Assembly (NCBI GenBank): GCA_900314635.1
Contig: OMVY01000005.1
Location: 1 to 64,000 of the forward strand
Reading direction: 5' to 3'
Length of the DNA: 64,000 nt
Origin: an uncultured Methanobrevibacter sp.
Lineage (GTDB): Archaea; Methanobacteriota; Methanobacteria; Methanobacteriales; Methanobacteriaceae
A model generated the notes under the pieces. The model worked only from the letters and a program-made list of their open reading frames with translations, was not told where the DNA came from and ran no database searches. This document shows, piece after piece, positions 1 to 64,000 of the stretch. The position numbers were made by a program, and so were the translations under genes. The stretch's first letter is position 1; each line of letters opens with the position of its first letter.

Positions 1-402
1 TCAATTGGAGCCTTTGTTTTTAAGTTATACATATTATTATATTGGCTCCACTCATTTATTAAGTTTTTTGTCCTTATTTTTAAAAAATAAAAGATTTAAT
101 GAACTAAAAAGATTTTTTCAAAAAAATGCTATTTTTTTAAAATCACACCAATTTGTGACAGTCCCGTTAAGGAAAAAAATATTATGATGCTATGAAATGA
201 TAGAACACAATCAAGATATGCTTAAATGAAACTGCATTGCAAAGGATAGCTTAAGATATGCTTCAATGAATCATTGAATTGCAAAGGATAGCTTAAGATA
301 TGCTTCAATGAATCATTGAATTGCAAAGGATTTAATTAAGATAATAATAAATAAAATAATAATTAAACTATTAATAGAAATTAACAAAACAGGAGAGAAA
401 AA
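1..402. other. Gene-poor AT-rich left end
   Basis: I see no convincing gene here. A 60-codon open frame at 5-187 has no ribosome site and its Phe/Leu/Lys-rich translation resembles chance coding in AT-rich DNA, though it could be the tail of a decayed gene. The second half holds the 42-bp tandem repeat listed separately and the leader of the membrane protein gene starting at 403. Confidence 0.5.
239..330. repeat. 42-bp tandem repeat, about 2.2 copies
   Basis: Two identical 42-bp units occupy 239-280 and 281-322, each beginning GCAAAGGATAGC and ending CATTGAATT. A partial third copy (GCAAAGGA) follows at 323-330, and a degenerate version precedes at about 210-238. The repeat sits about 70 bp before the membrane protein gene at 403. 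Confidence 0.9.
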
Positions 403-1329
403 ATGCCTTTATCAAGAGTGGATTTAGACAAATACAAAAAAGAACATCCTAGAAAGTATAAAACAGCTGAAAATATTTCCACATTTACAAATCCACCAAT
501 CATATGCATTCCATTATTCTTGATAATATGTTTTTATCTCTCTTCAAGCTTCAATCCATCTTTCAGCGTTGATTGGGGAAAATTCATTGTTCTTGAAGGA
601 ATTTCACTTGTATTCATATCAATTCTGCCTATGGCAATCATCCTATTCTGGGCTAAAAAGCTGAACACCGACAAGGATATCTCCAACAGATCAGACCGCT
701 ACGTGCCCCTTCTCGTTGGAGTGGTCAGCTACTTCATAGGATTCCTGGTTGCACTGGCATTGCACTTAGACTGGTTTTTAACAATTCTCATTCTCTGCTA
801 TGCAATCGATACATTCATTGTGATGCTGATAACCACCCAGTGGAAAGTGAGCATCCACACAACCGGCCTAAGCGGACCAGTAGCTGCCTTGATAGTTTTG
901 CTCGGCCCTATCGGAGCCCTGTTCGGCCTCATCTACCCTGTTTTAATATGGAGCAGAGTACTCCTTAAAAAGCATTCCTTAGCCCAGGCAATAGTTGGAG
1001 GAGCTCAAGGATTCTTCCTTACCTGTTTCTGGCTGTATTTATTCATAGGCTTATTTAATCTTCCAGTAGTCGAAATTTATACCCCTATCGAATCCGCATG
1101 GTTCATACTGGCGATCATCTTATATCCTATTCTGCTTGGAACCAGCTGCTACCTCAACAGAAACGATAATAGAGCATACAAAATAGCTTTTGCAATCATT
1201 GGAGCCATTGCATTGTTCATATTCATGTTTTATGCTCCTGTTGACGCATTGATCATTTTCATTCTGGAAGCCATCATAAGCGTTGCAATCTTCTACTTTG
1301 AAAGCGATGTCTTCCTAATGGAAGAGTGA
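403..1329 (+). CDS. PAP2-superfamily-like integral membrane protein
   Basis: A 308-residue polytopic protein with about eight hydrophobic segments. The PAP2 (phosphatidic acid phosphatase type 2) pattern is partly visible: a K-x7-R-x2-P stretch near residues 91-102, a Ser/Gly-rich SGP segment near 158 in the place of PSGH, and an S-R-x5-H segment near 183-190 where the final acidic residue of the family motif is replaced by Gln. Known PAP2 enzymes dephosphorylate lipid phosphates or prenyl diphosphates at the membrane; the missing acidic residue makes activity uncertain. The start is supported by the ribosome site AGGAGAG before the ATG. It appears to be a single-gene unit. Confidence 0.6.
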   Translation: MPLSRVDLDKYKKEHPRKYKTAENISTFTNPPIICIPLFLIICFYLSSSFNPSFSVDWGKFIVLEGISLVFISILPMAIILFWAKKLNTDKDISNRSDRYVPLLVGVVSYFIGFLVALALHLDWFLTILILCYAIDTFIVMLITTQWKVSIHTTGLSGPVAALIVLLGPIGALFGLIYPVLIWSRVLLKKHSLAQAIVGGAQGFFLTCFWLYLFIGLFNLPVVEIYTPIESAWFILAIILYPILLGTSCYLNRNDNRAYKIAFAIIGAIALFIFMFYAPVDALIIFILEAIISVAIFYFESDVFLMEE

Positions 1330-1515
1330 ATTTTCCATGGCTAATCAAACCCTATTCATTAGCAAAATCAGCCATATTAAGATAATTTAATATAAGATAA
1401 TAAAGAAAAATAATATAGATAAAAGATTAAACTTATTTTTCAATAAGCAAATAAGTTAGAAATAGGTTATAAAACTTTAAAATTATAATTATTTAATGAG
1501 TTATTAGGTGAACAT

Positions 1516-2193
1516 ATGAGATTTGTAGCTGCAATCGGAGGATCTATACTCCTACAAGACTATGATGCAAGGAGATTTCAGGAATATGCTGAAATATTAA
1601 AGGAATTAAGCAAGGAACACGAGATATTCGTTGTTATCGGCGGAGGAAAACCTGCTAGGCAATACATCAGTGTAGTGCGTGAGCTTGGAGCAGGAGAAGC
1701 AAAATGCGATGATATTGGAATAGAAGTGACAAGACTCAATTCAAAACTGCTGCTGCTTGCTCTTGGAGATTATGCTTATCAGAAAGTCCCTCACAATTTT
1801 GCTGAAGCTCTTGAATATTCAGCAAGCGGCAAAATCATAGTAATGGGCGGAACAGAACCTGCACACAGTACAGATGCAGTATCAGCAATCTTAGCTGAAT
1901 ATGTTCAAGCAGACATGCTCATCAACCTCACATCAGTCGATGGAATGTATACCAAAGATCCGAATAAATTCGATGATGCAGAACTTATCGAAGAGATTAC
2001 AGCATCAGACATGATGGAAACCATTAAAGGCAATGATGTTAAAGCGGGAACCTATGAGTTCTTTGACATGACTGCAATTCAAATGATCAAGCGTTCCAAC
2101 CTTGAAACCGTAATAGCAAACGGCAATATGCCTGAAAACTTAATTAAGGCTGTTAATGGTGAAAAGATAGGAACAAGAGTTATTTCAGAATAA
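1516..2193 (+). CDS. pyrH: Uridylate kinase (UMP kinase), archaeal type
   Basis: A 225-residue amino acid kinase family protein of the usual length for archaeal UMP kinases. It phosphorylates UMP to UDP in pyrimidine nucleotide synthesis in the cytoplasm. Visible marks are the N-terminal GGSILL phosphate-binding strand (residues 8-13), the VIGGGKPAR glycine loop near 41-49, and the [14 protein letters not shown] segment near 139-152 that lines the nucleotide site in this family. The ATG is preceded by AGGTGA at a normal distance. The next gene, tatD, starts about 100 bp later on the same strand with its own GGTGAT site. Confidence 0.93.
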
Positions 2194-2300
2194 TAACTCT
2201 TAAATTCTTTTTTTTACTTAAATTAGAGAATCTCTCTTAAAAATAACTAATTATTACTTATTTTATTGATTATTAATCTATTTTAAAATTTGGTGATACA

Positions 2301-3092
2301 ATGGATGGATTAATTGATATCGGACTTAATTTAATGCATAAATCATTCAATAAAGACAGGGAGGACATATTATCCAATGCAAATGCAGTTGGAGTCAGCC
2401 AATTCATCGTCACAGGTTCAAGCGTCGAATCCAGCCGTGCCGCTATAAAATATATAAAGGAATCTGATTTAACAGGTTTGTATTCAACCGCAGGGGTGCA
2501 TCCTCACGATGCTAAAACATGTGATGAAAATACACTTGATACCTTAAGGGAATTTGCCAGTGAAGACTGTGTAGTAGCTATTGGAGAATGCGGCCTTGAT
2601 TATAATAGAAACTATTCCCCTCCAGATGTTCAAAGGGAATGGTTTGAAAAACAGGTTGCTCTTGCCTTAGAGCTTGACATGCCCCTGTTCCTGCATGAGA
2701 GAGAAGCCCACGAGGATCTAGTTGAAATCCTGTCAAAATATCCTGAAATGTGCTCAAAAGCAGTAGTGCATTGTTTTACAGGCACTAAAGAGGAAGCTCA
2801 GGATTATATTGACCTTGGCTGCCATATAGGAGTCACAGGATGGATTTGCGATGAGCGACGAGGGCAAAGCCTTCAGGAAGCAGTAAGCGTGATTCCACCT
2901 GAAAGGCTTATGATAGAAACCGATGCTCCGTTTTTAATCCCTCGAGATTTTGAGAAAAAGCCTAAAAGCAATAAGAACAAGCCCGAATATCTGCCGCATA
3001 TTCTGGAGGTTATTGCTTCATACAAGGAATGCAGCAGCGAAGAACTGGCAATAGATGTCAGTAAGACAACAAGGAAGTTCTTCAACATATGA
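2301..3092 (+). CDS. tatD: TatD family metal-dependent hydrolase (DNase-like)
   Basis: A 263-residue TIM-barrel hydrolase of the TatD family, whose members are metal-dependent nucleases acting on DNA ends. The N-terminus lacks the DxHxH motif found in YcfH/TATDN members and reads IDIGLNLMHKSFNKDRED, like the variant start of E. coli TatD. Metal-binding residues are otherwise present: GECGLDY (about 93-99), FLHEREAH (about 130-137), VVHCFTGT (about 155-162) and IETDAPFL (about 201-208). The GGTGAT ribosome site supports the ATG. It follows pyrH on the same strand and could be co-transcribed. Confidence 0.9.
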   Translation: MDGLIDIGLNLMHKSFNKDREDILSNANAVGVSQFIVTGSSVESSRAAIKYIKESDLTGLYSTAGVHPHDAKTCDENTLDTLREFASEDCVVAIGECGLDYNRNYSPPDVQREWFEKQVALALELDMPLFLHEREAHEDLVEILSKYPEMCSKAVVHCFTGTKEEAQDYIDLGCHIGVTGWICDERRGQSLQEAVSVIPPERLMIETDAPFLIPRDFEKKPKSNKNKPEYLPHILEVIASYKECSSEELAIDVSKTTRKFFNI

Positions 3093-3240
3093 AAAATATG
3101 TGGAATATACTTTGATAATTACTTAATAACAAATATTTTAAATATGACAAAAAAGAAAAAATATAATGTTTAATTTAACAAAAAAGCTATTTTGGCTTAT
3201 TTTAAAAAATTTTAAAATTATAATTGATTAAGGTGATAAG

Positions 3241-3432
3241 ATGGCAGTAGAACCACACAAACATTGTCCGGTATGCGGTACACCGATACCTATGAAAGAG
3301 AGAGTATGTTCATCAGATTGTGAGAAAGTATTGGAAGGAAGACAACAGCAGATTAAAAAAAGCAGAATTATGCTGTTTGCAGTTATCGTAATATTCATTC
3401 TTGTCTGGGCATACTTCATGTTCTTGAGATAG
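3241..3432 (+). CDS. Small zinc-ribbon membrane protein (DUF2116-like)
   Basis: A 63-residue protein with an N-terminal CPVCGTPIP zinc-binding turn (Cys 9 and 12), a second pair C-x3-C near residues 23-27, a charged linker, and one C-terminal membrane helix (about residues 43-61). This layout matches the archaeal DUF2116 family, whose function is unknown. The AAGGTGAT ribosome site is well placed. It is likely monocistronic. Confidence 0.75.
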   Translation: MAVEPHKHCPVCGTPIPMKERVCSSDCEKVLEGRQQQIKKSRIMLFAVIVIFILVWAYFMFLR

Positions 3433-3448
3433 ACAATAAAATTGATTT

Positions 3449-3552
3449 AAAAAAAAATTAAAATTCAACCATGCTCTAAAATAGACTATGAAAATGAATT
3501 AAAAAAAAATTAAAATTCAACCATGCTCTAAAATAGACTATGAAAATGAATT
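3449..3552. repeat. 52-bp tandem repeat, two copies
   Basis: Two near-identical 52-bp units lie between the zinc-ribbon gene and the YbjQ-like gene. Each contains TTCAACCATGCTCTAAAATA followed by GACTATGAAAATGAATT and an A-tract. The matching cytosines at 3466 and 3518 fix the period at 52. Confidence 0.9.
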
Positions 3553-3596
3553 AAAAAAAAAATTAAAATTTAAAATTATTATTAAGTTGTGATTAA

Positions 3597-3920
3597 ATGT
3601 TATTATCTTCAACCAGTAGCTTGGAAAATAAAAAAATTACACATTACCACGGCCTTGTAACCGGGGAAAGCTTAATTGGAGCTAATGTGTACAAGGACCT
3701 TTTTTCAGGAGTCCGGGATGTTGTTGCTGGAAGAACTTCCGCCTACGCCGAAGAGCTTGAGAATGCACGAAACATCGCTTTGGACGAAATGAAACTGAAA
3801 GCCAACAAGTTAGGAGCCAATGGAATCATAGGACTTAAATTATCCTATAACAACCTTGGAGGAACAATGGGAAATACCATTTTAGTTACCGCTTATGGAA
3901 CAGCTGTAAGCTATGAATAG
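3597..3920 (+). CDS. YbjQ/UPF0145 family (heavy-metal-binding-like) protein
   Basis: A 107-residue protein of the YbjQ/UPF0145 fold, a small domain that forms pentamers and is often annotated as heavy-metal binding, without an established biochemical role. The family pattern is visible: [20 protein letters not shown] near the N-terminus, a central helix rich in Glu/Ala/Lys, then [18 protein letters not shown] and a C-terminal strand (TAYGTAV). The start uses a GTGATTAA leader just before the ATG. The downstream gene at 4108 carries a divergent copy of the same domain, which suggests a duplicated pair. Confidence 0.82.
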
Positions 3921-4107
3921 TTTATAAGTTTATATATGTTTATATTAATCAATATTCCCCTTATAAACTAATACTTTTTTTAATGATATTGTAGTTTTAA
4001 ACTCCTCAGACTTTGATTTGCAATTAAAGCCAAAAAAAGACTAATTGATTTACAATAAACTAATTGATTTACAATAAACCAGAGAGACTAATTAATCCGG
4101 TGATTAA

Positions 4108-4992
4108 ATGGCTATGCCAAAACTGAATGTAACAAACAAGAAAAAAGCAGGGAAATTCCTAAAGGAAATAGGATGCATAACCCTGGGTACAATAGCAGGA
4201 GTGCTTGTCTATGTATTCTGCTTAATCATTAATTTAGCTATTTTCGGCTGGAATCTAGGTCTGGTTTTATCTCCACTTGCAGCAGGCTATGTTGAGACTT
4301 ATTTTGCAAACAAATACTTGAACGAGACAACAGGAGCGGTCAGCGCATTCATTCTCTTTATTGTTACTGTAGTTTACGGATTCATTATCGCAAATCCCAC
4401 CCTTGGATACAACCTGATTACTGCAGGAAGCATTGTAGTTATCATTCAAGCAGCTATTCCAACAGTGATTAATTATTTCCTGATTGCAATTGTATTAGGT
4501 ATTTTCTCTGATATGCTTGGTATTTTCAAAAAGATTTACAATTTCTTCTATGGCATTTACTCAAGAATTGTTAAAAGACATGACCATGAGCCTAAAATTC
4601 AAAAAAGGGAATTTGTAAGTGATTTCCAATTAGATGAAGAAGAAGCTGAAGTAAACGACATGGGAGTTCTGCTTCTTTCAACCTCAGATGCACCTGATAA
4701 TTTTATAATTCATGAATACAAAGGAATTTACCAGGGAAATACCATAATCAAGGCAAATCAATTAATATGGCTTGAATCAGAAAAAGAGGGAATAGAAGAC
4801 TATTATATAAGCATTCTCCAACATGCTAAAAACCAAGCCCTTGTTCAATTGATTGAAAATCTTAAAAATGGTGGATGCAATGGCGTTATAGATATCACTC
4901 CCTCCTATAACAGTTTAGGAACAGAAGGAAGCGGAAATGTTTTGCAGGTTTCAGTTGCAGGAACTGGAGTGGTTCTAGAAGAGATTAATTAA
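4108..4992 (+). CDS. Membrane protein with C-terminal YbjQ-like domain
   Basis: A 294-residue protein in two parts. Residues 20-150 form about four membrane helices with a Lys-rich cytoplasmic segment after them. From about residue 185 comes a YbjQ-like domain: VLLLSTSDAP, then EYKGIYQGNTIIKAN and NGVIDITPSYNSLG, matching the gene just upstream in order. The family function is unknown; the fusion suggests that the pentamer-forming domain is tethered to the membrane. The start has GGTGAT before the ATG. An alternative ATG two codons in is less well spaced. Confidence 0.72.
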   Translation: MAMPKLNVTNKKKAGKFLKEIGCITLGTIAGVLVYVFCLIINLAIFGWNLGLVLSPLAAGYVETYFANKYLNETTGAVSAFILFIVTVVYGFIIANPTLGYNLITAGSIVVIIQAAIPTVINYFLIAIVLGIFSDMLGIFKKIYNFFYGIYSRIVKRHDHEPKIQKREFVSDFQLDEEEAEVNDMGVLLLSTSDAPDNFIIHEYKGIYQGNTIIKANQLIWLESEKEGIEDYYISILQHAKNQALVQLIENLKNGGCNGVIDITPSYNSLGTEGSGNVLQVSVAGTGVVLEEIN

Positions 4993-5046
4993 ATAATCTT
5001 AAAAAATAATTAAAAAAATTTTAAATTATGCATTTAAAAAATAAAT

Positions 5047-5802
5047 TCATCCATATAACTCTTTTAAAGTATTTAAAGCATTTTTATCATTAAACCAAGC
5101 ATCACCAGCTGATTGAACATAGAAAATGGCTTCATTTCTATCACCATCACCATAAGATCTCACAGCTTCACTTGGAATCTTTTCATCACCGATTAAGTAT
5201 GGAACAACATATTCGTTGCATTCAACACACATGCCAAATTCCATCTCGATAATTGCGGAATCCTCCTGCTTCTTAATATCAAGCAGAAGCTCACAGAATG
5301 ACCAATATGTTGAATAATCATCACCATAACTCATCATTAATGATTGAGCATCCTCAAGCATGTCTAATTCCAATAAATATGCGAGAAGAACATATCTGAC
5401 CCCCTGGTCATCGCGGGGATTCAGTTTCAAGACATATTTCAATTGATCTATCGCCTTATCCTTTTCATTATTCTGCCAGAAAAGCAGTGTTTGCTCGAAC
5501 AAGCAGCCCATGAATGTTCTTGTCTCCGGAATTGCCCAGAACTTGCCCTCATTTTCTTTAAAGAATTCTTCGCCGACATTCTTCTTAAAATCATCAATAT
5601 AGTTCTGATAATCTTCAATGGTCATTTCACCATCATCATTTGAAGCGAATAAATCATTATCAGGGTTTAAAAATGGATTTTCATCATCATCCAGATTATC
5701 AATATACTCCTTCAGCATTTCATCAAATCCGGGCTCTTGAGAATCCACCACATCAAAGCCTGATTTAGTTTTTTGATTGTTAGATTTTTCTTCTTCCACC
5801 AT
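5047..5802 (-). CDS. TPR-like acidic protein, function unknown
   Basis: About 251 residues. The first 75 residues are acidic and probably disordered. The middle (about 100-180) is helical with a TPR-like pattern: a segment KAIDQLKYVLKLNPRDDQG followed by VRYVLLAYLLELDMLEDA, as in ST7-like tetratricopeptide proteins. No catalytic residues are recognised. The frame is open to a GTG at 5811, but GGAGTG lies about 7 bases before the ATG at 5802, so I prefer that start. The TauE/SafE gene reads the same way immediately upstream with a 23-bp gap, so the two may form an operon. Confidence 0.6.
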   Translation of the reverse strand: MVEEEKSNNQKTKSGFDVVDSQEPGFDEMLKEYIDNLDDDENPFLNPDNDLFASNDDGEMTIEDYQNYIDDFKKNVGEEFFKENEGKFWAIPETRTFMGCLFEQTLLFWQNNEKDKAIDQLKYVLKLNPRDDQGVRYVLLAYLLELDMLEDAQSLMMSYGDDYSTYWSFCELLLDIKKQEDSAIIEMEFGMCVECNEYVVPYLIGDEKIPSEAVRSYGDGDRNEAIFYVQSAGDAWFNDKNALNTLKELYG

Positions 5803-5825
5803 ATCGAGCACTCCATAAAATTAAA

Positions 5826-6659
5826 TCATAAAAGACCAACTAAAAACATTATAGGATCAAATCCCATCATTTTTATTCCCATATAGAAAAGAATGATTGC
5901 AAAAACATGTTTCAATCTCTTCTCAGGCAATTTATAAGCTGACTTTGCACCTATCCTTGCCATAGGAACTGAAAAGACCAATATTGCAAACCAGTTTACA
6001 AGACTTACATATCCAAGGGAATAAGGCATCGGATTAACTCCGTAACCTGATATGATATATGAAATCACACCACCAATGGCAGTAATCGCAATGAAAATCG
6101 AAGATGTTCCAATAGCTTCCCTCAATGTGAATCCAAAAAGAATGGAAAGCAAAGGAACGGCAAATACTCCGCCACCAACACCTAAAAGACCTGATATCAA
6201 TCCAATTGAAATTCCAAAGGCCATTGCGGTGAATTTAGTAAAAGGAACTCTTGTGCCATTTCCTTCCCTTTTAAATCCGACAAGCATGTCAACAGCCACT
6301 ATAAAAAGCAGTATTCCAAATATGAACCTTAAGATATCTGATGGAACCACATTAGCTAAAAGACCGCCGCAAAAACTTCCGAATATGCCGAAAACTCCTA
6401 AAAGCATTCCAGGACGGACAATATCCCTGTTCTTCTTTTGATGCTCATAAGCACCTGATGATGCAGTAGGTATTATGATTGCAAGGCTTGTGCCCAGAGA
6501 CACCATCATTGCCAAATCAGGATTCACTCCGCTTGATGTGAGCAGGAAGTATTGCAAAGGAACCATGAGGAAGCCTCCTCCAACACCTAGAAGCCCTGAT
6601 GCAAAACCTGCAACTATTCCAATCATAGCAAGTCCGATTAAAAAACTTATAGAAACCAT
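5826..6659 (-). CDS. TSUP family (TauE/SafE) membrane transporter
   Basis: About 277 residues with roughly eight membrane helices and two copies of the family's glycine-rich repeat: SGLLGVGGGFLMVPL near residue 25 and SGLLGVGGGVFAVPL near residue 160. TSUP proteins export or import small sulfur compounds and organic anions such as sulfite, sulfoacetate or taurine. The substrate cannot be told from sequence. A GTG at 6668 is in frame, but the GTGA before the ATG at 6659 favours the shorter start. The TPR-like gene follows closely on the same strand. Confidence 0.85.
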   Translation of the reverse strand: MVSISFLIGLAMIGIVAGFASGLLGVGGGFLMVPLQYFLLTSSGVNPDLAMMVSLGTSLAIIIPTASSGAYEHQKKNRDIVRPGMLLGVFGIFGSFCGGLLANVVPSDILRFIFGILLFIVAVDMLVGFKREGNGTRVPFTKFTAMAFGISIGLISGLLGVGGGVFAVPLLSILFGFTLREAIGTSSIFIAITAIGGVISYIISGYGVNPMPYSLGYVSLVNWFAILVFSVPMARIGAKSAYKLPEKRLKHVFAIILFYMGIKMMGFDPIMFLVGLL

Positions 6660-6760
6660 GAAATTCACTTAAAAAAATTATAAATAGTTATAAGAAAATA
6701 TTATAAAGTAATTAATTTATATTTAGTGCTTAAAAGTATAAAAATATGATTAAATGAAAT

Positions 6761-6860
6761 AGTTCTAGAATAAAAATGAAAGCATTTAATTTAAAAAATT
6801 AGTTCTAGAATAAATAATGAATGCATTAATTTAAGAAATTAATTCTAGAATTAATTTAAA
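6761..6860. repeat. 40-bp tandem repeat, about 2.5 copies
   Basis: The motif AGTTCTAGAATAAA recurs at 6761 and 6801 and, slightly changed (AATTCTAGAATTAA), at 6841, giving a 40-bp period. Each unit also carries a GCATTTAATTTAA-like segment. It lies in the divergent promoter region between the TSUP gene (minus) and the membrane protein gene (plus). Confidence 0.85.
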
Positions 6861-6900
6861 GAATGAAAATCATTAGAAAATAAACAAATCAGGTAATAAT

Positions 6901-8091
6901 ATGAGAACCGTCAAAAGCAATAAACTGGCCTTGCTTGGATTAATATTCATGCTATTTGGAATGAGCATTTTCATCTTCCATGGAATAGACCAGTTTGTAA
7001 GGCCTTTCACACAGCCGGTTCTAATGGGGTCATCAAAAGGTAAAGACGTATTGTTCTTTGTCCTGATGGGATTTACAATGATGTTCGCCACCCTTTTTGA
7101 AAATAGAAAGTTAAGCAGCATTTTAGATTCTGCGAATATAAGCGATAAATTCAAAGACCCTCAATTTTATTTGAAAACAGCTTTAGGACTGTTTTTATCC
7201 TTAGCCGTAATAGGTCTTCTCATCGAGGTTTACCTGAGACTAAGCTTAGGAATTGATGTTTTTACAATATTCGTGGCAATGGATCCAAGCCCTACCACTA
7301 CAAGCATCTACCACTCCCATTTATACAAATCAATATTCGGTGAAATCCTGGGAGCTCTTCTTATTTATATTCCTGCAGGAATTCATACTGGAAGTTCTCT
7401 TGGAACATACACTCCTTCAATAGTCAATATCCTGTTCATATTCATTCCAATCGATTATGTTTTGATGATACTGGCCCTTCAGAAGAGACATCCTGTACTG
7501 CAGTTCTTCCTGTCATTCATATTCACCATTGGAATAATCGGAATCATAGACGGAGGATTCTTTGCAACTCCTACAATGGGAGGAATCCTTGGAATGCTCA
7601 TATACATTTATAATGATGAAGTTCTGGATATCGTGCTGAATTATCTTTTAATATTGAAAACAAAGAGTTTCAGCAATGTTAAAAATGATTTTTCAACAGT
7701 CGGGAATTATTTTTCATCCATTGCACGCAATGATTTTATTGAAGGCAGCGAAAACAGAAGAAGATACACTAAAAGACTAGTTAAAGAGTTCATTCCTTAC
7801 TTGGCAATTATTTTCATCATTATCCTGAGGATTACAATGAGCTTCTATGGAAGCACTCCCGATTCCTATGAATTAACCATTGAGAATGCTGAAGATATCG
7901 ATTTATCAAATTATACCATATTAAACAGTCGAGAAGATGGCAATAGAACTGTAGTTGAAATATCCAGCGAGTATAATGAAATGGGATTGCTCAACCAGTT
8001 AGCTGAGACTTTAAAGGGCAAATGTGATTGGTATTCCTTAAGCATGAACGCTTATTCCTATTTTGAAAACGGCCGAATGATTTTTAGCTAA
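6901..8091 (+). CDS. Polytopic membrane protein of unknown function
   Basis: A 396-residue protein with about eight membrane helices in residues 8-235 and one near 300-318, ending in a soluble tail of about 70 residues after the last helix. The central GGFFATPTMGGILGMLIYIY segment and the PAGIHTGSSLG loop look conserved in character, but I do not recognise the family. The start ATG is preceded by AGGTAAT. Its stop codon lies at the head of a 33-bp tandem duplication (8087-8160). Confidence 0.55.
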   Translation: MRTVKSNKLALLGLIFMLFGMSIFIFHGIDQFVRPFTQPVLMGSSKGKDVLFFVLMGFTMMFATLFENRKLSSILDSANISDKFKDPQFYLKTALGLFLSLAVIGLLIEVYLRLSLGIDVFTIFVAMDPSPTTTSIYHSHLYKSIFGEILGALLIYIPAGIHTGSSLGTYTPSIVNILFIFIPIDYVLMILALQKRHPVLQFFLSFIFTIGIIGIIDGGFFATPTMGGILGMLIYIYNDEVLDIVLNYLLILKTKSFSNVKNDFSTVGNYFSSIARNDFIEGSENRRRYTKRLVKEFIPYLAIIFIIILRITMSFYGSTPDSYELTIENAEDIDLSNYTILNSREDGNRTVVEISSEYNEMGLLNQLAETLKGKCDWYSLSMNAYSYFENGRMIFS

Positions 8092-8160
8092 AATACGTTA
8101 TACTTCTTTGATTAGCTTTAACTAAAATACATATACTTATTTTGATTAACTTTAGCTAAA
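8087..8160. repeat. 33-34 bp tandem repeat starting at a stop codon
   Basis: The last codons of the membrane protein gene (AGC TAA) begin a unit that is repeated in diverged form: AGCTAAAATACGTTATACTT at 8087, AACTAAAATACATATACTT at about 8120, and AGCTAAATGC at about 8153. The period is 33-34 bp. Confidence 0.75.
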
Positions 8161-8206
8161 TGCTTTTAAAATTATTGAAATATAATCCTATTTTTAAAAT
8201 GCATAG

Positions 8207-8263
8207 TTGTTTATGTCAACAATTATATATTATAAGAAAAAATATATAATTGTATAAGTCAAC
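8207..8263. promoter_or_regulatory. Probable MarR operator/promoter region
   Basis: Two 14-mers, TTGTTTATGTCAAC at 8207-8220 and TTGTATAAGTCAAC at 8250-8263, match at 12 of 14 positions and are each weakly symmetric (TTG...CAA). Between them lies an inverted repeat with arms CAATTATATAT and ATATATAATTG, which also gives TATA-like sequence. The block is about 60 bp before the MarR-type gene, the usual place for an autoregulatory site; that role is inferred. Confidence 0.5.
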
Positions 8264-8325
8264 TAATTAAGATTATTTGAAATTTTATAAATAAAGAATA
8301 TTTACATTATCCATAGGTGTTAAAA

Positions 8326-8805
8326 ATGAGAGAAATGGAAGAAAAAATGAACAAACACGAATTTAATCTCAGCGGACATCTCTGGGGAATAAACCGCTCC
8401 CATAAAATATATTTGAAACACTTTGCAGATGAAGTAGGCGTCACTCTCGGCCAATATCCATACCTTGTAGCATTGTCTTACGATGAAAATTTAAATCAGG
8501 ACGATATTGCAAAATTATTCCAAATAGATAAATGCGGAGTTTCCCGTGCTTTAAAGAAATTGGAAGCTCAGGGACTGATAGAAAGGACACCTGATCCAGA
8601 CAATCGCAGAAGCAATATCATCACACTTACTGAAAAAGGTCGCAAGGCTGGAAAATACATTAAGGACAAGGATGACGAATGGGAAGAGTTCATCTATGAA
8701 AATATAGGAATAGACAAGGAGATTATACAAAAATACATTAGGAAAATATTATTTGAATCCGCAGAACTTGTAGAGCAATACAAAGAGGATAGTTGTAAAA
8801 AATAA
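8326..8805 (+). CDS. MarR family transcriptional regulator
   Basis: A winged-helix regulator of about 159 residues. The DNA-binding part is visible in the middle: a helix LNQDDIAKLFQIDKCGVSRA (about residues 60-79) followed by LKKLEAQGLIERTPDPDNRR, where the D-x-R-R wing is the MarR hallmark, and then TLTEKGRKAGK. MarR proteins act as dimers and usually repress their own gene or a neighbour until a small ligand binds. The frame opens at a GTG (8317), but GGTG lies 7 bases before the ATG at 8326. The aldo/keto reductase gene follows on the same strand and is a possible target. Confidence 0.88.
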   Translation: MREMEEKMNKHEFNLSGHLWGINRSHKIYLKHFADEVGVTLGQYPYLVALSYDENLNQDDIAKLFQIDKCGVSRALKKLEAQGLIERTPDPDNRRSNIITLTEKGRKAGKYIKDKDDEWEEFIYENIGIDKEIIQKYIRKILFESAELVEQYKEDSCKK

Positions 8806-8935
8806 TTAAATGAGTCCAATAATTAAAAATTGTAAAAAATAATTTAAAAACGAAAAAAGACAAAATTTGAATTTAATAAAAAAAATCTAAATATGCACAA
8901 TAAAATAATTACTTAAATAATTTTGGGGATTAAGA

Positions 8936-10060
8936 ATGGTGAATGAAAAAGAAGTATTCGGTTTTGGGCTTATGAGACTGCCCCAAACAGATGCAGATGA
9001 CCCTGCAAGCATTGATATGGAAGAATTTACAAAGATGGTCGACTACTACATGGACCATGGCTTCAACTACTATGACACCTCTTACGCTTATCATAATGGA
9101 AAGTCTGAAGGAGCATTCAAAGAGGCGGTAACCGACCGTTATCCAAGAGAATCCTTCAGAATCATAGACAAACTGCCTACCTGGGCATTGACATGTGAAG
9201 AAGATAATCAGAAATATCTTGACGAGATGATGGAACGTCTGGGAGTGGAGTATTTTGATAAATTGTTTATTCACAATATAAATGAAGCATGGTGGCCTTT
9301 GGCGGAAAAAGCAAAAACCTTTGACTTTTTAGAGAAAATGAAGGAAGAAGGAATAGCCAAGGAAATAGGATTCAGTCTGCATGCAAAGCCTGAAGTACTT
9401 AAAAGCGTGCTTGAAAAACATCCCATATTCGATTTCGTGCAATTACAGTTAAATTATCTTGATTGGAACTATCCTCAGATGAGAGTTAATGAATTATATG
9501 AAATAGCTGTTGAACACGGCCTTGACGTGCTTGTTATGGAACCTCTTAAAGGAGGGGCATTGATCAATCTGCCTGATGATGCAGCAGCAATGCTTAAGGA
9601 AAGAGACCCTGATGCATCAATAGCTAGTTGGGGATTGCGTTTTGCAGCATCTCTGGATGCGGTGAAAATCGTCAACAGTGGAATGAACAGAATGTCAGAT
9701 ATGATTGACAATGTGGAAACCTTCACAGACTTCAAGCCATTAAGCGAAGAGGAATTCGAGTTCTTAGAAGAAGTAAGCAAGACTGTTCGTTCAAAAATAG
9801 CTGTTGCATGCAGCTATTGCAAATACTGTGTAGAGCACTGCCCTAATGAAATACCTATTCCAGATTACTTCGGCATGTACAACAGCGACAAGCAGGCGAC
9901 AAACAACACCAACTTTTTCAATTACGGCATCCTCTCACAGGTTCATGGAAAAGCCAGCGACTGCACAGAATGTGGAGCATGTTTGGAATTCTGCACACAA
10001 AGCCTTGATATTCCAAAATACATGAAGGATGTGGCAGAATACTTTGAAAAAGAGGAATAA
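8936..10060 (+). CDS. Aldo/keto reductase with C-terminal 4Fe-4S domain
   Basis: A 374-residue protein. Residues 1-275 form an aldo/keto reductase TIM barrel with the catalytic Asp and Tyr in YYDTSYAYHNG (about 41-51), Lys in IIDKLP (about 77-82) and His in LFIHNINEAW (about 110-119). The C-terminal part has two cysteine clusters typical of ferredoxin-type 4Fe-4S centres: CSYCKYCVEHCP (about 287-298) and CTECGACLEFC (about 343-353). Such fusions are widespread in anaerobes; their substrates are mostly unknown, and electron transfer through ferredoxin is inferred. A bidirectional terminator separates it from the convergent nfeD-like gene. Confidence 0.88.
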   Translation: MVNEKEVFGFGLMRLPQTDADDPASIDMEEFTKMVDYYMDHGFNYYDTSYAYHNGKSEGAFKEAVTDRYPRESFRIIDKLPTWALTCEEDNQKYLDEMMERLGVEYFDKLFIHNINEAWWPLAEKAKTFDFLEKMKEEGIAKEIGFSLHAKPEVLKSVLEKHPIFDFVQLQLNYLDWNYPQMRVNELYEIAVEHGLDVLVMEPLKGGALINLPDDAAAMLKERDPDASIASWGLRFAASLDAVKIVNSGMNRMSDMIDNVETFTDFKPLSEEEFEFLEEVSKTVRSKIAVACSYCKYCVEHCPNEIPIPDYFGMYNSDKQATNNTNFFNYGILSQVHGKASDCTECGACLEFCTQSLDIPKYMKDVAEYFEKEE

Positions 10061-10142
10061 AAAGTCTTTCTAAAAATAAAAGTTTTAAAAAAATAGAAAA
10101 ATCCTTAAAACAAATAGTTTTAAGACTTGATAAAATTTTTAA

Positions 10143-10177
10143 GAGAATATTTTAAAATATTCTCAAATACTTTTTTT
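10143..10177. terminator. Bidirectional terminator between convergent genes
   Basis: A perfect 22-bp palindrome (GAGAATATTTT / AAAATATTCTC, 10143-10164) is followed on the plus strand by AAATAC and a run of T. It lies between the stop codons of two convergent genes (10060 plus, 10223 minus). Confidence 0.7.
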
Positions 10178-10222
10178 ATAAATTACCCTCAAAGGATTAA
10201 AAAGAACAATTCTTAAAAAAAA

Positions 10223-10642
10223 TCACTTCTTTTCAACAATCAGCATCAAATCATCATTATCAATGACTTTCACTTGTGAATTTTCATTTATGTTTTCATA
10301 AGAAGTAGCTACATAATCCTTGCCATCAACAACTACCATTCCAACCTCATTTTTAGGAATTTCCTCTTTTACTGTTCCTTCCTTTCCAATCAGTCCCTCT
10401 TGATTGGATTTGATTGCATCATAGTCTTCATTCAGTCTTTTAGAGATTCTGAAAGATAAGAAAATGCAGATGATTGAAACAATTATGAAAACTATTATTT
10501 GAACTGTCAAATCATAACCGAAATAGTCGGCAGCTACTGCACCAACAGCTCCGATGCCTAATGATATCAAAAAGCTGTTTGTAGTCAGCGCTTCAAGAAG
10601 AATTGCAATGACAGCTAAAAAAATCCAAAATTCAATTGACAT
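10223..10642 (-). CDS. NfeD-like membrane protein
   Basis: About 139 residues: an N-terminal hydrophobic region with about three short membrane helices (residues 4-72) containing SLGIGAVGAVAADYFGY, then a soluble beta-rich domain (about 90-139) with GLIGKEGTVKEEI and VVVDGKDYVA, the OB-fold pattern of NfeD. NfeD proteins accompany stomatin-like proteins and membrane quality control; no stomatin gene is next to it here. I place the start at 10642 because AGGAGA lies 9 bases upstream; the longer frame would overlap the ABC transporter gene behind it. It probably follows the two ABC genes in one operon. Confidence 0.75.
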   Translation of the reverse strand: MSIEFWIFLAVIAILLEALTTNSFLISLGIGAVGAVAADYFGYDLTVQIIVFIIVSIICIFLSFRISKRLNEDYDAIKSNQEGLIGKEGTVKEEIPKNEVGMVVVDGKDYVATSYENINENSQVKVIDNDDLMLIVEKK

Positions 10643-10658
10643 GAAAAATTCTCTCCTA

Positions 10659-12458
10659 TTATTCACTCTCATAACTTTGACTATGCAAAGTATTATAATA
10701 ATATCCTTTATTCAACATGAGCTCATCATGAGTTCCCTCTTCAATTATCTGACCATCATCGATTACAATAATCTTATCAGCATTTCTAATGGTTGAAAGC
10801 CTGTGGGCAATGATAAAACTGGTTCTGTTTTCCATCAGCCTGTCCATGGCCTTTTGAATCAGTTTTTCAGTCCTTGTATCAACGCTGGAGGTAGCCTCAT
10901 CCAAAATGAGAACCTCCTTTTTGGAGAGGATTGTTCTTGCAATTGTAAGGAGCTGTTTTTGACCATGGGAAATATTATCGGAATCCTCATTCAAAAGGGT
11001 GTCATAGCCCTCAGACAATTGCCTTACAAAATTATCCACATAAACCTGTTTTGAAGCATCTACAATCTCCTCATCTGTTGATGTGAGGTTTCCATATTTT
11101 ATATTTGCCCTGATTGTATCTGAGAAAAGCCAGGAATCCTGTAAAACCATTCCTATATGGGATCTTAATGAATGCTTGTCATACTCATTAATGTTTATGC
11201 CATCTATTTTTATCTCTCCGCTGTCGATGTCATAGAACCTCATGAGCAATTTGACTATGGTGGTCTTGCCTGCTCCAGTCTCACCTACAATAGCTATTTT
11301 CTCCCCTTTTCTAGCTTCAAAAGAGAGGTTTTTGATTATCGGATTGTCTGGATTGTATCCAAAGCATACATTTTCAAAGCAAATGCTCTCTCTGATTTCA
11401 TCAAGCTCCTTGTGTGAAGGGTTCTCCTCCTCATCCATTTCCAAAAATTCGAAAATCCTCTCGCTTGCAGCCATTGCAGTTTGAACCAGGTTCATGACTC
11501 TAGTAATCTGCTGGATCGGATTTGTGATGTTTTTAGAGTATTGGAAGAATGCCAGAATATCTCCAACAGCCATTGCTTTTTGAAGCACGAATACAGCCCC
11601 TAAGACAGCAATGACAACATATTCGAAGTTTGATATGAAATTCATGAGCGGTCCTGAGAGGCTTGAGAAGAATTGTGATTTCCATTCGTTCTCATACCAG
11701 CTCTCATTGTCCTCTTCAAATTTTAGAATGGAAGGCTCCTCTTGATTGTATGCGCGAATTATGTCATGGCCGGTGAATGTCTCTTCAATCTGACCATTCA
11801 AGCTTCCTTTAAAGACCAATTGCTTAAGGAAATAGCTTTGAGTATTATTTGTAATGAAACGGATGACATAAAATCCGATTGGAATCAATGCAAGGGTTAT
11901 CAAAGCAAGATAGATATTTATATAAAGCATCATCACAGCTGCTCCGATGATTGTGATAATCGCTGTTGTAAGCTGGATGAAAGCCTGTGTAATTCCATGC
12001 TGCAGGGAATCCACATCATTTGTTATTCTGGATAAGATATCTCCCCTCTGGTTATTGTCAAAACTTCCCATAGGAAGATGGGTCACCTTTTCCAAAAGTC
12101 TCTCCCTTAGATTATAGCTTATTTTTGTTGAAATTTCAACAAGGAAATAGCTTTGAAGATATGAAAATACCGCACTGACGATATAGAGAATTACCACAAT
12201 TGTTAAAAGATTCAAAAGAGTGTTGAAATCAATTGTTCCTGTGTGCTGCATAAGTTTGTTTATTCCATCGAATATCAGGGTTGTAGCCCTGCCTATAAGA
12301 AGGGGAGCTATTACGCTGAACAATGTGGATATTACCGCACATATGATGGTCACTGCAAGACGAAGTTTGTAGTCGCTTAAAAGACCTAATATGTTCATAA
12401 TAGCTTTTCTAGTATCTACAGGCTTTTCAGGAGGTTTTCTTCTCATTCGAGGAGGCAT
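10659..12458 (-). CDS. ABC exporter half-transporter, consensus ATPase subunit
   Basis: A 599-residue type IV ABC exporter subunit: six membrane helices (about residues 30-310) and a C-terminal ATPase with Walker A GETGAGKTT (about 396-404), Q-loop in MVLQDSWLF, Walker B LILDEATSSVD with the catalytic Glu, and the switch His in IIAHRLSTI. The signature is ISHGQKQ rather than LSGGQ. This pairs with the degenerate Walker B and H-loop of the other subunit (12753-14468), so the two should form a heterodimer with one weakened ATP site, as in BmrCD or TM287/288. A strong GGAGGTGA ribosome site precedes the ATG. The substrate (drug, lipid or peptide) is unknown. Confidence 0.92.
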   Translation of the reverse strand: MPPRMRRKPPEKPVDTRKAIMNILGLLSDYKLRLAVTIICAVISTLFSVIAPLLIGRATTLIFDGINKLMQHTGTIDFNTLLNLLTIVVILYIVSAVFSYLQSYFLVEISTKISYNLRERLLEKVTHLPMGSFDNNQRGDILSRITNDVDSLQHGITQAFIQLTTAIITIIGAAVMMLYINIYLALITLALIPIGFYVIRFITNNTQSYFLKQLVFKGSLNGQIEETFTGHDIIRAYNQEEPSILKFEEDNESWYENEWKSQFFSSLSGPLMNFISNFEYVVIAVLGAVFVLQKAMAVGDILAFFQYSKNITNPIQQITRVMNLVQTAMAASERIFEFLEMDEEENPSHKELDEIRESICFENVCFGYNPDNPIIKNLSFEARKGEKIAIVGETGAGKTTIVKLLMRFYDIDSGEIKIDGININEYDKHSLRSHIGMVLQDSWLFSDTIRANIKYGNLTSTDEEIVDASKQVYVDNFVRQLSEGYDTLLNEDSDNISHGQKQLLTIARTILSKKEVLILDEATSSVDTRTEKLIQKAMDRLMENRTSFIIAHRLSTIRNADKIIVIDDGQIIEEGTHDELMLNKGYYYNTLHSQSYESE

Positions 12459-12470
12459 GATTTCACCTCC

Positions 12471-12695
12471 AAACTTTTAGAAAAAGTTTGATCAAAACTG
12501 AAAACTTTAAAATCCAAACTTTTAGAAAAAGTTTGATCAAAACCAAAAACAGCACCCTCCAAACTTTTAGAAAAAGTTTGACCAAAACTGAAAACTTTAA
12601 AATCCAAACTTTTAGAAAAAGTTTGATCAAAACCAAAAACAGCACCCTCCAAACTTTTAGAAAAAGTTTGATCAAAACTGAAAACTTTTAAATCC
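12471..12695. repeat. 45-bp hairpin tandem repeat, five copies, between ABC genes
   Basis: The segment CAAACTTTTAGAAAAAGTTTG recurs with exact 45-bp spacing, its AAACTTTTAG part starting at 12471, 12516, 12561, 12606 and 12651. Each copy can fold into a hairpin (arms CAAACTTT and AAAGTTTG). Two spacer types alternate, so the true period is 90 bp: one contains ACTGAAAACTTTAAAAT, the other ACCAAAAACAGCACC. Because 45 is divisible by three, long open frames run through the block on both strands; I regard these as by-products. The last copy on the minus strand ends at the GGAGG of the downstream ABC gene's ribosome site. Confidence 0.92.
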
Positions 12696-12752
12696 AAAAA
12701 GCGACTGAAGCAAATACCGTTCCTATGATTAAAAGGCATCATATTTGAATAT

Positions 12753-14468
12753 TCAAGCATAATCATAAAAGGCCTCCATTTGATCAATTTGAGTATTTAC
12801 AATCTCCCTATATATACTGCATGAATCTATTAAACTTGAATGAGTTCCCTTGTCAATTATCTCGCCGTTGTCCATCACTAAAATCTCATCTGCATCCATG
12901 ATAGTTGAAATCCTTTGAGATACAATCAATATGGAAGAACCTTCAAGTCTTTTCAAATTTTTCTTTACTTTTGCTTCAGTATTCATGTCCAATGCTGAAA
13001 AGCAGTCATCAAACAAGTAGAAGTCATGGCCTGCAATAATTGCTCTGGCTATTGACAAACGCTGCTTCTGGCCTCCTGAGAAGTTATTGCCTCCTTGTGC
13101 AACCTCTTCATCCAAATCTTCAATGAAATCCGCCTGAGCAAAGCTCAAAGCGTTTTGCATCTCCTCATCGCTTGCATCAGCTTTCCCCATCTGCAGATTG
13201 GAACGGATGGTGCCTTGAAATAGCAAGGCCTTCTGAGGAGTGAAGCTGATTTTCTCCCTCAAGGAGTGAAGATTGAATTCCTTGATATTTCGACCACCCA
13301 TCAGAATCTCTCCTTCGCTTGGATCCTGAAGACGGGGAATCAGATTCAGTATTGTGGATTTTCCGCTCCCTGTTCCGCCGATAATGGCTGTGGTCTTTCC
13401 AGGCTCAAGAGAGAAATTGATGTCTTTCAAAGTCGGCTTCTCACTTCCAGGATATTGATATGAGACATTTTTGAATTCTATAGAAGACCCAGACTCTATG
13501 AATTCCTCATCGCCGTCTGTAATGGAGAGGTCCATTTCCAGAACCTCATCGATACGCCTTGCAGAGACTAGAATTCTTGGAAGAATGATGAAGAAACCTC
13601 CTATCATCAAGAAGGATGATACGATTTGAGTTGAATACTGTGTGAATGCAATGATGTCCCCGGTCAGTATATTGCCTGCAAGAGCGTCATATGCTCCAAA
13701 GTATAATATCAGCACAATCATCAGATTCATTATCAGAATCATTAGAGGCAGCATGATCAGCATGTTTCTAAAGAGATAAAGGTTCACATCCAGAAAGTTC
13801 TGGTTTACCTTTTGAAACTTCGCTTCTTCGTAGTCCTGCCTTACAAAGGCCTTGATGACTGGAATTCCAATTAAAATTTCCCTGGATGTTTGATTTATCT
13901 TGTCGATGATTTCCTGTATCTGTTTAAATAAAGGAATAACCCTGACCATGACTACAATCAAAGTCAAAGCCACGGCAACAAAGGTGACAAGGATGATCCA
14001 TGAAAGATTGGTTCCCAGCTGATAAACCTTTATAATACTTCCAACACCCAATAAAGGTGCGAAAAGCAGAGTTGTGAAAAGCATGATCAATACATTCTGA
14101 ATCTGGTTGATGTCATTGGTTGAACGGGTGATTAATGAAGACCTTGAAATCTCATTCAGCTCATGGTTTGAATATTTGAGAACCTGCTTGTAGACCATTT
14201 TTCTTAAATCCTTGGCATATCCTGATGAAACCCTGCTTGAGAAGAATGATGTGCCGACAGTTGCACAAGCGGATATCAGCACCATCACAAGCATCATAAT
14301 CCCAGTATCTATGATATAGGCAAAATCAGTGTTTTGAATTCCTATGTTTACAATGCTTGCAGTATAGGTGGGAAGTGTCAAATCACATGCAACCTGTACA
14401 AGTAAAAATAGCATGATGCATAACAATTGAGGAATTTTGGATTTGATTGGTTTCAACAGCTTTTTCAT
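12753..14468 (-). CDS. ABC exporter half-transporter, degenerate ATPase subunit
   Basis: A 571-residue ABC exporter subunit with six membrane helices (residues 10-300) and an ATPase domain: Walker A GGTGSGKST, a canonical FSGGQKQR signature, but Walker B FDD in YLFDDCFSALD, with Asp in place of the catalytic Glu, and SQRIST where the switch His is usual (Gln instead). These changes define the degenerate half of a heterodimeric exporter. The partner is the next gene (10659-12458), whose signature is altered on the matching face. The start has GGGTGAA before the ATG. The two genes are separated by about 295 bp holding five hairpin repeats, an unusual gap for such a pair. Confidence 0.92.
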   Translation of the reverse strand: MKKLLKPIKSKIPQLLCIMLFLLVQVACDLTLPTYTASIVNIGIQNTDFAYIIDTGIMMLVMVLISACATVGTSFFSSRVSSGYAKDLRKMVYKQVLKYSNHELNEISRSSLITRSTNDINQIQNVLIMLFTTLLFAPLLGVGSIIKVYQLGTNLSWIILVTFVAVALTLIVVMVRVIPLFKQIQEIIDKINQTSREILIGIPVIKAFVRQDYEEAKFQKVNQNFLDVNLYLFRNMLIMLPLMILIMNLMIVLILYFGAYDALAGNILTGDIIAFTQYSTQIVSSFLMIGGFFIILPRILVSARRIDEVLEMDLSITDGDEEFIESGSSIEFKNVSYQYPGSEKPTLKDINFSLEPGKTTAIIGGTGSGKSTILNLIPRLQDPSEGEILMGGRNIKEFNLHSLREKISFTPQKALLFQGTIRSNLQMGKADASDEEMQNALSFAQADFIEDLDEEVAQGGNNFSGGQKQRLSIARAIIAGHDFYLFDDCFSALDMNTEAKVKKNLKRLEGSSILIVSQRISTIMDADEILVMDNGEIIDKGTHSSLIDSCSIYREIVNTQIDQMEAFYDYA

Positions 14469-14736
14469 GAATTCACCCGTTGGTAGAAAATATTAAAATC
14501 AGGTTTTACATTATTTATTTAATATAATAATACTTATTATTGTATCTTATTAAATTTTTCGAAAAACTTTTAATCCTATCAAACAAATGTTAAATTATAA
14601 AACAATACATGATTTCAAACCATGAAAATTAGCGATTTAATTACAAAAATTTAAAATAAGAGAATAAACAACATTTTTAAATAAATAAAATAATAAAGAG
14701 TATATAAGAAAAAACTATTTTTAAGTGATGTCGAAT

Positions 14737-16602
14737 ATGAAAATCAGCATTATCATACCTGCATACAATGAAGAGGAATATCTTCCAAAATTACTTGAAA
14801 GTATTGAAAAACAGGATTTCAAAGACTATGAAGTAATCATTGCAGATGCCAACTCATCTGACAATACCCGTGAAATTGCCGAAAGCTATGGCTGCACCGT
14901 AGTTGACGGAGGACTTCCAGGTGTTGGACGCAATCGCGGCGCAGCTGTTGCAAAAGGGGAGTTGCTGCTGTTTTTAGATTCGGATCTTGAATTGACCGAA
15001 GGATATCTTGAAAATATTGTAGAAGACTTTGAAGACCTCAATCTAGGTATTGCAATTACCCAAATGACAGCCCTTAGTGAAAAAAAATATGTTCAAGCCC
15101 TGCATACCTGGTGCAACTGGTTCATGATAGCTTCAGAATCAATCAAACCCCATGGGGCAGGCTGTTATGGAATAGTTGCAAGAAGGGAGCTCCATGAGAA
15201 GGTAGGGGGCTTTGATGAAGACCTTGATTACGGCGAAGATACTGATTATATTGAAAGAATAGCCGAAATCAGCAATTTCAAAGTACTTAGAAATGCTTAT
15301 GTCATAGTTTCCACCCGCAGACTTGAGGAAGATGGATTGCTTACCCTCATAAAGCAGTATGGAAAAAGCACAATCAATGATTTCAGAGGAAAAAGAACAA
15401 GTGCTGATGAACTGGGATATTCCTTTGAACATGAATCTGAAAATTCCGATGATGAAAGTCATGAAGATGCCATATCTACAACCGAAAGCCATCTAGAATC
15501 TGGCAAAAGGCTTAAGATCTTTTATTCTGTTTGCGGAGAAGGGATGGGACATGCAATCAGAAGCAGCGTGATCATCACTCATTTGCTGGAAAAGCATGAT
15601 GTTTATATCTTCTCCAGCGAACGCGCCTATAAATACCTCGATGAAAAATTCGACAATGTATATGAAATAGGCGGATTCAACACAGTGTATGAGAATAATG
15701 AGGTAAACAATGTGAAAACATTCCTGGACGCCTTGAAAGTAAGTCCTGGAGATTTGAAAAACGGATACAGGACATTATACAAAATGGCCCGGCAAGTTAA
15801 GCCAAATATCATTATAAGCGATTTTGAAATCTATGCCAATTTATTGAGCAAGATACTGAATCTTCCCCTCATAAGCCTTGACAATATACACATGCTTGCA
15901 GAAACCGAATATGAAGAGCCTAAGAAGCATAAAACAGACATATTCACAGCTAATGCAGTTGCAAGAATATATATACAAAATCCTAAAAGGTATATTCTAA
16001 CAAGCTTCTTCTTCCCGCCTTTGAAACATCCGCAAAAAGCGGCCATTTATCCTCCGGTATTGAGGGACAAGATCCTGAAGCTCGAGAGTGAAAAAGGAGA
16101 CCATATCCTGGTTTATCAAACCAGCACATCAAGCTTGAATATTGTGGAAGGCCTTAAAGCCATTGACGAAAAGTTCATAGTCTATGGATTCAACAAGGAT
16201 GAGACAGATGGAAACCTGACATTCCGCTCATTTAATGAAGATTTGATTTATGAAGACATGAGAACTTCAAAGGCTGTGATTGTAAATGGAGGATTTACAA
16301 CAATTACAGAAGCCATTTATCTGAAAAAACCTGTTTATTCCACTCCAGCACATAAGAACTTTGAACAGATATTAAATGGATTCTATGTTGAAAAATTAGG
16401 ATATGGCGAAGTGCATGAAGATTTGGATATCGACAAGCTTGAAAAGTTCTTGAAAAGATTGGATGTTTATCAGAAAAACCTGGACAAGGTGGAGCCTTGG
16501 ACAAACGATGCCATATTAAAGGATCTGGATGAAAGCATTGAAAAGTATGCAAAAACAAATTACAAACATTTCCACAGTTTTAAACCACATCATAGAAAAT
16601 AA
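14737..16602 (+). CDS. Fused glycosyltransferase: GT2 domain plus MurG-like domain
   Basis: About 621 residues in two parts. Residues 1-230 are a family 2 (GT-A) glycosyltransferase: ISIIIPAYNEEEYLPKLL at the start, DANSSDNT, and the metal-binding DSD in LFLDSDLEL. After a Ser/Glu-rich linker (about 230-255) comes a GT-B-type domain starting KIFYSVCGEGMGHAIRSS, with the GMGH-x-x-R loop of MurG/GT28-like enzymes and a C-terminal NGGFTTITEAIYLKKP sugar-nucleotide site. A two-step addition of sugars to a lipid or wall precursor is a reasonable inference; the substrate is unknown. The frame opens at a GTG at 14725, but GTGAT lies 7 bases before the ATG at 14737. Confidence 0.82.
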   Translation: MKISIIIPAYNEEEYLPKLLESIEKQDFKDYEVIIADANSSDNTREIAESYGCTVVDGGLPGVGRNRGAAVAKGELLLFLDSDLELTEGYLENIVEDFEDLNLGIAITQMTALSEKKYVQALHTWCNWFMIASESIKPHGAGCYGIVARRELHEKVGGFDEDLDYGEDTDYIERIAEISNFKVLRNAYVIVSTRRLEEDGLLTLIKQYGKSTINDFRGKRTSADELGYSFEHESENSDDESHEDAISTTESHLESGKRLKIFYSVCGEGMGHAIRSSVIITHLLEKHDVYIFSSERAYKYLDEKFDNVYEIGGFNTVYENNEVNNVKTFLDALKVSPGDLKNGYRTLYKMARQVKPNIIISDFEIYANLLSKILNLPLISLDNIHMLAETEYEEPKKHKTDIFTANAVARIYIQNPKRYILTSFFFPPLKHPQKAAIYPPVLRDKILKLESEKGDHILVYQTSTSSLNIVEGLKAIDEKFIVYGFNKDETDGNLTFRSFNEDLIYEDMRTSKAVIVNGGFTTITEAIYLKKPVYSTPAHKNFEQILNGFYVEKLGYGEVHEDLDIDKLEKFLKRLDVYQKNLDKVEPWTNDAILKDLDESIEKYAKTNYKHFHSFKPHHRK

Positions 16603-17096
16603 ACTGAAATGGAATGTATTGCTTTTTCTTTAAACAAACTTATTTTTTATAATTCCTCCTCTCTCCTGGAAGCGTTTTTTAAATGGCACCATAAACTCAA
16701 GAAATTAAAATTTCAGATAGTATAAATTCAGGTAGGAAATAATTTAAAAAAACATGCAAATCCTTTTTTATTCAAAAAATAAAATAGAATATTTTCATTT
16801 CACCTAAAGAATCCTGAAAAGAAACAAGCAAACAAAAAAAAACAGAAAAGATGCAAAACCGTTTGTAAAAAAATGATTTTTCCAATATTCATCCGAGAAT
16901 CGTTTTCCTGTCTTCTTTTTTTTTCGTTCATAAATCAATATAGTGGAAAATTAGAAACTAAATTTATATTTTTGAATGATATTCATTTTTAACATGATTT
17001 ACTGAATAAATCATAATAAATTCGAAATATTTATATTATTATCACTATAAATAATAACATAACTTAAAAACAATTTTTTTTAAGGGGAGAACTAAA
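16603..17096. other. Intergenic region and leader of the adhesin gene
   Basis: No gene is apparent in these 494 bases. The last 70 bases carry TATA-like sequence (around 17030) and a strong AAGGGGAG ribosome site for the adhesin gene at 17097, so the adhesin promoter probably lies here. A T-rich stretch near 16909-16924 might end the upstream transcript. Confidence 0.5.
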
Positions 17097-20000
17097 ATGA
17101 ATATCAAAAGATATCTATATATATTGCTAATTTTTCTTGTTTTAGTCAGCCTGTCTGCCGTTAGCGCAGCAGATGACAATGCAAATGGGATTATTAGTGT
17201 TGATGACAATGACGAACTTATTTTAGACGAAGCAATCGATGATGATGTTTCAAGCGCTAATAATAATTATGATGAAGAACTTATTTTAGAAACCCCTGCT
17301 GATGATCTTGTTGGAAGTGAAAATGATGCAACTCCCCTAAAGGAGGGTGCAACAGGCTCATTTTCAGATTTGAATAAATTGATTAATGAAGATTTCAGCA
17401 GCAATGACACTATCACTTTAAGCAGCAATTACAAGTACTCAGACGGTGATGATGATTTCGTGCATGGAATCGTTATAAACCGTGGAGTAATCATAGACGG
17501 CAACGGCTTTACACTAGATGGATCAAATAGTGCACGTATGTTTGATGTGGAGACAAATAGTGAAGTTATAATCAAGAACATTAATTTTATTAATGGATAT
17601 GCAACAGGTGAAAATATTGCTTATTTTAAAGATGGTGGGGCAATATACAGTTCAAACTCTGCAAATAGTAAAGTGATAAATTGCAATTTCACAAACAACA
17701 TTGCAGAATATGATGGGGGCGCCATTTACGGTGGACGAGGAACTGCAATTAACTGCACATTCATCCAAAACACCGCAAAAAAGGTGTATGCTGGAGCAAT
17801 AAGTTTTTATGATGCGATAAACTGCACATTCATCCGAAACACCGCAAAATATGGTGGAGCAATAACTGATTCCACTGCAATTAACTGCACATTCATCAAC
17901 AACACTGCACAGGGTGCTGGAGCCATGCTTAGGAGCACTGCTGTTCTTTGCAGATTTGTAGAAGATTCTGATACAACTTCAGAGACAAATATTGTCACTC
18001 CCGCTTTCAGTGTTTCTGATTTGACCACTGTATACCATTCAGGAGATAAGCTATTGTTCAATCTGACAGCAAACGATGTAAATTATGATGGATTGGACGC
18101 TGAGATAAAAATTTATAAAGGCGAAACCCCAATCAAGACAATTCATGCCTTAAGCGGAAGCGATAATGGTTGGGTTGTTGATTTGCCTCTCGGCACCTAT
18201 AAGGTCGTCTTAAGTCTCGAATCACATCCTGATGTCAAACCGGTCAATGCTGCATTGACAGTCACAACTGATGGAACAACATTCACAGACTTAAATGAAC
18301 TTATAAACGGCAATTCCGATGATACAATCACTTTGGATAAGAATTATACTTATAATCCTGATATTGATTCTGATTTTAAAAATGGGGTGGAAATCTACCG
18401 CAAATTGACAATAATTGGAAACGGATATACAATAGACGGTGCAGGCCAAGCAAGAATACTTGATCTCCAACAGGGAAAAACAACATTGAAAAATATTACT
18501 TTTAAAAATGGAAGTCAAAGCTTCTTTTTCGGTGGAGGTGCAATTCGCTGTGTTGCATTAGTCGAGATTACTAACTGCACTTTCATAAATAACCACGCTC
18601 CTTCAGGCGGTGCCGTTCAACTACAGGGCTGGGACAATGTGATATCCGATTGTGTTTTCATAGGCAACACTGCAGACCGTGGTGCTGCAATAGAATTGAG
18701 TGCAGCGGCTTACAATACAATTACTGGCTGTGTATTTTATGACAATGATATTTTCGCATCACAGGCTGATGGATGTGAAATAAACAACAATATATTCTTT
18801 AATTCAACTATTACCTTTGACTGGACCCAAAAATACAATATTGACAATAACTGGTTTGGAAATAATGCAACAAATTATGATGAAAAGCCAGTGACAGAGG
18901 ATTACAATATTAAAAGTTGGTTGTTTTTAAATGCAACAGCTGATCCTGATACAATCTCCATTATTGATACGTCTGACATCATCTTTAAATTGTATGTTTA
19001 TCATCCAAATTCCGGTGATGTATCCGAGTATGATTCAGGTCTTTTATATCCGGTTAACTTGAATGTAACTGCAATCAATGGTACTATTAATAAAAATACT
19101 GTTAAATTAGGTGAACCAATAATATTTGGACCGTTTGCTTTGGGTTCAGGTAGTGTAACTGCTTCAATTGAAAATGCAACCTATATGAGCATTATAACCG
19201 TCAATAAGATTCAAACAGAAATAACTGGCAATGCAATCACTGCAACCTACAATGTCAACAAGGATTTGGTTATCACATTGAAAGACAGCGATGGAAATCC
19301 AGTTAGTGGTGTTAATGTCACTGTTGACTTAAACGGTGCCAAAACATACACTACCGACAGCAACGGCCAGGTTAAAGTGTCAAGCAAAGGACTTGCTCCA
19401 AAAGCATACACTGCCAAGATAACATTCAACGGCAACACCAACTATGCCAAATCAACCAAAGACATTAAGGTTACCGTTAAAAAGGCCACTCCTAAATTGA
19501 CTGCCAAGAAGAAAACCTTCAAGACAATTCCTAAAACCAAGAAATACACAATCGTCTTAAAGGACAATACAGGCAAGGCAATCAAGAAGGCCAAAGTCAC
19601 CCTCAAAGTCAAAGGCAAAACATATAAGGCCAGTACCAACTCTAAGGGCAAGGCAACCTTCAAGATCACCAAGCTCAACAAGAAGGGAACCTACAAGGCA
19701 ACAATAACATACAAGGGAAACAAATACTACAAGAAAGTATCCAAAAAGGCTAAAATAAAAGTTATTGTTACTTTCAAGACCGTTTCCAAGGGAAGCAAGG
19801 ACAAAGCAACCGTTAAGGAAATCCAGCAAGCACTAAAAGACCACGGATACTACCTTTCCTATAAAGGCCACTACCTTAAAGTCGACGGCAAGTTCAGCAG
19901 CTGCACATTCAGATCAGTAAAAGAGTTCCAGAAAGACAAGAGTCTTAAGGTAACTGGTAAGGTTGATGAAAAGACCGCACACAAACTTGGAATAATTTAA
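17097..20000 (+). CDS. Adhesin-like surface protein with beta-helix, Ig-like and PG-binding-like domains
   Basis: A 967-residue secreted protein. Residues 1-25 are a signal peptide ending near VSAAD; an acidic linker follows. Residues 85-300 and about 395-600 hold parallel beta-helix repeats (N-C-T-F-I-x-N-x-A patterns, as in pectate lyase-like folds). Around 700-790 is an Ig-like Big-type domain (DSDGNPVSGVNVTVDL), followed by a Lys-rich second Ig-like segment (about 795-895). The C-terminus (about 905-967) resembles a peptidoglycan-binding-1 domain (VKEIQQALKDHGYYL, FKEFQKDKSLKVTGKVD-like), probably anchoring the protein to pseudomurein. Such proteins are abundant in Methanobrevibacter and thought to mediate cell contact. 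A hairpin terminator follows. Confidence 0.85.
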   Translation: MNIKRYLYILLIFLVLVSLSAVSAADDNANGIISVDDNDELILDEAIDDDVSSANNNYDEELILETPADDLVGSENDATPLKEGATGSFSDLNKLINEDFSSNDTITLSSNYKYSDGDDDFVHGIVINRGVIIDGNGFTLDGSNSARMFDVETNSEVIIKNINFINGYATGENIAYFKDGGAIYSSNSANSKVINCNFTNNIAEYDGGAIYGGRGTAINCTFIQNTAKKVYAGAISFYDAINCTFIRNTAKYGGAITDSTAINCTFINNTAQGAGAMLRSTAVLCRFVEDSDTTSETNIVTPAFSVSDLTTVYHSGDKLLFNLTANDVNYDGLDAEIKIYKGETPIKTIHALSGSDNGWVVDLPLGTYKVVLSLESHPDVKPVNAALTVTTDGTTFTDLNELINGNSDDTITLDKNYTYNPDIDSDFKNGVEIYRKLTIIGNGYTIDGAGQARILDLQQGKTTLKNITFKNGSQSFFFGGGAIRCVALVEITNCTFINNHAPSGGAVQLQGWDNVISDCVFIGNTADRGAAIELSAAAYNTITGCVFYDNDIFASQADGCEINNNIFFNSTITFDWTQKYNIDNNWFGNNATNYDEKPVTEDYNIKSWLFLNATADPDTISIIDTSDIIFKLYVYHPNSGDVSEYDSGLLYPVNLNVTAINGTINKNTVKLGEPIIFGPFALGSGSVTASIENATYMSIITVNKIQTEITGNAITATYNVNKDLVITLKDSDGNPVSGVNVTVDLNGAKTYTTDSNGQVKVSSKGLAPKAYTAKITFNGNTNYAKSTKDIKVTVKKATPKLTAKKKTFKTIPKTKKYTIVLKDNTGKAIKKAKVTLKVKGKTYKASTNSKGKATFKITKLNKKGTYKATITYKGNKYYKKVSKKAKIKVIVTFKTVSKGSKDKATVKEIQQALKDHGYYLSYKGHYLKVDGKFSSCTFRSVKEFQKDKSLKVTGKVDEKTAHKLGII

Positions 20001-20010
20001 ATAATTTCAT

Positions 20011-20048
20011 GTGGATGCAATTTGCATCCTCACATTTTCTTTTTTTTG
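20011..20048 (+). terminator. Hairpin terminator after the adhesin gene
   Basis: The palindromic segment GGATGCAATTTGCATCC (20013-20029), extended by GTG/CAC, is followed by a T-rich run (TCTTTTTTTTG). It lies 13 bases after the adhesin stop codon region. Confidence 0.65.
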
Positions 20049-20210
20049 AATAAATTATCTTACATAATATAAATTAGTATATTCTCTCGGTTCATGCCCT
20101 TTTGTAAATATTTTTTGCAATAGGAAATAATCATATAAATATCAGTTCATATGACTTTTGATAGAAAGTATTATATACTTTTTTTATTAATATTTAATTA
20201 AGAAATTTTT

Positions 20211-20338
20211 CTTTTATAGGAGGAATTTTTTATAATTTATAAAAATTATTCTTTTATAGGAGGAATTTTTTATAATTTATAAAAATTATTCTTTTATATA
20301 TTGAATTTTTTATAATTTTTAAAAATTTTCTTTTATAC
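20211..20338. repeat. 40-bp tandem repeat, about three copies
   Basis: Two identical 40-bp units (20211-20250 and 20251-20290), each starting CTTTTATAGGAGGAATTTTT, are followed by a diverged third (20291-20330) and the start of a fourth. Each contains AATTTTTTATAATT followed by an inverse-like AAAAATT. The block lies just before the ATPase gene at 20381. The AGGAGG in each unit resembles a ribosome site with no start codon nearby. Confidence 0.88.
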
Positions 20339-20380
20339 AAAATGTTTTTTTATAGCAAAATATAAATGGGGTGAAAATCT

Positions 20381-21616
20381 ATGATGAATAAATTAATCAA
20401 ACGTGGCACTTATGTTGATAAATTAAAGGATTATGTCAACTCTGATTTTGTCAAGGTTTACATTGGAATCAGAAGGTCTGGTAAAACTAGTTTAATGTAT
20501 AATATTATTGATGAAATTAAATTAATGGGAGTAAAAGATGAAAACATAATATTCATTTCCTTTGAATCACGAGAATACGCGCATATTGATAGTTGCGAAC
20601 AATTAGATGAAGTTGTTTACAGCAAAACAGAAAACCTTGAAGGAAAAGTATATCTATTTTTTGATGAAATCCAACAGGTTAAAGGCTGGGAAAAATCTAT
20701 CAACAGTTATAGGGTTTCAATTGATTCCGACATTTACATTACAGGTTCAAATTCAAAATTACTGTCAGGGGAGCTTGCAACACTTCTAACTGGAAGATAT
20801 CTCACAATCAATGTTTATCCATTTTCATTCAAAGAATTTCTGCAGTATAAAAATGAAATAGAAGGAATAGAATTAACAAAAGATACAATTACTGAACTGT
20901 ATGATGATTACTTTAACTTTGGCGGTATGCCAGGTATCTTATCATTGGGCAGTGATGAATTTAAAAAATTGGCCTTGAAAGACATTTATAATTCCATATT
21001 GTTTGAAGATGTTGTTTCTCGATTTAAGATAAACAACATTGACTTGTTGCAACGCTTTGTAAGGTATATGATTAGCAGTACTGGTGAAATATTTTCATCC
21101 AAAAGCATACAGAACTATTTGAAAAGCAACAACATATATACTTCCCAGGACACATTGCTTAAATACAATCAATATTTAAATCAATCATTTTTCATTTCCA
21201 AATGTAAATGCTTTCAGCTTAAAGGAAGAAAAGAAATGAAAATACTTGGTAAGTACTACTTGACAGATCATGGATTTCACCATGCGCTAATAGAAGACAA
21301 CATGTTGAAGGTTACTAAAATCCTTGAAAATATCGTTTATGTGGAACTTTTGAGAAGAGGATACAAGATTAATATCGGAAGAAATCCCGACAATACTGAA
21401 GTGGACTTTGTATGTGAAAAATCTGGAAAATACAAGTATATTCAAGTTTCTTACAGGCTAACAAGCGAAAAGACATTAAACCGTGAAATCACACCATTAT
21501 TGAGAATACCTGATAAATTTGAATCAATATTGATAACAACTGAAAATCATGACTTTTCAAAAGAGGGCGTTAAACATATGAACATAATTGATTTCCTATG
21601 TGGAGATGATGTGTAA
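20381..21616 (+). CDS. AAA family ATPase with DUF4143 domain
   Basis: A 411-residue protein. The N-terminal ATPase has Walker A GIRRSGKTS (about residues 30-38) and Walker B YLFFDEIQQVKGWE (about 90-103), followed by the sensor-type ITGSNSKLLSGELATLLTGR segment (about 126-145), the hallmark of the AAA_14/DUF4143 family. The C-terminal DUF4143 part ends in a domain with a nuclease-like pattern (EVDFVCEKSGKYKYIQVSY, about 347-365). These proteins are common and often in multiple copies in anaerobes and archaea; their role is not established. A GGGGTGA ribosome site precedes the ATG. It lies between two adhesin-type sequences. Confidence 0.85.
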   Translation: MMNKLIKRGTYVDKLKDYVNSDFVKVYIGIRRSGKTSLMYNIIDEIKLMGVKDENIIFISFESREYAHIDSCEQLDEVVYSKTENLEGKVYLFFDEIQQVKGWEKSINSYRVSIDSDIYITGSNSKLLSGELATLLTGRYLTINVYPFSFKEFLQYKNEIEGIELTKDTITELYDDYFNFGGMPGILSLGSDEFKKLALKDIYNSILFEDVVSRFKINNIDLLQRFVRYMISSTGEIFSSKSIQNYLKSNNIYTSQDTLLKYNQYLNQSFFISKCKCFQLKGRKEMKILGKYYLTDHGFHHALIEDNMLKVTKILENIVYVELLRRGYKINIGRNPDNTEVDFVCEKSGKYKYIQVSYRLTSEKTLNREITPLLRIPDKFESILITTENHDFSKEGVKHMNIIDFLCGDDV

Positions 21617-21810
21617 TATTATAATTCTCCCATTTTTTTTACACAAGTGTTTGTCAGTGTGTGGTGCAGTATTTACATTAAATTTAGCTTGTTTAATATT
21701 TCAAAGGAATAATTAGATAATTTATATGCTAAAAATACTATTTCATACTTAGATAACATATAATCTGTTTTCAGAATTATATCGATAGTCATAGAAATTA
21801 CTATTTATAT

Positions 21811-22232
21811 TACCAAACAGCACTCAAATCGATGCAACTTATGGTGCTAACGGTATCTGGCGGGCAGTACATACATTGACGATTACGGTGAATATAAAGT
21901 CAATGCAAATATGTCGGATTGGATAATGTAGCTATTAACAATGCTACAATAACCGTCAAAAAGATTCAAATAGAAATAACAGGCAATGCAATCAAGAAGG
22001 CCAAAGTCACCCTCAAAGTCAAAAGCAAGACCTACAAGGCAACGGTCAAGAAAATACAAGGGCTTTGATGAACAACGGCTACTATCTCACATACAAAGGA
22101 CATTAGTTGAAAATAGATGGTAAAAACAATTCCTGTACTGTTAGGTCAGTCAAACAGTTCCAAAAAGCCAAAAAACTTAAAGTCACTGGAAAAGTTGACG
22201 AAAAAACTGCTAAGAAACTAAAATTAATTTAA
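21811..22232 (+). pseudogene. Decayed adhesin-like gene, 3' remnant
   Basis: Fragments in changing frames match the C-terminal part of the adhesin at 17097-20000: TVKKIQ-EITGNAI, then IKKAKVTLKVK and KTYKA joined by deletions. These are followed by a peptidoglycan-binding-like tail with GYYLTYKGH, an in-frame TAG, and KVTGKVDEKTAKKL to a proper TAA at 22230-22232. A frameshift occurs near 22060. Large internal deletions relative to the intact gene are evident. It probably arose by duplication of an adhesin gene and later decay. Confidence 0.8.
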
Positions 22233-22263
22233 AGAGTTTATTAATAACTCTTTTTCCCTCTTT
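22231..22263 (+). terminator. Terminator hairpin after the adhesin remnant
   Basis: The arms AAAGAGTT (22231-22238) and AACTCTTT (22246-22253) flank a short loop and are followed by a T-rich tract, giving a hairpin terminator that survives after the decayed gene. Confidence 0.55.
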
Positions 22264-22271
22264 TTTATAAA

Positions 22272-22307
22272 TTTAAAATTATTTCGTTAGGTTGTTATAA
22301 AACGAAC
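22272..22307 (-). repeat. Dispersed 37-bp element, copy 1 (inverted)
   Basis: Reverse-complement copy of the element found twelve more times at 32.4-43.8 kb. It carries TTTCGTTAGGTTGTTATAAA, with one change from the usual GTTATG core, and ends AACGAAC. It is isolated, 40 bp after the decayed adhesin gene and its terminator. Confidence 0.85.
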
Positions 22308-22371
22308 TGAAAAAAAGTAATGAAAAATTGAAAAAAGTTTAAAGTTTTGAGATTTGTTTCATAAGTTGATT

Positions 22372-22503
22372 TTAGTAGCGTTCTCCATCAACCAATTCAA
22401 GATCATCAGGATTTCTAATGACATAACCACATTCATGGCATTTGTATGTGGTGTAGTTGATCTCTTCAATAGCTTCAGAACCGCATCTTGGACATCTTAT
22501 CAT
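22372..22503 (-). CDS. 43-residue zinc-ribbon protein
   Basis: A short gene reading MIRCPRCGSEAIEEINYTTY then KCHECGYVIRNPDDLE. Two C-x2-C knuckles (Cys 4/7 and 20/23) form a rubredoxin-like zinc ribbon. GGAGTTAAAAT precedes the ATG, giving an acceptable ribosome site. Small zinc ribbons of this kind are common in methanogens, with unknown partners. Confidence 0.75.
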   Translation of the reverse strand: MIRCPRCGSEAIEEINYTTYKCHECGYVIRNPDDLELVDGERY

Positions 22504-22617
22504 ATTTTAACTCCTATTTATTCATTCTAGATGCAAAATCTCTTCGCAAATGCATCGTTATATATAATATAAATCGACCAAAAAGCCAACTGATTATTCT
22601 TAAAGATTTAAATCACA

Positions 22618-22935
22618 TCAACGACTGTTTATTTTATCAAGTTCTCTTTGGGCGGATTTCTGTAATGCCTTTAGCCTGTTGTCCATTAAAATATTTTTCT
22701 TGCGTTCAATTTCATCTACGACTTCCTTATATAATCTTCCTGCTTCGTGATAATTCCCATTCTTTTTAAATCTATGGGCTACAGCTGATTTCATCCTCAT
22801 GGATTCTAAAAAGCTCTCAACAGCACCTTCGTAATCATCGTCGTTGCCGCCATTAAGATATCCCATATATGCTTTATCAGGCACTCCGATACTATCTCCC
22901 CAGTCTGATGGATCTCCCACATTCCATTTATCCAT
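22618..22935 (-). CDS. Conserved-looking small hypothetical protein
   Basis: A 105-residue hydrophilic protein. The first 35 residues are Gly/Asp-rich (KWNVGDPSDWGDSIG, GYLNGGNDDDYEGAVESFLESM); the rest is helical with KNGNYHEAGRLYKEVVDEIE, reminiscent of a single TPR-type hairpin, ending in a Lys/Glu-rich helix. I do not recognise a family. A strong GGGGG ribosome site lies before the ATG. It stands alone between the small zinc ribbon and tfb. Confidence 0.65.
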   Translation of the reverse strand: MDKWNVGDPSDWGDSIGVPDKAYMGYLNGGNDDDYEGAVESFLESMRMKSAVAHRFKKNGNYHEAGRLYKEVVDEIERKKNILMDNRLKALQKSAQRELDKINSR

Positions 22936-23159
22936 AGTTTTTAACCCCCATTTTAGTTATTTAACTCTTAGAGTCTTATCTCTTAAATTATTTCATTTTA
23001 AAAAACAAACAAAACAACTCATAACTATGAATTATGAATTTTTTAAGTTGAATATTTTTTAAAAATAGATTAAAAAAAAAGAAAAAAACTCATGGAAAAC
23101 ACATTCAAGTGCAAACCAAGAGTCTCTGGTTTTATATGTTTATACCAATAGCTACAGTT

Positions 23160-24149
23160 TTATAATGTAACTCCCATTTCCAATTGCTCGGTGAGTTCCT
23201 TGTATCTGTTACGGATGGTAACTTCAGTAACTCCAGCTACTTCTGCAACATCTCTCTGGGTTTTTCTCTCACCTAAGAGAACTGATGCGATATATAATGC
23301 AGCTGCTGCCACTCCAGTAGGACCTCTTCCTGAAGTCAGACCTTTTTCCATAGCCTTTTCAATGATTTCAATGGATTTGGACTGTACCTCACCAGATAAT
23401 CCAAGCTCACTTGCAAATCTTGGAACGTAGTCTACAGGGGATGTTGGAGGCAGTTTGATATTCAATTCCCTTGTGAGGAATCTGTATGTTCTTCCAACTT
23501 CCTTCTTGGTAACTCTGCTTACCTCTGCGATTTCATCTAAAGTACGTGGAACCTTGCATCTTCTGCATGCTGCATAAAGTGAAGCAGCTACTACTCCTTC
23601 AATACTTCTGCCTCTGATAAGCTTGTTTTCAACCGCGCTTCTGTATACGACTGAAGCGGATTCCCTTACAGATCTTGGAAGTCCAAGTCTTGAGGAGTCA
23701 CGGTCGAGCTCGCTTAATGCGAATGCCAGGTTTCTTTCGGTAGCGCCAGAAATTCTGATTTTTCTCTGCCATTTACGAAGTCTGTACCATTGAGCTCTGT
23801 TTCTTGCAGGAATGTCCCTACCATAAATATCCTTATTCCTCCAATCAATCATGGTACTTAATCCCTTATCGTGAATGGTGTAGGTGATTGGAGCTCCTAC
23901 TCTTGTACGCTTGTCTCTTTGCTCGTGGTCGAAAGCCCTCCATTCAGGACCCATATCAACGATGTTTTCATCAATGACCAAACCGCAGTTTGCACAAACG
24001 ACTTCGGCTCTTTCATAGTCGCCGATTAAATCGGTAGAACCACAATCAGGACATACTGTAGTTCTCTTAGGAGTATTGTCCTCTTGCTGGCGACGTCTAC
24101 GTGATACTCTAGGTTCATCTGGAATTTCTGTTTTTAATTCTTCGTTCAT
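23160..24149 (-). CDS. tfb: Transcription initiation factor IIB (TFB)
   Basis: A 329-residue archaeal TFB. It bridges TBP on the TATA box to RNA polymerase and sets the start site. The N-terminal zinc ribbon has CPDCGSTDL and CANCG (about residues 38-56), followed by the B-finger/linker ending near [17 protein letters not shown], then two cyclin-like repeats (about 135-225 and 230-320) with [15 protein letters not shown] and [17 protein letters not shown]. Length is normal for the family. It is on its own transcription unit, minus strand, about 225 bp from gar1. Confidence 0.97.
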
Positions 24150-24277
24150 GTTACTCTCTCTTTAACGATTATTTTTTTATTCAACAGTCGATAGAATCCT
24201 ATTTAAAAAAATAATAGCTAAGAATTCTATTTAATATAGTATATTAGATAAATTTAAGCAAGCAATAATATGTTCAT

Positions 24278-24387
24278 ATACAAACTTTGTTAACGCCTAT
24301 TCGTTAATCCACAGCATTTATACAAACTTTGTTAACGCTTATTCTTGGGCAAAATAGCATTTATACAAACTTTGTTAACGCTTATTC
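24278..24387. repeat. 42-43 bp tandem repeat overlapping the gar1 stop codon
   Basis: The segment ATACAAACTTTGTTAACGC followed by YTATTC is present three times, its ACAAAC starting at 24280, 24322 and 24365. On the minus strand the gar1-proximal copy contains the last gar1 codons (AAG CGT TAA), so the gene's 3' end plus about 20 bases of downstream DNA has been duplicated twice. Each unit also holds GTTAAC and a small CAAAC-TTTG dyad (ACAAACTTTGT). Confidence 0.9.
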
Positions 24388-24764
24388 TTTTGGTTAAATC
24401 TTTTTGATTTGTTTTTACGCTTATTGCTTTTAGAACGTTTATCTTTGGAATTTTTATTTTTAAAAGATTTATTTTTGGATTTCTTACGATTCTTGGAGTT
24501 TTTAGCTTTTGATTTCTCCAACTCTTTTTTTGTGGAGACATACAATTTCTCGCCTGTTCTGCTTTCAAGATCCCTTCGATTTACAGATTTAAAAAGACTT
24601 ACTGCAACGTATGGATTTTTCACTGGACCAAAAACATTGTAAACCTTGCCTATTTTCTGCTTGTCATTAGTATAAACAAAAGCGTGAGCTGGTGGCATTT
24701 GCTCGGATCTGACAATGAGCTTTCCAGAATTAGCGAGATGTAAAATATTTCCCAAGTGTTTCAT
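24375..24764 (-). CDS. gar1: H/ACA ribonucleoprotein subunit Gar1
   Basis: A 129-residue protein. Residues 1-75 match the archaeal Gar1 core, a beta-barrel that binds the pseudouridine synthase Cbf5 in the H/ACA guide RNP: GNILHLANSGKLIVR, then IGKVYNVFGPVKNPYVAV. Residues 85-129 are an extended Lys/Arg/Asn/Ser tail, longer than in most archaeal Gar1 and probably RNA-binding. The ATG lacks a ribosome site, and a TATA-like element lies about 27-38 bases before it, so the mRNA is probably leaderless. The 3' end overlaps a tandem repeat. Confidence 0.88.
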   Translation of the reverse strand: MKHLGNILHLANSGKLIVRSEQMPPAHAFVYTNDKQKIGKVYNVFGPVKNPYVAVSLFKSVNRRDLESRTGEKLYVSTKKELEKSKAKNSKNRKKSKNKSFKNKNSKDKRSKSNKRKNKSKRFNQKNKR

Positions 24765-24790
24765 AAAAAATCAGCTAAAAATAAATTTTT

Positions 24791-24827
24791 ACATTTATAT
24801 ATAATAAACATACTCATATATAAATGT
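24791..24827. promoter_or_regulatory. gar1 promoter with symmetrical TATA elements
   Basis: A perfect inverted repeat with 12-base arms ACATTTATATAT (24791-24802) and ATATATAAATGT (24816-24827); a third ACATTTATATA follows at 24834. On the minus strand the first arm gives a TATA box about 27-38 bases before the gar1 ATG. The symmetry could direct transcription both ways. Confidence 0.55.
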
Positions 24828-25017
24828 TTCGCTACATTTATATATAAAATTTTAAGTTTTATAAAAGTATTTCTAATAAACTCCCATAGCGCCTATAGGA
24901 ATTTAGAAAATATTTCTTTAAAAAAAATAACAAGAATTTGTGTGAAAAAACAAAATAGTTAAATATGTTAAAGTACAAAATATGATATGTTGTTATTTTT
25001 TTAGAATATTTTCAACG

Positions 25018-25091
<74 letters not shown>

Positions 25092-25217
25092 TTTTTTATT
25101 GCTTTTTTTATATCAGATTTAATTCAATGGCCAGTACCACATATTTAATTTAAACTGGCAAATGACCTGCACTCTTTTTCAAGCAAAATATTTAATTTGA
25201 AACCTAATATCAACAAG

Positions 25218-25979
25218 CTAAAGAGTTGATTTAAAACCAATAGCTTCAGAAAGCAGCATTCCCTCTTTAAGCTTTTTAATGATGTTCCTTTCCTTGACAA
25301 GAATATTGAATGTCTGAACAATCACATCTTCGAATAATTCCTGAGGCACCAGAACAACTCCGCTTTCATCCCCAAAGATGAAATCACCAGGCTTTATGAT
25401 GTTGTCCCCAAGCTTGACTGTTACTTCGATCTCGCCGAGGCCCAAAGCCTTGCCGGCATTAGGCAGAATATCACGTGCGAATATAGGATAATCCATGTAT
25501 AAAAGAGCATCTATGTCTCTTGCATACCCCCAGAGGACTGTTCCTTTGATTCCTTTCTCATCTGCACAAGTGGAAGCAAGTTCTCCCCAGACTGATGCAG
25601 GCTCTCCATAGCAGTATAAAAATAAGACATCCCCCTCTTCAGCATTATCCATAGCCAAGAGAGAAGTACCCCAGTCATCAGTATTGGTTCTTGCTGTGAA
25701 GACTGTTCCATACATCTTGTTGTTGTTGATGGATTTGATGCCTTCCAAAACACAACTGCGGCCGCAAACAGCATTGCAAGCATCTGAAAGCTGACATGCA
25801 GAACTGGAGTCCAGGACCTGTTTAAGCAGATTATGCCTCTCTGCATTTTTTCCATTGTCCTTTAAATCCTCAATGGAAAAATCGCCTTTTTCAAGCTTTA
25901 TGCTATCAAGATCCAACTCATCCAAACTCATTTTCTTTGATTTTCTCACCATTTTAATAGGATCGACTTTAGCCAACAT
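25218..25979 (-). CDS. RraA-like family protein
   Basis: A 253-residue protein with the RraA/4-hydroxy-4-methyl-2-oxoglutarate aldolase-type fold from about residue 45 on. Visible marks are SACQLSDACNA near 59-69, TARTNTDDWG near 95-104, and the core motif SVWGELASTCADEKGIKGTV (about 130-149) with its catalytic Gly/Ala/Asp context, then YARDIDAL. Members range from aldolases to regulators of RNase E in bacteria; in archaea the role is undefined, so I give no gene symbol. The N-terminal 40 residues are an extension. AAGGTGTT precedes the ATG. Confidence 0.75.
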   Translation of the reverse strand: MLAKVDPIKMVRKSKKMSLDELDLDSIKLEKGDFSIEDLKDNGKNAERHNLLKQVLDSSSACQLSDACNAVCGRSCVLEGIKSINNNKMYGTVFTARTNTDDWGTSLLAMDNAEEGDVLFLYCYGEPASVWGELASTCADEKGIKGTVLWGYARDIDALLYMDYPIFARDILPNAGKALGLGEIEVTVKLGDNIIKPGDFIFGDESGVVLVPQELFEDVIVQTFNILVKERNIIKKLKEGMLLSEAIGFKSTL

Positions 25980-26933
25980 AACACCTTCAATTATAAAAAA
26001 ATTTGCTTAAAAATAGTTTTCATTAACAAATATATTATATCTCAGATATCTAATAAAGATTTCTAATATCAATTTTTCTCTAATAGAGATTCAAAATAAA
26101 CAATCCCCAAATACAGATTTCAGCTAATAGCGATATGATCCCAAAATATGAATTTACTCTAATTGAGACTTAAAATAAATAGTTAAAGAAATTAATTTTT
26201 AGTCATGCGAAAAAAATATAAAATAATTTATATACCATAATGAAGAAAATACTATATGGATACTAAAATCATAATATAAAAATGATATTCACATTATTTA
26301 TTATTCACAATTATTACTTATAATAAAAAAGGGAGTAAAAAAAATAAAGGAAATGAAATTAAACAGGGTTAAATTAGTTGAAATTAAGAAATAAGCAATA
26401 TCGTTAGAATATTGAAAAAAATAATATTTAACTAACCATTTATAAATCAAACTAATCTAATCAATTTAAAACTAAATTATTTAAAGCATTGAAATTATTA
26501 AAATAAAATCATTAATTTAAGGATAATGGGAAAAATTATGATTATCAATAAATTATAAAAAACAAATAATAATCAAATTATTAAATAATTGCTTGTCCTT
26601 TATTAAATAATTCAAAGATTTTTATATTTTTATTAAAATTCAATCATGATGTTTTAAAAATATAATAACCGTATAAATTTAGCAAAATCGCGAAAATAAT
26701 TTATTTCGGTCATTGGAAGTCATTTATTTGACATAAGAATTTATATTTTAGAATCAGAATCTAGCGGATGAGAATAACTTAAATATTTAAATCCTGATAA
26801 GCTCCAATATCTCTTTTTATATTTGATTAATCGATAAATTATTCATTTATTGATTTAAACCTTATTAATCAAATTAAAAAGATAAAACAGCCATTAATTT
26901 ATGAAATAGCTCAAAAATTATGGATATTGCTTT

Positions 26934-27016
26934 TTGTCTTTAATGGACATTGCACATTGTCTTTTAATGGATAATGCATTTGTCTTTAATAGAATTGCAT
27001 ATTGTCTTTTTAATTA
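26934..27016. repeat. 23-bp degenerate tandem repeat, four copies
   Basis: The core TTGTCTTTAATGGA recurs in slightly changed form at 26934, 26957, 26980 and 27002, a period of 22-23 bp, each preceded by TGCA/TTGC. It lies within the gene-free region 280-360 bases before dnaG. Confidence 0.75.
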
Positions 27017-27215
27017 AAAAATAACTGTTTATAGTATCTCATTTTACAAATTAAATTTAATACTAATTTAAATAACTTTGGAACATTAAGTTTTGAAGTT
27101 TAATTAAATTAAATAGATTTAATTCATTATGAATAATTAGTTTTACTAATTAAAGACTCGAAAATTATTTACTTATGTATTATGGTATAATTTAAATTAT
27201 AATCAAATTATAATA

Positions 27216-27250
27216 AGCTAGTTTAGACTAGCTCGGCTAGTAAAACTAGC
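27216..27250 (+). promoter_or_regulatory. Paired CTAG hairpins before dnaG
   Basis: Two adjacent hairpins: AGCTAGT-TTAG-ACTAGCT (27216-27233) and GCTAGT-AAA-ACTAGC (27236-27250). Together they contain CTAG four times in 35 bases. They lie about 40 bases before the dnaG ATG, upstream of its AAGGAGG site, and may form an mRNA leader structure or a protein-binding site. Confidence 0.5.
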
Positions 27251-27292
27251 ATTAAATTATCTCTAATTACCAAAAGCTAAAGGAGGCTTAAT

Positions 27293-28606
27293 ATGGGAAA
27301 AGGAGAAGAATTGACTACAACCAAATATCTTATTCATGCAGAAATAAATGCAAATGGAATTGTAGAAAAACCAGACGTTGTCGGTGCAGTTTTCGGCCAG
27401 ACTGAAGGACTTTTAAGCAATGATTTGGATTTAAGAGAACTTCAAAGAACTGGAAGAATAGGCAGGATTCAAGTAATCATACATTCCAACGGAGGACGTG
27501 CAAAAGGGGAAATCGTTATTCCTTCAAGCCTTGATAGAATCGAAACCGCCATTCTTGCAGCATCTCTTGAAACCATCAATCGTGTAGGTCCTTGCGAAGC
27601 ATCCATTCACGTTTTAAAAGTTGAAGATGTGAGAGCTGTCAAAAGACAACAAGTTGTAGAACGTGCAAAAGAAATCTATATGGGAATGATGGAAACCGTT
27701 TCTCCTGAAAGCATGAAAATGATCGAGGAAATCCGCGAATCAATGAGGGTTCACGAAATTTCCGAATTTGGAGAAGAAAGACTTCCAGCAGGTCCTAATG
27801 TACACACTTCCGATGCAATTATTGTTGTGGAAGGAAGATCTGATGTTTTAAACTTATTAAAATATGGAATTAAAAACACTGTAGCTGTTGAAGGCGTGAA
27901 CATCCCTCAATCAGTTGCAGACCTGACTAAAAAAAGAACTGTTACCGCTTTTGTTGATGGCGACCGCGGTGGAGAGCTTATCCTGAAGGAGCTGTTACAG
28001 GTCGGAGATGTCGACTACATTACAAGAGCTCCAAGAGGAAAAGAAGTGGAAGACCTTGAAAAAGAGGAAGTCATGATTGCTTTAAGAGACAAGGCTCCTC
28101 TCGAACAAGTCATTAACAATCTCGATTTTAATTTAGACACTCAAGCTAAACCAAAAAACAGAGACAAAGGCGACAGATCTGATAGAAGCGACAAAAAGTA
28201 CAAATTAAACAAATCTGACAAATTCCATGGAAATAAAAATGGAAAAGCAGGCCGCAGAGACAGAAACAGTCATAAGCATGACCGTTCCAGAAACGGCAAA
28301 AGATTTGATAAAAAACAGGAAAGCAGAGCAAAAATGTTAAAAGGCATGCTTAGAAACTTAGAAGGAACTGGAAACAGTGAAATCCTGGATGATTCCCTCA
28401 ACCTTCTCAAGGAAGTAAGTGTTGAAAACCTTTATGACGAGCTCAAACAGGAAAACCCTGATGCAAATATCATCATATTCGATGGCGTAATCAGCCAGAG
28501 ATTAGTTGATATCGCATATTCAAAAGGCATCAGAACCCTTGTTGCTTTCAAATCAAGCAGAGTAATCAAGAAACCTGAAAAACTACGATTGATTACTTTA
28601 AACTAG
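27293..28606 (+). CDS. dnaG: DnaG-like primase, archaeal type
   Basis: A 437-residue archaeal DnaG homologue. The Toprim domain lies at about 175-260, with the Glu in [14 protein letters not shown] and the Asp pair in [12 protein letters not shown]. Archaeal DnaG makes short RNA primers in vitro and is also part of the exosome, so both roles are possible. The N-terminal part (about 10-170) carries conserved archaeal segments such as [17 protein letters not shown]. Residues 285-350 are a Lys/Arg/Asp/Asn-rich low-complexity insert, probably disordered, before a conserved C-terminal domain. An AAAGGAGG ribosome site gives the start, and a hairpin terminator follows. Confidence 0.95.
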
Positions 28607-28635
28607 ATTTTTGAACTTTTTACTTTTTTAATTTC

Positions 28636-28675
28636 AATAGAAATAAATCATTATTTCTATTTTTTCTTTTTTTAT
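28636..28675 (+). terminator. Terminator after dnaG
   Basis: An 11-bp hairpin with arms AATAGAAATAA (28636-28646) and TTATTTCTATT (28651-28661) is followed by a T-rich tract. It lies 30 bases after the dnaG stop. Confidence 0.65.
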
Positions 28676-28687
28676 TATTTTTAAACC

Positions 28688-28787
28688 ACTTAAAACCACC
28701 TAATTCTAAAATTACAATCAAAAAAAAATTATTTTTAATTTTCAACCGCTTAAAACCACCTAATTCTAAAATTACAATCAAAAAACT
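28688..28787. repeat. 60-bp direct repeat, two copies, between dnaG and xerA
   Basis: A 40-base segment starting CTTAAAACCACCTAATTCTA and ending in an A-tract is repeated exactly 60 bp apart (28688-28727 and 28748-28787). It lies about 190 bases before the recombinase gene. Confidence 0.88.
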
Positions 28788-28973
28788 ATTTTTATTACTT
28801 TAATAGCAGCTATTTTTAATAATTCCCCAAGTATTTCATGAAAATATTTATAATATATAACGAAATAAATAAGTATGACGAATAAAAAAAAGTATAACGA
28901 AATAAACAATTACTTTAATCCATCTTAGATTTAAAAATTACTTGCAAATATTAAATTAAAAAAGGGGAATCAG

Positions 28974-29957
28974 ATGAACATATTCCAAACTCAAATGGAT
29001 TTATCAAATGAAGTCAAGCAGTTGTCTCCAGTCAAGCTGCCTCGTTATGATGTGGAAGGTGAGAAAATACACATATGCAAAATATTTGACTTTGAATCCA
29101 TGATCGATGACTATATGGTGGAACTCGAAATCAGAAACTATTCCCAAAACACCATAAAAACATACCATTCAATTCTTCAGAATTTCCACGAATACCTAAA
29201 AGGAGAAGAGAAGCTCTTCACAGAAAGACAGTTTTTAGCCACTTTCAGAAAATTCATACAGACCTTGAAACAGGAAAAGCATGTAACACAGAATTATATC
29301 TATTTAAACACAGTTGTGTGCAAGAAATTCCTGGATTTTCATGACATACATTTTTTAGAAGAGATTAAAAATCCAAAAAGAACCAAGTCACTTCCTAAAT
29401 CATTGAATGAAAAGGAAGTGCAGGATTTAATCAATGCTGTAGACTGGGAGGCTGAGGAAACTCCCAATAAAAAAAGGTCAAAAATAAGAGACAAGGTCAT
29501 TCTTGCCCTTTTATATTCAACAGGATTGCGTATTTCAGAGCTGACAGGATTAATCAGCAGGGACATTGATTTTGACGAGCGCACTATCCGTGTCAGAGGT
29601 AAGGGTGAAAAGGATAGAATAGTTCTTTTTGATGAGAAGACCAAAGACCTGCTTATGGAATATCTTGATTTAAGAGACAGCGACAGCGAGTATCTCTTCA
29701 CAAACAGGCAGGACAATAAGCTAAGCTCAAGATATGTCCAGATAATGATTAAGAAATATGCTGACAAGGCAGGAATAAGAAAGAAAGTCACACCCCACAT
29801 CCTAAGGCACTCATTTGCAACCCACCTTCTTAAAAACGGAGTGGACATAAGGGTCATCCAGCAATTGCTGGGCCATTCAAGCCTTGCTACAACACAGATT
29901 TACACAAGCGTGGACATGGACACCATAAAAACATTATACGATCATGCAAAGGAATAG
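28974..29957 (+). CDS. xerA: XerA-like tyrosine recombinase
   Basis: A 327-residue site-specific recombinase. The N-terminal SAM-like core-binding domain spans about 40-130 ([18 protein letters not shown]). The catalytic domain has the first Arg in [12 protein letters not shown] (about 185), a Lys in the [10 protein letters not shown] beta-hairpin, [12 protein letters not shown] (H-x-x-R, about 274-277), [12 protein letters not shown] with the second His, and the nucleophile Tyr near 308. All residues of the RKHRHY set are present. In archaea XerA resolves chromosome dimers at a dif site; I could not identify dif here. AAAGGGGA precedes the ATG. Confidence 0.9.
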
Positions 29958-30079
29958 TTGTTTTGTTTGAAAAAATAGATTGTTTTGGAAAAAGTAGCTG
30001 AAAAAACAACCAAACTAAATATAATTGAAACTAGAAATAATTAGAATACACAATTTAAAATAAAAACTGGTGCTTTAAA

Positions 30080-31336
30080 ATGGAAAACTTACTCATAATG
30101 GGAATTGATACAAGACCAATGGTCAGCTCAGCATTGAAATTGGATTATAAAACAATTTCCATCAGCTATTTTAAAGACCTGGACTTCCCAGAGCCATTCG
30201 CCGAGAGGCATATATTCAATCCAGAACAAGACAATAGCTATAGCAGCTTCGAAGAAGCTTATTCACCACAAGACCTTTTAGATCTATTAAATGAATTCGA
30301 CATTGATTTAATAGACAAAATTGTGCTTACAACTGGAATAAGCGCTGATGACTTTAGGAATGAGTTTTCCAAATTAAAAAAAAGAATCAGAGGAAATTTA
30401 AACAGCTCCGATGTTAACGATAAATTCAAATTCTATGAAAAAACAAGGAATAAATTCAACGTTCCTTTGACTTTTAAAGTAAGTGATGTAGATGAACTTA
30501 AAGAAATTATCAAACAATACGATAACAATTCATTTATTTTAAAACCTCTTAATGGAAGTGGAGGTTTAGGATTTTTAAAGTTAAATAATGATAACTGGAA
30601 TCAATTAAACAATACCGAAATGATGATTGAAAATATTTCTTTAGAAAATTACATACTTCAGGAATATATTGAAGGTGAAAATGTTTCATCATCTGTTTTA
30701 TCAACTAAAGATGAGGCAAGAAATCTCATCAATACAAGATTGATTACAGCAAATGATTTAGGAAATGATGATTATGCATATGTTGGAAATATTGTCCCAT
30801 TGGATGAGAACAGCTTCAATGCATTGAATTCAAAAAATAAAACCACAACAACAAAATCCAAAAAATACAGCAAAGATGAAATCGCTGAATTGAATAGAGA
30901 AATGAAGGAGGTATCCGAGGATTTGATTAAGGAATTCAAGCTAATCGGATCCAATGGAGTGGATTTTAAGATAGACACTCAAAAAGAGGATTTGAAAATC
31001 ATCGAAGTCAATCTAAGACTCCAGGGAACTTATCAATTATGTGAAAACTCCCTTGGAATAAACATGCTTGACGCTCATATCAAAGCCTGTGAAGGTGAAT
31101 TGATTGAAATTCCAAAGCCAAAGCAGTATTCAATCAAAAAAATAGTTTATGCTCCAAAGGATGTGATTATAAGAGATTTGAAAATCAATAACCTCTATGA
31201 CATTCCACATAATGGAGAAATCATTCAAAAGGACAATCCAATCGCCACAATCATATGCTCAAACAAGGATTTAAAAACAGCTATAAATGATTTAAAAACA
31301 TCAAATCATAAACTTAATAAAGCTTTGAATATTTGA
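30080..31336 (+). CDS. ATP-grasp carboligase, COG2232 type
   Basis: A 418-residue ATP-grasp enzyme. It opens with NLLIMGIDTRPMVSSALKL, typical of the predicted carboligases of COG2232 in methanogens. The ATP-grasp core is at about 125-345: VPLTFKVSDVDEL, the glycine-rich loop FILKPLNGSGGLGFLKL, LQEYIEGENVSSSVL, and a metal site IIEVNLRLQGTYQLCE with Glu/Asn. A C-terminal domain follows. Such enzymes join a carboxylate to an amine using ATP; the substrate is unknown. GGTG precedes the ATG. The stop codon lies inside a 37-bp tandem duplication. Confidence 0.8.
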   Translation: MENLLIMGIDTRPMVSSALKLDYKTISISYFKDLDFPEPFAERHIFNPEQDNSYSSFEEAYSPQDLLDLLNEFDIDLIDKIVLTTGISADDFRNEFSKLKKRIRGNLNSSDVNDKFKFYEKTRNKFNVPLTFKVSDVDELKEIIKQYDNNSFILKPLNGSGGLGFLKLNNDNWNQLNNTEMMIENISLENYILQEYIEGENVSSSVLSTKDEARNLINTRLITANDLGNDDYAYVGNIVPLDENSFNALNSKNKTTTTKSKKYSKDEIAELNREMKEVSEDLIKEFKLIGSNGVDFKIDTQKEDLKIIEVNLRLQGTYQLCENSLGINMLDAHIKACEGELIEIPKPKQYSIKKIVYAPKDVIIRDLKINNLYDIPHNGEIIQKDNPIATIICSNKDLKTAINDLKTSNHKLNKALNI

Positions 31337-31400
31337 ATTCTTTAAAAATAATGCCTAATTTAAAAATATTCGAATTCTTTAAAAATAATGTTAATTTGAA
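31328..31400. repeat. 37-bp tandem repeat spanning a stop codon
   Basis: Unit 31328-31364 begins AATATTTGAATTCTTTAAAA and includes the TGA stop of the ATP-grasp gene. A second copy from 31365 begins AATATTCGAATTCTTTAAAA, where the TGA has become CGA. Period 37 bp. Confidence 0.85.
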
Positions 31401-31451
31401 AAAAAATATAATCTCTTTTTTTAAAAAAAAATAATTCCAGCCTATGGAAAA

Positions 31452-32018
31452 TTACAAGTCGTTTTCCAATTCCCGCATTATGCGAGCTGGAACACCAGCA
31501 ACTAGTGAATTATCTGGAATATCCTTTGTTACAACAGATCCTGCTGCCACAACCACATTGCTTCCTATGCTAACACCAGGCAGAATAGTCACATTTCCAC
31601 CTATCCAGACATCATTGCCTATTGATATAGGTTCTGCATAGGCAATGCATTCCCTTCTTCTTTTTGGAGATAAAGGATGTCCTGCAGTGGATATTAAAAC
31701 ATTGGGGCCTATCATCACATAATCGCCTATATGAACTTGGGCAGCATCCAGTATTGTAAGATTATAGTTTGATAAGAAATGAGAGCCTATATGGATATTT
31801 TTTCCAACATCGAAATTAAACGGGGTGTTGATATAGACTTCTTCCCCAACACTTCCCAAAATCTCTTTTAAAAGCCCGTAAGTCTTGTCAATATCATCAA
31901 TTCCGAGAGAATTATACTCTTCAGCAAGACGAAGGGCGTTATATTTTTTAGCGACTACCTCTTCATCCATAAAAGAATATTCAAATCCTTCTTCAAGCCT
32001 ATTTGATTCTGTATTCAT
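31452..32018 (-). CDS. Sugar O-acetyltransferase (maltose/galactoside acetyltransferase family)
   Basis: A 188-residue left-handed beta-helix acetyltransferase. It has the N-terminal Mac-type segment (KKYNALRLAEEYNSLG), then hexapeptide repeats. Specific marks are the QVHIGDYVMIGPNVLISTAG stretch and the acetyl-CoA loop HPLSPKRRRECIAYAEPI, followed by GNDVWIGGNVTILPGVSIGS and VVAAGSVVTKDIPDNSLVAG. Members transfer acetyl groups from acetyl-CoA to sugar hydroxyls (LacA, Maa, NodL). The acceptor cannot be told. The start has an AATAGGTTT leader. It is convergent with the ATP-grasp gene. Confidence 0.9.
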   Translation of the reverse strand: MNTESNRLEEGFEYSFMDEEVVAKKYNALRLAEEYNSLGIDDIDKTYGLLKEILGSVGEEVYINTPFNFDVGKNIHIGSHFLSNYNLTILDAAQVHIGDYVMIGPNVLISTAGHPLSPKRRRECIAYAEPISIGNDVWIGGNVTILPGVSIGSNVVVAAGSVVTKDIPDNSLVAGVPARIMRELENDL

Positions 32019-32124
32019 AAACCTATTTTATTAATTCTCATATTTAATGTTTTAAAACAAATAACAAAATAATTTTAAACTTAAATCAAGCATAAGATTA
32101 ATAAAAAAATTAAACCTTAAAATT

Positions 32125-32388
32125 TTATGGATAATAATATTGAGGATAAAGCTTATAAATCTGATTAACATAGTCCCTATTGTCATAAGGAGAAGTATAA
32201 GTTTCAACCGGATGATATCTCCCTAAAACATATTTAGGCTCCTTATTTTCAAAACTTGATGGATGATAATAGGAGTAGTCAATTTTCTGATTCTGATCCA
32301 TTGTATCTATTATAAAAACAGCCCACAAAATTATCAAAATAAAGACCAATGATAAAATACCTAAATAAAATATATATTTTTTATTCAT
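32125..32388 (-). CDS. Small Tyr-rich membrane-anchored protein
   Basis: An 87-residue protein with one N-terminal membrane helix (about residues 5-25, YIFYLGILSLVFILIILWAV) and a Tyr/Pro-rich outer segment (SYYHPSSFENKEPKYVLGRY, ending KLYPQYYYP). I do not recognise the family. GGTGAGGTATT lies before the ATG. A dispersed element (copy 2) lies 33 bases upstream with its TATA-like core properly placed to serve as promoter; this is inferred. Confidence 0.6.
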   Translation of the reverse strand: MNKKYIFYLGILSLVFILIILWAVFIIDTMDQNQKIDYSYYHPSSFENKEPKYVLGRYHPVETYTSPYDNRDYVNQIYKLYPQYYYP

Positions 32389-32420
32389 AATACCTCACCA
32401 AGAATCATTTCCTTAAAAAA

Positions 32421-32457
32421 ATTCGTTTTATAAAAACATAACGAAATAATTAAAAAC
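32421..32457 (+). repeat. Dispersed 37-bp element, copy 2
   Basis: ATTCGTTTTATAAAAACATA then ACGAAATAATTAAAAAC. The 5' (TTCGTT) end faces the start of the minus-strand gene at 32388, 33 bases away. Confidence 0.92.
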
Positions 32458-32585
32458 CTACTCAATAAGATTTCCTCCTAAAAACAGTTATATTCATTAT
32501 TCATGGTGGAAAAATAGGAGAAAATAAAAAGATTTATAGTTATATAAAAATAGAATAGAAAATAATTAGTAAAGAGTGTGATAAT

Positions 32586-32843
32586 ATGATATGTCCTAAT
32601 TGTAGCAATTTTTATGATGATAGTTATGCCTTTTGTCCTTATTGTGGTGCAGAAAAACCTGCTCCTAAAATATGCCCTAGATGTGAAATATTAACTGATA
32701 TATCTTATAATTTCTGCCCAAGATGTGGTAGGCCATTGGTTAGTATAAAAGATTATAGAAAAAAATGGAAAGTTTGTCCTAGATGTAATCATAAAATAAA
32801 TAATGTTGCTAAACAATGTCCTTACTGTAATCATAGGTTCTAA
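32586..32843 (+). CDS. Triple zinc-ribbon protein
   Basis: An 85-residue protein made of three zinc-ribbon pieces: CPNCSNFYDDSYAFCPYCG (about 3-21), CPRCEILTDISYNFCPRCG (about 30-48) and CPRCNHKINNVAKQCPYC (about 64-81), each with two C-x2-C pairs. No catalytic domain is present, so it probably binds a partner or nucleic acid. The ATG follows an AGAGTGTGATAAT leader. A second copy of the first ribbon and its leader, cut short by a dispersed element, lies at 32898. Confidence 0.78.
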   Translation: MICPNCSNFYDDSYAFCPYCGAEKPAPKICPRCEILTDISYNFCPRCGRPLVSIKDYRKKWKVCPRCNHKINNVAKQCPYCNHRF

Positions 32844-32897
32844 AATATTATTTAATTTACAATGAATAGATCCAACCACATTAAAGAGTGTGATGAT

Positions 32898-32978
32898 ATG
32901 GAATGTCCAAACTGTAACAAAATTTATGATGATGGATTTAATTTTTGTCGTTCGTTTTATAAAAACATAACGAAATAA
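32898..32978 (+). pseudogene. Zinc-ribbon gene copy truncated by a dispersed element
   Basis: From an ATG at 32898 the frame reads MECPNCNKIYDDGFNFC, closely matching the start of the gene at 32586 (MICPNCSNFYDDSYAFC). The leader AAAGAGTGTGATRAT is shared. After the third Cys the frame runs into dispersed element copy 3 at 32950 and stops at TAA (32976-32978). The remaining zinc ribbons are missing. Confidence 0.82.
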
Positions 32979-32986
32979 TTTTAAAC
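32950..32986 (+). repeat. Dispersed 37-bp element, copy 3
   Basis: GTTCGTTTTATAAAAACATA then ACGAAATAATTTTAAAC. Its 5' end is the breakpoint of the truncated zinc-ribbon gene. Confidence 0.93.
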
Positions 32987-32989
32987 TAT

Positions 32990-33142
32990 ATGGCAATTAA
33001 GACTTTGAAAAAGAAGGAATCCTTTGGAAGCAATTTAAAATTTAAGGAAATCAATGAGTTTACTGAACATTTAAAGAGTAAATTCCAACTTTTTTATAAT
33101 CTCAATGAATTAAAACTCAAAATCTATTTGCATTTCACTTAG
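32990..33142 (+). pseudogene. Possible gene fragment after element copy 3
   Basis: A 50-codon open frame begins ATGGCAATTAAG four bases after element copy 3 and reads MAIKTLKKKESFGSNLKFKE before ending inside the antisense transglutaminase-like gene. It has no ribosome site of its own. The Lys/Phe-rich composition could be coding, and I treat it as a likely stump of a lost gene. Confidence 0.3.
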
Positions 33143-33682
33143 ATTCTCAGTTTCTTCAAGTTTTTTAGCTAGTCTTTCATCCAAATCAGGATTATTGTCG
33201 TTATAATCGATTTCTCCAAACTCGCTTCTAGGTGAGAAAGCCAAGTAATCTTTTTCTAAACTAAGCTCATCCTCACCATTTCCAACATTTCCACGAGCAT
33301 CAAGCCTAATCCACTTATTTGAATCTTCAATATAGACAGTATTCAAGGCATGAACAATATGTCCTGAACCATCATCCTCAGCTATTGTGAGAAGTTGATA
33401 GCTAATTCCTGAGGGAATTCCATTTGCTCTAAGAAGTGCTGCAAGAAGACATGATTTCATCCAGCATATCCCTGTCTTATTTATCAATGTCTCACTGGCA
33501 GTCCTTGAAACTATATTTGTTTGTATATCCCATGAGTGGGGAATTTCATCTCTGACAAAGATATAAGATCTTTTAATATAATCTAAATCATCACATGATG
33601 ATTCTTTTAATTCCTGAACCTTTTCTTGGATATGTGGATTCAAATAATCAATGCTTTTAGTCTGTACCAAATATTCCTTCAT
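33110..33682 (-). CDS. Transglutaminase-like cysteine protein
   Basis: A 190-residue protein of the transglutaminase/protease-like superfamily. The likely triad is Cys in KTGICWMKSCLLAALLRANG (Cys about 73), His in GSGHIVHALNTVYIED (about 111) and Asp in KWIRLDARGN (about 128). Such domains cleave or modify peptide bonds or have lost catalysis; the substrate is unknown. There is no signal peptide, so it is probably cytoplasmic. GGGGAAGGG lies before the ATG, and dispersed element copy 4 lies 24 bases upstream. A decayed copy of this gene is at 45311-45400. Confidence 0.78.
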   Translation of the reverse strand: MKEYLVQTKSIDYLNPHIQEKVQELKESSCDDLDYIKRSYIFVRDEIPHSWDIQTNIVSRTASETLINKTGICWMKSCLLAALLRANGIPSGISYQLLTIAEDDGSGHIVHALNTVYIEDSNKWIRLDARGNVGNGEDELSLEKDYLAFSPRSEFGEIDYNDNNPDLDERLAKKLEETENLSEMQIDFEF

Positions 33683-33705
33683 TTTAGACCCTTCCCCATC
33701 TTAAA

Positions 33706-33742
33706 GCAAGTTTTATAACAACATAACGAAATAATTAAAAAC
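33706..33742 (+). repeat. Dispersed 37-bp element, copy 4
   Basis: GCAAGTTTTATAACAACATA then ACGAAATAATTAAAAAC; the first five bases have diverged. It lies 24 bases upstream of the minus-strand transglutaminase-like gene. Confidence 0.88.
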
Positions 33743-33867
33743 AAAAATATATAATATATATTATAATTTTATTATTTTTTATAGATTACCAAAATTATTA
33801 TTTTTTTAACTGAAATGAAAATTAAAATTTGAAAAGAATTATAATATATTAAAAATAAATTAATTTT

Positions 33868-34500
33868 ATGAAAAGAATTTATTTATTATTTGCAATTTTT
33901 ATTATTCTAATTTTATTCGTTGGATTGACTAACGTTAGTGCAGTTGATAGTTCAAAATGGAAAATAGTATCTATTGAAGGTGAAGATTTTAAAATACCTC
34001 CCGAATATGAAGGGGGCGAGTTAGATAATGATAGTTATTATGAAGAAAATTCAAAATTATATATCCGCTCTTATAAAACAGACTATCATTTATTATATAG
34101 GTTTGGAGAAGATTACACATCAAAATATTTAGAGGATGTCAAAATGGATAAGATTGAAAGTCATGACGTACTTATGTTTTTAAGTTGTTTTGAAGGCAAA
34201 TATTCATTAGATATTTATTTTATGTGTGGAAATTCCACATATTACATTTCCCAAGAGGGAGAGGAACTAAATGAAAATGTAAAAGAAATTATTAGAACAA
34301 GCCCCAAACAAAATCTGACTTCTCAAGAATTTTATGCAGAATTCTATAAGTTACAAATGAGATATGCTAAATATTTAGATGACATCGAATGGGTTTCAAA
34401 TGATCTTCAGCAATTTGAAAATCAAAAAAATCTTGAACGACAAGCACAAAATGACAATATGAATTGGTATTTATTCGGATATTATAGCAATAATTACTAA
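33868..34500 (+). CDS. Secreted protein of unknown function
   Basis: A 210-residue protein with a clear N-terminal signal peptide (MKRIYLLFAIFIILILFVGL, ending near NVSAVDSSKW). The mature part is acidic and Tyr-rich, with segments YKTDYHLLYRFGEDYTSKYL and CFEGKYSLDIYFMCGNSTYY, suggesting a compact beta-containing domain, then a helical C-terminus. No family is recognised. The ATG has no ribosome site and the upstream DNA is TATA-rich, so the transcript may be leaderless. It lies between element copies 4 and 5. Confidence 0.6.
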   Translation: MKRIYLLFAIFIILILFVGLTNVSAVDSSKWKIVSIEGEDFKIPPEYEGGELDNDSYYEENSKLYIRSYKTDYHLLYRFGEDYTSKYLEDVKMDKIESHDVLMFLSCFEGKYSLDIYFMCGNSTYYISQEGEELNENVKEIIRTSPKQNLTSQEFYAEFYKLQMRYAKYLDDIEWVSNDLQQFENQKNLERQAQNDNMNWYLFGYYSNNY

Positions 34501-34579
34501 ATATATACACTAAAAAATTTTTGAAAATATTTATATAGTCATAAATTTATGACTATTCTCTTCTTTTTTAACTATTCAT

Positions 34580-35533
34580 TTACTTATAGTCTTTAACTGA
34601 TTTTATAAGTTTTTCCATATCTTCAACCAGATATCTTATTTCATCAGAATCACTATCTAAAGAACTCATATTGAGTACTAATTCATTAGTTAATTCATCT
34701 ACTTTTTCAATAATCAATTTTAAGACATCTATTCTATTTTTTATTTCATATTCCACTTTTGGAGAATTATCTGTTGAGAAGTTGATGATGTTTAATGTGG
34801 ATTCTGCTTGTTCATAAAATAGATTGCTGCATGATTTTAAAGTAGACATAAATTTTTCATAAGTCATTTCTGTAGGTGAAAAGCGCTTTTCAATCATGTC
34901 AATAGCTACTTTTTCTTTAACCTCATATAATTGCTTTAGATCATTCACTTGACTTTCGTATCTTTTAAGTGTTTGACTATTTGTTATTGGAGTTAATTCT
35001 ATTTCCTCTTCTTTTTCAATGAGTTTTGGTTTATTTTCTTCTTGTGACACCTGAGTTTTATTTTTATATTCGATGGATGTATAATCCTTCAAATATAGCA
35101 CATATACGGTATAATAAGCTAAACCTATTATCATTACTGGGAAAAGTAAGAAAAATAAATGATGAACAAACATTCCTAAAAATGCTATAAACATCCCACC
35201 AAAAATTAGGCTTAAAGACCAATAGTCAAATATGTCTTTACCATAAAGAATTTTTTTATCTTCAATAGTCCCAATACCTTTTTTTAACCTTACATGAACA
35301 GCAACTTTAGATTTATAAGCATATTTTAAAATTTCATCATCTGTTAAAATACCCTGTTTAGGTTCCATAATGAATTCACTATTTTGGTGGACATTTCTTT
35401 GAACTTCATTTCCTTCAATATCATAAGCTTTAGTAGAGAACCTACCTTTTTTGTAAGTTAATGGTGAAGTTAATCTTTTAATTTCTCTTTCTCTTAATTC
35501 TTCATCAAAAATAGCTTGTTCTGTTTTATCCAT
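34580..35533 (-). CDS. Two-helix membrane protein with C-terminal coiled coil
   Basis: About 317 residues. Residues 1-100 are soluble (TEQAIFDEELREREIKRLTS, then a beta-rich part). Two adjacent membrane helices lie at about 105-155 (FGGMFIAFLGMFVHHLFFLL, then IGLAYYTVYVLYL). The C-terminal 150 residues are a helical, Glu/Lys-rich domain with FSPTEMTYEKFMSTLKSCSN. This layout resembles XpaC-type 5-bromo-4-chloroindolyl phosphate hydrolysis proteins only loosely. I start at 35533, because AAAGGGG lies 6 bases before that ATG; the longer frame would add 22 residues. Element copy 5 is 150 bases upstream. Confidence 0.55.
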   Translation of the reverse strand: MDKTEQAIFDEELREREIKRLTSPLTYKKGRFSTKAYDIEGNEVQRNVHQNSEFIMEPKQGILTDDEILKYAYKSKVAVHVRLKKGIGTIEDKKILYGKDIFDYWSLSLIFGGMFIAFLGMFVHHLFFLLFPVMIIGLAYYTVYVLYLKDYTSIEYKNKTQVSQEENKPKLIEKEEEIELTPITNSQTLKRYESQVNDLKQLYEVKEKVAIDMIEKRFSPTEMTYEKFMSTLKSCSNLFYEQAESTLNIINFSTDNSPKVEYEIKNRIDVLKLIIEKVDELTNELVLNMSSLDSDSDEIRYLVEDMEKLIKSVKDYK

Positions 35534-35683
35534 ACAAAACCCCTTTATATATGATTTTATATGTATACTTTTGAATTTTTCATATAAACAATTTTTCATT
35601 ATTTAATAACTAACTGAAAAAAGTAATAAAAATGAAATTAAAAAATAAAAAAATTAGAAAATTAATTATAAAATCTTCCATAG

Positions 35684-35720
35684 GTTCGTTTTATAAAAAC
35701 ATAACGAAATAATTAAAAAC
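35684..35720 (+). repeat. Dispersed 37-bp element, copy 5
   Basis: GTTCGTTTTATAAAAACATA then ACGAAATAATTAAAAAC, the consensus form. It lies between divergent genes (35533 minus, 35789 plus). Confidence 0.95.
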
Positions 35721-35788
35721 CACAAAAGTATAATAAAAGAGAAAAAAAGACTAAAAATATAAGAAAAAAGTAATGGAGGAAAAAATAT

Positions 35789-36064
35789 ATGTCAATTGAA
35801 ATTCCTGGTGATGAGGAAAAGGATGAAATAGAATTTCCAAATGGTATGAAAATAATAATCGATTATGGACAGAGACCCAAAGATTTTGATTCTTTTTCTA
35901 CAAGATATGGTGGCAGACTACGTCGAATTAGATTATTCGACGAATCAGGAAGGTTAATTACCCAACGTATCGAAAAGAACAAAAATTATGATCCTGACCT
36001 TTATAAGTTAATGATGGAAGACCTTATGGAAATTAATAAGATTAATCCTAAAATAATTTTTTAA
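35789..36064 (+). CDS. Small protein, diverged member of the 87-residue paralogue family
   Basis: A 91-residue protein. It shares with the genes at 36217 and 37809 a core of FPNGMKIIIDYG followed about 20 residues later by RLRRIRLFDESGRLITQRIEKN, so all three are one family. The pattern suggests a small beta-sheet protein. No function is known. A GGAGG site precedes the ATG. The leader (CACAAAAGTATAATAAAAGA at 35721) is shared with the leaders at 36160 and 36552. Confidence 0.62.
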   Translation: MSIEIPGDEEKDEIEFPNGMKIIIDYGQRPKDFDSFSTRYGGRLRRIRLFDESGRLITQRIEKNKNYDPDLYKLMMEDLMEINKINPKIIF

Positions 36065-36089
36065 GTTATATTTGTTTTTTTTTTGAGGG

Positions 36090-36124
36090 GTTTAAAATTA
36101 TTTCGTTATGTGGTTATAAAACGA
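36090..36124 (-). repeat. Dispersed 37-bp element, copy 6 (inverted)
   Basis: Reads GTTTAAAATTATTTCGTTAT then GTGGTTATAAAACGA on the plus strand. It follows the gene ending at 36064 and precedes the gene at 36217. Confidence 0.9.
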
Positions 36125-36574
36125 TTGCAGAACAAAACCCCTTGAATCTTTTAAAGAGGAACACAAAAGTATAATAAAAGAGAAAAAAAGACTAAAAATA
36201 TGAAAGGTGATTACTTATGCAATTGGCTTTAACCGGTAACAATACAGGGGAAACAATAATTCTTCCCAACGGAATGAAAATAATCATACAATATGACAGG
36301 AATTTATCAGGAAAAGACTTCTATTGGGGAAGTACAGAAAAATATGATGGCACTTATAGAAGAGTAGCATTATATGCTGAAAATGGTGAGCTTATCACAG
36401 AACTTATTCAAAAGAATCCTGAAAGATTAACTGAAGAAGAATCAGATATTTATAGTGCGGATAATCCTAATTTGCCTTAATCTTTTAAAAGTATCTATTT
36501 TTATTAGTTTAAAGATTGCAGAACAAAACCCCTTGAATCTTTTAAAGAGGAACACAAAAGTATAATAAAAGAGA
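36123..36574. repeat. Duplicated 61-bp gene leader
   Basis: The leader GATTGCAGAACAAAACCCCT ... AAGTATAATAAAAGAGA occurs at 36123-36183, before the gene at 36217, and again at 36514-36574, before the gene at 36620, almost unchanged. Its last 25 bases also occur at 35721, before the gene at 35789. Three neighbouring genes thus share one transcription or translation start context. Confidence 0.85.
36217..36480 (+). CDS. 87-residue paralogue family protein (copy A)
   Basis: An 87-residue protein starting MQLALTGNNTGETIILPNGM and ending ESDIYSADNPNLP. It is highly similar to the gene at 37809 over its whole length; the last 26 codons and about 30 bases of 3' flank are nearly identical, indicating recent duplication or gene conversion. 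The centre RRVALYAENGELITELIQKN matches the 91-residue relative at 35789. Function unknown; a role as small immunity or regulatory protein is possible only by context. AAGGTGATTACTT precedes the ATG. Confidence 0.65.
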   Translation: MQLALTGNNTGETIILPNGMKIIIQYDRNLSGKDFYWGSTEKYDGTYRRVALYAENGELITELIQKNPERLTEEESDIYSADNPNLP

Positions 36575-36619
36575 AGAAAAGACCAATATAAGAAAAAAGT
36601 AATGAAGGAGTAATTACGT

Positions 36620-37171
36620 ATGTCTTTACAAAAAAAGAATACAATCTTCAGATTGGATTATGAATTTATTGAAAGTCATTCCCATGAATTAATAAATTTA
36701 ACAGATTACATACCTTTCATCGATAGCGAATGGTTATTCCTGGATTTTGAATTGAAGAATAACCAAGAAAGGAAGAACTTTCTCAAATCCCAAAACTTGT
36801 TAGATGATATCAATGAAATGGATGAATTATTGCAACAGAAATGCTTCACATATGATGATTCTGTAAAAGCAATCAACAGCATACTAATTGAATGGATAAA
36901 CATGCACCCTGAATTTGAAAGAATAATCTCTAAACACTCATTTAGCGAATATCAAAATATAAAAACAAATAAAAATTTTTTAGACTTTCTTGATTTACTA
37001 TATGAAATTAAGTTGCCCTCTGAAAAAAAGGTATGGATTCCTCAATCAGACAATAACTTAAGAGATGATTCAACTCTTCAATTTAACCTTGAAGATATAG
37101 AATGGATATCTGATGAATACGGTTATACCTTAATATCAGATTATTTTACTTATTTGGTTTCATTTTCTTAA
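36620..37171 (+). CDS. Candidate immunity-type protein, His-motif family (member 1)
   Basis: A 183-residue acidic protein of unknown function. Near the N-terminus it has DYEFIESHSHELINLTDYIP (about residues 13-32), and later NMHPEFERIISKHSF (about 94-108). The first motif recurs in three further genes nearby (37407, 38229, 38749) and the second in 38749. Taken together they look like diverged members of one family, similar in size and acidity to immunity proteins. No toxin gene is intact here, so that role is an inference. AAGGAG precedes the ATG. Its leader is a copy of the one before 36217. Confidence 0.55.
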   Translation: MSLQKKNTIFRLDYEFIESHSHELINLTDYIPFIDSEWLFLDFELKNNQERKNFLKSQNLLDDINEMDELLQQKCFTYDDSVKAINSILIEWINMHPEFERIISKHSFSEYQNIKTNKNFLDFLDLLYEIKLPSEKKVWIPQSDNNLRDDSTLQFNLEDIEWISDEYGYTLISDYFTYLVSFS

Positions 37172-37243
37172 ATTTTTAAATAAGTTTACTATTTTTTATT
37201 CTTTCATGGCAGAGTATTTTAATGAGAATCACTCGAAATAGAA

Positions 37244-37281
37244 GTTTAAAATTATTTCGTTATGTTGTTATAAAACTAAAC
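37244..37281 (-). repeat. Dispersed 37-bp element, copy 7 (inverted)
   Basis: Reads GTTTAAAATTATTTCGTTAT then GTTGTTATAAAACTAAAC on the plus strand. It is the left breakpoint of the gene tail at 37282. Confidence 0.9.
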
Positions 37282-37410
37282 GCTAATGAGATGGAGTTCA
37301 TTCTTAAAAAATGTAAAGTCGAGATTGTTAAATTTGGAGGAAAACCTGTTAAAGGAGCTAATGGTGAAATGTTAACACCAATTAAATTAAGAGTGGTGGG
37401 ATACAAATGA
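37282..37410 (+). pseudogene. C-terminal remnant of a lost protein (possible toxin tail)
   Basis: Directly after element copy 7 an open frame reads ANEMEFILKKCKVEIVKFGG then KPVKGANGEMLTPIKLRVV and stops at TGA, overlapping the ATG of the next gene (ATGA). The frame stays open back through the element to an ATG at 37222, but those residues are just the translated element. The fragment looks like the end of a larger protein cut by recombination at the element. Its overlap with the small gene at 37407 resembles toxin-immunity pairs. Confidence 0.5.
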
Positions 37411-37733
37411 AACGAGCAAAATTTATCAATATAGATTTTTTAATACGCCATTCTGAGGAAATAATTAATAATACTGATGTTCTATTTCCTTATTGGCAAT
37501 GGTTAGCTACTCGTAACCCTATAGAGGATGATGATCACTTAAGTGGGATTTGGAAACGTATTGAACAAAAACAGCTCCACGAATCTGGTAATTGGTATAT
37601 TTTTGGTCGTGGTGACCCTTGGATTGGTCCAGGCGAAACTTGGGAAGAAGCGGAGGACCGTATTGTTCGTGAGTATTGTGAGGCTACGGGTCACTGGGGA
37701 TTATTCATCTGGGAAGAAGTAAAAGAAGAATAG
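37407..37733 (+). CDS. Candidate immunity-type protein, His-motif family (member 2)
   Basis: A 108-residue Trp-rich acidic protein. The N-terminal NIDFLIRHSEEIINNTDVLF segment (about residues 8-27) matches the motif in the genes at 36620, 38229 and 38749. The rest (WQWLATRNPIEDDDHLSGIW, ETWEEAEDRIVREYCE) is not recognised. Its ATG overlaps the stop of the preceding gene tail by four bases, so the two were co-translated. A short hairpin (AGAATAGGCTTATTCT, 37728-37743) with a T-run follows and is a probable terminator. Confidence 0.55.
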   Translation: MKRAKFINIDFLIRHSEEIINNTDVLFPYWQWLATRNPIEDDDHLSGIWKRIEQKQLHESGNWYIFGRGDPWIGPGETWEEAEDRIVREYCEATGHWGLFIWEEVKEE

Positions 37734-37759
37734 GCTTATTCTTTTTACGCTCTTTTTAA

Positions 37760-37796
37760 GTTTAAAATTATTTCTTATGTTGTTATAAAACGAAAC
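37760..37796 (-). repeat. Dispersed 37-bp element, copy 8 (inverted)
   Basis: Reads GTTTAAAATTATTTCTTATG then TTGTTATAAAACGAAAC on the plus strand, missing the G of the usual TTTCGTTAT. It lies 13 bases before the gene at 37809. Confidence 0.9.
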
Positions 37797-37808
37797 AGGT
37801 GATTACTT

Positions 37809-38072
37809 ATGCAATTGGCATTAACAGGAAACAATACTGGACAAAAAATTATCCTTCCCAATGGAATGAAAATAGTTATAGAATATGGAACTAAACTTTT
37901 ATCTGGAGATATTCTTTGGGGAGACATTGAGAAATATGAAGGAAATCACAGAAGAGTAGCATTATATGATGAAAAAGGAGAACTCATCACAGAACTAATT
38001 GAAAAAAATCCTGAAAGATTAACTGAAGAAGAATCAGATATTTATAGTGCGGATAATCCTAATTTGCCTTAA
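37809..38072 (+). CDS. 87-residue paralogue family protein (copy B)
   Basis: An 87-residue protein starting MQLALTGNNTGQKIILPNGM, near-identical to copy A at 36217 in both ends and with about 15 differences in the middle. The ribosome site AGGTGATTACTT is the same as in copy A. The 3' flank TCTTTTAAAAGTATC is also shared. Element copy 8 lies just upstream in place of the longer leader seen before copy A, so the duplication was rejoined at the element. Confidence 0.65.
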   Translation: MQLALTGNNTGQKIILPNGMKIVIEYGTKLLSGDILWGDIEKYEGNHRRVALYDEKGELITELIEKNPERLTEEESDIYSADNPNLP

Positions 38073-38143
38073 TCTTTTAAAAGTATCTATTTTTATTAGT
38101 TTAAATAAAATGATGAGACCCTATTACTCAAATGGAGACAATC

Positions 38144-38224
38144 ATGAAAGATTTAAATGTTAAATTGGATCATGTTGAAAAAGATGAAGATTTGATTAAA
38201 ATATACTTAAAAGTGGTTAAGTGA
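38144..38224 (+). pseudogene. Short C-terminal remnant before the gene at 38229
   Basis: A 26-codon frame from ATG 38144 reads MKDLNVKLDHVEKDEDLIKI then YLKVVK and stops at TGA, four bases before the next ATG. Like the tail at 37282 it ends in a basic beta-like strand (YLKVVK; compare IKLRVVGYK) and is tightly linked to a small His-motif gene. I read it as the end of a lost upstream protein; it could instead be a small peptide gene. Confidence 0.4.
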
Positions 38225-38228
38225 TATT

Positions 38229-38609
38229 ATGGAAGTATTGAAAAGCAAATATGAATACACATTGGATGATGTTTTATCAGAACACTATGAAACAGATATT
38301 GAAGAAGGTATTTTAGTGAATATGGTCTATGTGCGGGATCATATTGAGGAATTAATTAAACTGCCTGATGTGGTAGTGCCGGGCCTCTGGCTCCCTAGCC
38401 TACGTAAGTATTTCGCAAGGAGGCTTAGTGAAGAGGAAGATGCTGCAAATGCAGGGGGTAAATTTGGCGTTTACATATGGTATTACTTGTTTGATCATCA
38501 AGATAGGTCTCTTGAAGATGTGCATGAGGATGATGTGAGATTAGCTTTGTATATTGCTGAGAAGTACCCCGAACATTCTGGGATTATAATTTTTGATGAT
38601 GGAAGTTAA
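38229..38609 (+). CDS. Candidate immunity-type protein, His-motif family (member 3)
   Basis: A 126-residue acidic protein. The motif is VNMVYVRDHIEELIKLPDVV (about residues 30-49), here preceded by a 28-residue N-terminal extension, with VPGLWLPSL after it. The C-terminus has EKYPEHSGIIIFDD, related to the HPEF-x2-II segment of members 1 and 4. Function unknown; grouping is based on the shared motifs. A GTGATATT leader gives the start. Element copy 9 lies 31 bases after the stop. Confidence 0.55.
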   Translation: MEVLKSKYEYTLDDVLSEHYETDIEEGILVNMVYVRDHIEELIKLPDVVVPGLWLPSLRKYFARRLSEEEDAANAGGKFGVYIWYYLFDHQDRSLEDVHEDDVRLALYIAEKYPEHSGIIIFDDGS

Positions 38610-38639
38610 ATTATGGACGATTTTATCTTTCTAGAATGG

Positions 38640-38675
38640 GTTCGTTTTATAACAACATAACGAAATAATTTAAAC
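38640..38675 (+). repeat. Dispersed 37-bp element, copy 9
   Basis: GTTCGTTTTATAACAACATA then ACGAAATAATTTAAAC. It lies between the ends of convergent genes (38609 plus, 38749 minus). Confidence 0.93.
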
Positions 38676-38748
38676 TTAATGGTAGAAATAAAAAAAATTA
38701 AAAAAAATAGTAATTAAATTAAAATTTTAAAAATAAAAAAGGAATACC

Positions 38749-39177
38749 TCATTTATTATTTAAACAAGGCAATTCTAATAATTTTTCCAGATCATTATAA
38801 TCAGCAGTATAATCTAATACATCAATATCATACTTTTCTTCAATTCCCCACATGAGTTCATCTAAATAATCCCCATCTTTGATTATGTCATCAAATTCGG
38901 GATGCAGCTGTAAAAAAACCATCAACTCCAATATGAGAAATGAGCCTCCATCTAAACCCACACCATCTAATCTTTTACATAATACTTTTTGTTTACTAAA
39001 AGAACGGCGCAACTCTCTATTATCCCGTATGGTATGGCTCCATTGAGACCTCGCTTCTGTAGAGATATCGATTCCAAAAAACATGCCAGTAATTATCATG
39101 GGAATATACTCCTCTAATGAATATATATCCACAATGTGTTTTTCAACATAATTTTTATCAAGTAATTTTTCCCCCAT
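38749..39177 (-). CDS. Candidate immunity-type protein, His-motif family (member 4)
   Basis: A 142-residue acidic protein. The segment LDKNYVEKHIVDIYSLEEYI (about residues 6-25) matches the N-terminal motif of members 1-3, and LQLHPEFDDIIKDGDYLDEL (about 87-106) matches the HPEF segment of member 1. It is the only member on the minus strand. AGGGGA lies 10 bases before the ATG, and element copy 10 begins 19 bases upstream, close enough for its TATA-like core to act as promoter. Function unknown. Confidence 0.58.
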   Translation of the reverse strand: MGEKLLDKNYVEKHIVDIYSLEEYIPMIITGMFFGIDISTEARSQWSHTIRDNRELRRSFSKQKVLCKRLDGVGLDGGSFLILELMVFLQLHPEFDDIIKDGDYLDELMWGIEEKYDIDVLDYTADYNDLEKLLELPCLNNK

Positions 39178-39195
39178 ATTCTGATGTCCCCTGCT

Positions 39196-39232
39196 GTTCG
39201 TTTTATAACAACATAACGAAATAATTAAAAAC
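39196..39232 (+). repeat. Dispersed 37-bp element, copy 10
   Basis: GTTCGTTTTATAACAACATA then ACGAAATAATTAAAAAC. Its 5' end faces the start of the minus-strand gene at 39177, 19 bases away. Confidence 0.95.
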
Positions 39233-39340
39233 CCTAAAATGTTGCTTGTTTTTAAAAATTAAAAGATCTTAAGAAAATAAATTTAAAAGAAGCCCAAAGG
39301 AAGTCTTTACACCATAACTTTTTTGCCCAGACTTCCAAAT

Positions 39341-39499
39341 TTACCATCTTAAATAAAAACCATCATATTTCTTATCATACAATATAGCATCTTTTAAATT
39401 ATCAACTTGCATCCTAATAATCTGATAATCCATTATTTGATGATTATCATACTTAATTGTTGAATATATCTTGTCTAAAATTTTAGAAGAAAAAACTTT
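39341..39499 (-). pseudogene. Protein C-terminal remnant
   Basis: On the minus strand about 52 codons are open with a credible translation (SSKILDKIYSTIKYDNHQIM, then DYQIIRMQVDNLKDAILYDK) ending at TAA 39343-39341. There is no start codon in a sensible place and the frame closes upstream at 39500. It looks like the tail of a lost gene. Confidence 0.35.
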
Positions 39500-39646
39500 T
39501 TATAACTTCCAGTTTTAGGGAATTATTTTATCTGAATTTAGTGAAAATTAGTTTTCCTATTAAATAATTAAAATATATATTACAAATAGATATAAATAGT
39601 TGTAGTAAGCATTATTATATTAATTAAAAAGGAGATCTCATTAAGT

Positions 39647-40282
39647 ATGAATATTTTAAAAAAATTTAAGGATTTATTGTTTGAAAGTTTAAGGGATAAT
39701 AAAAAACTAATCATTGTCTTTTATGTTTTTTTCATCGTCTGTTTTATTGGTGCATGGATTCTCTCTGCTGATGCCATAAGTGCAAGTTTATCTGGAATAC
39801 AGAACGCATCCTCATCAACTCCTACATTGGATAATACTATTAGTGCGATGGATATTTTAATAAACAATGAATGGAGCGGAATTTTAACATATGTTGGATC
39901 AATATTTTTTGGGATTTTTGCCATAATTTCATTGGGATATAATGGAGTCAACCTTGGAATGTTCGGGCAATTGTTCAGTCAATATGTGCCTAATGGCGGT
40001 CTTAAGTATATTGTTTATCTCATTCCTCATGGCATATTTGAAATAACTGCAACCGTTCTTCATTCTGTAGCGGGAATATTGCTGTTTCTGTTCATATGGA
40101 GATTCATTAGGGCAATGATAAGCAAGGATGTCCATGGGGCTTCAGAGGCATTCAACCAAAATAAAAAGGTTTTGATTCAAAGCTTGATAATAATGATTTT
40201 TTCAGCAATATTGTTGGTTATTGCTGCTCTGATTGAGGCATATTTTTCAGTGCCGTTCTCTGAGTTTATAGTTGGGGCTTAA
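39647..40282 (+). CDS. SpoIIM-like (DUF95) membrane protein
   Basis: A 211-residue protein with about five membrane helices. The family hallmark IPHGIFEITATV (about residues 125-136), with the conserved Pro-His-Gly and Glu, identifies the stage II sporulation protein M/DUF95 family. Members are found in many archaea and non-sporulating bacteria, often with unknown roles in membrane organisation. An AAGGAGAT ribosome site gives the start; a hairpin terminator follows. It stands alone between dispersed element copies 10 and 11. Confidence 0.85.
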   Translation: MNILKKFKDLLFESLRDNKKLIIVFYVFFIVCFIGAWILSADAISASLSGIQNASSSTPTLDNTISAMDILINNEWSGILTYVGSIFFGIFAIISLGYNGVNLGMFGQLFSQYVPNGGLKYIVYLIPHGIFEITATVLHSVAGILLFLFIWRFIRAMISKDVHGASEAFNQNKKVLIQSLIIMIFSAILLVIAALIEAYFSVPFSEFIVGA

Positions 40283-40294
40283 AATAATAATATT

Positions 40295-40330
40295 GTTGAT
40301 TTTAATCAACATTTATTTACTTTTTTTTAC
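40295..40330 (+). terminator. Terminator after the SpoIIM-like gene
   Basis: A perfect dyad GTTGATTTTAATCAAC (40295-40310) is followed by a T-rich tract ending in eight or more T. Confidence 0.65.
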
Positions 40331-40506
40331 ATTTTCAAATTTTTTTGTAGTCATTTTCCATTAAATTGCACATAACACCATTTTTTAGCATATTTTTCTA
40401 AATTATAATTATGAAGAAGTTGTTTTGTTGACAGGAGCCGGCCAAAGAGGAGGGCAATTGCAAGAAGAATAGGGCATGGTAAAAAAATAGTTATTGATAA
40501 TAAGAA

Positions 40507-40543
40507 GTTCGTTTTATAAAAACATAACGAAATAATTAAAAAC
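40507..40543 (+). repeat. Dispersed 37-bp element, copy 11
   Basis: GTTCGTTTTATAAAAACATA then ACGAAATAATTAAAAAC, consensus form. It lies 35 bases beyond the stop of the minus-strand RelE-like gene. Confidence 0.95.
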
Positions 40544-40577
40544 AAAAAACCACTAAGGAAATAGAAAAAATAAAAAA

Positions 40578-40865
40578 TTATTGATTATCCTTATGATATA
40601 AATCTAAGAAAATTAACTTATAAATATCTTCACCTTCATCTTCTTCATCATCACTAAGAAAAAATGAATAAGACAACCTATATGGAGAAACATAAACTTC
40701 CCGAGTACCTTTACGACCATGACGCATAGGTTTACCAACTTCCGGATTTTCAATTATCTTTTTGATCTGTTTAGAAACTTTAGTTTTATAAGAATTATCT
40801 AATTTTTTAAAAATTTTCTCAAATTTTTCCTCTCTTTTAATTTTCAAATTATAATTTTTTACCAT
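40578..40865 (-). CDS. RelE/ParE-type toxin
   Basis: A 95-residue protein with the RelE fold pattern: a helical start (KFEKIFKKLDNSYKTKVSKQ, IKKIIENPEVGKPMRHGRKG) then strands TREVYVSPYRLSYSFFLSDD and KLIFLDLYHKDNQ. The basic residues and terminal Tyr-His-Lys-Asp are typical of RelE/RelK-like mRNA interferases that cut mRNA in the ribosome. An acidic loop (DDEEDEGEDI) is inserted before the last strand. Its start overlaps the end of the antitoxin-like gene by 7 bases. Confidence 0.82.
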   Translation of the reverse strand: MVKNYNLKIKREEKFEKIFKKLDNSYKTKVSKQIKKIIENPEVGKPMRHGRKGTREVYVSPYRLSYSFFLSDDEEDEGEDIYKLIFLDLYHKDNQ

Positions 40866-41119
40866 GTTTCTAACTCTTTAAGAAAATCTTCTGCGGACAA
40901 CCATTCACCATCATCATCAGATACACGGTCGAAAGCAGCATTAGTTCTTTCAACAAAAATAGGGTCATAAGGTAAATTAACATCCTCAACTTCACCTAAA
41001 ATCCCTTCATTTTCATCATCTTGAACAAAATGTTTAGAATTATTATCTTCAAAGTATCTTCTATTAAATTTAAAAACACTATTCAATCCAGATACATCAA
41101 CACATATTGGAGGACTCAT
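40859..41119 (-). CDS. Antitoxin-like protein paired with the RelE-type toxin
   Basis: An 86-residue acidic protein directly before the toxin gene and overlapping it by 7 bases. The C-terminus (GEWLSAEDFLKELETW) resembles the toxin-binding tail of RelB/Phd-type antitoxins. The N-terminal part (PICVDVSGLNSVFKFNRRYF) has no recognised DNA-binding motif. The ATG overlaps the stop of the upstream TIGR04255 gene (ATGA), so all three are translationally linked. Confidence 0.7.
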   Translation of the reverse strand: MSPPICVDVSGLNSVFKFNRRYFEDNNSKHFVQDDENEGILGEVEDVNLPYDPIFVERTNAAFDRVSDDDGEWLSAEDFLKELETW

Positions 41120-41895
41120 TCTACCACTTCCATTATTTTTCTCAATTTATCAGTAATTGCATAATCAAATTTTTTATAAATAATTTTATTCATTTTTTTC
41201 AATTGTTCCTCTATATCCTCTTGAGAATTAATAGTGCCTACTTTAATTAATTTACAATCTAAATCCAAAATAAAGTCCTTTTTCGGATTAGATTCTGGAA
41301 AAAGAGGATTAAAAAAACCATATTGGAATGTCATTTGATAATCCTCAGTTAACAAATCTAATCGACTAAATAACTGGGTGAAATTTTCAGCATCATCTAA
41401 TTCAAAAATAATATTATTTATTAAAGATTCATTTATATACTCTTTAATATTATCATCATTTATTTCTTCTTCATGTATCTGATTAATATATCTTAAACCT
41501 AAATATTTAATTTGGAGAGGCATATACCAACGTAGTGCAGATAATAACTGTGAAACATCTTCTAAAAATTCTCTAAAACCTATATAAGCGCCTTTTTTAT
41601 AAGCTAAAATTAAGTGTTCTAAGTTTAATTCAACAATTTTATCATCATTTTCATTACTAAAAAACCAAGTTAAACCATTTTCTTCAAAGCTACTTTGGGA
41701 TTTTCCTTCAATGAAATTTACTTCCACTTTCACATTAGGCTTAAAATAAAATTTAGGGAACTCATCAGAAATTTCTTCTTTAAATTGCTCAATAGCCCTA
41801 TTATCCTCCCTAGAAGGAGTATCTCTTGCGGAGAAATCTATTTTAAAGATCACTTCATTCAAATAATCGTTTTTGTATCTTATGCCCTTTGTCAT
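41116..41895 (-). CDS. TIGR04255 family protein
   Basis: A 259-residue protein matching the sporadically distributed TIGR04255 family: an N-terminal strand YLNEVIFKIDFSA, the central LQIKYLGLRYINQIH segment (about residues 128-142) and a C-terminal acidic helix. The family is of unknown function and is often found with toxin-antitoxin or defence genes. Here it heads an operon with the antitoxin- and toxin-like genes, with a GGAGG ribosome site. It may be a third component of the system; that is inference. Confidence 0.78.
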   Translation of the reverse strand: MTKGIRYKNDYLNEVIFKIDFSARDTPSREDNRAIEQFKEEISDEFPKFYFKPNVKVEVNFIEGKSQSSFEENGLTWFFSNENDDKIVELNLEHLILAYKKGAYIGFREFLEDVSQLLSALRWYMPLQIKYLGLRYINQIHEEEINDDNIKEYINESLINNIIFELDDAENFTQLFSRLDLLTEDYQMTFQYGFFNPLFPESNPKKDFILDLDCKLIKVGTINSQEDIEEQLKKMNKIIYKKFDYAITDKLRKIMEVVE

Positions 41896-42065
41896 TATAT
41901 TCCTCCAAAAATAGATATCTTAAAAAAAATATGTAATACACATAATGTTTTACAAGCATATGAATATTATGCTTACAAAAGTATATAAAAGTTTTTCATT
42001 TATGGACAGGAATAGTAAAAAATGTTAAAAAATAATATATAAAAAGAGAGAAGATGGGATTAAAA

Positions 42066-42367
42066 TCACATTATCATACTGATTTCACCATCAGAATTAA
42101 AAGCTTCAAAATATCCAATATCCCCACCATTATAAGAGGTGTACCTGATTACAAAAGGAGGATCATCAGGGACTATTAATAAACGGTCCTTCCCAGCAAA
42201 AAAAAGTAAGCTAATACAAATTCATTAGGATGATTCCACTCATCACCCATAGGTTCCATATCCGTTTTAGTAAATACAAAATTGCCTTTAAATTCTAAAT
42301 TAAGAGCTGCCTCAGAAATATGCAATTCCATATTATTTTCTTTTAAAATTTCCCTAACAGAAGGCAT
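42066..42367 (-). pseudogene. Small hypothetical gene with a frameshift in an A8/T8 run
   Basis: From ATG 42367 (GAGGTG site 7 bases upstream) the frame reads MPSVREILKENNMELHISEA to NEFVLAYFF, then meets a run of eight T on the minus strand (42198-42205) and ends early at 42176. In a shifted frame the protein continues AGKDRLLIVPDDPPFVIRYT to GEISMIM and a TGA at 42068-42066. The joined protein would be about 99 residues. This may be a true mutation, a sequencing error, or a phase-variable gene. Family unknown. Confidence 0.6.
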
Positions 42368-42542
42368 TTTTAAACACCTCATTAATACTGCCCGCTATAA
42401 TATTTTTTAAAGAATTATTTTCCAAAACATTTTTACAATACTCAAATCTTTTTGGAAAACATTCTTTCCAACATTTTAACGTACATTTTGAACCATTAGA
42501 CAACCTTAAAATTGCAGATTCACTCTTCCCATCTAATATTAA

Positions 42543-42579
42543 GTTCGTTTTATAAAAACATAACGAAATAATTAAAAAC
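42543..42579 (+). repeat. Dispersed 37-bp element, copy 12
   Basis: GTTCGTTTTATAAAAACATA then ACGAAATAATTAAAAAC, consensus form. Its 3' end is the left boundary of the gene tail at 42580. Confidence 0.95.
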
Positions 42580-42675
42580 TTATCAGATTACCATATCTGC
42601 AAGGAATATGGTTTGAATGAGAATAATTTCAGCCTGATAATATGCAGACTATGTGATTATTTCCAAAAGGAATAA
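42580..42675 (+). pseudogene. Gene tail starting exactly at element copy 12
   Basis: Immediately after the element an open frame reads LSDYHICKEYGLNENNFSLI then ICRLCDYFQKE and stops at TAA (42673-42675). It has no start codon. The translation looks like a real protein end, so it is read as the stump of a gene joined to the element by recombination. Confidence 0.5.
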
Positions 42676-42679
42676 ATTA

Positions 42680-42728
42680 TTTATACTTATGAGGTATAAA
42701 CTTAAGACTATGAATTGTAAAGAGGAGG
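42680..42728 (+). promoter_or_regulatory. Conserved promoter of a PH-like gene with a TATA dyad
   Basis: TTTATAC (42680-42686) and GTATAAA (42694-42700) form an inverted repeat that also gives a TATA box, followed by AATTGTAAAGAGGAGG. The same arrangement precedes the paralogue at 50314, so the promoter and leader duplicated along with the gene. Confidence 0.6.
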
Positions 42729-42737
42729 ATGATATTC

Positions 42738-43241
42738 ATGGGTTTATTTGGAGATCCCGCAGAAGATATTGATGAGGAGAATAAAGTTTTAGAAAACAAT
42801 AATCCTTATGATTGGGTTAAATGCAAGGTCGAGTTACCTGGCTTTGAAATGGTTATTGAATCTGCTAGCCCCTGGGCCAGAGGTTTGGCTACTGGAGCAT
42901 TTGGATTGGTAGGTTTGGCAGTTACAAGTGGTGTTAACCAGTCTTATGAAAGGCCTGTGCTTAATACTCATTTCCGCATAGCTGAGAAAGGTGTTGTTAT
43001 CTTCCAAGCTTGCAAAGATGGTGCTGATTTAAGAATTCCATGGGATAACATAATCCATGCATCATATATAAGACATAATCCATATGACAAGTTAAGAATT
43101 AGATTATTGAAAAATCAAACCATTGAAATATATTTTAATAATCTCGGTTTCTTTGATAATCCCCTTCATTATTGCCGTGGTGTTGCCAGGTTAATCAATG
43201 AAAAGGCTTGCGGTGTTTCTCCAGAAGATGAAGGATGGTAA
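42738..43241 (+). CDS. PH-like domain protein, paralogue 1
   Basis: About 167 residues. An N-terminal segment ENKVLENNNPYDWVKCKVEL is followed by a hydrophobic Gly-rich stretch (ARGLATGAFGLVGLAVTSGV, possibly a membrane hairpin). Then comes a small beta domain with HFRIAEKGVVIFQACKDGAD, LRIPWDNIIHASY and RIRLLKNQTIEIYF, resembling bacterial PH-like (GRAM-like) domains. Relatives are at 49719, 50314 and the dead copy at 50851. Function unknown. I start at 42738: GAGGAGG lies 9 bases upstream and abuts the earlier in-frame ATG. Confidence 0.65.
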   Translation: MGLFGDPAEDIDEENKVLENNNPYDWVKCKVELPGFEMVIESASPWARGLATGAFGLVGLAVTSGVNQSYERPVLNTHFRIAEKGVVIFQACKDGADLRIPWDNIIHASYIRHNPYDKLRIRLLKNQTIEIYFNNLGFFDNPLHYCRGVARLINEKACGVSPEDEGW

Positions 43242-43779
43242 CATCTAATTCTTATAATAAACTACTTATTTTTATTTTTTTCCTTTTTTAACAATTTTAC
43301 TGTTTCTATTTGAATTTTTAACAATTTTTTTCAATACCTCCAGTAAGTAATGTATATTTAGTGTAGGAGGAAAAAACTATTTTTCTTTTATTCTAGAAAT
43401 CTTTTGTTATGGTTTCTCGATAGCCATTTTTTTCTTCCGTACATTTTTATAAAAAAACATGAATAAAAAAAAAGACGGGATGTTATAGAATTAAATACTG
43501 GAGATGGATAAATATTTATTAAAAATTTCTTTTAAAGGAAAATGAGATTATCTATTTTATCAATCATTGGTTTTCGCTAGTTTAATTAAAGTCAAGGGAC
43601 GAATGACATATTTAAATACCAAAATATCATAATTGTCTCCTCTTATTTTAAATGCACGACGTTCAATAAACAAAAAAATTCTCTAAAATTCTACAGCAAA
43701 AATCTGGAATAAAATAAAATAATCATCCTCCTCACTAGACACATAATCTTAGTTTCCCAAAAAAAGAAATTTTTCCCCC

Positions 43780-43816
43780 GTTCGTTTTATAAAAACATAA
43801 CGAAATAATTAAAAAC
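43780..43816 (+). repeat. Dispersed 37-bp element, copy 13
   Basis: GTTCGTTTTATAAAAACATA then ACGAAATAATTAAAAAC, consensus form. It is the last copy seen in the window. Confidence 0.95.
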
Positions 43817-44022
43817 CTTATAAAGAACAAAAAACTAAATAAATATATATCGTATAATATTGAATTTAAAAAATGATATATAAATATATAACGAATTTTG
43901 TTTAATTTCTGTAAAAAAAGTTGAACTGATGATAATTAATAAAATCCTGAAATTTAAATAAATTATTTATCTTAGCTAAAACCACTAAATCATATCATAA
44001 TTATTGAAAAAAAAGCAAAATT

Positions 44023-44046
44023 AAGTTTGTTTTATAAAACAAACTT
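44023..44046. terminator. Perfect palindrome downstream of the cupin gene
   Basis: The arms AAGTTTGTTTTA and TAAAACAAACTT form a perfect 24-bp palindrome, 37 bases after the cupin stop on the minus strand and followed there by a T-rich tract. The half GTTTGTTTTATAAAA also resembles the first part of the dispersed element. Confidence 0.5.
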
Positions 44047-44082
44047 TAAAAAAAGAGTCTGAAATTTAAAAATATTTAAATC

Positions 44083-44418
44083 TTATTTTAATGCGGGAAC
44101 TACTGTATAGAATACCAAATCCTCATCGCCATTGTTTATTATGGAATGAGTGGAACCTTTTGGACAGATATGGCATGTTCCAGCTTTTATTATCTCCTCG
44201 ACATCATCGCATATTGCAATTCCTTCACCAGAGACAATGAAATTTATATCATCATTTGATTGCTGAAGATGAGGACCGATTGATGAATTCGGCGGAATAA
44301 TGGTTTGAATAAACCTTCCGCAATCATTAACCGCCATCTTTGCAATAACCTCTCCTTCTCCGCCGTTCATATTTGGAATAGCTATTTCTGAAAGTTCATT
44401 AAAATCAATTAACATCAT
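44083..44418 (-). CDS. Cupin domain protein
   Basis: A 111-residue single-domain cupin. The two cupin motifs are visible: IPPNSSIGPHLQQSNDDINFIVSG (about residues 40-63, with the first His and acidic residue) and GTCHICPKGSTHSIINNGDE (about 81-100, second His). Metal-binding His and Glu/Asp are partly replaced (Gln, Asp), so enzymatic activity is uncertain; sugar or small-molecule binding is possible. AAGGTGAT lies just before two in-frame ATGs at 44418 and 44415; the second has the better spacing. Confidence 0.82.
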   Translation of the reverse strand: MMLIDFNELSEIAIPNMNGGEGEVIAKMAVNDCGRFIQTIIPPNSSIGPHLQQSNDDINFIVSGEGIAICDDVEEIIKAGTCHICPKGSTHSIINNGDEDLVFYTVVPALK

Positions 44419-44456
44419 ATCACCTTAAATTTGTTTAAATAATTTTGTTAAAATAA

Positions 44457-45265
44457 TCATAAATTGTTTATTGCATCCACCAAATCACTGACAAAAATCT
44501 CAACAGTCTCTTCATCTAACTCCAAAAGAGACAAATAGGGATTTAAATCTTCAAGTTCCATGAGCAGCAATTCACCATCTTTGGTTTTGCAGGCATCAAC
44601 TCTTTGAATTCCATTTTCAATAGTGTTCCACTCAATAAATCCTTTGGCAAATTCAATCTCCCCAATGCTTGGAGAATATTTCTCAAGTTTCCATCTTTCT
44701 TCTTTATTAGGAGCATATAATGCATATTCAAATTTATCATTTATAAAATAAAAGGACACCTCATATTCAAAATCGATTGCAGGCTGGATTAAAATGTCAT
44801 TATCCAAATCCCTTTTGATTAATTCCTCCTCAGTTAAAAACTCAAGGCCTATTGAATCGGCACCCTCTTTAGGTTTTATGACATAAGTATCTGTTTCAGG
44901 CAATAAACCAATATTTTCAATATCATCAATTGTAGGAATTACAGATAACCATCTAAAGTCAAATCAAGAAGATATTGCTTTCCACACATATCAGCCTTTC
45001 CAGTAAAATCGTTAAAAGTCTTTAAATTATTGGTTTTTACTCTTTCCCTAAATGAATCATAAACTTCCTTGAAATTCAATACACTGCCTGTATTTCTGAA
45101 AATAATCAAATCCACATCATTTTCAAAGCTTGAAGAATTCTTTGGATTGCATAAGACTATGTCAAAATGATCTTTAAGTATCCCTGATAAAAAGAGATCC
45201 TCCTCATAGTAGTTTCTGCCTTTTGCATGATAATATAAATCAGTCAAGTATAAAATCTTTTTCAT
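44457..45265 (-). pseudogene. ATP-grasp-type gene broken by a frameshift
   Basis: Two minus-strand frames make one protein of about 269 residues. The first (45265-44939) starts MKKILYLTDLYYHAKGRNYY and ends DLTLDGYL at a TAA. In the shifted frame it continues VIPTIDDIENIGLLPETDTY then VIKPKEGADSIGLEF, the glycine/lysine loop of an ATP-grasp fold, and LLLMELEDLNPYLSLLEL with the metal-binding Glu/Asn. The shift lies close to 44940. It may be a recent mutation or a sequencing error. Substrate unknown. The cupin gene follows on the same strand. Confidence 0.75.
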
Positions 45266-45310
45266 AATCCCACATAATTATATTGATTCTTAAATAATTC
45301 AAATAATAAG

Positions 45311-45400
45311 GTCTAAACCATCATCCTAAGAACTTGATAACTGATTCTGGAACCTTTTTCTTGAATAAGTGGGTTCATATAATCAATGCTAGTCTGTGAA
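45311..45400 (-). pseudogene. Remnant of a transglutaminase-like gene
   Basis: Two blocks match the transglutaminase-like gene at 33110-33682 at base level: AACCATCATCCTMAG with the following AACTTGATA, and TGGAACCTTTTTCTTGAATA with AATCAATGCTAGTCTGT, corresponding to its centre and its start. About 200 bases between them are deleted. It shows that another copy of this module once lay here. Confidence 0.72.
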
Positions 45401-45409
45401 AAGAAAAAA

Positions 45410-45583
45410 TTGTTAAAAATCTGTTTAAAAAATAAGTACCGAAAAGTAATAATTGTGTAAAAATCTGTTTTAAAAAAAAAGTACCGAAAAATGATAATTG
45501 TGTAAAAATCTGTTTTAAAAAAAAGTACCGAAAAGTAATAATTGTGTAAAAATCTGTTTTAAAAAAAAAGAAAAGTACCGGAA
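45410..45583. repeat. 44-50 bp tandem repeat, four copies
   Basis: The units contain AAAATCTGTTTTAAAAAAAA, AAGTACCG and AAAAGTAATAATTGTGT. The AAGTACCG segment recurs near 45435, 45481, 45525 and 45575; unequal A-runs and small insertions cause the uneven period. It lies between the transglutaminase remnant and the radical SAM gene. Confidence 0.85.
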
Positions 45584-45664
45584 TTTTCATTCCAGATTAA
45601 ATTTAAATTATTTCTTTGCATTTTTCTTTAAAATTTTTACAAAGTCCCCGGATACTATTTCATT

Positions 45665-46360
45665 TTAATCGATTTTTTTAATTTTTTCTAGGAAATCTTC
45701 CCTATTCTCAATAGCTATTTTTGATATTTCCTTATACTTTTCCACTTCATCTATGTAATCAACTGTTTGAATGTTTTCAAATCCCATGCTTCTGAGTTTT
45801 TCATAACTTTCCATGAATTCAAATCTCTTATGCAATTCCTTGATTTTTGGAACTCTAATTTTAATTTTATCTCCATCAACATGGTCTTTTAGATAAGTTA
45901 AATTGTTTAAAAACAAGTCATAATCTCCTTTGGTGTATAATTCATATCTGGCTTTGACCATGTCCTTGCAATCTACGTAAAAATAGTCGATAAGGTCTAT
46001 TACATCTTTTAATGATTCCAAATCAGTAGATAGAGATGTTTCTAGATAGAATTTCCATTTGGTTGATCTGTATTTTTTTATAAACTCTTTAATGAATTCG
46101 TGTTGAAGTAGAGGTTCTCCCCCTCCAAATGATACTCCTCCACCAGTTGATAGAAAATAAATATTATCTCTTTTCAACTCTTCATATAATTCATCCACAG
46201 TTAAGGATTTTGGAATTAGAGTTCCATCCCATGTGTTTGGATTAAGGCAATAAGCACATCTTAAAGGGCATCCTGCAGAAATTACAAGTGAAGTAATTCC
46301 ATCCCCATCTGTATATGTTCTAAGCCTGGATATTGATAGAATATTGATTTTAGGATTCAT
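45665..46360 (-). CDS. Radical SAM activating-enzyme-like protein
   Basis: About 231 residues. The 4Fe-4S/SAM motif is ISAGCPLRCAYCLN (C-x3-C-x2-C near residues 31-38), followed by GGGVSFGGGEPLLQ (about 82-95), the family's SAM-binding glycine motif. The sequence resembles activating enzymes for glycyl radical proteins and anaerobic ribonucleotide reductase. No glycyl radical enzyme is nearby. I start at ATG 46360, which has AGGAC upstream and overlaps the preceding gene by 11 bases, indicating translational coupling with the Cys-rich protein. Confidence 0.85.
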   Translation of the reverse strand: MNPKINILSISRLRTYTDGDGITSLVISAGCPLRCAYCLNPNTWDGTLIPKSLTVDELYEELKRDNIYFLSTGGGVSFGGGEPLLQHEFIKEFIKKYRSTKWKFYLETSLSTDLESLKDVIDLIDYFYVDCKDMVKARYELYTKGDYDLFLNNLTYLKDHVDGDKIKIRVPKIKELHKRFEFMESYEKLRSMGFENIQTVDYIDEVEKYKEISKIAIENREDFLEKIKKID

Positions 46361-46784
46361 CTGCATCGTCCTGAAGTTCATATATTATTGTTTCTTCTTC
46401 ACCATCATTGACATCTTCATAGGCCGATGGTTCAAAATCACATGTTTTTATATCTTCATAGTCATAGAAATGTTTAGCGATAAGATAATCATAAAATGAT
46501 TCTGGATCGGGAGATCCAAAACTTAAAAAAAGAGTATCTTCTTCAATTTCAGTAGGTTCTGTCTCAGTTAAGGTGAATATTCCTTCCAATTCTATCTTTT
46601 CACCTTTGTATTGTTTTTTCTTCAGTTCCATTTCCAGATATTCAAGTTCCCTTTCGCATTTAGGACATGTTCCTGTACAGTCGCCTTCGTATGTGCACTC
46701 TTCAATGTTAAATTCTATGTTGTTTTTGAGAGCTATTTTTTGTCTGATCTCATTTAAGAGTTCGCACTTGTCTCTTCCATTCAT
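46350..46784 (-). CDS. Cys-rich acidic partner of the radical SAM protein
   Basis: A 144-residue acidic protein. The cysteine cluster ECTYEGDCTGTCPKCERELE (Cys 30, 36, 40 and 43) could bind a metal or Fe-S cluster. The C-terminal half is strongly acidic (EEDTLFLSFGSPDPESFYDY, DVNDGEEETII). It overlaps and precedes the radical SAM gene, so it may be its substrate or an accessory electron carrier; either is inference. I do not recognise a named family. A GGGGG tract lies before the ATG. Confidence 0.65.
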   Translation of the reverse strand: MNGRDKCELLNEIRQKIALKNNIEFNIEECTYEGDCTGTCPKCERELEYLEMELKKKQYKGEKIELEGIFTLTETEPTEIEEDTLFLSFGSPDPESFYDYLIAKHFYDYEDIKTCDFEPSAYEDVNDGEEETIIYELQDDADES

Positions 46785-46982
46785 AATTTACCCCCTTATA
46801 ATGAAGAATTTAAAAAAAAGTAGTGAAATTAAAATAAGCAATAAACCTTTTCACCCCTTCTTATAATAATATTTGTTTTTAAAAAGTATAAATCTTTTTA
46901 TAAGTTGGTGAAATTGTAAAATTAAATTATGAAAAGTAGTTCGGTGAATTTGTCAAAAGTAGTTCGGCAATATAAAGATTAA

Positions 46983-47009
46983 AAACATTCATGAATATCA
47001 TGAATGTTT
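46983..47009. terminator. Hairpin terminator after the gene at 47033
   Basis: Perfect 12-bp arms AAACATTCATGA and TCATGAATGTTT separated by ATA, with T-rich DNA on the plus strand side and an A/T tract on the other. It lies 24 bases beyond the stop of the minus-strand gene. Confidence 0.6.
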
Positions 47010-47032
47010 TATTTATTTTTCTCTTTTTTAAA

Positions 47033-47242
47033 TTATCCTTTTCTACTGTATCTTATTTCTAATAGTTTAATCATGTTTTCCATTCCTTTTTCGCTTGTTT
47101 CAGTTATTTTTTTAGTATTATGTTTGTATGTATGTTCTATTTTCTCAAGTTGTATTGCAATTACATAATCTAATATTTCAGAGGTTCCAATTTTATTTCC
47201 AGGTTCGGTAATTTTTGATACTAAACTTTTTTCTAATGTCAT
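47033..47242 (-). CDS. Small hypothetical protein
   Basis: About 69 residues, mixed charge and helical: EKSLVSKITEPGNKIGTSEI then LDYVIAIQLEKIEHTYKHNT. No family is recognised. AAAGGA lies 9 bases before the ATG at 47242, which I prefer over one three codons upstream. A hairpin terminator follows, which supports a real gene. Confidence 0.55.
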   Translation of the reverse strand: MTLEKSLVSKITEPGNKIGTSEILDYVIAIQLEKIEHTYKHNTKKITETSEKGMENMIKLLEIRYSRKG

Positions 47243-47387
47243 TATTCTCATTCCTTTTTTGTTTTATAACTTAATTTTCATGTTTTTTTATAGAAAAAAT
47301 TAATAATATTAAAGTATAACAACATACATTGTTATCAATTAAATTTTATATTTGGGAGCAGTTATTCTCTAACCGCTCCTTATATTT

Positions 47388-47528
47388 TTATCCTTTCCTA
47401 AATGTACAGTTATTACATTTAGCACATGGTGGTAATCTATCATCAGAGTTATCAAGATGGAGATCTTCACCACACTTAGTGCAAACGTATCTGCCTATGC
47501 CCGGTTTTTCTCCACATTTATAGGCCAT
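47388..47528 (-). CDS. 46-residue zinc-ribbon protein
   Basis: A short gene starting MAYKCGEKPGIGRYVCTKCG with Cys 5, 16 and 19 and, after an acidic segment, CAKCNNC near the end, giving a zinc-binding knuckle set. The opening is like that of YjzC/rubrerythrin-type small ribbons that begin with K-x-GE-x-PG-x-G. It is real on the strength of that conserved pattern; function unknown. The upstream AAGAGGTGTAAGT gives a ribosome site. Confidence 0.72.
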   Translation of the reverse strand: MAYKCGEKPGIGRYVCTKCGEDLHLDNSDDRLPPCAKCNNCTFRKG

Positions 47529-48105
47529 ACTTACACCTCTTATAATGCCTAAGGTGATTTTGGTTATTCACATAAATTAAAAAAAATAGTCTTAAATACA
47601 ATGAGCTAGAAAAGTAATAGTGAAGTTACTTATCTCTGTTCGATAATGATTTTTGTAATTTCTTTGTCTTTTCTAGCTAGGTCACTACTAAGCCACTAGT
47701 AATGACCTATTTAAAGACAATTCTAATTTTTTTCAATACACCTCCATCCCTATAGGACTTTTTATTCAACTGTCTTATGTGTCTATAAGTAATTTTAAAA
47801 TTACCAATGTAGATACAATATTACGAAACTTAAAAAAACAAAAAGTTTCTAAAATTTTTAATATGGATTAAATCAAATTGACCCATCCATATTACTTTAT
47901 TTAAATTTAATCTTATATAAAACTTTTCTTTTGTAAAACAAAATATGTATTACTTGTTATTAATTCTAAAATTTTGTATTTATCTCTTAATTAATTATTC
48001 ATAAATACTTAAAAAAGGTATTTTTTTAAAATTTTATAAAAAATTAATACTAAAAATTAGTATTTTTAAGAAAAGTTTATATACAATACGAACATAACCA
48101 TAATT
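47529..48105. other. Gene-free region with a long imperfect hairpin
   Basis: No gene is seen in about 575 bases. At 47664-47720 a nested inverted repeat could fold into one hairpin: outer arms TTGTCTTT and AAAGACAA, inner arms TAGGTCA (47678) and TGACCTA (47703). It may be a small RNA, a terminator for the zinc-ribbon gene's opposite strand, or an element end. The last 30 bases hold the TATA box (GTTTATATAC near 48076) of the next gene. Confidence 0.5.
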
Positions 48106-49239
48106 ATGAGTGAAACAATATCTTTAGATGACATATACATTGCCATGTGTTCAAGTAAACCGACATTATATAAAGCTATCATAGGATTAATATTATCCTC
48201 TGGAATGGCACCGATTACATTGTCAACATTAACATTAAACGATTTTTTAGTCGCATGCAACGATTATTTTCAAGAAACAGAAGATAAAACATTGCAAAAT
48301 TTACTTAAAAAAGATCCATGGAAAATAATTCCTTGCTGGAAAATAAAAACAAAAAATATATTCACATTCAATACTCCTGAAACAACATTTTATCTGTTCC
48401 TATACTTAAAAGAAAAACGAATGGATGATTTGAATAATTTGGATTATCCTTTATTTAAAAGTGGTAAAAATAATTTTTTAACTTCGAGTAAAATTTCATC
48501 ATATGTCACAGAATTTAATGCAATACTTAGGTTATTTAATGAAAATTATGAAAATAAATTCAAATCTAAAAATCTCATTGCTACATTTGAAGATATATAT
48601 GATAAAAATATGCTTATTGAAGTAAATAATAAAAATAATCTTTTAAAATTATTTGAAGGAAAATTATCAAATAACAGTAAATTCTATCGAGCTTCGATGA
48701 AAGATCAACAAAAAATTAAAGATTATTATAAAATATTAATCCCATTTTTAACAGCACGGGAGTTTAATTTAAATCATGAAAATTTTAATGACAAAAAAAT
48801 TATTTCTCCAATAATTCAAGACTTTTATGTAACTGAATTAAAAGAAGAATTAGATTTAGATTATGCTCAAGAGCAATTACTGTGCAAATTTGCAGAAGAT
48901 TTAACTAAAAATGATTCATTTAACAATGACCAAACTTATTTAGAGAAATTATTCAAAAAAGCTTTGGTTAAATTAAAAGTTCATTATTATGATTTTGAAA
49001 AAAATATAAAGTTATTTTATGTTGAAAAAAATCCTAATCCTGAAGTTTATGCAAAGAGAATAGAAAAAGATATATATATTTTAGGTATTTATGATTTGAT
49101 TAAAATTAGTCGGGATGAGATGAGTAAGTTCCTAATTAATCATATTGTTAGACAAAATTATTATGATAAAAATATGTTCGGATATGAGGCGAAGAGAATA
49201 ATTAAAGAGGTTTCATATGAATTAATCGATAATGGATAA
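48106..49239 (+). CDS. Integrase-like protein with degenerate tyrosine-recombinase fold
   Basis: A 377-residue protein. The N-terminal part reads LYKAIIGLILSSGMAPITLS then TLTLNDFL (about residues 23-50), which has the shape of the first catalytic box of tyrosine recombinases (usually TG-x-R-x-x-E-x-x-x-L), but the Arg and Glu are not at their places. Tyr-containing RQNYYDKNMFGYEAKRI near the end may correspond to the active-site region. It is therefore either a diverged archaeal-virus integrase or a non-catalytic relative. The TATA box 25 bases before the ATG and absence of a ribosome site suggest a leaderless mRNA. It opens the defence island. Confidence 0.5.
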   Translation: MSETISLDDIYIAMCSSKPTLYKAIIGLILSSGMAPITLSTLTLNDFLVACNDYFQETEDKTLQNLLKKDPWKIIPCWKIKTKNIFTFNTPETTFYLFLYLKEKRMDDLNNLDYPLFKSGKNNFLTSSKISSYVTEFNAILRLFNENYENKFKSKNLIATFEDIYDKNMLIEVNNKNNLLKLFEGKLSNNSKFYRASMKDQQKIKDYYKILIPFLTAREFNLNHENFNDKKIISPIIQDFYVTELKEELDLDYAQEQLLCKFAEDLTKNDSFNNDQTYLEKLFKKALVKLKVHYYDFEKNIKLFYVEKNPNPEVYAKRIEKDIYILGIYDLIKISRDEMSKFLINHIVRQNYYDKNMFGYEAKRIIKEVSYELIDNG

Positions 49240-49718
49240 TATTATGTGTTAACATCATCCAACTTATTAAAATTTAATATTAATAAAAATACCAGAGTTT
49301 ACTCAATATATTTATTGAATTTTATTGAAATTAATAGCTTTTGATAAGGACTCAGAAAAATCATTAGATTCCAGAGAAGATTTGGTAAACTTTTATAATG
49401 GTAAAAATAGATTAAAAGGACAATTTGATTATATTAAAACGTTATAATTACTGAAACTATCTTTAACGAAAATTGAAAAAATAATGAAAATTTTTCCTAA
49501 ATAAATAAGAAATCTTTTTAGGAATGGGCAAATTTAAAAATTAGAATGATAATTATTTTAATTTTTTAAGAAAAAATTTATACAGTATGGCGTATTTGAT
49601 TAATGCTCAAACTTTTTTATATAAGATATTCAGAAATTAAAAATTTTAATGGTAAAATCCATATTAGCAAGTTTTATTATTTTGAATTTATACCAGTATT
49701 AAAAAGGTTTCTACTTGT
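49240..49718. other. Region with gene debris
   Basis: No intact gene. At 49325-49447 on the plus strand a 40-codon trace (LIAFDKDSEKSLDSREDLVN, FYNGKNRLKGQFDYIKTL) ends at TAA and looks like the tail of a decayed gene. A second TATA-like sequence and an ATG at 49603 give only a 61-codon frame antisense to the next gene's end. Confidence 0.4.
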
Positions 49719-50126
49719 TCAACTATCCGAATTCTCAACACTACCCATATTAGACTCAATAATACGGGCAATACCTCTTAACCAATGAATAGTATCACGC
49801 CTACCAGTCCACCCAAGATCAAAGCGAACATAAATTGTAGTCCCATCAGAAAGATCAATAATTAAGCCTGGACACTCTACCAGATATACAAAAATATCAT
49901 TCCATCCAACATCCGTTATGCTGCTCCAAGGAATACGTAAATCAGCACCGCTTTTAGTGGCCTGATAGAACACTATCCCCTTTTCAGCAATGCGAAAATG
50001 AGTAGTCCAATAGGAACTTCCATCATAAGTGTATCTAAACCAAGACCTAATCCATTCATATGGGTTGTGCTTTTCCAGCATCTTTTGTTCCTTTTCAAGA
50101 TTTACTCCTGGTTCAAAAATACCCAT
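49719..50126 (-). CDS. PH-like domain protein, paralogue 2 (short form)
   Basis: A 135-residue member of the family seen at 42738 and 50314, lacking the hydrophobic Gly-rich insert. It starts MGIFEPGVNLEKEQKMLEKH with NPYEWIRSWF, then THFRIAEKGIVFYQATKSGA and LRIPWSSITDVGWND, and ends IHWLRGIARIIESNMG-like. The shared core is R-I-A-E-K-G-[IV]-V, G-[AS]-D-L-R-[IL]-P-W and [HC]-x-x-RG-x-AR-x-I. A GGGGGG tract precedes the ATG. Function unknown. Confidence 0.65.
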   Translation of the reverse strand: MGIFEPGVNLEKEQKMLEKHNPYEWIRSWFRYTYDGSSYWTTHFRIAEKGIVFYQATKSGADLRIPWSSITDVGWNDIFVYLVECPGLIIDLSDGTTIYVRFDLGWTGRRDTIHWLRGIARIIESNMGSVENSDS

Positions 50127-50255
50127 ATTTATCCCCCCTTCTTTTAATTTGCAAAATAGTTTTTTGAGATGATTTGTTGTTTGTAATTTATAATATATAA
50201 ATCTAATTTAATTGTTTTTTAAACACTTAACGATGTTTTTAGAAGGAATAAATTA

Positions 50256-50313
50256 TTTATACTTATGAAGTATAAATTTAAGAATATAAATTGTAAAGAG
50301 GAGGTTGATATTT
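50256..50313 (+). promoter_or_regulatory. Conserved TATA dyad promoter, second copy
   Basis: TTTATAC (50256-50262) and GTATAAA (50270-50276) reproduce the dyad at 42680, with the same spacing to AAATTGTAAAGAGGAGG and the start codon. Confidence 0.6.
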
Positions 50314-50814
50314 ATGGGTTTATTTAATTTAGATGAGGATATTGATAAGGAGAATAAGATTTTAAGTGAGCACAATCCTTATGATTGGGTTGAATGTAAT
50401 GTTACACTGCCTAAGATGCAATTGGTTACTGAATCTGCTAATGCTTGGGAAAAAGGTATTGCTTTAGGTATTTTAGGACCTGTAGGTTTGGTTTTGACTA
50501 GTGGTGTTAATCAACGTTATGAATGTGTTTCTTATAATTCTTATATTAAGATTGCTGAAAAAGGGGTTGTGATTCTTCAGGGTTGTGATGATGGTTCAGA
50601 TCTTCGCCTTCCTTGGGAGTTTATTGTTAGAGCGAGTTATGTCAAAGAAAATGACAGACCTCTTTTGAAAATAACATTGTTAAAAAACCAAACAATCAAA
50701 TTAAATTTTCAATTTTTCTGGAGTGGTAACAATAAAATTCATTATTGTAGAGGTTTCGCAAGATTAATCAATGAGAAAGCATGCGGCATTAATCCAGAAG
50801 ATGAAGGATGGTAA
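50314..50814 (+). CDS. PH-like domain protein, paralogue 3 (long form)
   Basis: About 166 residues, closely similar to the protein at 42738: NKILSEHNPYDWVECNVTLP, the hydrophobic segment KGIALGILGPVGLVLTSGVN, then IKIAEKGVVILQGCDDGSDL, RLPWEFIVRASYV and the shared ending INEKACGINPEDEGW. The start is set at ATG 50314 because GAGGAGG lies about 9 bases before it; the in-frame TTG at 50305 overlaps the ribosome site. The dead copy at 50851 follows 36 bases later on the same strand. Confidence 0.65.
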   Translation: MGLFNLDEDIDKENKILSEHNPYDWVECNVTLPKMQLVTESANAWEKGIALGILGPVGLVLTSGVNQRYECVSYNSYIKIAEKGVVILQGCDDGSDLRLPWEFIVRASYVKENDRPLLKITLLKNQTIKLNFQFFWSGNNKIHYCRGFARLINEKACGINPEDEGW

Positions 50815-50850
50815 TTTATCATACATTAAATATTAAATAGGGGGATTTTT

Positions 50851-51252
50851 ATGAAAGATATTTTTAATCCTGGTCTTTTTGATCCAAGAATCAATGAGGG
50901 AAAAGAATTAGCTATAATGGAGAAATACAATCCTTATTCTGGCATCAAGGTGCAGTTTTGATTTTCTCCAGATGATAACTTCTTTAAAACAATCTTCCGC
51001 ATTGCTCAAAAAGGAGTTGTCATCCAAGGATGGAATGAAGATGGTTCAGATCTGCGCATTCCTTAGAATGACATTGCAGGCGTTTCCACTTATGAAAGCT
51101 TTTGGTCTCCTTTGACTTTGGTAATTAATCTTAAGGATGGTAGGGATGGTTATATCTTCTTTGATAATTGGAGTACTACAAATACTCATATTCATTTGAT
51201 TAGAGGAATTTCAAGGATTATTCTGGATAAAATAGATGAAGAAAGCGAATAA
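50851..51252 (+). pseudogene. PH-like paralogue killed by two nonsense codons
   Basis: A full-length frame of 134 codons (MKDIFNPGLFDPRINEGKEL to RIILDKIDEESE) interrupted by TGA at 50959-50961 and TAG at 51064-51066. The TAG stands where the paralogues have the invariant Trp of LRIPW. The ribosome site GGGGG and all other family motifs (FRIAQKGVVI, GSDLRIP, LIRGISRI) remain, so inactivation is recent. Stop-codon readthrough is unlikely, since nothing here suggests pyrrolysine use. Confidence 0.85.
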
Positions 51253-51334
51253 GAATCATCAATAATGCTACTTAGCGTCATCGGATAATATTTTTCAACA
51301 CCAATATTATTTGCATTTAATCTATTTTCTTTTT

Positions 51335-52446
51335 TTAAAATTTTGAATCTTTTAATAAATTTTTTAATTTAACTTCATTAATGACATGATTTACAACTCC
51401 TTTATAACCAGGGAATAAATATTCTTCGGAATATCCATCTAGATATAATTCCTTTAAAATTTCTGGTTTTAGTTCTTTCGGTATGATAAATTTATAAAAT
51501 ACAGTATCTTCTGAAGTTAAATTCGGAGGTACTGTAATAATCTGCTGATTATTTTCCTCTCCTTTGCTTCTATCTGTTATGTCATGCTTTAATTCATCTG
51601 AGATAATTTTATCTAGTGGACTTTCATAATTGCCAACATAATATTTTAAATATGTAAATAATCCCTTTTGAGCAGTTAAGTTTGGATTAGTATTATATTC
51701 TGGCCTATAAAGATTTAAGTTAATTATATATTTGTTATTTGGTAGTTGATTTTCAAATAATTTATAATTTAAGGCCCATAAAACACAATCTTGTGTATTT
51801 TTTTAGATAAAACATCTTTCACTGCAAAATATAGTGAAACTTTATAATCATAAGACCAGTCCAAATCCCTAGTAGGTAAACCATAATGCTGAGCTAAAGA
51901 TATTATTTCTTGATAATCGTAAAATACTTCTTCTAATCCAGAACGTATTTGTGAACTTGGATGTATCAATCCTCTTGTTGAATTATTTGTGTTAACTTTT
52001 AAACCGCATTTGTCGGCAAAGTTAAAAAATTTTTGAAGAATGTATATCTCTTTTTCATTTTGTAATTCATTTTTTTCAACATGGTAATCAATATTTTTAT
52101 CTGAAGTAGGATTCCCATCTTTGTCAACTTCTATATAAAACTTTTTTACAAATAAAATTTCTTGTTTATAGCATTCTAATTCTTTCTCTATAACTTCATT
52201 TTCATCTACTTCAATCCAAAACTTTTGGTCTGTTTCAATATATTTATCAATTTTTAATTGGTTTTGTTTATTCTTTCGTAGTGATGATGGAATTAATTCA
52301 CATCTGATATCTGATACTCCTCTGAATATAAAATCTTCTCGAAGATCAATTTTATTTTTCTCATGTTTTCCACATATTATATTAACAAGCTCATCATAGC
52401 TTTCAATTTTTATTTCATTTATTCCATCTTCTGTCATAGTTTTCAC
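51335..52446 (-). pseudogene. FRG-domain gene with a frameshift
   Basis: The first frame (52446-51769, 225 residues) carries the FRG domain: FIFRGVSDIRCELIPSSLRK near the start and AQHYGLPTRDLDWSYDYKVS followed by LYFAVKD. It ends early at KIHKIVFYGP. In a shifted frame from about 51783 the expected FRG continuation LWALNYKLF appears and runs to a TAA at 51337-51335, giving a total of about 370 residues. FRG proteins occur in defence loci and toxin-like contexts; the biochemical role is not known. AGGTGAAAACT gives the start. The frameshift could be a sequencing error. Confidence 0.78.
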
Positions 52447-52521
52447 CTATTATCTTTAAATCTTGGGTTTTTACTTCATTTTTTGCATAAATAACATAGA
52501 AATCCATTTTATAAATAGTTT

Positions 52522-53463
52522 TTAAATTAAATCAAATTCTTTTAAACAATTTTTTGCCGCTTTTAAAAAATATTCTAAAAATCTTATCATAAAATAAGTT
52601 GAAATAAAAATGGAGATACAAACAATGTTAATTTCTAATATAATATTATAATTTCCATTTAATTGGGCTGACCAATCTAAATTAAAGAATTTTAAAATAA
52701 TGAATAATAAAAATAAACTAAAGCTAAAAAATATAACAAATATTGTGGATTTAAAATAATCAACCCCTATGAGTTTCATCTTATTTTTAGTAGTATTACA
52801 ATTATTTAAAACTGTGCTGTATGTAAATGCTAGTAATCCTAAGGTTGCAGTCATTAAAATGAAAGTTAATGTGATTACCACAACATCGATAAATTCATTA
52901 CTAAAATTTTCTAAGAAAAATGAAAATATATTTGGAAACATGTAATTTAAAATAAAAAATACAAACAAAACCAATAATATAAAATAAGTTACATATCTTT
53001 TTTGAAAATTAGGTTTTATGTAACCATAATAAATAACATTAATTGAACATAAAACCAATAAAAAGGACATGCAAACATATAAAAAGATCTCTATGAGTGT
53101 TGGATTATTTTTGATTTGATAACCAATTATTAATGGGAAAAATATAATCATCATAAAAAATAAAAATTTGCAAAGTCTTAAAAACTTATCAGATTTAGTA
53201 AATCTATTAAAAAAATGGGCTAAATTATGCTCTTCATACAATCTATCAAGTTTTTGCAAATAATTTTCTATGTAATAAAAAGTAATAAATCCCCCTAAAA
53301 TTAAGAGTAATCCTATAAAAATATGCTCTAAAAAAATAGTATATTTTAATGGGAAGATCAATCCAATATTAACTAACAAATAAAATATGACATGCCAGTT
53401 ATCTTTATTGAAATTTAAAAGAGTATGCATAGAATTAATTTGAATTTTAAAGTTATTAAACAT
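52522..53463 (-). CDS. Eight-helix membrane protein next to CBASS
   Basis: A 313-residue, very hydrophobic protein with about eight membrane helices, for example HIFIGLLLILGGFITFYYIE and FLRLCKFLFFMMIIFFPLII. There is no recognisable soluble domain; short Lys/Asn-rich loops join the helices. No family is recognised. It lies 150 bases downstream of cap3 on the same strand and could be an extra membrane effector or an unrelated neighbour. No ribosome site is evident before the ATG. Confidence 0.6.
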   Translation of the reverse strand: MFNNFKIQINSMHTLLNFNKDNWHVIFYLLVNIGLIFPLKYTIFLEHIFIGLLLILGGFITFYYIENYLQKLDRLYEEHNLAHFFNRFTKSDKFLRLCKFLFFMMIIFFPLIIGYQIKNNPTLIEIFLYVCMSFLLVLCSINVIYYGYIKPNFQKRYVTYFILLVLFVFFILNYMFPNIFSFFLENFSNEFIDVVVITLTFILMTATLGLLAFTYSTVLNNCNTTKNKMKLIGVDYFKSTIFVIFFSFSLFLLFIILKFFNLDWSAQLNGNYNIILEINIVCISIFISTYFMIRFLEYFLKAAKNCLKEFDLI

Positions 53464-53613
53464 ATAGTTTTTATTAATGAATTCTTAAATAGCAAAATGA
53501 TAATTTTAAATAAGTTATATAATCTAACTTTATATTTATTAATTGTAAATGATAAAATATGATGATTATGTTTATTGAGGATAATACTATTTCTTTGAGT
53601 TACATTAAATTGT

Positions 53614-54096
53614 TTAAGACATATTTCCTTTTTCTAAAATTATTTTTTCATTATTTTTATAAATATATGAATTTAAACTCCATTTTGATGGATTTCCGCC
53701 AATTATTATTAAAATTGGTTCAGGACAATTAAGTTTTTTATTATTTGAAAATTTTAACATTTGAATATCATCTAGTTTGCTAGATTTTGAAGAAGTATTG
53801 GGATGATAGTGCCATTCTCCTAAATAATACACTCCTTCTTCCCATTTTTTATCTAAAATTTTATTTACTCCATTAGTTCCTCTAAAAAATTTATGGGGGT
53901 AATGTTTTGAGTCGTTTGGAGAGTTGATAGAATCTTTAATGTAAGCTATGCTATTATCTTTGGAATAATTTCCTATCAATATTCCACCAGTTTCTAGATT
54001 TATATATTTTTCACATTCTAATATTATTTTAGCATAGGTAGCTTCACAGATAATAATCGTATAATTATTGTCTTTACTTTTAAAAACGTAATCCAT
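53614..54096 (-). CDS. cap3: CBASS Cap3, JAMM-type isopeptidase
   Basis: A 160-residue MPN/JAB domain protein with an intact JAMM zinc site: Glu 35 in LETGGILIGNY, His 96 and His 98 in GEWHYHPN, and Ser 106 with Asp 109 in SSKLDD. In type II CBASS, Cap3 removes the CD-NTase from proteins to which Cap2 has attached it. It is the last gene of the four-gene operon, 8 bases after cap2, with an AAGGGATAAT ribosome site. The length is normal for Cap3. Confidence 0.9.
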   Translation of the reverse strand: MDYVFKSKDNNYTIIICEATYAKIILECEKYINLETGGILIGNYSKDNSIAYIKDSINSPNDSKHYPHKFFRGTNGVNKILDKKWEEGVYYLGEWHYHPNTSSKSSKLDDIQMLKFSNNKKLNCPEPILIIIGGNPSKWSLNSYIYKNNEKIILEKGNMS

Positions 54097-54104
54097 ATTA
54101 TCCC

Positions 54105-55916
54105 TTAAGACTTAATTAATTTGTAACTAATGTTATCTATAGTATCTTCTTTACGATAAAATTTTATCCATTCTTCATCATTTGATTCTATGAATCTTTC
54201 TATTATTTTAACCGCTAATGAAGAAATGCTCATGATATCATGATATTTAACTGGATATATAGGCATCCAACATTTAGTACCATCGCGAGGCAATTCCAGT
54301 TCTTCCAATTTTTCCTGTTCTTCTTCTATAAAGGGTTCCAATTCATTAATAAATTTGCTAACGTTAAGTTTAGTTCCTTTCTGCAACAACAAATATAGAT
54401 TATCTGCATTAAGACCTATTGATATTGATATAAAAATTTTTTCATGCTTAAAATCGAATTTTTCCAAATCGTATAATACTTGATTTTCAGCAGTGCAATC
54501 AATAATCATATCATATTGGTCATAAATTGTTGTTTTGTTTTTATTATAATAAAAATCATCATAAATATGTTTTGCATTTGTTAAAGGATTTATCTTATTT
54601 AAATGATTGCTAAATTCTTTTGATTTAGGTTTATGCAATTCATTCAATGTTAAATTATATCTGGATAAGTTACCTATCTCTAAGTCATCATTATCTATCA
54701 ATGTAATATCTTTAATGCCTTCATGTACTATTATATCAGATATCATGGATCCAATAGTTCCAACACCTATTATTAATACTTTTTTCGATTTGAATGATTG
54801 TGATAGTGAACCTCTATTTAAAATTTTATTTTCACTCCAATTTTGTGAATCAATCCAATTTACGAAATTTTCACTGGATAAAACATTTAAGTCTTTTTTT
54901 AAATAAATTCTATTCTTATTACTCATACTGTTTATAGATTTGTTGCATGTTTCTAAACAATTAAATTGAAATAAAAAAGCTTGCCAATGAATTATTTTAG
55001 TTTCTTTTCCAATTTTTTCTGGAATTGGAAATCCTATAATAATCAAATGCTTTTTATTATTTCTAAATACTTCTTCTTTTCTATAAATTAATTTTTCAAA
55101 TTCAGACAAAAAATCTCTTTTTTGACTTTTAAATATTTCTAACAGTTCATGATATGTATTTGGAACTTGCCAGTGATTTAAAACAGGTATTTTATCTAAT
55201 AAAAACCATATTCCTTCATTAAGGGCTGTTTTTTCTTCTGATAAGAAATTTCCCCAATCTGTTTTTATAATTATTTCGTTATTTTTATTTTTAAATTCAT
55301 TTGTAATAAAAAAGTCTATTGCATCATTTTTGAATATAGTAGTTGTGATATAACCATTTTTTAAGCCATCTGTATTCCATTTTAAAAACGTGTCGTAATC
55401 TTCAATGAAAATGAATTTTTGTTTATATATGCATTTAAATTGAGGTAATTCAAAGGGGTCGCCAGTATTTATTAAATTATTTTCATTCACAGCATTAATC
55501 CATTGAATTGCCCTAAGAACATTCCATAAAATCTTTTTATCAGGGTCTTGTTCTTCTGCACTATCACTAAAACTAAAATTTTTAAATTGTGAATCTAAAC
55601 ATAACTTACCACTTTTCCAAAGTTTATTTTCAGATTTTAATCCATTATTTGATTGATGTTCATATGTTTCATCAAAGCCTGTTTTTGAATCGGGATAAAT
55701 TCTTATAGTTCCTTTTGGATAAGTATCTTCTGCAATTAGATACCAAAATGATTTGTGAGGTATCGTTCCAGGCACATCAGATGTTAACTCTATTTTGATA
55801 TACCAATATTTATTTTTAGAATCCCATTTAAAATCATGTAATATTTTAATATTGTTATATTTATCTAGAACTCTACGACCTATTTTCAGATTATCTGGTA
55901 TTTTTTTAGTTGTCAT
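54105..55916 (-). CDS. cap2: CBASS Cap2, E1-E2 ubiquitin-transfer-like fusion
   Basis: A 603-residue protein. The N-terminal E2-like domain (about 10-160) has an active-site Cys 106 in SGKLCLDSQF. The C-terminal E1-like ThiF domain (about 370-590) has the nucleotide loop IGVGTIGS (382-390), IDNDDLEIGNLSRYNL with Asp 408/410/411 and Arg 419, IIDCTAENQ, and the probable E1 Cys 549 in GTKCWMP. Cap2 attaches the C-terminus of the CD-NTase to target proteins, which primes the CD-NTase. Its ATG overlaps the CD-NTase stop codon (TAATG), ensuring coupled synthesis. Confidence 0.92.
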   Translation of the reverse strand: MTTKKIPDNLKIGRRVLDKYNNIKILHDFKWDSKNKYWYIKIELTSDVPGTIPHKSFWYLIAEDTYPKGTIRIYPDSKTGFDETYEHQSNNGLKSENKLWKSGKLCLDSQFKNFSFSDSAEEQDPDKKILWNVLRAIQWINAVNENNLINTGDPFELPQFKCIYKQKFIFIEDYDTFLKWNTDGLKNGYITTTIFKNDAIDFFITNEFKNKNNEIIIKTDWGNFLSEEKTALNEGIWFLLDKIPVLNHWQVPNTYHELLEIFKSQKRDFLSEFEKLIYRKEEVFRNNKKHLIIIGFPIPEKIGKETKIIHWQAFLFQFNCLETCNKSINSMSNKNRIYLKKDLNVLSSENFVNWIDSQNWSENKILNRGSLSQSFKSKKVLIIGVGTIGSMISDIIVHEGIKDITLIDNDDLEIGNLSRYNLTLNELHKPKSKEFSNHLNKINPLTNAKHIYDDFYYNKNKTTIYDQYDMIIDCTAENQVLYDLEKFDFKHEKIFISISIGLNADNLYLLLQKGTKLNVSKFINELEPFIEEEQEKLEELELPRDGTKCWMPIYPVKYHDIMSISSLAVKIIERFIESNDEEWIKFYRKEDTIDNISYKLIKS

Positions 55917-56923
55917 TATGCAAATCTTCCTGAAGGTACATCGGCTTTTTTATTTGGTTTTGTAAATCCAGAATTTTTTGTAGTATCGGAATTATCAAAT
56001 TTATTTCCAAATAACTCTTTCCATAATTTAATACTTTCATCAGCATCTTCCTCTAAATAAGCTTGTTTTGATATCTCTGATGCTTCATATGCTCTTGAGT
56101 AAAATTTATCATATTCAAAGTTACTTATATTTTCTAAAACATCAGTTTCTAATGCAAAATCTTTTAAATATGGTTTTTGCTCATATTTGGTCATATTTTC
56201 AAAAGTTAAGCAAACCCCTTCTGCTATATTTCTAATTTCATTTGGGCAACATTCAAAGATTAATCTTTCTAATGGATAACTTTTTATATGGGAATCAGGA
56301 TAATTTAATCTTTGCCACCATTTAATTGCCTTAACAACTTTTATATATATGCCATTTGTTTTTTTATTTTTTGAAGTAGTGCAAATTATTTGTGCAGTTG
56401 GATTAATTTTTATCCATTTGTTTTCTTGTGTATTTGGTAAGTATAAATAACCTTTTTTATAGTCCTTTTGATTAAAGTTTTCATTCATTAACTTTATAAC
56501 ATTTTTATTAAAAAAATTTTTAGAAAAACTAGTTGAAATATCATCTAATAATGTAATTACTAAATCAATATCCACGTCTGAAAGAGTGATTCTAATGGAT
56601 TTATTATTAAACTCATAGTCCTCATAATTTTTTTCTAAAAAATTCTCAAATAAATTAAAAATTTTATTAGGTTCTATTTCATCTTTGTTTAAATTCAGGA
56701 CTACAACAATATCGACATCGGATTTTTCACCATTTTTAGGCCTAATTGCTGTTGCCCGTTTATAACTTCCTTGCAAAAAAGTATCGATAATGTATTTAGA
56801 TAACTCTTCATCATTTTTTAACCTATCCCGTAGTGTTTCATGTGTGTTTTTTATTCTTGAAATTTGATTTTTAGTTAAGTTAATGTTTGATAGAAAATCT
56901 TTAAAGTAAGTATCTAATATCAT
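55916..56923 (-). CDS. CBASS CD-NTase (cGAS/DncV-like nucleotidyltransferase)
   Basis: A 335-residue nucleotidyltransferase. The fold marks are FLQGSYKRATAIRP with Gly-Ser at 52-53, the metal-binding pair in KSDVDIVVVL (Asp 69, Asp 71), and the third acidic position in LSDVDIDLVITL (Asp 116-120). It is expected to make a cyclic di- or trinucleotide when phage infection is sensed. The C-terminal 25 residues are Lys/Asn/Gly-rich and flexible, ending PSGRFA; such tails are the site of Cap2 conjugation in type II CBASS. A strong GGAGGAGG ribosome site precedes the ATG. I do not assign a clade. Confidence 0.92.
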   Translation of the reverse strand: MILDTYFKDFLSNINLTKNQISRIKNTHETLRDRLKNDEELSKYIIDTFLQGSYKRATAIRPKNGEKSDVDIVVVLNLNKDEIEPNKIFNLFENFLEKNYEDYEFNNKSIRITLSDVDIDLVITLLDDISTSFSKNFFNKNVIKLMNENFNQKDYKKGYLYLPNTQENKWIKINPTAQIICTTSKNKKTNGIYIKVVKAIKWWQRLNYPDSHIKSYPLERLIFECCPNEIRNIAEGVCLTFENMTKYEQKPYLKDFALETDVLENISNFEYDKFYSRAYEASEISKQAYLEEDADESIKLWKELFGNKFDNSDTTKNSGFTKPNKKADVPSGRFA

Positions 56924-56946
56924 ATTAACCTCCTCCTTTTTAAATA

Positions 56947-57555
56947 TTATTTAATCCTTTTTAAACATATTTTTCCATATGTTTTCCTTTGTCCATTAGT
57001 GAAATAACTTCCTTTTAACATATCATTCTCTTCACAAATATCTAAAATACAAGTTCCATAATGTGTACTAATTTCTTTTTGGTCTTGTTCTACTTCACTT
57101 TTATAAATATAATATATATTATGGGGGCCTTTTGTTTTATTGAATGAAAATGAAATTAAATCAGAAGTGGATTGGTTAGTTTTTAGTCTCATATCAATTT
57201 TTGTCCAAGTTTGTTCAATTGTAACATTAAAATCTTTTTTTCCATACTTTTCAGTTTCAGTATATCCTTTCCATTTCCCATTTAGATCATAGACATTTAA
57301 ATGATTTAATATTGGTTTTTTCTTCCAAAAACATTCGTCAAATAATTTGTATATTATCCTATAACTAGCAAATAAAATTAAAAAATATGAAATAAATAAA
57401 GAAAACATGTTAAAAAAATTTAATTGTAAATAATCAGTTAGACTATTTAAGATAAAATTAATTATATAACACATTAAAAAATCAATTAATCCAGATACCA
57501 TTATTAAGCAAGTTAAAATAAAATCTTTGGGTTGCTCTGATGTATAATCTATCAT
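56947..57555 (-). CDS. cap15: CBASS effector, Cap15-like (two helices plus beta-barrel)
   Basis: A 202-residue protein. Two membrane helices at about 12-37 and 47-70 are followed by a beta-rich domain (about 86-202) opening DLNGKWKGYTETEKYGKKDF and closing MLKGSYFTNGQRKTYGKICL. This arrangement, with W-x-G near the first strand and a tight barrel of about eight strands, is that of Cap15, in which nucleotide binding to the barrel leads to membrane damage and cell death. It is the first gene of the CBASS operon, 23 bases before the CD-NTase, with TTAGGAGAG as ribosome site. The assignment rests on pattern and context rather than a search. Confidence 0.8.
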   Translation of the reverse strand: MIDYTSEQPKDFILTCLIMVSGLIDFLMCYIINFILNSLTDYLQLNFFNMFSLFISYFLILFASYRIIYKLFDECFWKKKPILNHLNVYDLNGKWKGYTETEKYGKKDFNVTIEQTWTKIDMRLKTNQSTSDLISFSFNKTKGPHNIYYIYKSEVEQDQKEISTHYGTCILDICEENDMLKGSYFTNGQRKTYGKICLKRIK

Positions 57556-58471
57556 ATTTCTCTCCTAATACTTTATTAGTTGAATTTTTCTAAAACTATT
57601 TTTTAGGTCTTAACATTTAGAAGTTAAATTATTTTTGAATAGACCTACCTCATTATCATAGTCTAATGGAAAAATAGAAGTATCTTAGTTAAATGTTAGT
57701 ACTTTTTTATTTTTCATAACAAAAATAACTATGAGATTATTATCTATATTCCCCTTTCATGATATCTCCAATATAATATTTTATTTTTTGAGATTTATAA
57801 TTTTTATTACAGCATTTGAAAACAAATATTTTTTTAATATTTTTTTCGAATGAATGTTTATATAAAATTTTAATAATTTTATCCATATTTAAGATACTAC
57901 TAGATATGAGTTTAATATAATTATTAAATATATATAATCAATATCTTTCAAAATTTCTAATAGGATTAGATGAAAGTTTCAAGAATTTGTTTTAAGCATA
58001 ATACAAAATTCATTAAATGTTGAAAAGAAGGTTATTTTTTATTTTTAGACAATTTAAGAAATAATTTTAAGTATTTTTACTAAATAACTGAATTTAAAAA
58101 TTAATCTGTCCCATCTTCTTCAAAATTTAAATCATCAAAACAAATTCAAATCCTTTATCTTTATTAAGTTGTTAATATTGTCTGACATTATTTTAGAGAA
58201 AAAGGAATTTGTGTTTTCATTGATTCCATAAACAAATCCTGCAATATAATAAATTTTTCTTTGAAATATTTTTTTTAATATCTCTTTTATTCTGTCTTCA
58301 CTATTCATTAGTATAATAAACTGAACTCATAATTACCCATTCAAAAAATTAATATATCTTATTTAATTTTATATATTTAACTATACTAAAAACTTATTTT
58401 TCATTTGCTCTCTAAATATTTATAAAGTATTTTGAATAAATTATATTTAGATATATTTAGGATTTTTTATT
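57556..58471. other. AT-rich gap between CBASS and the DpnII-type locus
   Basis: About 900 very AT-rich bases holding the CBASS promoter region (right end, minus strand) and one small minus-strand frame at 58135-58308. I see no other gene. TATA-like DNA near 58445 (TTATATTTAG) probably serves the methylase gene at 58472, whose ATG lacks a ribosome site. Confidence 0.5.
58135..58308 (-). CDS. Small hypothetical protein, possibly frameshifted
   Basis: A 57-codon frame reading MNSEDRIKEILKKIFQRKIY then YIAGFVYGINENTNSFFSKI. The composition (basic helix, then a YIAGFVYG turn) looks like real coding. After the stop a shifted frame continues DDLNFEEDGTD to a TAA near 58103, so the original gene may have been about 68 residues. 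No family or ribosome site is evident. Confidence 0.4.
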   Translation of the reverse strand: MNSEDRIKEILKKIFQRKIYYIAGFVYGINENTNSFFSKIMSDNINNLIKIKDLNLF

Positions 58472-59258
58472 ATGCAGTATGACCTTTCTAATAATCCAGT
58501 CTTTGAAGCTAAACCTTTTTTAAAGTGGGCTGGAGGAAAAAAACAATTAATTGAAACTATTGAATCTAAGTTTCCTGATGAAATCAAATCTTCAAGAAAA
58601 ATAGATAAATACTTTGAACCTTTTGTAGGGGGAGGAGCTTTATTTTTCTATTTGATGTCTAATTATCACATTAGCGAAGCTTATATTTATGATATCAATA
58701 GAGAACTTATTTTAACTTATGAAGCTATTAAAAACAATCCTAATGAATTGATTGAAGAGCTCAAAGTTCTTTCTGATGAATATATTCCTAAACCTCAGGA
58801 TGAAAGAAAGGAAATGTTTTTAGACATTAGGCAGAAATTCAATGATGCTATTCCTGATTTTGATTTTGATAATTATAATGATGACTACATACAAAGAGCA
58901 GCATATACAATTTTTATGAATAAAACTTGTTTTAATGGCTTATTTAGATTAAATCGAAACATGGAATTTAATGTTCCTCATGGAAGATATAAAAAGCCAT
59001 TGATATGTGATGAAGAGAATATTCGAAATGTATCTGAAGCTCTTCAGCATACAACAATAGTTTGTGGTAGCTTTTTAGAATCAGAAGATTTGATCGATGA
59101 TAAGTCCCTTGTTTACTTAGATCCTCCTTATAGGCCAATAAGTAATACTTCTAATTTCAATACCTATGCAGGCAATGATTTTAATGATGATAGTCAAAGA
59201 GAATTAGGTGAATATTATAAAAGAATTTCTGATAAAGGAGCAAAAGCTATTTTAAGTA
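58472..59258 (+). pseudogene. Dam-type adenine methyltransferase (DpnM/D12 class), C-terminus deleted
   Basis: The intact part (about 262 residues) is a class D12 (Dam-like) N6-adenine methyltransferase: PFLKWAGGKKQLIETI (motif X), FEPFVGGGALFFYL (motif I, SAM binding), NKTCFNGLFRLNRN and the catalytic DPPY in YLDPPYRPIS. After GAKAILS (about residue 262) the sequence joins out of frame to DpnII-type endonuclease DNA, giving a spurious tail to 59326. The usual C-terminal 40-50 residues are missing, so activity is doubtful. No ribosome site; probably leaderless. The expected target GATC is inferred from the partner. Confidence 0.85.
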
Positions 59259-60012
59259 AAATTGGGAAAAGGTTTTTAATAATTTGGAAGATTATCTTAT
59301 GGAAATTAGCATTCTCAATAGTTTAAATAAGGTTGAAGCTAGTGAAACAGAGTCTTATTTTAGAGAAATTTTAAGAAAATATCCTCAAGTCGTTGAGGTT
59401 TTACCAACAATTTTAGCTATTCGTGATAAGAAAGTGGATGTTTTAGATATTGAAGAAAATGAGTTTAAAATTGTAGACTTTTCTAGTATGGATTTTGATA
59501 TAGATGAAATTGTAAATTTTTGTAAAAAATCAGGTTTATTAGATTTATTTTCAAAAATTGATGATTTATACTCTTATTTAGTTGGAACTGAAGTTGGATT
59601 GGATACTAATGGTAGAAAAAATAGGAGTGGGCATGTTTTTGAAGATATTGTTGGAGAATTGCTTTCTAAGAAGATAGAAAATCATCCAGAGTATCGACTA
59701 GAAAAAGAAGATACAATTACTTTTCAAAGGACTAAACGTTGGGATTATGTAATTTATTATAATAATATTCCTAAATACCTATTTGAATGTAATTTTTATA
59801 ATTCAACTGGCAGTAAACCTATTGAAGTAGCAAATGCTTATGTTGATTTACAAAATCAAATAAAAGATTCTCATTTAGTATTTATTTGGGTAACAGATGG
59901 AAAAGGCTGGAGAAAGATGGAAAAAGCTTTAAAATCTGTTTCTCCAGGAATTGATTATATTGTGAATTATAATATTTTAAATAAATCTATTGATAGGATT
60001 TTATTTAAATAA
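59259..60012 (+). pseudogene. DpnII-type restriction endonuclease, N-terminus deleted
   Basis: From about 59260 the frame reads NWEKVFNNLEDYLMEISILN and continues as a DpnII/MboI-family enzyme: KYPQVVEVLPTILAIRDKKV, then KKSGLLDLF, TEVGLDTNGRKNRSGHVFED and the probable catalytic strands RWDYVIYYNNIPKYLFECNF. Known DpnII enzymes are about 285-290 residues; here about 250 codons are open and the first 25-40 residues are absent. A 242-residue frame could start at a TTG (59284). Deletion fused it to the methylase gene, so a safe restriction-modification pair no longer exists. Confidence 0.8.
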
Positions 60013-60504
60013 TTTCATAGATTATTTTTGTCTTAATTCAACAATTGTTAGTGTAAAAGATATTTTCATCCAATCTCATTCTTTGAGGCTTTTAAAGTTT
60101 TTTCTAGCTGTAAAATATTACTTTTATTCCTATAAAATATATGTACTCCTAATAAATGTTTTTTGTGGGAATACTAAAATTATAACTGAATCCGTTATAT
60201 GATTATTGATTTCTTAGTTTATTTCTTATGAGGGATCTATAGCTTTCACTTCAATTTTTTTACTTGTTACAAGAAAGTTTTGTAATTCAAATAAATTTTT
60301 TCCTAAGAACTAATCAATTTTAAACCATTTAACCAATTTATCATCAGCATCTATTTTTTTCAAATTAAGATTAGTTTCTCATATTTTTAAGAAATTTTTT
60401 GTAATATAATAAAATTATCATTTTTTTAAAAATTAAAAAGAATAAAATTTTTAATGTATAAAACCATAAATTTATATATATATTTTTGCCTTGTAAGTGA
60501 TAGT
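60013..60504. other. Gene-free stretch with a decayed minus-strand trace
   Basis: About 490 bases without an intact gene. On the minus strand from about 60382 to 60226 a coding-like trace reads LNLKKIDADDKLVKWFKID, a TAG, then FLGKNLFELQNFLVTSKKIE and a final TAA; this looks like the tail of a dead gene. The right end carries the promoter of the next gene. Confidence 0.45.
60469..60486 (+). promoter_or_regulatory. TATA box of the restriction-modification operon
   Basis: TTTATATATATATTTT is centred about 27 bases before the ATG at 60505, the standard distance from an archaeal TATA box to the transcription start. This supports a leaderless transcript and argues against the in-frame ATG at 60454, which would lie upstream of the TATA box. 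Confidence 0.65.
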
Positions 60505-62604
60505 ATGTGTTTAAAGTCCTTCCGTGAATCAAAAGATGATTTTAATGAAAATTATGAAAATGAGCAGTTTATTGATAGCATAGTTCCAGTTAATGGTGAA
60601 ATGAAGAGAGGTATTTCTATAAAAAATGCAGATTCTTCTAATAATGAAGAATTTTATAAATGGCAATTTATATATTCTATCATTAGTTCTGGTCTATATA
60701 ATAAAGATTATATAGGTGCAGAAGTTTTTTTCCCAAAAGGTAATCCTCATTCAACCCCTTTGAAGATGGATGGTGCAATATTTGATGATAAAGAGTGGAT
60801 TAACCATTATAAAAATTTTTGGGCAAATAGAACTCAAGAAGATTTAGATTGGTTAAGAAAACACCTTATAATAGCAATAGAGTTTAAAAATGAAAAAGGC
60901 AATAAAATCGAGACATATTATAATCAACAATTAAAACCAGCAATGAAAGAATCAGAAAAAGATTTTGTAATTGGTTTTTATTATGATCATGAAAAATTAT
61001 GGATTTTTCAAAAAGAAAACAGTAATTATTCAAGATATGATGATACAAAGAATGGTAAAGGAAATTCAGAATTAGAAAAACTATCATTACATTTACCAGA
61101 TTCATATAATAGTATTCCTTCATTTAATGATATACTAAACAATAAAAAAATTGTAAATATTGATTTTGAAAGTATGAGTGTAGATGATTTAGAACCAATT
61201 TCAGGTATTAAATCTAATACAATCAATGAAGATTTATATAACATTACTTTTACTCTTGATACTGTCAGTCTTAATTCTAATATTGGTTATCATATATTAA
61301 TAGAAATTCTTGCATTAAAGATTTTTGATGAAAGATATAATTCGCCTTTACAATTTTATATTCTAGATGAAGAAAAAGATTTTGATTCTCTACAAGATAA
61401 TGCTGTACAGAATTTTATCAATAGGATGAAAAACATTTTTGATAATGCGAAAGGAACATATACAAAAATATTAGGAAGCAGTGCTATTAATTGGAGAAAA
61501 GAACAACATGTTAGAGTGATTATTTCAATAGTTGATTCTTTTCAAAATTATTCTTTTATTAAATCTTATAAAACAGATTTATACCAACTAGTATTTTATA
61601 AATTTTCCAGTGAGTTTGCTAAAGATCAGAAAGGTCAATTTTTAACCCCTTTGGGATTAATCAATTTTTTAGTAAATATTGTTAATCCAAGGGGTAATGA
61701 ACGATTAATTGATCCTTGTACTGGAATTAGTGATTTTCTTTCAGTAAGTTATGTTAATTCAGAACCTAAGTTAAATGATTCAAATTTATATGGTATAGAT
61801 AACGATGAACATATGGTCATGCTATCTCAATTAAATATGCTACTTAATGGTGATGGTAATGCAAAAATTGAACATGTTCCAGGTTATGGTTCAATAAATA
61901 AAAAATTTGATATTAGTGGGAATATTGTAGAATTAAATCATGATTATCATCAAAATGGTAATTGGGATAATTGGGTAGATGAAACTGAATTAATGAAATT
62001 TGATGTTGTTTTAACAAATCCTCCATTTGGTAAAGGCAGGGCTTTCAAACCAAAAAATAACACTGAAAAAAAGATAGCTGAATTATATGAACTTTGGAAT
62101 GGAGGAACAAGTATTGATGAAGGAATTTTATTTTTAGAAAATGCCGTTAGATTATTGAAAGAAAATGGTAGGTTTGGGATTGTTTTATCAAACAGTATAG
62201 CATCAGTTGATAGAGATGTGGAAGCTAGAGAGTGGCTAATGAATAATGTTCGTATTGTTGCATTATTTGAATTGCCTACTAACGTTTTTGCTGATACAAA
62301 TGTTAATACAGTTTTAATAGTTGGTTATAAACCTGATTCTGCTGAATTAGAAAGATTAAAAGAAAATGATTATGAAATTTTTGCAAAAACTATAGAAAAT
62401 GTGGGTTATGAAGTAAAAACTGTTAATAAAATAAAAACTTTCAAAAAGAAATATAAAATAGATGAAAAAACATTTGAAGTTGTTACTGATGAGAATGGAG
62501 AGGCATTTCTTGCTGAGGACTTTAGTATAATTGTTAAAGAATTTAAAGAGTGGGCAATTACTCAGGAAGAAACTTTAAAACAAAAATTTTTAGGTGATTT
62601 ATAA
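60505..62604 (+). CDS. Type I/BcgI-like restriction-modification subunit (nuclease-like plus N6-adenine methylase)
   Basis: About 699 residues. The N-terminal part has a PD-(D/E)xK-like pattern: Asp in KMDGAIFDD, then Glu and Lys in IAIEFKNEKG, as in restriction subunit N-termini. From about residue 375 comes an HsdM-type methylase: GQFLTPLGLINFLVNIV, SAM-binding DPCTGISDFLSVSY (about 402) and catalytic NPPFGKG (about 504). Fusion of nuclease and methylase with a separate specificity gene is the layout of BcgI-like type IIB/IIG enzymes; a plain HsdM with a separate HsdR beyond the window is also possible. The stop overlaps the next gene's ATG (TAATG). I chose the ATG matching the TATA box. 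Confidence 0.8.
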   Translation: MCLKSFRESKDDFNENYENEQFIDSIVPVNGEMKRGISIKNADSSNNEEFYKWQFIYSIISSGLYNKDYIGAEVFFPKGNPHSTPLKMDGAIFDDKEWINHYKNFWANRTQEDLDWLRKHLIIAIEFKNEKGNKIETYYNQQLKPAMKESEKDFVIGFYYDHEKLWIFQKENSNYSRYDDTKNGKGNSELEKLSLHLPDSYNSIPSFNDILNNKKIVNIDFESMSVDDLEPISGIKSNTINEDLYNITFTLDTVSLNSNIGYHILIEILALKIFDERYNSPLQFYILDEEKDFDSLQDNAVQNFINRMKNIFDNAKGTYTKILGSSAINWRKEQHVRVIISIVDSFQNYSFIKSYKTDLYQLVFYKFSSEFAKDQKGQFLTPLGLINFLVNIVNPRGNERLIDPCTGISDFLSVSYVNSEPKLNDSNLYGIDNDEHMVMLSQLNMLLNGDGNAKIEHVPGYGSINKKFDISGNIVELNHDYHQNGNWDNWVDETELMKFDVVLTNPPFGKGRAFKPKNNTEKKIAELYELWNGGTSIDEGILFLENAVRLLKENGRFGIVLSNSIASVDRDVEAREWLMNNVRIVALFELPTNVFADTNVNTVLIVGYKPDSAELERLKENDYEIFAKTIENVGYEVKTVNKIKTFKKKYKIDEKTFEVVTDENGEAFLAEDFSIIVKEFKEWAITQEETLKQKFLGDL

Positions 62605-64000
62605 TGGCTTATACAGTAACTCCTAAAACCATTAAATTTAGCCAAATTGAGAAAGATAAAAAACTCACACCTTCAAATTATGACCTTATTCCGATTAAGA
62701 ATGAAAATATTAAATTAATTAAAGAGTTATTAATTGATTATACAATAGGTAAAGATGTAGGCTCTGATCATTATCTGTCATTTGATTCTGGATTTAAGTT
62801 TATTAAAACAAAAGCAGCTCAAAGCTATTCTTATATACCAAATATTTACAATTATACTGAAGCGCAACCTATTTTTCCATCAACCTTTGAAAATTATGTA
62901 GAAGATTATGAGAAGAGAGATGTTACTTTTGAACTAAATAAAGGAGACATATTAATTGTTAAAGATTCAAATGTAGGTGAAGTAGTTTACATTAATGAAG
63001 ATTTAGATCAACATATTATTTCAGGTGGATTAGTAAAATTAATTTTTGATGAAGAGTTAAAATATTATATTTTTGCAATGATGAAATCAAACTTCTTTAA
63101 AGAACAATTATATTTATTGACTCCAAAAGGTTCTACATTAAAGCATGCAAAAACTTTGTGGCTAGATTTAAAAATTCCATTTCCTAATCAAAATGAAAAT
63201 AAGATCATTGAATATATTTCACTATTAGTAAAAGGAATAATAAATCGTGAGGAAGCAATACGAAACAAATATCATAAAATTATGGACATTATTGAAAATG
63301 AAATATGTAATAATCAAAAGGATAATTCTTTCAGTTATAATTTCCCTAAATTTTCCGAAATTCAAAATAAAAAACGTTTGGATGCATCTATCCATTCCAA
63401 ATACTTAAAAAATGAAGAATTTTTGATAAAAAATTATATTCATGGGTTTAAATATTTTGAAGAGTTAGATTTTGAAATTAGTAGAGGCCAAAATCTTCAA
63501 TTTTCAGCAATTGGACCAAAGCTAGAATCAAATATTAAAAAAGAAGGGTTTTACGAGTGTATAAAACCAAAGAATATTTCGATTTATGGCACTGTTTTAA
63601 CTCGTGAGTATATTGGTAATTTTAATGATTTAAAAACATTAAATAAAGGAGACATAATTTTTGGAGCAGAAGGTTTTGAAAAAGGCAGGTCCTTGATTAT
63701 TTTTGAAGAAGAGGATATTATTACTAATATTCATGGGATAACTTTGACTCATAGAGAAAATGATTTATTGGAATCAATTTTTGTTAAATGTTTCCTGGAT
63801 TATTTGAGAAAGATTGGGCTGATAGATATTTATGCTACAGGAGGAAATGGGGGGAGTATTGCTATTCCTTATTTAAAACAACTTCCATTCCCTATTTTCC
63901 CTACAGTCAAACAAGAAGAAATTAAAGAAATATATTATAATGAATATGAGTATTCAGAGGATTTAGATTTATCTAATTTTGATCATTTAGATGCATTAAT
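62604..64000 (+). CDS. hsdS: Restriction-modification specificity subunit (HsdS-like), partial
   Basis: At least 465 residues, running off the right end of the window. It starts MAYTVTPKTIKFSQIEKDKK at an ATG overlapping the preceding stop codon, with TAGGTGATTT as ribosome site. Two target-recognition-like halves are visible: GDILIVKDSNVGEVVYINED, ISGGLVKLIF and LKHAKTLWLDLKIPFPNQNE, then a helical spacer, and again RGQNLQFSAIGPKLE, GDIIFGAEGFEKGRS and GGNGGSIAIPYLKQLPFPIF. This two-part arrangement is typical of type I S subunits that read a bipartite DNA site. Confidence 0.85.
   Translation, partial: MAYTVTPKTIKFSQIEKDKKLTPSNYDLIPIKNENIKLIKELLIDYTIGKDVGSDHYLSFDSGFKFIKTKAAQSYSYIPNIYNYTEAQPIFPSTFENYVEDYEKRDVTFELNKGDILIVKDSNVGEVVYINEDLDQHIISGGLVKLIFDEELKYYIFAMMKSNFFKEQLYLLTPKGSTLKHAKTLWLDLKIPFPNQNENKIIEYISLLVKGIINREEAIRNKYHKIMDIIENEICNNQKDNSFSYNFPKFSEIQNKKRLDASIHSKYLKNEEFLIKNYIHGFKYFEELDFEISRGQNLQFSAIGPKLESNIKKEGFYECIKPKNISIYGTVLTREYIGNFNDLKTLNKGDIIFGAEGFEKGRSLIIFEEEDIITNIHGITLTHRENDLLESIFVKCFLDYLRKIGLIDIYATGGNGGSIAIPYLKQLPFPIFPTVKQEEIKEIYYNEYEYSEDLDLSNFDHLDAL

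Follow-up and report, generated by a model that had tools for sequence, protein, structure and literature searches.

We report that five regularly spaced hairpins between the two genes of an ABC exporter, in the 64-kb stretch of DNA from a methanogenic archaeon analyzed here (the window), belong to a dispersed class of hairpin elements and are not specific to the exporter. The dispersed family is a more interesting result than the array in the window. The array is an insertion that relatives lack, and its last hairpin adjoins the ribosome site of the second gene (Table 1). Our best explanation, to which we give about half of our confidence, is that a hairpin element dispersed among archaea was amplified here, separating two closely packed exporter genes and leaving translation of gene 2 partly uncoupled from that of gene 1.

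Table 1. Features of the exporter locus and its hairpin array, in window coordinates
Feature	Position	Strand	Description
Gene 2	10659..12458	(-)	ABC exporter subunit, TM288-like; canonical Walker B DEATS (LDEATS)
107-codon open frame	12443..12766	(-)	crosses all five units; ends 16 nt inside gene 2
Shine-Dalgarno region of gene 2	12459..12469	(-)	GAGGTGAAATC; first G of GGAGG is the last hairpin base
Tandem array	12466..12698	(-)	between the two ABC genes; five 45-bp units, two alternating versions, 90-bp super-period
Unit 1	12470..12497	(-)	TTTTGATCAAACTTTTTCTAAAAGTTTG (minus strand), exact 28-mer; hairpin foot adjoins GGAGGTG of gene 2
Unit 2	12515..12542	(-)	exact 28-mer
Unit 3	12560..12587	(-)	28-mer with one change (TTTTGGTC)
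Unit 4	12605..12632	(-)	exact 28-mer
Unit 5	12650..12677	(-)	exact 28-mer
Gene 1	12753..14468	(-)	ABC exporter subunit, TM287-like; Walker B Glu to Asp (LFDDCFS)

The 21-nt palindromes of the array start at 12470, 12515, 12560, 12605 and 12650, exactly 45 bp apart, and each unit forms a perfect 9-bp stem with a 3-nt loop that is weak as RNA (-5 to -6 kcal/mol each). TRF finds both a 45-bp period (5.1 copies, 81% match) and a 90-bp period (2.6 copies, 97%), the better match of the latter showing that two spacers alternate. A first-pass annotation had described a 45-bp unit repeated five times, with two alternating spacers and a 90-bp super-period; TRF and the exact positions agree, while its 8-bp hairpin proves to have a stem of 9 bp and a loop of 3 nt. 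The palindrome CAAACTTTTAGAAAAAGTTTG has five exact matches in the window versus none in 100 dinucleotide shuffles, and no further copy lies outside the array in the 2.29-Mb genome at up to two mismatches. Behind units 3 and 5 stand degenerate copies of GGAGGGTG, which means that the gene 2 ribosome site is itself copied within the 90-bp unit. The 90-bp units are 97-99% alike, and from this identity the array, which is known from one genome only, likely arose by recent tandem amplification. A CRISPR array was rejected, since the two spacers alternate and repeat rather than being unique.

The best PDB matches of gene 1 and gene 2 are TM287 and TM288, and the pair shows the arrangement of that exporter type, two subunits with one catalytic site degenerate, here through the Walker B motif of gene 1. 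The first-pass description of a heterodimeric exporter with the array between its subunits is supported, as is its placement of the array's end at the ribosome site of the second gene: the end falls exactly at GGAGGTGAAATC-ATG, from which gene 2 is started, and the first G of this site doubles as the final base of the last hairpin. By sequence identity the exporter pair (10659-14468) is nearer to genomes of another genus (g5; up to 76% for gene 1) than to those of its own (64-68%), which suggests transfer or hidden paralogy. Joint acquisition of the array with a g5-type exporter was rejected: the exporter is closest to g5, yet g5 is almost entirely without the element.

In all 20 readable forward-strand loci of the family, the orthologous genes overlap by 4 or 13 nt or are separated by a gap of 1-44 nt. 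Genes 1 and 2 of the window lie 294 bp apart, which therefore marks a lineage-specific insertion, and the hairpin is absent between the exporter genes at all 29 other exporter loci. We propose that a REP-like archaeal hairpin element, tandemly amplified, would have inserted between overlapping or near-touching exporter frames. A gene 2 start of the ancestral type (GGAGG-N6-ATG inside gene 1) persists, with its ATG at 12766, and opens the 107-codon frame, although that frame may be open by chance. Ribosomes that formerly started gene 2 at the overlapping ATG would now begin on the 107-codon frame, which crosses the repeats. Gene 2 would be started from an isolated site behind hairpins, so that its translation would be partly uncoupled from that of gene 1. 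Judging from anatomy alone, the array probably alters translation of gene 2, and an effect on ribosome access is plausible. In genome G014 (C5:42646-42828, locus L258), four hairpins with a 54-bp period are inserted in a GGTACC-repeat region upstream of the gene 1 orthologue.

The first-pass annotation had instead proposed a dedicated regulator of the subunit ratio, acting through pausing, RNA cleavage or ribosome access. Such a device would suit an array placed between the subunits and at the Shine-Dalgarno sequence, and the U-rich sense-strand spacers could cause partial archaeal termination. We nevertheless hold it to be improbable: no orthologous exporter carries the array, and the hairpin is not exporter-specific. 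The exporter-specific role is hence not upheld, with orthologous exporters lacking the array and the hairpin dispersed in related genomes.

A stronger rival, possible though less probable than partial uncoupling, is a neutral or selfish repeat: the element landed, was multiplied by replication slippage at the hairpin, and is tolerated since a ribosome site that gene 2 can use was preserved. Nine further intergenic tandem arrays with periods of 37-60 lie within the same 64 kb, so this genome may be prone to amplification in general, and neutrally. Elsewhere the same hairpin has formed arrays at different spacings, with a period of 39 bp in M. curvatus and ANME-1 and of 54 bp in G014. Against neutrality, the insertion retains a good Shine-Dalgarno sequence where the hairpin ends, the frame that begins at the old start is still open, and the placement of a hairpin before a start codon recurs at several unrelated genes. 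Among the other intergenic arrays of the window are those at 45398-45570, 20203-20354, 3429-3570 and 213-331, the first of which has a 45/89-bp double period like that of the exporter array.

The 28-mer TTTTGATCAAACTTTTTCTAAAAGTTTG occurs exactly in at least 119 stretches of the GTDB genome collection, with zero matches for reversed-pattern controls. The hosts listed include several Methanobrevibacter, termite-gut Methanobacteriaceae, ANME-1 (Methanophagales), Methanomicrobiales, Woesearchaeota, Diapherotrites, Micrarchaeota, Aenigmatarchaeota and Altiarchaeota; the matches listed are from archaea only, from which absence in bacteria does not follow. At up to two mismatches, the 28-mer is found in 45 of 394 Halobacteriota genomes (controls 0). 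Within Methanobacteriota it is patchy by lineage, reaching 98 copies in genome G032 and 60 in G019, with none in nearly all genomes of g5 and g3. The 21-nt palindrome (up to two mismatches) is present in 16 of the 19 genomes of the window's genus, in up to 26 copies, and the reversed pattern in none of the 19. The first-pass annotation had counted scattering of the repeat over unrelated positions as evidence against its reading: at up to two mismatches the window's own genome shows no such scattering, but other genomes of the genus do, the 16 with the palindrome including the window's.

We find that the array's short hairpin represents, in its smallest version, a broader class of hairpins that have the tag AYCAAAA on one side (TTTTGRT on the opposite strand). 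This minimal form consists of CAAACTTTT-loop-AAAAGTTTG followed by the one-sided tag ATCAAAA (TTTTGAT on the other strand). The long form, CAAGCTTTT-inner stem-C-TTC-G-inner stem-AAAACCTTG-ACCAAAA, has the tag in common with it. The outermost C-G pair of the stem is swapped for T-A, G-C or A-T with pairing intact and the tag unchanged. Across 35 different inner sequences, 94.8% of long-form positions pair, versus a mean of 82.6% and a maximum of 87.5% in 500 sets of chimeras; chimeras were used rather than a covariance model, as MAFFT put the 5' arms in the wrong place when long and short forms were aligned together. Exact copies of the core AAAASYTTGAYCAAAA number 9-60 in most genomes of the genus, those that bear the element, and none in G009-G011, with 8 reversed-pattern matches over all 152 genomes. 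The window's own genome has 6 copies, five of them within the array, and two long forms elsewhere, one directly after the stop codon of a permease (L410) and one at L413. In the genus, the tagged hairpin is often followed by another conserved one, TAGTTGGGAGTA-n-CTCTTAACTA (L240, L265, L361 and others).

The element has a preferred place. On a core list of 60 sites from four genomes (G001, G002, G003 and G005), 61 of 62 long-form elements lie behind a stop codon that reads in the same direction, ordered hairpin-then-AYCAAAA; 53 are within 15 nt of the stop, and the commonest distance is 2 nt. Short forms in the genus are intergenic in 84 of 85 cases; 52 follow a stop codon by no more than 60 nt in the long-form orientation versus 4 in the opposite one, counts that are not independent, some positions being common to related species. 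In most species of the genus a tagged hairpin stands shortly after the stop codon of SufB-like and RadA-like genes, short in some species and long, with differing inner stems, in others; genomes G000, G009 and G011 have no tagged hairpin after either gene. In the opposite orientation, the hairpin foot lies against the start region of TatD-like, MGMT-like, flippase-like and lipoprotein genes (named by reading the sequences rather than by a family search), the arrangement seen in the window; the lipoprotein gene has three hairpins ahead of AAGGTGATAGAATG. Because the family's usual orientation is the other one, a function in the post-stop context is not simply transferable to the window.

The usual orientation raises the idea that the array, read on the plus strand, is a row of terminators halting antisense transcription, given that copies so oriented stand, within the genus, behind stop codons and ahead of T-rich tracts. 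However, no plus-strand gene lies directly upstream of the array and the T-tracts after the plus-strand copies are short (ACTTTAAAA), making this very improbable. Slighter still is the chance that the palindromes form an operator array for a DNA-binding regulator such as the product of the MarR-family gene at 8317-8805: perfect palindromes, regular spacing and a MarR-family protein nearby would fit, but the array lies within an operon, not at a promoter, and the element mostly follows the stops of unrelated genes (SufB-like, RadA-like, CTP synthase-like) and tRNAs and occurs inside tRNA introns.

In ANME-1 and DPANN, the element is found directly behind tRNA genes as well as inside tRNA introns. 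It lies within about 4 nt of the tRNA 3' end at genes for tRNA-Ile (L080, L116, L124, L130), tRNA-Thr (L108, L148) and tRNA-Gly (L012), and behind tRNA-Ile of four ANME-1-like genomes the element is exact while the DNA beyond has diverged. In ANME-1 genomes the 28-mer lies within a tRNA intron (anticodon region gcagcctcctaa) at L099 1646-1757, L082, L115 and L344, and L082 has two tandem copies.

An RNA role of the element is favored by its position behind stop codons and by the pairing of the inner stems. Recognition as single-stranded DNA, as for REPs, would also suit the frequent C-TTC-G loop, which reads C-GAA-G on the other strand, where the tag is 5' of the hairpin. We tentatively propose, with somewhat less confidence than we place in the exporter reading, an apparently undescribed class of tagged hairpins (variable inner stem, loop often C-TTC-G, AYCAAAA) that would be common to Methanobacteriales, ANME-1, Methanomicrobiales and DPANN, lie 1-3 nt behind stops and behind tRNAs, be recognized by a trans-acting factor, and be able to move or amplify into operon-rewiring arrays. 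If true, archaea own a REP-like hairpin family with a different tag, no RAYT and a near ruler-exact position behind stop codons, and the window illustrates that an element of this kind can separate tightly packed genes and bring in a new ribosome site.

The element is reminiscent of REPs, the GTAG/CGTC-tagged palindromes of REPIN/BIME, which are often found within 15 nt of stop codons and can form arrays (PMC3733652, PMC12306157). Both are hairpins of 20-45 nt with a conserved one-sided tag, multi-copy, extragenic and array-forming, and the element fits the definition of a REP as a 20-40 nt palindrome with many extragenic copies. Unlike REPs, its tag is TTTTGRT / AYCAAAA rather than GTAG or CGTC, its arrays run head-to-tail, the long form keeps almost strictly to one orientation relative to the gene, and no Y1/RAYT accompanies it: the Y1 transposase (RAYT, PF01797) has no match in the 19 genus genomes, nor in G032 and G019, the two richest (98 and 60 copies). 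Mobilization by RAYT/IS200-IS605 was rejected for a genus without Y1 transposase. A viral or plasmid origin was likewise rejected, no exact match being found in IMG/VR, phage and PLSDB searches: the exact 28-mer is absent from IMG/VR, where a looser search gave one match, and phage and PLSDB records have no match to the array. A long-form query returned only weak 23-nt Sinorhizobium matches (E 0.7).

A known RNA family was rejected as well, nothing in Rfam 15 reaching its gathering score at the array and only tRNAs doing so at 20 related loci. The hairpin sequence was not found in the open literature, nor did targeted literature searches return a description of the family. Like an intrinsic terminator, the long form is a stable post-stop hairpin, its loop mostly C-UUC-G, with a T-rich tract behind it; unlike one, it has the conserved AYCAAAA between hairpin and T-tract, and its short form also occurs in tRNA introns. 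Few hairpin terminators have been reported in archaea (PMC1852404), so that a hairpin conserved behind stop codons and always bearing the same 3' tag would offer a concrete signal to test, whether it serves to form 3' ends, to protect mRNA or as a mobile single-strand element. MITEs and minisatellites share with the element a tandem, non-coding and lineage-specific character, but we saw no terminal inverted repeats or target duplications, and the unit of the element is conserved across phyla. Rickettsia palindromic elements (compared in part from PMC3733652) are also small palindromes that can lie in frame inside genes, whereas the element is mostly intergenic, with another tag and another host. 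In M. filiformis (L112, L141), the 28-mer lies inside large reading frames, where it encodes the peptide FDQTFSKSL, and FDQTFSK peptides may mark the element in annotations.
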